From JBFMHD01 sp040752395 [NCBI: Candidatus Hydrogenedentota bacterium] (lineage in GTDB: Bacteria; JBFMHD01), in NCBI GenBank assembly GCA_040752395.1, contig JBFMHD010000038.1, forward strand, positions 1 through 16,520: a stretch of 16,520 nt of DNA. The letters are read 5' to 3'. A program made the translations under genes and the position numbers. How positions within the stretch are numbered: the first letter of the stretch is position 1; each line of letters starts with the position of its first letter. The notes beneath the pieces were generated by a model. That model was not told the DNA's origin and searched no databases. It saw only the letters and a list, made by a program, of their open reading frames with translations. Of the stretch, positions 1-16,520 are shown one piece after another.

Positions 1-12
1 TTTTTGGGTTTT

Positions 13-50
13 TGCGCTCTACACAAAGGATGAAAAACTAAAGATGATAT
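13..50. repeat. Left copy of a 38-bp dispersed inverted repeat
   Basis: The reverse complement of this stretch matches 15797-15834 at 36 of 38 positions by eye. The preceding bases 1-12 (T-tracts around GGG) also resemble the reverse complement of the ACCCAAT-type octamers next to the right copy, so the element probably continues beyond the window edge. No terminal transposase or ORF belongs to it here. Confidence 0.85.
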
Positions 51-57
51 AAAAAGA

Positions 58-116
58 GTCGTGAGTCACAAGTCGCAAGTCGTGAGTCAAAACAGGACTC
101 AAGACTCAAGACTTTT
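58..116. repeat. Degenerate heptanucleotide repeat array with internal hairpin
   Basis: Read in sevens, 58-92 is GTCGTGA, GTCACAA, GTCGCAA, GTCGTGA, GTCAAAA. From 96 the inverted version follows as GACTCAA, GACTCAA, GACTTTT. TGAGTC at 83-88 pairs with GACTCA at 96-101 across a 7-base loop. There is no spacer/repeat structure of the CRISPR kind. It resembles the short tandemly repeated heptamers (STRR) known from filamentous cyanobacteria, but the words differ. Confidence 0.8.
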
Positions 117-120
117 CAGC

Positions 121-176
121 AGGCTTTGGGCTTTTGGGCTCCAGGGGCCGGCTGTAGTCCGTAGCCTGTAGCCCGA
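121..176. repeat. GC-rich dispersed repeat containing a shared 20-mer
   Basis: This patch is clearly more GC-rich than the neighbouring genes. Positions 147-166 (GCCGGCTGTAGTCCGTAGCC) recur exactly at 3966-3985, and with one change in inverted orientation at 15753-15772. The second half again has 7-base periodicity (TGTAGTC, CGTAGCC, TGTAGCC). Nothing resembling a gene or a clear promoter is visible in 1-219. Confidence 0.8.
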
Positions 177-219
177 ATTATTAGAGTTACAGCGTTTTTT
201 AGAGGGGTTTTATTAAGGA

Positions 220-2139
220 TTGAGAAACCAGATAGCTTTCAGATATTTTAAGAGAGGGATAGAACATTACAGAAGCAGAAAATGGAGTTATGCGATCAAT
301 GCTTTTAGAAAAGCAATTGATTTAAACCCGGCTTTTGAGGAAGCAAGAACACATTACATAAAATCTTTAATATCTTCAGGCAGACTTGAACATTCTAAAC
401 GTGAAATCAGAAAGAGCAGAGGAGTATCTTTATCTGATAATACTCTTTATATATTAATGGGTTACATAGCGGAAAAAGAGGGTAAATATGAAGAAGCATT
501 ATCTTACTGGAATTCAGCCAATTTAGAGAACGAGCCAGAGGCTATATTCCATAAAGGTGAGGTTTACATAAAGCTTGGACAATTTAACAATGCATTAATG
601 AATTTAGATTACCTGATAAAAAAATATCCTTGTAACAGCGGCATAGTTTTTTTAAGGGCTGCTGAATCATTAATATTTTTAAACAAATATTTTGAAGCTT
701 TAGGTTATCTCAGGCGAGCATTAACAACGACTCCGTTACTCCCGGATATATATTTTCGTCTAAGTCAGTGTTATTATAAAACAGTTCAATATAAAAAAGC
801 TTTATCAAGCATTAAGCAGGCTATTCTCATAGATAGGAATAATCCTGAGTATTACTATCATCTTGCCAATGTTCAGTTAGCTATTGGTCTCTCCAATGGA
901 GCAAATGTTACACTTGAGTCGCTGATAAAGAATTTTCCCAGGTATCTACCTGCTTATATTTTACTCGGGGATATCTTTCTTGAGAAAGCCCAATTAAAGG
1001 ATGCTGAACTGGTTTTCAAATCTGCCTTAAGAATAGAATTTGATAATACTGAGGTACTGTATAAACTCGGTTATGTTTATTCTGCAAAAGGTGACTGGGA
1101 GAAAAGTCTTTCTATGTGGGAGAAGTTAAGGTATCTCAAGCCTAATTTTGCTGAACCATATTTTCATCTTGGGAACCTTTATTCATTAAAAGGTGATACA
1201 GAAGATGCTATAACTCATTATGAAATATTTCTTGAGCTTGGTGAAAATCATCCAGATAGAGAAGAGACTTTTATAAGTTTAGGATATTTATATCTTGAGG
1301 AAGGTATGATAGCTGATCTGGACAATCTTCTCACACGGGCAATCGAGGAATTTAAGGATTCCATAACACTCAGATTGATGAGAGCTCAAATGTTTAATTA
1401 CATTGATGAGCCAGAAGCAGCTGAAAAAGTTCTAAAAGATATCCTGAATGATTTTCCGAACGATTCAGAGGTTTTATACGAGATCGGGTTATGCTATATA
1501 AAACAGGAGAAGTACGAGGATTGTATAGAGGTATGGAAAAAAGCTTTAGCATCTGATAAAGAGAACTTCTTTTTATCGAACGAGATTGCGGAGTTGCTTC
1601 TTAGAACCTCCAAACTTGAAGAAGCTGTGAAATATTTTAATAAATCGCTACTCGTCTCGCCAAATGACACTATGGCTCTCTCCGGACTCGCTATTATTTA
1701 TATGGCAAAAGGTGAGTATGAGAAATCACGACGATACTGGGAACATATACTTTCTATCGAACCGACGTCAGTCACGGCTTTTATTGCTCTTATTGAAATT
1801 TTCGTACTTTCGGGTAAGATAGATTCTGCTTTTTTGAAATTAAAAGTTTTTGAAGAAAAATATCCTGATCATACATATATGTTTTTCTTAAAAGGGTTGA
1901 TGTCACTTGTTATTGGTAGACCGACCGAGTCTTTAAAGTTGTGGCGGTGTGCGTGGGGCAAAAGTAAAAATATTTTCAAGGAAAACTCCGCGTTTTTAAA
2001 AAGTTTATTATCTAAATGGGATATGACTGATTTTCTGCTACTTCTTCGTAACTGCCCATTTGAAAAACAGTTTAAAAAAGATGTTCAGAGAGTATTTATT
2101 GATAATCTTGAACTGCCATTATTTGAAGGAAAAGAATGA
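220..2139 (+). CDS. Tetratricopeptide-repeat (TPR) protein, all-TPR solenoid
   Basis: The 639-residue product is almost wholly TPR units of about 34 residues, roughly 16 of them. Clear units lie near residues 4-37 (YFKRGIEHY..WSYAINAFRKAIDLNP), 75-108, 176-208, 243-276, 277-310, 414-447 and 482-515. No catalytic domain, signal peptide or membrane segment is visible, so a cytoplasmic scaffold or chaperone-like role is likely, but partners are unknown. The start is a TTG just after an in-frame TAA at 214-216. AGAGGGG at 201-207 is a possible, rather distant, ribosome site, and the next in-frame ATG is about 80 residues in and would remove two TPRs. The stop overlaps the start of the next gene (ATGA), which indicates translational coupling with the lipoprotein downstream. 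Confidence 0.85.
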   Translation: MRNQIAFRYFKRGIEHYRSRKWSYAINAFRKAIDLNPAFEEARTHYIKSLISSGRLEHSKREIRKSRGVSLSDNTLYILMGYIAEKEGKYEEALSYWNSANLENEPEAIFHKGEVYIKLGQFNNALMNLDYLIKKYPCNSGIVFLRAAESLIFLNKYFEALGYLRRALTTTPLLPDIYFRLSQCYYKTVQYKKALSSIKQAILIDRNNPEYYYHLANVQLAIGLSNGANVTLESLIKNFPRYLPAYILLGDIFLEKAQLKDAELVFKSALRIEFDNTEVLYKLGYVYSAKGDWEKSLSMWEKLRYLKPNFAEPYFHLGNLYSLKGDTEDAITHYEIFLELGENHPDREETFISLGYLYLEEGMIADLDNLLTRAIEEFKDSITLRLMRAQMFNYIDEPEAAEKVLKDILNDFPNDSEVLYEIGLCYIKQEKYEDCIEVWKKALASDKENFFLSNEIAELLLRTSKLEEAVKYFNKSLLVSPNDTMALSGLAIIYMAKGEYEKSRRYWEHILSIEPTSVTAFIALIEIFVLSGKIDSAFLKLKVFEEKYPDHTYMFFLKGLMSLVIGRPTESLKLWRCAWGKSKNIFKENSAFLKSLLSKWDMTDFLLLLRNCPFEKQFKKDVQRVFIDNLELPLFEGKE

Positions 2140-2870
2140 AAAAATATTTAATTTATTTATTAATATTATCATCCTGCATCTCTTTATCGTGTAAAAATAA
2201 TATTATAAAAAAAGAATATACCCCTGCTTTTACCAAATATTCGGTTGATAATACTATCTCAGATGATTCAGCAATGGAGAGTTTAATAGCGCCTTATAGA
2301 GATGATTTAAAAAAAAGAGTTGGGATTGTTATAGGTTATAGTGACACTATTCTTACAGGAGCTCGACCAGAAGGAGCACTTGGTAATTTTGTCTGTGATG
2401 TTATAAAAGATTATGCTGATAGGAACGCAGGTGGCGCTGATATCTGTTTAATGAATAACGGCGGTCTTCGTAGAGACATACCGCTCGGCGAGATAACGAT
2501 AGGTACAATCTACGAACTTATGCCGTTTGATAATGAACTTGTTATCTGTTTTATGGATGATAAGATTGTTAGAGAATTCGCAGACGAGTTAATAAAAGTA
2601 TTCGGTGAACCGGTAGCTGGTATACAAGTATTATCTGAAAATAATATTATAAAAGTGATAAAAGTAGCTGGTAAAGATTTAGAGGATGGTAAGCTCTATC
2701 GTATCGCAACATCAGATTATCTCGCGTATTACGGTGGCGATTTTCCCTCTCTGCGTAAATCAAAAGAGATTAAAAGAACCGGAAAATTTATTAGAGATAT
2801 TCTTATCGAATATTTTAAAGACAGTGGAAAAGTATATTCTATCATAGAAGGCAGAATAGTTATTAAATAA
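2136..2870 (+). CDS. Lipoprotein with stand-alone 5'-nucleotidase C-terminal domain
   Basis: The 244-residue product starts with a lipoprotein-type signal: a basic start, a hydrophobic run and candidate acylated cysteines at 14 (LSSC) and 19 (SLSC). The rest matches the C-terminal substrate-binding domain of UshA-type 5'-nucleotidases (5_nucleotid_C). The diagnostic block NNGGLRRDIPLGEIT is at 107-121, PFDNELV at 130-136 and YYGGDF at 198-203. In UshA-like enzymes these regions hold the nucleotide, with aromatic residues stacking on the base. The N-terminal calcineurin-like metallophosphatase domain that carries the catalytic metals is absent, and no separate gene for it is in the window. On its own the protein may bind nucleotides or work with an enzyme encoded elsewhere. 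GAAGGA sits 5 bases before the ATG, which overlaps the TPR gene stop. Confidence 0.85.
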   Translation: MKKYLIYLLILSSCISLSCKNNIIKKEYTPAFTKYSVDNTISDDSAMESLIAPYRDDLKKRVGIVIGYSDTILTGARPEGALGNFVCDVIKDYADRNAGGADICLMNNGGLRRDIPLGEITIGTIYELMPFDNELVICFMDDKIVREFADELIKVFGEPVAGIQVLSENNIIKVIKVAGKDLEDGKLYRIATSDYLAYYGGDFPSLRKSKEIKRTGKFIRDILIEYFKDSGKVYSIIEGRIVIK

Positions 2871-2904
2871 CTAGAAAGAGGTCTCTTTTAAAACCCTGAT
2901 TATC

Positions 2905-2937
2905 GCATCTAAAGATGCTTACTACATTTTTATTTTT
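2905..2937 (+). terminator. Possible weak terminator after the TPR/lipoprotein pair
   Basis: GCATC (2905-2909), loop TAAA and GATGC (2914-2918) form a perfect 5-bp stem. It is followed after about 8 bases by a T-rich tract (ATTTTTATTTTTT). The stem is short and the T-run is displaced, so function as an intrinsic terminator is uncertain. Confidence 0.3.
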
Positions 2938-2973
2938 TGTAATTTCAATAATAATAATATATTAAAGTAGTGA

Positions 2974-3010
2974 GGGTCTAAAGACCCGTTCTTTAGACTT
3001 TAGACTAAAG
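2974..3010. repeat. Nested palindromes with TCTAAAGA core and heptamers before glyQ
   Basis: GGGTC-TAAA-GACCC occupies 2974-2987. GTCTAAAG (2976-2983) also pairs perfectly with CTTTAGAC (2991-2998) over a 7-base loop. CTTTAGA is then tandemly repeated at 2991-3004 and followed by CTAAAG. The hairpin at 2905-2918 uses the same TCTAAAGA core. This may be a repeat element or a competing-hairpin leader for glyQ. No T-box consensus is present. Confidence 0.6.
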
Positions 3011-3049
3011 GATTTGAATATTATTTATTGAAAAGATATTTTACAAAGC

Positions 3050-3076
3050 TTGACAAAATAGATTTAGAAATAAAAA
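3050..3076 (+). promoter_or_regulatory. Candidate glyQ promoter
   Basis: A perfect -35 hexamer TTGACA (3050-3055) is followed by TAAAAA (3071-3076) at a 15-base spacing, which is shorter than ideal. Transcription would begin near 3083, only a few bases before the ATG at 3088. That fits the lack of a ribosome-binding site there and would make the message nearly leaderless. The -10 is weak, so this is tentative. Confidence 0.35.
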
Positions 3077-3087
3077 CTACAAAACCT

Positions 3088-3933
3088 ATGAATTTTCAGG
3101 ATGTTATCTTAAATCTACAGAATTACTGGGATAAGAGAGGTTGTCTTATAGCACAGCCATATGATATTGAGAAAGGAGCAGGAACTTTCAGCCCGCATAC
3201 TTTTCTTCGTGTATTAGGACCAAAGCCGTGGAAAGTAGCATATGTAGAACCCTCGCGAAGGCCGACTGATGGCAGATATGGTGAAAACCCGAATCGGCTC
3301 CAGCATTATTATCAATTCCAGGTTATATTAAAACCCGCGCCAGCTAATATACAGGATATCTATTTAAAAAGCATTGAGGAGCTTGGCATAGATTTACAAA
3401 AACATGATATCCGGTTTATTGAGGATGACTGGGAATCACCTACATTAGGTGCCTGGGGATTGGGATGGGAGGTCTGGCTTGATGGTATGGAGATAACGCA
3501 GTTCACGTATTTCCAGCAAGTAGGTGGTATAGACCTTAAACCTGTTTCAGTAGAATTAACCTATGGTATTGAACGTATAGCGATGTATTTACAGAACAAA
3601 GAGAGTGTTTTTGATATATTGTGGAATAATGAGGTAAGGTATGGTGATGTTCATCATATAACCGAGCGCGAGTTTTCGAGATATAATTTTGAGCTTTCTA
3701 ATATAGAGAAACTTTTTGAGTCTTTTTTGTTTTATGAAAAAGAGAATGAGAGATTAATAAAAGAGGGGCTTGTTTATCCAGCGTACGATTTTTGTTTAAA
3801 AGCCTCGCATACATTTAATCTTCTTGATGCGCGCGGCGCTATAAGTGTTTCAGAGCGACAGAGTTATATAGCTCGTGTAAGAAGGCTGGCTTCTGCTTGC
3901 GCAAAACTTTACTGCGAGCAGCAAGCCGGGTAA
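3088..3933 (+). CDS. glyQ: Glycyl-tRNA synthetase alpha subunit (GlyQ)
   Basis: This is the class II catalytic subunit of the alpha2beta2 glycyl-tRNA synthetase, which charges tRNA-Gly together with GlyS. The family signature is intact: [16 protein letters not shown] at 30-45, [19 protein letters not shown] at 54-72, [18 protein letters not shown] at 113-130, [11 protein letters not shown] at 137-147 and [11 protein letters not shown] at 157-167. I chose the ATG at 3088 because bacterial GlyQ proteins begin close to the (F/L)Q..IL.LQ..W segment. The reading frame is open 20 codons further up to a TTG at 3028 that adds a non-conserved basic tail. The 281-residue product is slightly shorter than usual: the typical C-terminal tail after the YIARVRRLA helix is trimmed, and intergenic repeats start 5 bases past the stop. 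glyS follows on the same strand. Confidence 0.96.
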
Positions 3934-3937
3934 GGTT

Positions 3938-4001
3938 GGCTTCAGGCTCCAGGCTCCAGGCTTCAGCCGGCTGTAGTCCGTAGCCCAGAGTCTGAAGCCT
4001 G
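3938..4001. repeat. Heptamer/20-mer repeat filling the glyQ-glyS spacer
   Basis: GGCTTCA, GGCTCCA, GGCTCCA, GGCTTCA form four contiguous heptamers at 3938-3965. The shared 20-mer follows at 3966-3985, and then GAGTCTGAAGCC (3988-3999), which is repeated at 15782-15793. CAGCCGGCTG at 3964-3973 is a perfect 10-bp palindrome, also present at 15765-15774. GGCTTCA at 3959-3965 can pair with TGAAGCC at 3993-3999. Confidence 0.85.
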
Positions 4002-4037
4002 ACTATAAAGAAATAGGACTTTTCATCGGGGATATCT

Positions 4038-6119
4038 ATGGCTACACACGATTTATTATTTGAACTCGGTGCTGAGGAGATACCTGCAAGGTTTCTGGTA
4101 AACAGAGAAGAAGAATTCAAAAATATTTTGATAAATCTTTGCAGAGAATTTTATTTCGATTATAGCAATATAGATATTTTCCTGACACCGCGAAGAATAT
4201 CATTTATTATAAAAGAACTTCATGAGAGACAGAGGAAAGAGGAGGTTGAGAAAAAGGGGCCACCGGCTTCATCGGGTCTTGATAAAAATAATAAACCTAC
4301 AAAATCAGCGATCGCGTTTGCTAAATCGAATAATAGAAATCCTGATGAAATCTACATTAAAGACACTGACAAAGGTAAATATATTTTTATAAAAGTAGAT
4401 GTCGGTGGTGGGTTGATAAAAGATGTTTTAGCTGATTTTTTTAAAAAATGGATTTTAGCATTAGAGTTCCCTAAAAAAATGAGATGGGAGGATAGTGATT
4501 TTGAGTTTGCAAGACCGATACGCTGGATTGTAGCAATGTATGCCAGCGAAATAATCACTTTTGAGATAAGTAGAGTTAAAGCCTCAAATATAACCATGGG
4601 GCCGCGTTATTATGGTAAGAAATCTTTTGAAATAACTGATGCAGCTTTATATGAGCTTATCCTTGAAGATAACGGAATAATAGTATCACATATAAAAAGA
4701 CGAAAAAAAATTAGAGAATTAATTGAGGGTATATGTAATAAGAAGGGAAATAAATTTGTTGAAGACAACGAACTGATAGACGAGATAAACTTTCTTGTAG
4801 AGAACCCTGTTATTATACTTTGTGATATAAGCGAGGAATTCATGGATTTACCAGAAGAAGTATTGATTGTTGCAATGAAACATCACCAGCGATTTATACC
4901 GCTATGCAATCACGATAATACGATATCTAAATATTTTATCGTATTTTCAAATACACTACAGGATACTGAAGGATATATCAAGAGAGGAAATGAGAGGGTA
5001 TTAAAAGCGAGATTAAATGATGCAAAATTTTTCTATACAGAAGATATTAAAAAGAAACTGATTGATTACCGTGACGGTTTAAAAAATATGGTTTTTCTTA
5101 CCACAAGGGGAAGCCTGTATGATAAAGAAGAAAGAATAAAGAAAATAGCAATGGAGATACAAAAGATGATAAATTATCACTCTCCACAAAAAATACAAAG
5201 AGCCTCCTATCTTTGCAAGAATGATCTAATCACTCATATGGTTTTTGAATTTCCAGAATTACAGGGCGTTATGGGAACTATTTATGCAAGAAAATCAGGA
5301 GAAGATGATGAGGTTGCTATCTCTATAAAAGAGCATTATTTACCAAGACAGACCGATGACAGGATACCAGAATCATTGCTTGGTAAAATTATATCAATAG
5401 CTGATAAAATTGATACTATAATCTGTGCATTCTCATCTAATAATATCCCAACCGGTGCAGGTGACCCCATCGGTGTCAGGCGTGCTATGATAGGGATTAT
5501 AAGGATACTTGATGAAGGTAATTTAAGTATCCCTATAAAAGAGCTCTTTAAAAAATCAGTAAGCATAGTAAGAGAAAATTTCAATTTCAATGAAGAGGAG
5601 GTACTCAGTCAGATATCGCAATTCTTTATTGAAAGAATAAGGACATACTGGTCAGACAGGATAGGGTTGCCGGTAGATGTAGTCTCAGCCGGGGTCGAAC
5701 TTGAGTTTGATTATTTAAATGACCTGCATAATCGGATAGCTGCGATAAAAAGGTTCAGGGACGTAGGCGATTTCTTAAGTATAGCCATATCATTCAAGCG
5801 GGTTATTAATATACAGCGAGGGATAGAAGACATAACAGGCAAAGTGGACGAGAGTTTATTTATTGAAGAGACAGAGAAGATTTTATACAACGAGACATTG
5901 AAATTGAAAGAGGTCTCTCAGCGATTAATGAAAAATAAAAATTATTATGATTTACTTATAGAGATATCGAAGATAAAGCCGGTAGTCGATAAATTTTTTG
6001 ATGATGTACTTGTTATGACTGATGATATAAAATTACAGAAAAACAGACTCAATCTCCTTTATAAATTAGCATCTATATTTTTAAGTATAATCGACTTCTC
6101 AAAGATACAGACTGATTAA
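4038..6119 (+). CDS. glyS: Glycyl-tRNA synthetase beta subunit (GlyS)
   Basis: The 693-residue product has the usual length for the beta subunit of the heterotetrameric glycyl-tRNA synthetase, which contributes tRNA binding. Recognisable blocks are the N-terminal LLFELGAEEIPAR (6-18), LTPRR (49-53), the KKMRWEDSDFEFARPIRW stretch (146-163) and MKHHQRF (280-286). Further on are an HD-like segment around IADKIDTI and the GAGDPIGVRRAMIGIIRIL block. A helical C-terminal region follows, which in this family includes the DALR-type anticodon-binding domain. CGGGGA lies 5 bases before the ATG. The gene is separated from glyQ by 104 bases of repeats but probably shares its transcript. No frameshift or truncation is visible. 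Confidence 0.96.
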   Translation: MATHDLLFELGAEEIPARFLVNREEEFKNILINLCREFYFDYSNIDIFLTPRRISFIIKELHERQRKEEVEKKGPPASSGLDKNNKPTKSAIAFAKSNNRNPDEIYIKDTDKGKYIFIKVDVGGGLIKDVLADFFKKWILALEFPKKMRWEDSDFEFARPIRWIVAMYASEIITFEISRVKASNITMGPRYYGKKSFEITDAALYELILEDNGIIVSHIKRRKKIRELIEGICNKKGNKFVEDNELIDEINFLVENPVIILCDISEEFMDLPEEVLIVAMKHHQRFIPLCNHDNTISKYFIVFSNTLQDTEGYIKRGNERVLKARLNDAKFFYTEDIKKKLIDYRDGLKNMVFLTTRGSLYDKEERIKKIAMEIQKMINYHSPQKIQRASYLCKNDLITHMVFEFPELQGVMGTIYARKSGEDDEVAISIKEHYLPRQTDDRIPESLLGKIISIADKIDTIICAFSSNNIPTGAGDPIGVRRAMIGIIRILDEGNLSIPIKELFKKSVSIVRENFNFNEEEVLSQISQFFIERIRTYWSDRIGLPVDVVSAGVELEFDYLNDLHNRIAAIKRFRDVGDFLSIAISFKRVINIQRGIEDITGKVDESLFIEETEKILYNETLKLKEVSQRLMKNKNYYDLLIEISKIKPVVDKFFDDVLVMTDDIKLQKNRLNLLYKLASIFLSIIDFSKIQTD

Positions 6120-6161
6120 TTTCCATCACATCTCTTTTAAACCCTATTTTGCTCATGGGTT

Positions 6162-6240
6162 ACAAAGTGACAAAGGTACAGAGGCACATAGCCACAGAGG
6201 GATATAAAAAGCCTCAAAAAACTTTGTGCCTTTGTGCCTG
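6162..6240. repeat. Short-word repeats (ACAAAG/TTTGTGCC family) after glyS
   Basis: ACAAAGTGACAAAGGTACAG and GAGGCACATAGCCACAGAGG are followed by an opposite-strand version, TTTGTGCC TTTGTGCC TG, at 6223-6240. AGGCAC (6182-6187) can pair with GTGCCT (6234-6239). This may help end the glyS transcript, but it lacks a U-tract of the intrinsic type. It is another intergenic array with words different from those around positions 60 and 3940. Confidence 0.6.
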
Positions 6241-6251
6241 TCAATTATTTT

Positions 6252-6280
6252 TTGACAATTTTGCTAAAAATAAGTATAAA
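6252..6280 (+). promoter_or_regulatory. Sigma-70-type promoter upstream of the aspartic protease gene
   Basis: TTGACA (6252-6257), a 17-base spacer and TATAAA (6275-6280) form a near-consensus housekeeping promoter. The -35 is also the right arm of the hairpin TGTCAA/TTGACA (6239-6257). Initiation near 6287 would leave an untranslated leader of about 95 bases before 6382, in which no known riboswitch was recognised. Confidence 0.65.
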
Positions 6281-6381
6281 CATTTATTTATCCTTTAGCA
6301 CAATGCCTGACCAATCGTTAAAGCTGACCACCGTCCAAGCATGATTGTCGATGATATTAGATATTTTAGCATGGGGTCAAA

Positions 6382-6756
6382 ATGAGGATTGTAAAAGAGA
6401 TAGAGATTGAAGGTAAAAAAGCTATAGCGCTATTTGACACTGGTTCTATGCATACCTATGTCGTGAGTCAGCTATTAGAAGGTGTTGCTATCCGTTGCCT
6501 ATCAGAGACTTACAAAGTAGCATTAGGTGGAAGGATAGTTGAGGTAAAAGAGTATTGTGCAATTGAAGGCAGGATTGAAGGCCTTGTATTTCACACCGAG
6601 GCAATCCCTATTGATGAACTGGGGAGAGTGGATGGAAAAAAGATTGATATTCTTATTGGTGCTTTAACTATGGAAGAGTGGGAGATAATTCCAAACCCTA
6701 AGGACGCAACATTAGATTTGTCAGGATTAAAGAGAAGAGAGTTTACTGAATTTTAA
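6382..6756 (+). CDS. Small retropepsin-like (clan AA) aspartic protease domain protein
   Basis: The 124-residue product has the hallmark of single-domain retroviral-type aspartic proteases. The catalytic motif DTGS is at 19-22 in the context IALFDTGSMHTYV. A hydrophobic flap-like stretch follows, and then the second family block IDILIGALTMEEWEIIPN (88-105) and a closing LDLSG (111-115). Enzymes of this fold act as homodimers, each chain giving one Asp. No signal peptide or membrane segment is seen, so it is presumably cytosolic, and the substrate is unknown. GGGG at 6373-6376 lies 5 bases before the ATG, and an in-frame TAG lies upstream at 6367-6369, so the start is secure. It stands alone between two promoter-like sites. 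Clan AA membership is fairly sure; proteolytic activity is not proven. Confidence 0.8.
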   Translation: MRIVKEIEIEGKKAIALFDTGSMHTYVVSQLLEGVAIRCLSETYKVALGGRIVEVKEYCAIEGRIEGLVFHTEAIPIDELGRVDGKKIDILIGALTMEEWEIIPNPKDATLDLSGLKRREFTEF

Positions 6757-6774
6757 AAGTATTATTTCTTTTAT

Positions 6775-6803
6775 TTGACATTTTTTTTATAGTATTTTAA
6801 ATT
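6775..6803 (+). promoter_or_regulatory. Promoter of the giant surface protein gene
   Basis: A perfect TTGACA (6775-6780) is followed at 16-17 bases by TTAAAT/TAAATT (6797-6803). Expected initiation near 6810 lies downstream of an ATG at 6806, which argues that this ATG is not the start codon and that the ATG at 6863 is used. Confidence 0.55.
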
Positions 6804-6820
6804 AAATGACGATTTATTAT

Positions 6821-6850
6821 AAGAAAGATAACGAAAGAAGCAAGAAGCAA
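6821..6850. repeat. 30-bp repeat copy in the leader of the giant gene
   Basis: This stretch (AAGAAAGATAACGAAAG.. then AAGCAAGAAGCAA) matches 15657-15686 at 29 of 30 positions, in the same orientation. It lies between the inferred transcription start and the SD sequence GAGGAG (6853-6858), so it would be transcribed as 5' untranslated RNA. Confidence 0.85.
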
Positions 6851-6862
6851 ACGAGGAGATTA

Positions 6863-9800
6863 ATGCATTATAATTATAGAAGATTAGTCTATGCTATAGT
6901 AGCTTTATTTGTTATAATAGTAACTCCTTTATTTGCAGATGATACATCGGTATGGCTTTCATTAGATGGTACACAGGATTCAATAACCACAGCTAAAATA
7001 GGAGAGTTACTCGATGTATGGGTAATAGACCCTTATGCTAATGTAAATCCACTTGCTCTTGATACTGTAACCGTCACACTTTTTTCCCAGATACCTGGTA
7101 ATGATACAGAGACCTTAACTCTTCTGGAATTAGATATAAATCTTGGGATATTTCATATAAATGGTGGGGGAGTTTTATTATCAACTACAACAACTGAGAC
7201 AAACACAAATAACAAGATTTTAGTAACAAAGGTTAATGACACAGTAGCTGTGTGGTATGGTGTAAGACCATACGAGGATTCGATAATAGTACAACCCGCG
7301 ACCACGGCTGCTGAGGCTGATTTTATTGATAGTTTTTTTATACCAGGTCCTGCTTTAATAGTAGAAACGTATTCAATCTATCCCGGATTTATACCTCCAC
7401 AGCAGAATGACACAGTTTATGTCGTGATTACAGATGCTGATGCGAATGAAGACCCTTATGCTCAAGACCAGATTACAATAACAGTAACTAATAATCAGAC
7501 ACTGGATTCACGGTCATTTACTCTTATAGAGACCTCTGATACAACAGGTGTCTTTTATTCAGCAGCCACAGGTGTGATTCTTGAACTCATCGATACTACT
7601 TATGTGAGTACTTTAGATAATATTATTGCCTGTACAACGGTCTCTGTTAATTACTTAACATTAAGGTATCTTGACCCGGATGACAACGATTTAACTTTTG
7701 ACACTGTTTCTGTTGTACCTGAACCTAACTCAATTATTGTGATAACTGATGGGAGTGATACAGAGGATTCATTTGCCATAGGAGATACGAGGCTTTTTGT
7801 ACTTGTTAAAGACTATGATGAAGACATAGATGGTTCTGTTGATGAGGTTTCGGTTACAGTATATAGCAATACAGGTGATAGTGTTATTGTTACTATAAGG
7901 GAGTCGATGCCGCCGTTTTCAGCAGGCGTATTTCACGATAATTTAAACAACGGCGTTATTTTAACTGATAGCGGCACAGCTCAATATGGTGATAATATTC
8001 TTCTGGTTGGTAACGCTTCTACGTATAATTATATTACAGCTGTTTATCAAGATAATGATGCGGCGAATGACAGGGTTACGGATACTGCATCTTGCTATCG
8101 AAAAAATGATACAGGGATAATCGAATTTATTAATGCCCAGGCCTCGATGGTGGATACCTATTCAATAGGAACGAATATTTATATTATTCTTACTGAATAC
8201 GATGAAAACCAGGACCCGATGGTAGCAGAAACAGTATATGTTACGATTATAACCCAGCGGAATGATTCAGAGGTTTTTATTTTAACTGAAAATGGTTTGG
8301 CTTCAGGTATATTCAGTAATACAGGAACATTAGGAATATTTTTAACTGACACAAAAGGAGCGACGGCTGACAGTATAGTTTTTGCAATCAATAATGACAC
8401 GATTGAGATAAGATGGCAAGACAACGCAGTGATAGAGGACAGGGATACAGTGGCTGTCTATAAAGTTCCAAGTGACGGCGATATATATATCTATGATAAC
8501 TTCCAAACATTATCTGATACAGCAAGACCAGGTGATACAATACTAATTCTTATACGTGACAATGATAAAAATTTAGACCCGTCATCTCAAGATTTAGCAG
8601 GAACAGTAACAATATATTCAAAACTTAATGGTGTTGTTATAGATTCTATTGTTTTATTATCTGTATTAGAGTCAGGTAATGCAACAGGTGAATTCACTCA
8701 AGAGATAACCTTATCTGATACAACAAGCGGAGAAACAACACTTTTAGTTGGATATAATTTTGTAGTTGAGGCGATATATACTGATTCTGTTTATAGTACT
8801 GATACAGGGATTGACAGCATCGTGATAAAATTAAGATATACTTCCTCAAGCGGTATTTTTACAGTAGATACCCAGGCGAGTATGGCTGTTGATTCCTATG
8901 CTATTTATGACTCGATATATATTTTAGGAACTGATTATAACAGAAATATTAATCCTCTGAGTAAAGACACAATAGTTGTTACTCTTTCTACAAACTGTGG
9001 TGATACTGAAATATTAGTATTAACAGAGACAACAGATACAAGCGGTATGTTTATTAACCTGTTGCCTGTATATATTTATGATACTTTATTAGTGGTAGGC
9101 GATAATATTTTAACTGCTGGATATGGCGATACTATTACAGTAAATTATATTGATATTTATGATGCATCTGATTCAGCAACAGGTAGTGTTATTGTAAGAC
9201 GCATCAATAGAAGTTCTAACATTACTCTTATTAACAGCCTCGGTCAGGATACAGATCATTATTATGTTAATTCGAGTTCAGTGTATGTTATTTTAACAGA
9301 TTATGATGCGAATGTGAATCCGGAATCACGAGACACCGTTGTTGTTACTTTATTTACTTTCAATGGTTCACAATATATTGATACAGAAATTATTGTATTA
9401 ACAGAGATATTATCATCAACAGGCGCTTTTACGAGTTCTCAAACTATTACTCTGTCGAGTTCGCAGTCAGGGACAGGTATTTTACTTTGCGGAAATTCAG
9501 ACTCTGTTGTTGTAAAATATGAAGACATAGGTTCAAGCATAACTGATACAGTCTATGATACAGCTATAGCTATTTATGTTCCTGTTGTTTCTAACTTAAC
9601 AATACTTGACAAGACAGGCATTGTACCTACAAATATATTTATTGGTGACACGTTTACTATAATACTTACTGATTTAGATGAAAATAAAAATCCGTTAGCA
9701 ATTGATACAGTACTTATAACAATAGCTGTATATCCTACTTTAACAAGCCGAAGTGATACAGTTTATTTACAGCTCAGTGAAACAACTGAATCAGGTGTTT

Positions 9801-11392
9801 TTCGCGGTTTTTTTGAGTCACCGTTATATACATCAGATACTTTTTATGGTCAGGGTACTAGTGACAGTGTTCTTTTCATAGATTCAGGCGAACAGCTTGC
9901 TGTAATATATAATGATAATGATGATTCTACAGACTCAAGAATAGATATCTCAATATTTATGAAAACAAGAACAACTACAGCGTTGTTGAAAATAGTTAAT
10001 AGCAGTGGGGTAGATACAGACCTGTTTTTCATTGGTGATAGTCTATATATTTATCTTACTGATGCTGATAGAAACTGGGATAAGAAAGCGAAGGACACTG
10101 TGATCGTTACTCTTCATAGTGTTACTACAAATGATACTGAGTATATAGTTTTAACAGAGAGCAGTGACACGAGTGGTATTTTTACAAATGTTAATTATCC
10201 TGGTCTTGCTTTAAGAAAGACCGCGAGTTTAGTTTTATATGATAACATTTTGGCAGTCTCTACTTTAGATACAGGCTCACGAGCTCTTCAGCTTTTATAT
10301 ACAGACACACAAATTGAGTATCAATATGATACAGCAAATATTACTGATATCCAGGTTACTGCTACTCTTGTCTTATTGGATTCTTTATTTCAAGCAGCTG
10401 ATACTTTTTATACTACAGGTGAATTATATGCAACTCTTACAGATTTAGATGCAGATGTAAATCCGGTTATACGTGATACTGTTGTAGTGACTTTATTAAT
10501 TATTGAAACGAATGATTCAGAATTATTAGTTTTAACTGAGATTAATTCTAATATAGGTATTTTCAGTGATACTACTTCTGGTTTAAGTTTTGCGTTAAAG
10601 GGTGCAGGTGGGGTCAGCAGAAATAATGTTTTACAACCCGATACAAGTGGTACCATTGTTGGTTACTGTAATGATGCGTATGATACAGCTTATTTTATTG
10701 ACAATGCTTCTACTGCAGTGATTGTTCTTGTTAATAAAAATGGGTATGCAGTGTCTGAGTATATATGTGGGATAGACAGCGTTTATATTATATTGACTGA
10801 CCTCGATGCTAATCAAAACAGATTATCGATTGAGACAGTTGTTGTCACGGTAACACACAAGTATAATGATACTGAGATAATCGCCTTAACCGAGCTTTGG
10901 GCTGATAGTGGTGTATTCAGCAATCTGGGGACAGCAGGGTTACCTATCTCTGCGGTTAATGGTATGGTTATGAATGATGGCATACTTTATGTCCAGGCAT
11001 TAAGAGTCAATCGGGACGAGATAATAGTGATATATCTTGAATCTTCAGGTGCAGGGACACAGAATCCGATTCGACCCACTGTAACTCCGGGGTTACCTGT
11101 CGTAACAGATTTCTCAAAAACCATTGTTGGACCTAATCCATTTAGAGGGGATGTAAATGCAACGATAACTTTTCAGGATATACCTGATCAGTTTACCATA
11201 AGGATTTATACAATCTCAGGGAAACTTGTTTATGAATATACAGGAACCACTCAGGCTTTAAATACGCCGGGGCGCTTTGTCTGGGATGTAATAAATGGTG
11301 CGGGCGAGAGTGTAAGGAGCGGTATCTATGTATACTATATTGAGTCTCCCGGGATAGGTAAAAAGACAGGGAAGATAGCGATTATAAGATGA
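6863..11392 (+). CDS. Giant secreted repeat protein with FlgD/type IX-like C-terminal domain
   Basis: The 1509-residue product has a signal peptide (residues 1-25, two Arg, a hydrophobic run, then LFA before the Asp-Asp). About 11 beta-rich repeats of roughly 125 residues follow, then a Pro/Thr linker and a final 97-residue domain (1413-1509). That domain has GPNPFRG at 1423-1429, IRIYTISGKLVYE at about 1446-1458 and RSGIYVYYIE. This is the FlgD-like Ig domain used as a C-terminal sorting signal or surface anchor in FCB-type bacteria. Repeats carry a D.D.N.(D/N)P motif, then DTV.VT(L/V), (D/N)(T/S)E..(V/I)LTE and (S/T)G.F. I start at 6863 because GAGGAG lies 4 bases upstream and the signal peptide follows directly. 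An earlier in-frame ATG at 6806 would read through the repeat element and lies at the promoter. The role is inferred: an S-layer, adhesin or stalk protein. Confidence 0.85.
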   Translation: MHYNYRRLVYAIVALFVIIVTPLFADDTSVWLSLDGTQDSITTAKIGELLDVWVIDPYANVNPLALDTVTVTLFSQIPGNDTETLTLLELDINLGIFHINGGGVLLSTTTTETNTNNKILVTKVNDTVAVWYGVRPYEDSIIVQPATTAAEADFIDSFFIPGPALIVETYSIYPGFIPPQQNDTVYVVITDADANEDPYAQDQITITVTNNQTLDSRSFTLIETSDTTGVFYSAATGVILELIDTTYVSTLDNIIACTTVSVNYLTLRYLDPDDNDLTFDTVSVVPEPNSIIVITDGSDTEDSFAIGDTRLFVLVKDYDEDIDGSVDEVSVTVYSNTGDSVIVTIRESMPPFSAGVFHDNLNNGVILTDSGTAQYGDNILLVGNASTYNYITAVYQDNDAANDRVTDTASCYRKNDTGIIEFINAQASMVDTYSIGTNIYIILTEYDENQDPMVAETVYVTIITQRNDSEVFILTENGLASGIFSNTGTLGIFLTDTKGATADSIVFAINNDTIEIRWQDNAVIEDRDTVAVYKVPSDGDIYIYDNFQTLSDTARPGDTILILIRDNDKNLDPSSQDLAGTVTIYSKLNGVVIDSIVLLSVLESGNATGEFTQEITLSDTTSGETTLLVGYNFVVEAIYTDSVYSTDTGIDSIVIKLRYTSSSGIFTVDTQASMAVDSYAIYDSIYILGTDYNRNINPLSKDTIVVTLSTNCGDTEILVLTETTDTSGMFINLLPVYIYDTLLVVGDNILTAGYGDTITVNYIDIYDASDSATGSVIVRRINRSSNITLINSLGQDTDHYYVNSSSVYVILTDYDANVNPESRDTVVVTLFTFNGSQYIDTEIIVLTEILSSTGAFTSSQTITLSSSQSGTGILLCGNSDSVVVKYEDIGSSITDTVYDTAIAIYVPVVSNLTILDKTGIVPTNIFIGDTFTIILTDLDENKNPLAIDTVLITIAVYPTLTSRSDTVYLQLSETTESGVFRGFFESPLYTSDTFYGQGTSDSVLFIDSGEQLAVIYNDNDDSTDSRIDISIFMKTRTTTALLKIVNSSGVDTDLFFIGDSLYIYLTDADRNWDKKAKDTVIVTLHSVTTNDTEYIVLTESSDTSGIFTNVNYPGLALRKTASLVLYDNILAVSTLDTGSRALQLLYTDTQIEYQYDTANITDIQVTATLVLLDSLFQAADTFYTTGELYATLTDLDADVNPVIRDTVVVTLLIIETNDSELLVLTEINSNIGIFSDTTSGLSFALKGAGGVSRNNVLQPDTSGTIVGYCNDAYDTAYFIDNASTAVIVLVNKNGYAVSEYICGIDSVYIILTDLDANQNRLSIETVVVTVTHKYNDTEIIALTELWADSGVFSNLGTAGLPISAVNGMVMNDGILYVQALRVNRDEIIVIYLESSGAGTQNPIRPTVTPGLPVVTDFSKTIVGPNPFRGDVNATITFQDIPDQFTIRIYTISGKLVYEYTGTTQALNTPGRFVWDVINGAGESVRSGIYVYYIESPGIGKKTGKIAIIR
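6938..11046 (+). repeat. Eleven-fold internal Ig-like repeat array (protein level)
   Basis: The D.D.N.(D/N)P signature recurs at nucleotide positions near 7029, 7434, 7811, 8195, 8555, 8931, 9299, 9670, 10061, 10442 and 10799, a spacing of roughly 360-405 bases. Copies are diverged at DNA level, so they are old duplications under protein selection, not recent tandem DNA repeats. Units 3, 5, 9 and 11 deviate most at the motif (for example IDGS, DKNLDP, NWDKK, NQNR). The acidic loop resembles calcium-binding loops, which is an inference. Confidence 0.8.
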
Positions 11393-13002
11393 TCAGAATC
11401 TTTTTAATCACGGTTATTTTAATTTTATGTTTGATATTTAGTCTGCCTGTGTATTGCAGGGAGCAGGATGCAGGTGCTACCACAGGTGATTTTCTTACTA
11501 TTGGTGTTAGTTCTCGGGCAGCTGCGATTGGAGAAGCTTATTCTGCATTTGCAGAGGGACCGGAAGGGCTTTTTTATAATCCCGCAGGACTGACATCGAA
11601 CCAGAGAGCAGAAGCTGGTTTTATGTATTATACCCTTTTTGAGGATATCTCTTTTAATTATCTGGGTTTTGTAAGACCTTTAAAAGAGAAAAAAAGTGCT
11701 TATGGTCTCGGGTTAATATATTTAGATTACGGTGATCTTGAACGTATCGGGCTTGATCCAGCCACAGGTGATCTTTTCAGGATGGGAACTTTTGATGCTT
11801 ATGATATGGCTTTAAGTGCTGGTTATGCTTACGATGTAGGTGAGGACATTACTTTAGGTGGGGCTTGTAAAGTTATTCAATCTAATATTGACAATGTTAC
11901 TGCCAATGCGTTTGCTGTAGATTTAGGTGTCAAATTTCATTCGGTTTTTCGTTACCTTGATGCGAGTTTTGTGATTCAGAATATGGGGAGTAAAATGAAA
12001 TTTATTCAAGCAAAAGAAAATCTGCCGGTTACAATGAGAGCAGGATTAAACTGTCATCTTATAGAAGAGAGATTGAACATAGGGGTAGAAGTATTCAAAA
12101 GGAGCAGTGAAGATATTGAGGTGGGTGTAGGAGCAGAATTTTTCCCCTGGTACCAATTTTGTTTAAGGGTAGGATACAATTCCGAAGACGAGGCACAGGA
12201 TGGAGTAAGAGCCGGGTTTGGTGTTCTTTTTGATAATTTCAGGTTTGATTATGCTTATATTCCGAATGATAAATTTGAGGATGGCCACCGGTTCACTGGT
12301 ACGGTAATGTTCGGGCCTCCACCTCCTAAACCTTTACCACAAAAAGAAGAGATAGAAAAAGAAAAACCTTATATTGAGGAGGAAGAAGTTGAGGAGGAAG
12401 AAGTTTTAGAAGAAAAAGTTGAAGAAGAATATGAGAGAGAGATAGAAGAGGCAAAGAAGGAAAGAGAAAAAATAAAACTTAAAGAACAGAGAAAGAAGGA
12501 ATTAGAAGAAGCTTTATCTACCGTCTTAGAAAAAGCCGAAAGAGAAGCATATATTAAAAAAGAAAAAGAGGTTATCAAGGAAGAGAGAGAAGAAGAGGTT
12601 ACAAAGCGAGAGATACCAAAAGAAGTTGAAGAAGCAGTAGAAGTTGTTGAAGAAAAGGTAAGTTTAGAATATGCATTAGACCTTTTTAATAATAAACAAT
12701 ACGAAGAATGTATAACTATATTGAAAGAGTTAGCAGAAAGACCAGATGCTGATTTTAATATTATTTACAATCTGGCAACAGCATATTATACAACTTATCG
12801 TTTCGCATTAGCTACTAAATATTATCAGAAAGCTGTAGATTTAAAACCCACTGATGCTGACGCACATTTATATTTAGGGTATTCATACTATCAACTTGGT
12901 TCAATAGATAGAGCGGTATCAGAGTGGAAGATAGCTTACGAACTTAATCCGAATAATACTCAAGCACGAGACGCATTAAAAGCCTTTAACATTTCAGAAT
13001 AA
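11389..13002 (+). CDS. PorV/UPF0164-like outer-membrane barrel fused to Glu-rich helix and TPRs
   Basis: The 537-residue product has four parts. Residues 1-23 are a signal peptide. Residues about 30-308 form a beta-barrel of the PorV/UPF0164 type, with the family opening TTGDFLTIGVSSRAAAIGEA (31-50) and FYNPAGL (62-68). Residues about 310-425 are a proline patch followed by a very Glu/Lys-rich probable coiled coil. Residues about 426-530 contain TPR units (YALDLFNNKQYEECITILKE, IIYNLATAYYTTYRFALATK, AHLYLGYSYYQLGSIDRAVS). In the type IX secretion system PorV is an outer-membrane shuttle that binds cargo sorting domains. Barrel termini normally face the periplasm, so the helix and TPRs should be periplasmic. 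The start overlaps the stop of the giant gene (ATGA), which strongly suggests paired production. A general UPF0164 transporter-like role remains possible. Confidence 0.82.
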   Translation: MIRIFLITVILILCLIFSLPVYCREQDAGATTGDFLTIGVSSRAAAIGEAYSAFAEGPEGLFYNPAGLTSNQRAEAGFMYYTLFEDISFNYLGFVRPLKEKKSAYGLGLIYLDYGDLERIGLDPATGDLFRMGTFDAYDMALSAGYAYDVGEDITLGGACKVIQSNIDNVTANAFAVDLGVKFHSVFRYLDASFVIQNMGSKMKFIQAKENLPVTMRAGLNCHLIEERLNIGVEVFKRSSEDIEVGVGAEFFPWYQFCLRVGYNSEDEAQDGVRAGFGVLFDNFRFDYAYIPNDKFEDGHRFTGTVMFGPPPPKPLPQKEEIEKEKPYIEEEEVEEEEVLEEKVEEEYEREIEEAKKEREKIKLKEQRKKELEEALSTVLEKAEREAYIKKEKEVIKEEREEEVTKREIPKEVEEAVEVVEEKVSLEYALDLFNNKQYEECITILKELAERPDADFNIIYNLATAYYTTYRFALATKYYQKAVDLKPTDADAHLYLGYSYYQLGSIDRAVSEWKIAYELNPNNTQARDALKAFNISE

Positions 13003-13004
13003 AA

Positions 13005-13032
13005 TTGCTTGACGAAATAAGTGTTTTATAAT
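13005..13032 (+). promoter_or_regulatory. Promoter of the cNMP/GAF-PP2C operon
   Basis: A perfect -10 TATAAT (13027-13032) lies 16 bases after TTGCTT (13005-13010). TTGACG (13009-13014) is a better -35 by sequence, but only 12 bases away. A start near 13039 leaves a short leader that contains the SD AGAGGGG (13041-13047). Confidence 0.5.
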
Positions 13033-13056
13033 TCTAATATAGAGGGGTATACTACT

Positions 13057-13845
13057 ATGGTATCAAAGGAGAGATTTTTTAAAGTCAATTCGATAATTTT
13101 TTTTGAAGGTGACTCTCCTGGTCCGATATATCTTATTCATGAGGGTTCTGTATTACTGATTAAAAGAGATTTAGATATCACTTACAAGGCAGGAAGAGGA
13201 GATCTTATAGGTGTTCCCTCTGCAATAGCTCAGATACCGAGACTTTATACAGCAAGGGTAGTAGAAGAAGTCACAGCTATTGAGATACCTATTTTGAATT
13301 TCAAAAATTTTATTAAGGGGAATATTCCGATAGCTTTAAAAATAGTTCAAAAGATGTGTGCTGAAATTAGAGATTTAAATCGGATACTTGCCGAACCTAT
13401 TGTTAGGATAGAGTCTGAAAAGGGGATGCTTGATATTGGAGATTATTTTTACGATAAAAACCAGGTAAAACAGGCTTTATATGTTTATGAGATTTATCTC
13501 GAAACATATCCAGGGGTTGAAGATTACGAGGACATTGCGTTTAAACTTGCTGGTTTATATGAAAAATCAGGAAATAAAGAGAGGGCATGCGAACTATACA
13601 AAAATCTTAGAGATAGATTTGCCCCTGATTCTATGAAATGGGAGGCTTATAACAAACTTGCAAGAACTATTGAACCATTTGCTGATGAAACAGCGGTTAA
13701 GAAAGATACATCATCACTTCTTGCAGAAGTTTTTGAAAGTATCGGTGGCAAGCACGTTGATAAAGAGAGTCCCCAAAAAGAGGGAGGGGACAAAGATAAT
13801 ATATTAGGATTTCTTCTACAAGAGCAGGAGAAGAGTAAAGAATGA
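13057..13845 (+). CDS. Degenerate cyclic-nucleotide-binding domain protein with helical C-terminal region
   Basis: The 262-residue product begins with a cNMP-binding (CRP/FNR-like) beta-roll, residues about 5-85: VNSIIFFEGDSPGPIYLIHEGSV, then GRGDLIG (46-52). A C-helix follows, then a TPR-like helical region at about 124-206 (GDYFYDKNQVKQALYVYEIYLE, AFKLAGLYEKSGNKERACELYKN) and a charged tail. There is no DNA-binding helix-turn-helix. The phosphate-binding cassette is altered. The expected FGE..(8-10 residues)..R-S/T-A reads IGVPSAIAQIPRLYTA, so the usual Glu is missing and ligand binding is doubtful. I chose the ATG at 13057 because AGAGGGG lies 9 bases upstream. A GTG at 13021 would fall inside the promoter. 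The stop overlaps the next start. Confidence 0.8.
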   Translation: MVSKERFFKVNSIIFFEGDSPGPIYLIHEGSVLLIKRDLDITYKAGRGDLIGVPSAIAQIPRLYTARVVEEVTAIEIPILNFKNFIKGNIPIALKIVQKMCAEIRDLNRILAEPIVRIESEKGMLDIGDYFYDKNQVKQALYVYEIYLETYPGVEDYEDIAFKLAGLYEKSGNKERACELYKNLRDRFAPDSMKWEAYNKLARTIEPFADETAVKKDTSSLLAEVFESIGGKHVDKESPQKEGGDKDNILGFLLQEQEKSKE

Positions 13846-14216
13846 GTGTTGATCTTTTTAAAAAGTATGGGGTTACTTTTAACGAGAACGAGATTATTTT
13901 CTGTGAGCATGAAAAAGGCGATAAGATGTATATTATTATGAATGGTGAGGTTAAGATATCACGCATTGGCAGGACACACGAGCAGGTGCTTGCTATACTT
14001 AAAGAAGGCGATATTTTTGGCGAGATGGCTATAGTTGAGGACAAACCGCGCTCAGCTACAGCTGTTTCTTTGACTTCAACGAGACTATTAGCATTTGGGA
14101 AGGAGGATTTTGATTTTATTTTTGACAGAGAACCAGAACTTGCAGTAAAATTGATAAGAATACTTGCAAAAAGATTAAAGGATACGTATGATATGTTAAA
14201 ACGGAGCATCAGATGA
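13842..14216 (+). CDS. Small single-domain cyclic-nucleotide-binding protein
   Basis: The 124-residue product is essentially one cNMP-binding domain with its C-helix. Residues 10-57 form the beta-roll (GDKMYIIMNGEVKISR at 26-41). The phosphate-binding cassette FGEMAIVEDKPRSATA (59-74) keeps the canonical Glu61, Arg70 and Ser71 at the expected 9-residue spacing, so cAMP or cGMP binding is plausible. There is no output domain: neither helix-turn-helix, cyclase nor kinase. It therefore probably acts by contacting another protein, most simply a neighbour in its operon. AGGAG lies 11 bases before the ATG. It overlaps both neighbours by four bases (ATGA on each side), a layout typical of subunits made in fixed ratio. 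Confidence 0.88.
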   Translation: MSVDLFKKYGVTFNENEIIFCEHEKGDKMYIIMNGEVKISRIGRTHEQVLAILKEGDIFGEMAIVEDKPRSATAVSLTSTRLLAFGKEDFDFIFDREPELAVKLIRILAKRLKDTYDMLKRSIR

Positions 14217-15493
14217 CAGAGCTGGTTGAGATAAGTCCTGATGAAATTCAGGGGATTATAGAAGAAAACAGAGAATTAACAAAACAGGTATTTGATTTAA
14301 AGTCGCTTTTTGAAGCGTGTAAATCTTTAGGAACAACACTTGATACCGCTAAAACACTTGAGAATTTGATAGTTGTTGCTACAAATCTTATGAGGGCACG
14401 CGATGCATCCATACTCCTTGTTGACAGAAGAACTGGTAATCTTATTTTTAAAATAACGCATGGTGCCAAAGGCACTGAACTTGTAGATATGGTCTTACCA
14501 CGCGGACATGGCATAGCTGGCTGGGTCGCTGAAAACGGAAAAGGGTTAATAGTGAATGATCCAGAGAATGACCCGAGATTTGATAAAACAGTCAGTGAAA
14601 AACTTAAATATAAAACAGAAACTTTATTAAGTGTACCTATTAAAAGCGGTGAGAAGGTTATAGGTGTTATCCAGCTCCTTAATAAAAAAGCAGGTGGCAA
14701 GTTTAATGAAAAAGACCTGAGATTACTTGAATCTTTTGGCTCTTATGCCGGGATAGTTCTTACTAATTCATTGATGTATGAAGATATAATGATTGAGAGC
14801 CGAGAAGAATTTGAAAAGACGATTGCGCTTGGAATACAGAAGAGTCTTCTCCCAGTAAGAAATCCACAAATCTCAGGTTTTGAATTATCTGTTTATAATC
14901 ATCCCTCAAAGATAGTCAGGGGTGATTACTATGATTTTTTAGAGAATAAAGATAATTTATATTTAGTATTAGAATCAAACACAGAAACCGGTATTATCGC
15001 AAGTATATTAGCAACTATTTTCAGGAGTACACTGAAGAGTATTATATTATGTAATATTGATTTTAAAGATATAGACAGATATCTGAAAGAGGCGATAAAG
15101 GATGATGTTGAGGGTAATCTTGATAAATTATCTTATTCTTTAATTCAGATAAACAAAGCAAGCAATGATATGTTATTTTTTACTACCGGGAAAATGTTAA
15201 GCGTAAAAATAACAAAGGAGACAATCTCTTCAATCAAATGTAATAACGAACCTCTAAAAATAGAATTGGGGTTTCGGGATAAACTATTATTTGTTTCAAA
15301 TGGTGTGATAGATATACTCTCAAGAAATAGGGACGGTTTGAGTGCTGAAGCAAAACTTAAAGAGATAGTATCTTCAGGTTACGATATGGATACAGGGTCG
15401 TTAGTAGAAACTATTTTTATGTCATTATCATCAATCGCACCTGAAACCGAAATTTTAGAAGATATTACTTTAGTTGCAATTGAAAAGAAGTAG
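14213..15493 (+). CDS. GAF domain protein with degenerate SpoIIE/PP2C-like phosphatase domain
   Basis: The 426-residue product has a short helical start (9-40), a GAF sensor domain (about 35-187, ending GGKFNEKDLRLLESFGSYAGIVLTNS) and a SpoIIE/RsbU-type PP2C fold (about 200-424). The PP2C part opens with the classic IQKSLLP (208-214) and GDYYDF (237-242). Family enzymes dephosphorylate anti-sigma antagonists using metal-binding aspartates. Here the DVSGKG block reads ESNTETG (254-260), the late YTDG reads VSNG (361-364), the GHNPP loop reads TGKML, and DDIT reads EDIT (416-419). Asp238 and Asp417 remain, but at least two expected ligands are lost, so it may be a pseudophosphatase. GGAG lies 6 bases before the ATG, which overlaps the upstream cNMP gene. 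Domain calls are firm; loss of activity is inferred. Confidence 0.85.
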   Translation: MTELVEISPDEIQGIIEENRELTKQVFDLKSLFEACKSLGTTLDTAKTLENLIVVATNLMRARDASILLVDRRTGNLIFKITHGAKGTELVDMVLPRGHGIAGWVAENGKGLIVNDPENDPRFDKTVSEKLKYKTETLLSVPIKSGEKVIGVIQLLNKKAGGKFNEKDLRLLESFGSYAGIVLTNSLMYEDIMIESREEFEKTIALGIQKSLLPVRNPQISGFELSVYNHPSKIVRGDYYDFLENKDNLYLVLESNTETGIIASILATIFRSTLKSIILCNIDFKDIDRYLKEAIKDDVEGNLDKLSYSLIQINKASNDMLFFTTGKMLSVKITKETISSIKCNNEPLKIELGFRDKLLFVSNGVIDILSRNRDGLSAEAKLKEIVSSGYDMDTGSLVETIFMSLSSIAPETEILEDITLVAIEKK

Positions 15494-15502
15494 GGGATCC
15501 AT

Positions 15503-15576
15503 GCGGTCGTAGCTCAGCTGGATAGAGCACAGGATTCCTAATCCTGGAGTCAGAGGTTCGATTCCTCCCGGCCGCG
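15503..15576 (+). tRNA. tRNA-Arg (anticodon CCU)
   Basis: This 74-base gene folds as a full cloverleaf. The acceptor is GCGGTCG with CGGCCGC (one T-G wobble) and the D-stem is GCTC/GAGC. The anticodon stem is CAGGA/TCCTG with loop TTCCTAA, giving anticodon CCT, which reads AGG. The T-loop is TTCGATT. The first T-stem pair is an A-C mismatch. The discriminator is G and CCA is not encoded. It begins only 9 bases after the stop of the GAF/PP2C gene with no obvious own promoter, so it may be processed from that transcript. Confidence 0.95.
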
Positions 15577-15625
15577 AATTCCCATATCTCCTTTGAAAAA
15601 CATTGTAACTATAATAATATCAAGT

Positions 15626-15735
15626 AGAAGCAAGAGGCAAGAAGCAAGATAACGGAAAGAAAGATAACGAAAGAAGCAAGAGGCAAGAAGCAAGATAACG
15701 AAAAAAGTAAGAAGTAAGAAGTGGGAAGTGAGAAG
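15626..15735. repeat. AAGCAAGAGG-type degenerate repeat block with a 29-bp perfect duplication
   Basis: 15626-15654 is repeated exactly at 15672-15700 (AGAAGCAAGAGGCAAGAAGC.. then AAGATAACG). Within it the words GCAAGAG/GCAAGAA recur every 7 bases, followed by GTAAGAA, GTAAGAA, GTGGGAA, GTGAGAA to 15735. A 30-bp part (15657-15686) is shared with the leader of the giant gene. The block lies in the 392-base stretch 15577-15968 between the tRNA and the PHP gene, which contains repeats and no gene I can support. Confidence 0.85.
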
Positions 15736-15752
15736 TATCAGGACAGGCTACG

Positions 15753-15793
15753 GGCTACGGACCACAGCCGGCTGGAGCCCGGAGTCTGAAGCC
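15753..15793. repeat. Inverted copy of the shared GC-rich 20-mer plus GAGTCTGAAGCC
   Basis: 15753-15772 is the reverse complement of 147-166 and 3966-3985 with one change (19 of 20). GAGTCTGAAGCC (15782-15793) is in the same orientation as at 3988-3999. The module has therefore been rearranged internally between copies. CAGCCGGCTG is again a perfect palindrome (15765-15774). Confidence 0.8.
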
Positions 15794-15796
15794 AAC

Positions 15797-15874
15797 ATAT
15801 CATCCTTAGTTTTTCATCCTTTGTGTAGAACGCAATAACCCAATAACCCAAGAACCCAATAGTGTAGAACGCAA
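15797..15874. repeat. Right copy of the 38-bp inverted repeat with AATAACCC octamers
   Basis: 15797-15834 matches the reverse complement of 13-50 at 36 of 38 positions. It continues into AATAACCC, AATAACCC, AAGAACCC (15834-15857). GTGTAGAACGCAA appears twice, at 15823-15835 and 15862-15874. Confidence 0.85.
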
Positions 15875-15968
15875 ACGTGCTCCTGTTGACTCCTTACTAA
15901 AAATTTTAAAGGCTTATATTTTAAATACCGATTATTAGAGAAGACAAAAGACAGGAGATAAGGCAAAA

Positions 15969-16520
15969 ATGGATGTTATAGATTTTCATACGCATACATT
16001 TTTAAGTGACGGCGATCTAGGACCTGAGGAACTTATTCAAAGAGCTACGGTAAAAGGATATAAAGCAATAGGGATAACTGACCATTGTGACGAGACGACC
16101 TTAGATTGTTTAATAGAAAAGATGCTTATATTAAAAAAGAGAGTTAATACTTTTAATATAAAAGTTATACCAGGTATTGAATTGACCCATATCTTACCTT
16201 CTAAAATAAAAAAGTTTGTAAAAAGAGCCCGAGAGAAGGGTATACCGCTTGTTATTGTTCATGGCGAGACACCTGTTGAACCTGTTAGAGAAGGCACTAA
16301 TAAAGAGGCAATAATCGCTGGCGCTGATATTCTCGCACATCCAGGTCATATTACTTTAGAAGAAATAAAGATGACTATTGATAATAATGTTTATCTTGAG
16401 ATTACAGCACGAAAAGGCCATTCTCTTTTCAATGGATATTTATACAAATACTTTCAAAAATATAATTTCCCTGTTATTTGTTCTTCGGATGCTCATTCAG
16501 CTGATGATCTATTAACCGAA
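15969..16520 (+). CDS. PHP-domain phosphoesterase, histidinol-phosphatase-like (partial, 3' end outside window)
   Basis: 184 codons are visible and the frame is still open at the window edge. The product has the metal-binding motifs of the PHP family: HTH at 7-9 (DFHTHTFLSDG), TDH at 37-39 (AIGITDHCDE), PGIE at 68-71, VHGE at 97-100, AHPGH at 123-127 and SSDAH at 172-176. The closest match from memory is the small PHP proteins annotated as histidinol-phosphatase-domain proteins, characterised by IPGIELTH and HGETPVEPV..GTN. They are metal-dependent phosphoesterases whose true substrate is often unknown. The start has AGGAG 11 bases and AAGG 5 bases upstream. It lies after the repeat region, apparently as a separate unit. 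No his gene is in the window, so a role in histidine synthesis is not supported by context. Confidence 0.9.
   Translation, partial: MDVIDFHTHTFLSDGDLGPEELIQRATVKGYKAIGITDHCDETTLDCLIEKMLILKKRVNTFNIKVIPGIELTHILPSKIKKFVKRAREKGIPLVIVHGETPVEPVREGTNKEAIIAGADILAHPGHITLEEIKMTIDNNVYLEITARKGHSLFNGYLYKYFQKYNFPVICSSDAHSADDLLTE

Follow-up and report, generated by a model that had tools for sequence, protein, structure and literature searches.

The retention of uncleaved C-terminal domain (CTD) proteins on the bacterial surface and the attachment of their barrels to the cell wall are still being worked out. In the available sections of the published work, the CTDs of PorU and PorZ are described as uncleaved and held by PorV and PorQ, respectively (PMC5562754), and a PorE-PorP-PG1035 complex is reported, with a model in which barrel and PorE are separate proteins (PMC9143113). 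Likewise in part, the sources report five operons in F. johnsoniae with type B cargo, a SprF-like shuttle and a PorE homologue (PMC12618676), and T. forsythia S-layer proteins as cargo of the type IX secretion system (T9SS; PMC8869499).

The locus analysed here seems to unite in one piece what related bacteria are known to assemble from separate parts, and the extra arm of its barrel seems unusual. Two overlapping genes seem to encode a surface protein of S-layer-like character together with an outer-membrane barrel expected to hold this cargo. Within the window, i.e. the whole stretch of 16,520 nucleotides analysed, the following features were annotated:

6863..11392, + strand: cargo open reading frame (ORF), 1509 aa, with signal-peptide-like start, 11 Ig-like repeats and C-terminal sorting domain (ORF list, sequence)
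6923..11062, + strand: 11 tandem repeats of ~125 aa each, acidic, most with a D-x-D-x-N-like motif (leave-one-out profiles, fold model)
11105..11392, + strand: FlgD/T9SS-like sorting domain, beginning near GPNPFRG and ending GIGKKTGKIAIIR (curated and own profiles)
11389..13002, + strand: PorV/PorQ-family barrel with C-terminal arm, 537 aa, its start overlapping the cargo stop (ATGA) (ORF list, curated profile)
11389..11457, + strand: probable signal peptide, aa 1-23 (by eye; predicted helix 2-23)
11458..12312, + strand: outer-membrane barrel, aa 24-308 (family profiles, alignment with relatives)
12316..12339, + strand: Pro-rich hinge, aa 310-317 (sequence)
12340..12657, + strand: Glu/Lys-rich arm, 106 aa, 59% E+K (sequence, helix prediction)
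12658..12999, + strand: ~3.5 tetratricopeptide repeats (TPR), helices aa 426-532 (TPR profile, model)
13021..15493, + strand: three downstream genes, cNMP-binding+TPR, cNMP-binding and GAF+SpoIIE-like (ORF list, domain profiles)

Gene order and the cargo protein

The cargo stop codon (11390-11392) and the barrel ATG (11389) share ATGA, an overlap already described in the original prediction and borne out by the ORF list and the sequence. For the cargo, the ATG at 6863 was preferred as start over position 6806, with GAGGAG upstream (6853-6858) and a signal-peptide-like stretch, judged by eye, after it. The barrel gene is followed by the cNMP-binding+TPR gene after a gap of 18 nt (54 nt if the first ATG of the latter is the start), and two ATGA overlaps join this gene, the cNMP-binding gene and the GAF+SpoIIE-like gene; all three are probably cotranscribed with the pair. 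Such a five-gene run with short gaps and overlaps, in which the first cNMP gene carries another TPR, would suit an arm acting as a signalling device, its TPRs reporting the surface state to the downstream cNMP-binding and GAF/SpoIIE-like products. This role is very improbable, as the three products have, by eye, no signal peptide or membrane segment, and hence no visible route across the inner membrane.

The cargo repeats, spaced 118-134 aa apart, each scored 33.6-93.0 bits against a profile of the other ten, with shuffled versions (200 each) reaching at most 13.0 bits, and the whole cargo is strongly acidic (199 D+E vs 66 K+R). The modelled repeat fold (pLDDT 83.4) resembles the Ig domains of the Nitrosopumilus maritimus S-layer protein (Z 14.2, rmsd 3.4, 114 aligned; next unrelated protein 9.8), which the repeat profile also matches in one repeat with weak sequence kinship (E 1.4e-4); Ig-like repeats akin in sequence and fold are thereby shared with S-layer proteins of the Nitrosopumilus type. 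The whole cargo gave no PDB match at E<=1. These repeats occur in 18 of 296 genomes in the phylum of Tenacibaculum and are absent from 12 cargos of other pairs (best E 0.0052, with a score below its own bias). Their use as a module marker was rejected: of five places examined, two run off the contig, and the three proteins with visible ends have neither a window-type CTD nor a barrel in the stretch.

The window CTD remains below the curated cut-offs, both for CHU_C (PF13585; 20.7 vs 27 bits), so that type B membership is not reached, and for FlgD_ig (17.3 vs 27) and the type A profiles Por_Secre_tail (PF18962; 13.3 vs 27) and TIGR04183 (19.9 vs 23). Against a profile built from the CTDs of 12 proteins adjoining PorV-like barrels it scored a domain E of 9e-17, compared with 0.15 for the best among 500 shuffled versions, and it is 33-40% identical to eight CTDs encoded directly before such barrels. 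It is thus akin, at the sequence level, to CTDs directly preceding PorV-like barrels, and with this profile match and a barrel gene directly downstream it belongs to the barrel-paired CTD subtype defined here. The two solved structures ranked highest by the CTD profile were PorZ (E 0.028) and PorU (E 0.25), both weak matches; the CTD alone retrieved only PorZ (E 0.14) and an unrelated glucanase (E 0.7) from the PDB. The signal peptide, about 11 repeats and FlgD-like CTD foreseen for this protein are therefore confirmed, the signal peptide by eye and the CTD through the paired-CTD profile.

The barrel and its C-terminal arm

The second protein belongs to the PorV/PorQ family (NF033709; 169.9 bits for the whole protein and 172.2 for the barrel alone, cut-off 90), and scores higher on the T9SS PorQ equivalog (NF033711; 144.8 bits, cut-off 220) than on that of PorV (NF033710; 78.8 bits, cut-off 250), staying below both cut-offs. 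No match to PorP/SprF (PF11751, TIGR03519) was found in the window protein at E<=1. The barrel is 26-33% identical to 16 aligned relatives, with whose C-terminal end F308 aligns. As a single sequence it matched no PDB chain at E<=1, and the single-sequence model of the protein (pLDDT 47.1; residues 19-334 below 50) is unusable for the barrel; the profile of the barrel and its 16 relatives reached F. johnsoniae PorV (6h3i) at E 1e-33. Of the PorV/UPF0164-like barrel originally proposed, the PorV-family half thus stands, and the UPF0164 identity was dropped, with no profile match at E<=1.

The next solved relatives of the barrel profile after PorV are FadL-type transporters (TbuX, TodX), as would be expected of a FadL-like transporter bearing a TPR scaffold, beside a cargo exported by another route and with an adjacency devoid of physical meaning. 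We regard this as decidedly unlikely, since the CTD-then-barrel order recurs far above chance (see below) and the window CTD subtype resembles barrel-held CTDs.

Beyond the barrel, a helix was predicted at aa 341-403 of the Glu/Lys-rich stretch with modest confidence. A coiled coil is not supported, because neither the heptad nor the i/i+4 signal exceeds shuffles: the best a/d phase holds 10 hydrophobics (shuffle mean 11.5), and E is followed by K/R at i+4 in 8 cases (10.1 in shuffles). The helix or coiled coil of roughly 110 Glu/Lys-rich residues in the original prediction accordingly survives as a charged stretch of 106 aa, with the coiled coil withdrawn, and the TPRs predicted at the C terminus were recovered (TPR_2, 42.2 bits, cut-off 27). 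The arm shares the TPR domain with PorE; PorE-type beta-propeller, carboxypeptidase-like and OmpA peptidoglycan-binding domains gave no match in the window protein at E<=1. With the whole protein as query, no barrel match among those listed reached the TPR region, and no PorV/PorQ-TPR fusion appeared in the literature listings and text passages covered. Because the arm was found in no relative searched, its role is assigned by analogy only.

Recurrence of the gene pair and tailed barrels

In 13 of 30 genomes from the phylum of Tenacibaculum, the gene for the best-matching barrel relative directly follows one for a CTD protein, according to a leave-one-out profile in which the locus itself was held out; the CTDs used for training came from these 30 loci, chosen by eye for their CTD-like appearance. 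Three loci in which a CTD gene precedes two tandem barrels (L012, L019, L028) were left out of the 13, and 14 of the 30 have no CTD by the window-type profile within the 1.5-kb flank. In 10 hand-picked genomes, 42 of 59 window-type CTDs are directly followed by a PorV-like barrel (0.1% expected), a count leaning towards pairs because the profile used (A4) combined the window CTD with eight CTDs chosen for preceding a barrel; among the 18 strongest CTDs the figure is 17. Conversely, 43 of the 114 barrel rows used have a window-type CTD directly upstream (CTD rows to E 9.4e-10, barrel rows to 3.1e-19, some barrel rows being pieces of one gene), and in 7 of the 10 genomes the ORF directly upstream of the best barrel does not encode a CTD protein. 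The control phylum of G001 (Actinobacteria) yielded neither the barrel family (0/198) nor the CTD (0/100).

The Tenacibaculum-phylum pairs (13 of L008-L037, plus L048-L059) share the gene order of the window, the eight aligned CTDs being 33-40% and the 16 aligned barrels 26-33% identical to those of the window, whereas the passengers differ and the barrels examined end without extension, in contrast to the arm of the window barrel. These results support a recurring genetic pairing of CTD cargo with PorV-type barrel in this phylum, so that a dedicated partner is the natural reading, in line with the cognate shuttles described in the available parts of PMC12618676 and PMC9143113. The dedicated two-gene module originally suggested therefore holds for the pairing (13/30, and 42/59 with the biased profile), while the TPR arm did not appear in relatives among the matches listed.

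Five loci (L003-L007) encode a protein with a CTD-like end, taken to be PorU, directly before a PorV-family barrel, which in L003 is PorV (539.6 bits, cut-off 250). As the window barrel is of the PorV family too, it could be an ordinary PorV serving many CTD cargos, with its neighbour as one client, the CTD cleaved and the arm contacting the translocon instead of serving as an anchor. We consider this unlikely: the window barrel scores far under the PorV cut-off (78.8/250), and the many family members in the 10 genomes, with 43 of 114 rows CTD-preceded, speak for specialised pairs.

Among 25 loci with a long listed open frame (388-1236 aa; frames judged by eye), one, L046 (genome G162), extends past the barrel; in another (L074) the match is broken by an internal stop. 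The CTD protein of L046 scores 39.2 bits on FlgD_ig and 31.6 on CHU_C (cut-offs 27), and 8 nt separate its stop from the first MKK of the barrel. Both L046 and the window thus combine a CTD protein with a following PorV-like barrel bearing a C-terminal tail, but the tail of L046 is SPOR-like, just below the cut-off of 21 bits (20.9 when the tail is scored by itself, 17.3 within the full-length protein), whereas that of the window consists of a charged helix and TPRs. The order of G162 was searched across 80 genomes; none of the other matches listed covered the SPOR tail, and one (G446) extends to query residue 372, through a stop.

Fused barrel-TPR relatives were sought in two phyla, and one scan of genome contigs for relatives in other phyla gave two TPR matches only. 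Viral contigs yielded none, and plasmids a single PorV/PorQ match, in Rhodothermus (coverage 35%).

Proposed display model and comparison with known systems

On the basis of the parts, barrel family, CTD kinship and recurring gene pair established above, the locus probably encodes a display pair resembling PorQ-PorZ or PorU-PorV, in which the barrel has a built-in PorE-like tether. After export by Sec, the cargo would cross the outer membrane via a T9SS-type translocon encoded elsewhere, and its uncleaved CTD would remain docked on the product of the following gene, the PorV/Q-type barrel. The 11 Ig domains, an acidic array, would then be exposed outside the cell, perhaps as part of an S-layer-like coat. 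By analogy, the arm (Pro hinge, charged helix and TPR) may hang in the periplasm and link the complex to the cell wall or to some partner in the periplasm, so that one chain would fill the joint role that PorP and PorE, a TPR/peptidoglycan protein, have with type B cargo.

A more specific version is put forward tentatively: a one-chain shuttle and cell-wall tether, perhaps outside Bacteroidota, in which a PorV/Q-type barrel collects only one S-layer-like cargo, via the CTD, and holds the coat at the periplasm by means of its helix-TPR arm. Such a protein would combine the functions of PorQ (or PorP) and PorE, and the coat would be anchored by a protein barrel and not by lipopolysaccharide. A natural barrel-arm fusion of this kind would name the barrel-wall connection directly, in a form testable with a single gene, and the many CTD/PorV-like pairs per genome suggest cognate shuttles beyond type B cargo with PorP-type barrels.

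Compared with PorQ-PorZ and PorV-PorU, as described in the available part of PMC5562754, the window likewise has a PorV/Q-family barrel and a PorZ/PorU-like CTD, and the CTD gene directly precedes the barrel gene as in L003-L007; it differs in its Ig-repeat passenger, in the arm on the barrel and in scores below the equivalog cut-offs. The N. maritimus S-layer protein (PMC11153153, in part) shares the Ig-like repeat fold, a weak sequence kinship and acidity, but is archaeal and anchored otherwise, the likeness being confined to repeat sequence and modelled fold. With type B cargo, PorP/SprF and PorE, as far as the excerpts of PMC9143113 and PMC12618676 describe them, the window has in common the linkage between the genes for the cargo and for a dedicated barrel of FadL type and, by analogy, a TPR-bearing tethering part; its barrel, however, is of the PorV/Q and not the PorP type, and its TPR is fused to the barrel, in an arm that, unlike PorE, lacks listed propeller, carboxypeptidase-like and OmpA domains.

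Gene layout of the module

The cargo, a 1509-aa protein with a signal-peptide-like start, Ig-like repeats and a C-terminal sorting domain (CTD), is encoded directly upstream of a 537-aa barrel protein, and the overlap of the two reading frames by ATGA was confirmed.

Features of the window between 6000 and 16,520
6863-11392, forward strand: cargo gene, with GAGGAG at 6853-6858 upstream of its ATG
11389-13002, forward strand: barrel and arm gene, its ATG at 11389 overlapping the cargo stop
13021-15493: three downstream genes, encoding a cNMP-binding domain with TPRs, a cNMP-binding domain, and a GAF with a SpoIIE-like domain
15502-15577: tRNA-Arg, after the three downstream genes

The barrel gene and the first cNMP gene are separated by 18 nt (54 nt if the first ATG is the start), while the second and third downstream genes are each joined by an ATGA overlap. 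Terminator-like sites between 6000 and 16,520 numbered 3, against 3.9 expected from shuffles, with none at these gene junctions. The SpoIIE-like domain scored 24.2 bits (cut-off 25); it keeps GDYYD and lacks the usual D-G motif, and may therefore be without phosphatase activity.

Elsewhere in the window, a two-subunit glycyl-tRNA synthetase, a form not known to be typical of Bacteroidota, is encoded upstream. A lipoprotein-like ORF (2136-2870) matched solely the C-terminal domain of 5'-nucleotidases (PF02872), with no metallophosphatase domain among its domain matches, and a small ORF (6382-6756) looks like an aspartyl protease of clan AA, with a match to Asp_protease_2 at E 0.0014 that falls short of the cut-off. 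Intergenic repeats of the TTTGTGCCTTTGTGCC type lie on both strands at 6175-6238 (3 matches with up to 3 mismatches, 0.09 expected), and short direct repeats of the AGAAGCAAGAGGCAAGAAGCAAGA type follow the tRNA-Arg (15626-15726).

Barrel, arm and sorting domain

The N-terminal part of the second protein belongs to the PorV/PorQ family (169.9 bits, cut-off 90), being closer to PorQ than to PorV and under both equivalog cut-offs. The barrel alone had no PDB match at E ≤ 1; a profile of it with 16 relatives reached Flavobacterium johnsoniae PorV at 1e-33, in agreement with the PorV-like barrel originally predicted. The relatives end in alignment with F308, beyond which the chain runs on through a Pro-rich hinge and a 106-residue stretch, 59% of it Glu+Lys, to the TPRs. 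This Glu/Lys-rich stretch and the TPRs had been anticipated and are present; the coiled coil proposed for the stretch was rejected, no coiled-coil periodicity being found. Outside the barrel, structure prediction placed a helix, at modest confidence, at residues 341-403 and the helices of the TPRs at 426-532. The usual topology of such barrels would put the arm in the periplasm.

The cargo CTD falls below the cut-offs of T9SS CTD models. It was matched at 9e-17 by a profile of 12 CTDs preceding PorV-like barrels (shuffles at least 0.15), and is 33-40% identical to eight aligned CTDs. Against 177,635 PDB sequences, the CTD profile weakly retrieved PorZ first (0.028, the match reaching the last PorZ residue) and PorU second (0.25); the window CTD alone found PorZ, again weakly, at 0.14. 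According to PMC5562754, PorZ and PorU keep their CTD and are held by PorQ and PorV, respectively; PMC11285876 likewise reports uncleaved CTDs.

A recurring pair of sorting-domain and barrel genes

One scan of the genome contigs returned no relative of the window barrel. In the Tenacibaculum phylum (Bacteroidota), relatives occur in at least 296 of 395 genomes, and the family cut-off was exceeded in 154/198 genomes, compared with 0/198 in the control phylum. Taking the best barrel match from each of 30 Tenacibaculum-phylum genomes with a 1.5-kb flank, a leave-one-out CTD profile matched the ORF directly upstream in 13 loci. Three more (L012, L019, L028) carry a CTD gene before two tandem PorV-like barrels; in 14 nothing matched within the flank, and no match among the 30 lay on the strand opposite the barrel. 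With longer flanks, the cargo frames of 12 pairs measured 1093-1447 aa. In a hand-picked set of 10 genomes, a profile that leans towards paired CTDs found 59 CTDs at E < 1e-9; a barrel followed within 600 bp on the same strand for 42 of these, and for 17 of the 18 strongest (chance expectation, 0.1%).

Among 25 loci fetched for their long listed frames, 24 had no domain after the barrel, including L074, which is broken by a stop. The other, L046 (3570-8998), provides a single independent example of a paired barrel that is extended at its C-terminus. Its CTD protein scores above cut-off on both FlgD_ig and CHU_C; the stop of that protein lies 8 nt before the first MKK of a PorV-like barrel, whose C-terminal SPOR-like tail scored 20.9 bits (cut-off 21) when taken alone. 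SPOR domains bind peptidoglycan. No second SPOR-tailed barrel appeared among the matches listed for 80 genomes of the same order.

Cargo repeats and parallels with known systems

As predicted, the cargo contains about 11 repeats: 11 were counted (spacing 118-134 aa), and a profile built from any ten of them retrieves the eleventh at 33.6-93.0 bits (shuffles, up to 13.0). Searched as one sequence, the complete cargo gave nothing in the PDB at E ≤ 1. The repeat profile placed the Nitrosopumilus maritimus S-layer protein first (E 1.4e-4; next 0.12), as did Foldseek (E 1.2e-4) with a one-repeat model built from the alignment of all eleven (pLDDT 83.4). VIA-align gave Z 14.2 for this protein (rmsd 3.4, 114 aligned) and 9.8 for the next unrelated one. 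In the cargo, acidic residues (199) outnumber basic ones (66). The protein may form a coat. Other giant proteins carry the repeat too; of five such proteins, the three whose ends could be seen lack this CTD and the barrel, so the repeat is a passenger type rather than a mark of the module.

What the data establish are the component parts, the barrel family and the recurrence of the pair; beyond this, the cargo would be exported by a T9SS, its CTD contacting the barrel and the barrel's C-terminal arm providing anchorage. A suggestion made in one review is that cognate PorV-like barrels may shield CTDs from cleavage (PMC10202324). Both halves of the mechanism are known from published systems. 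For type B cargo the shuttles are cognate PorP/SprF proteins, 9/12 of them adjacent in F. johnsoniae, where a PorE homologue lies in five type B cargo operons (PMC12618676). PorE combines TPRs with a peptidoglycan-binding domain and contacts PorP, and PorP in turn binds the CTD protein (PMC9143113). Whereas shuttle and tether are separate in that published plan, the window has a PorV/Q-type barrel with the putative tether fused on; by analogy, the pair would read as the type B cargo/PorP/PorE plan in this fused form.
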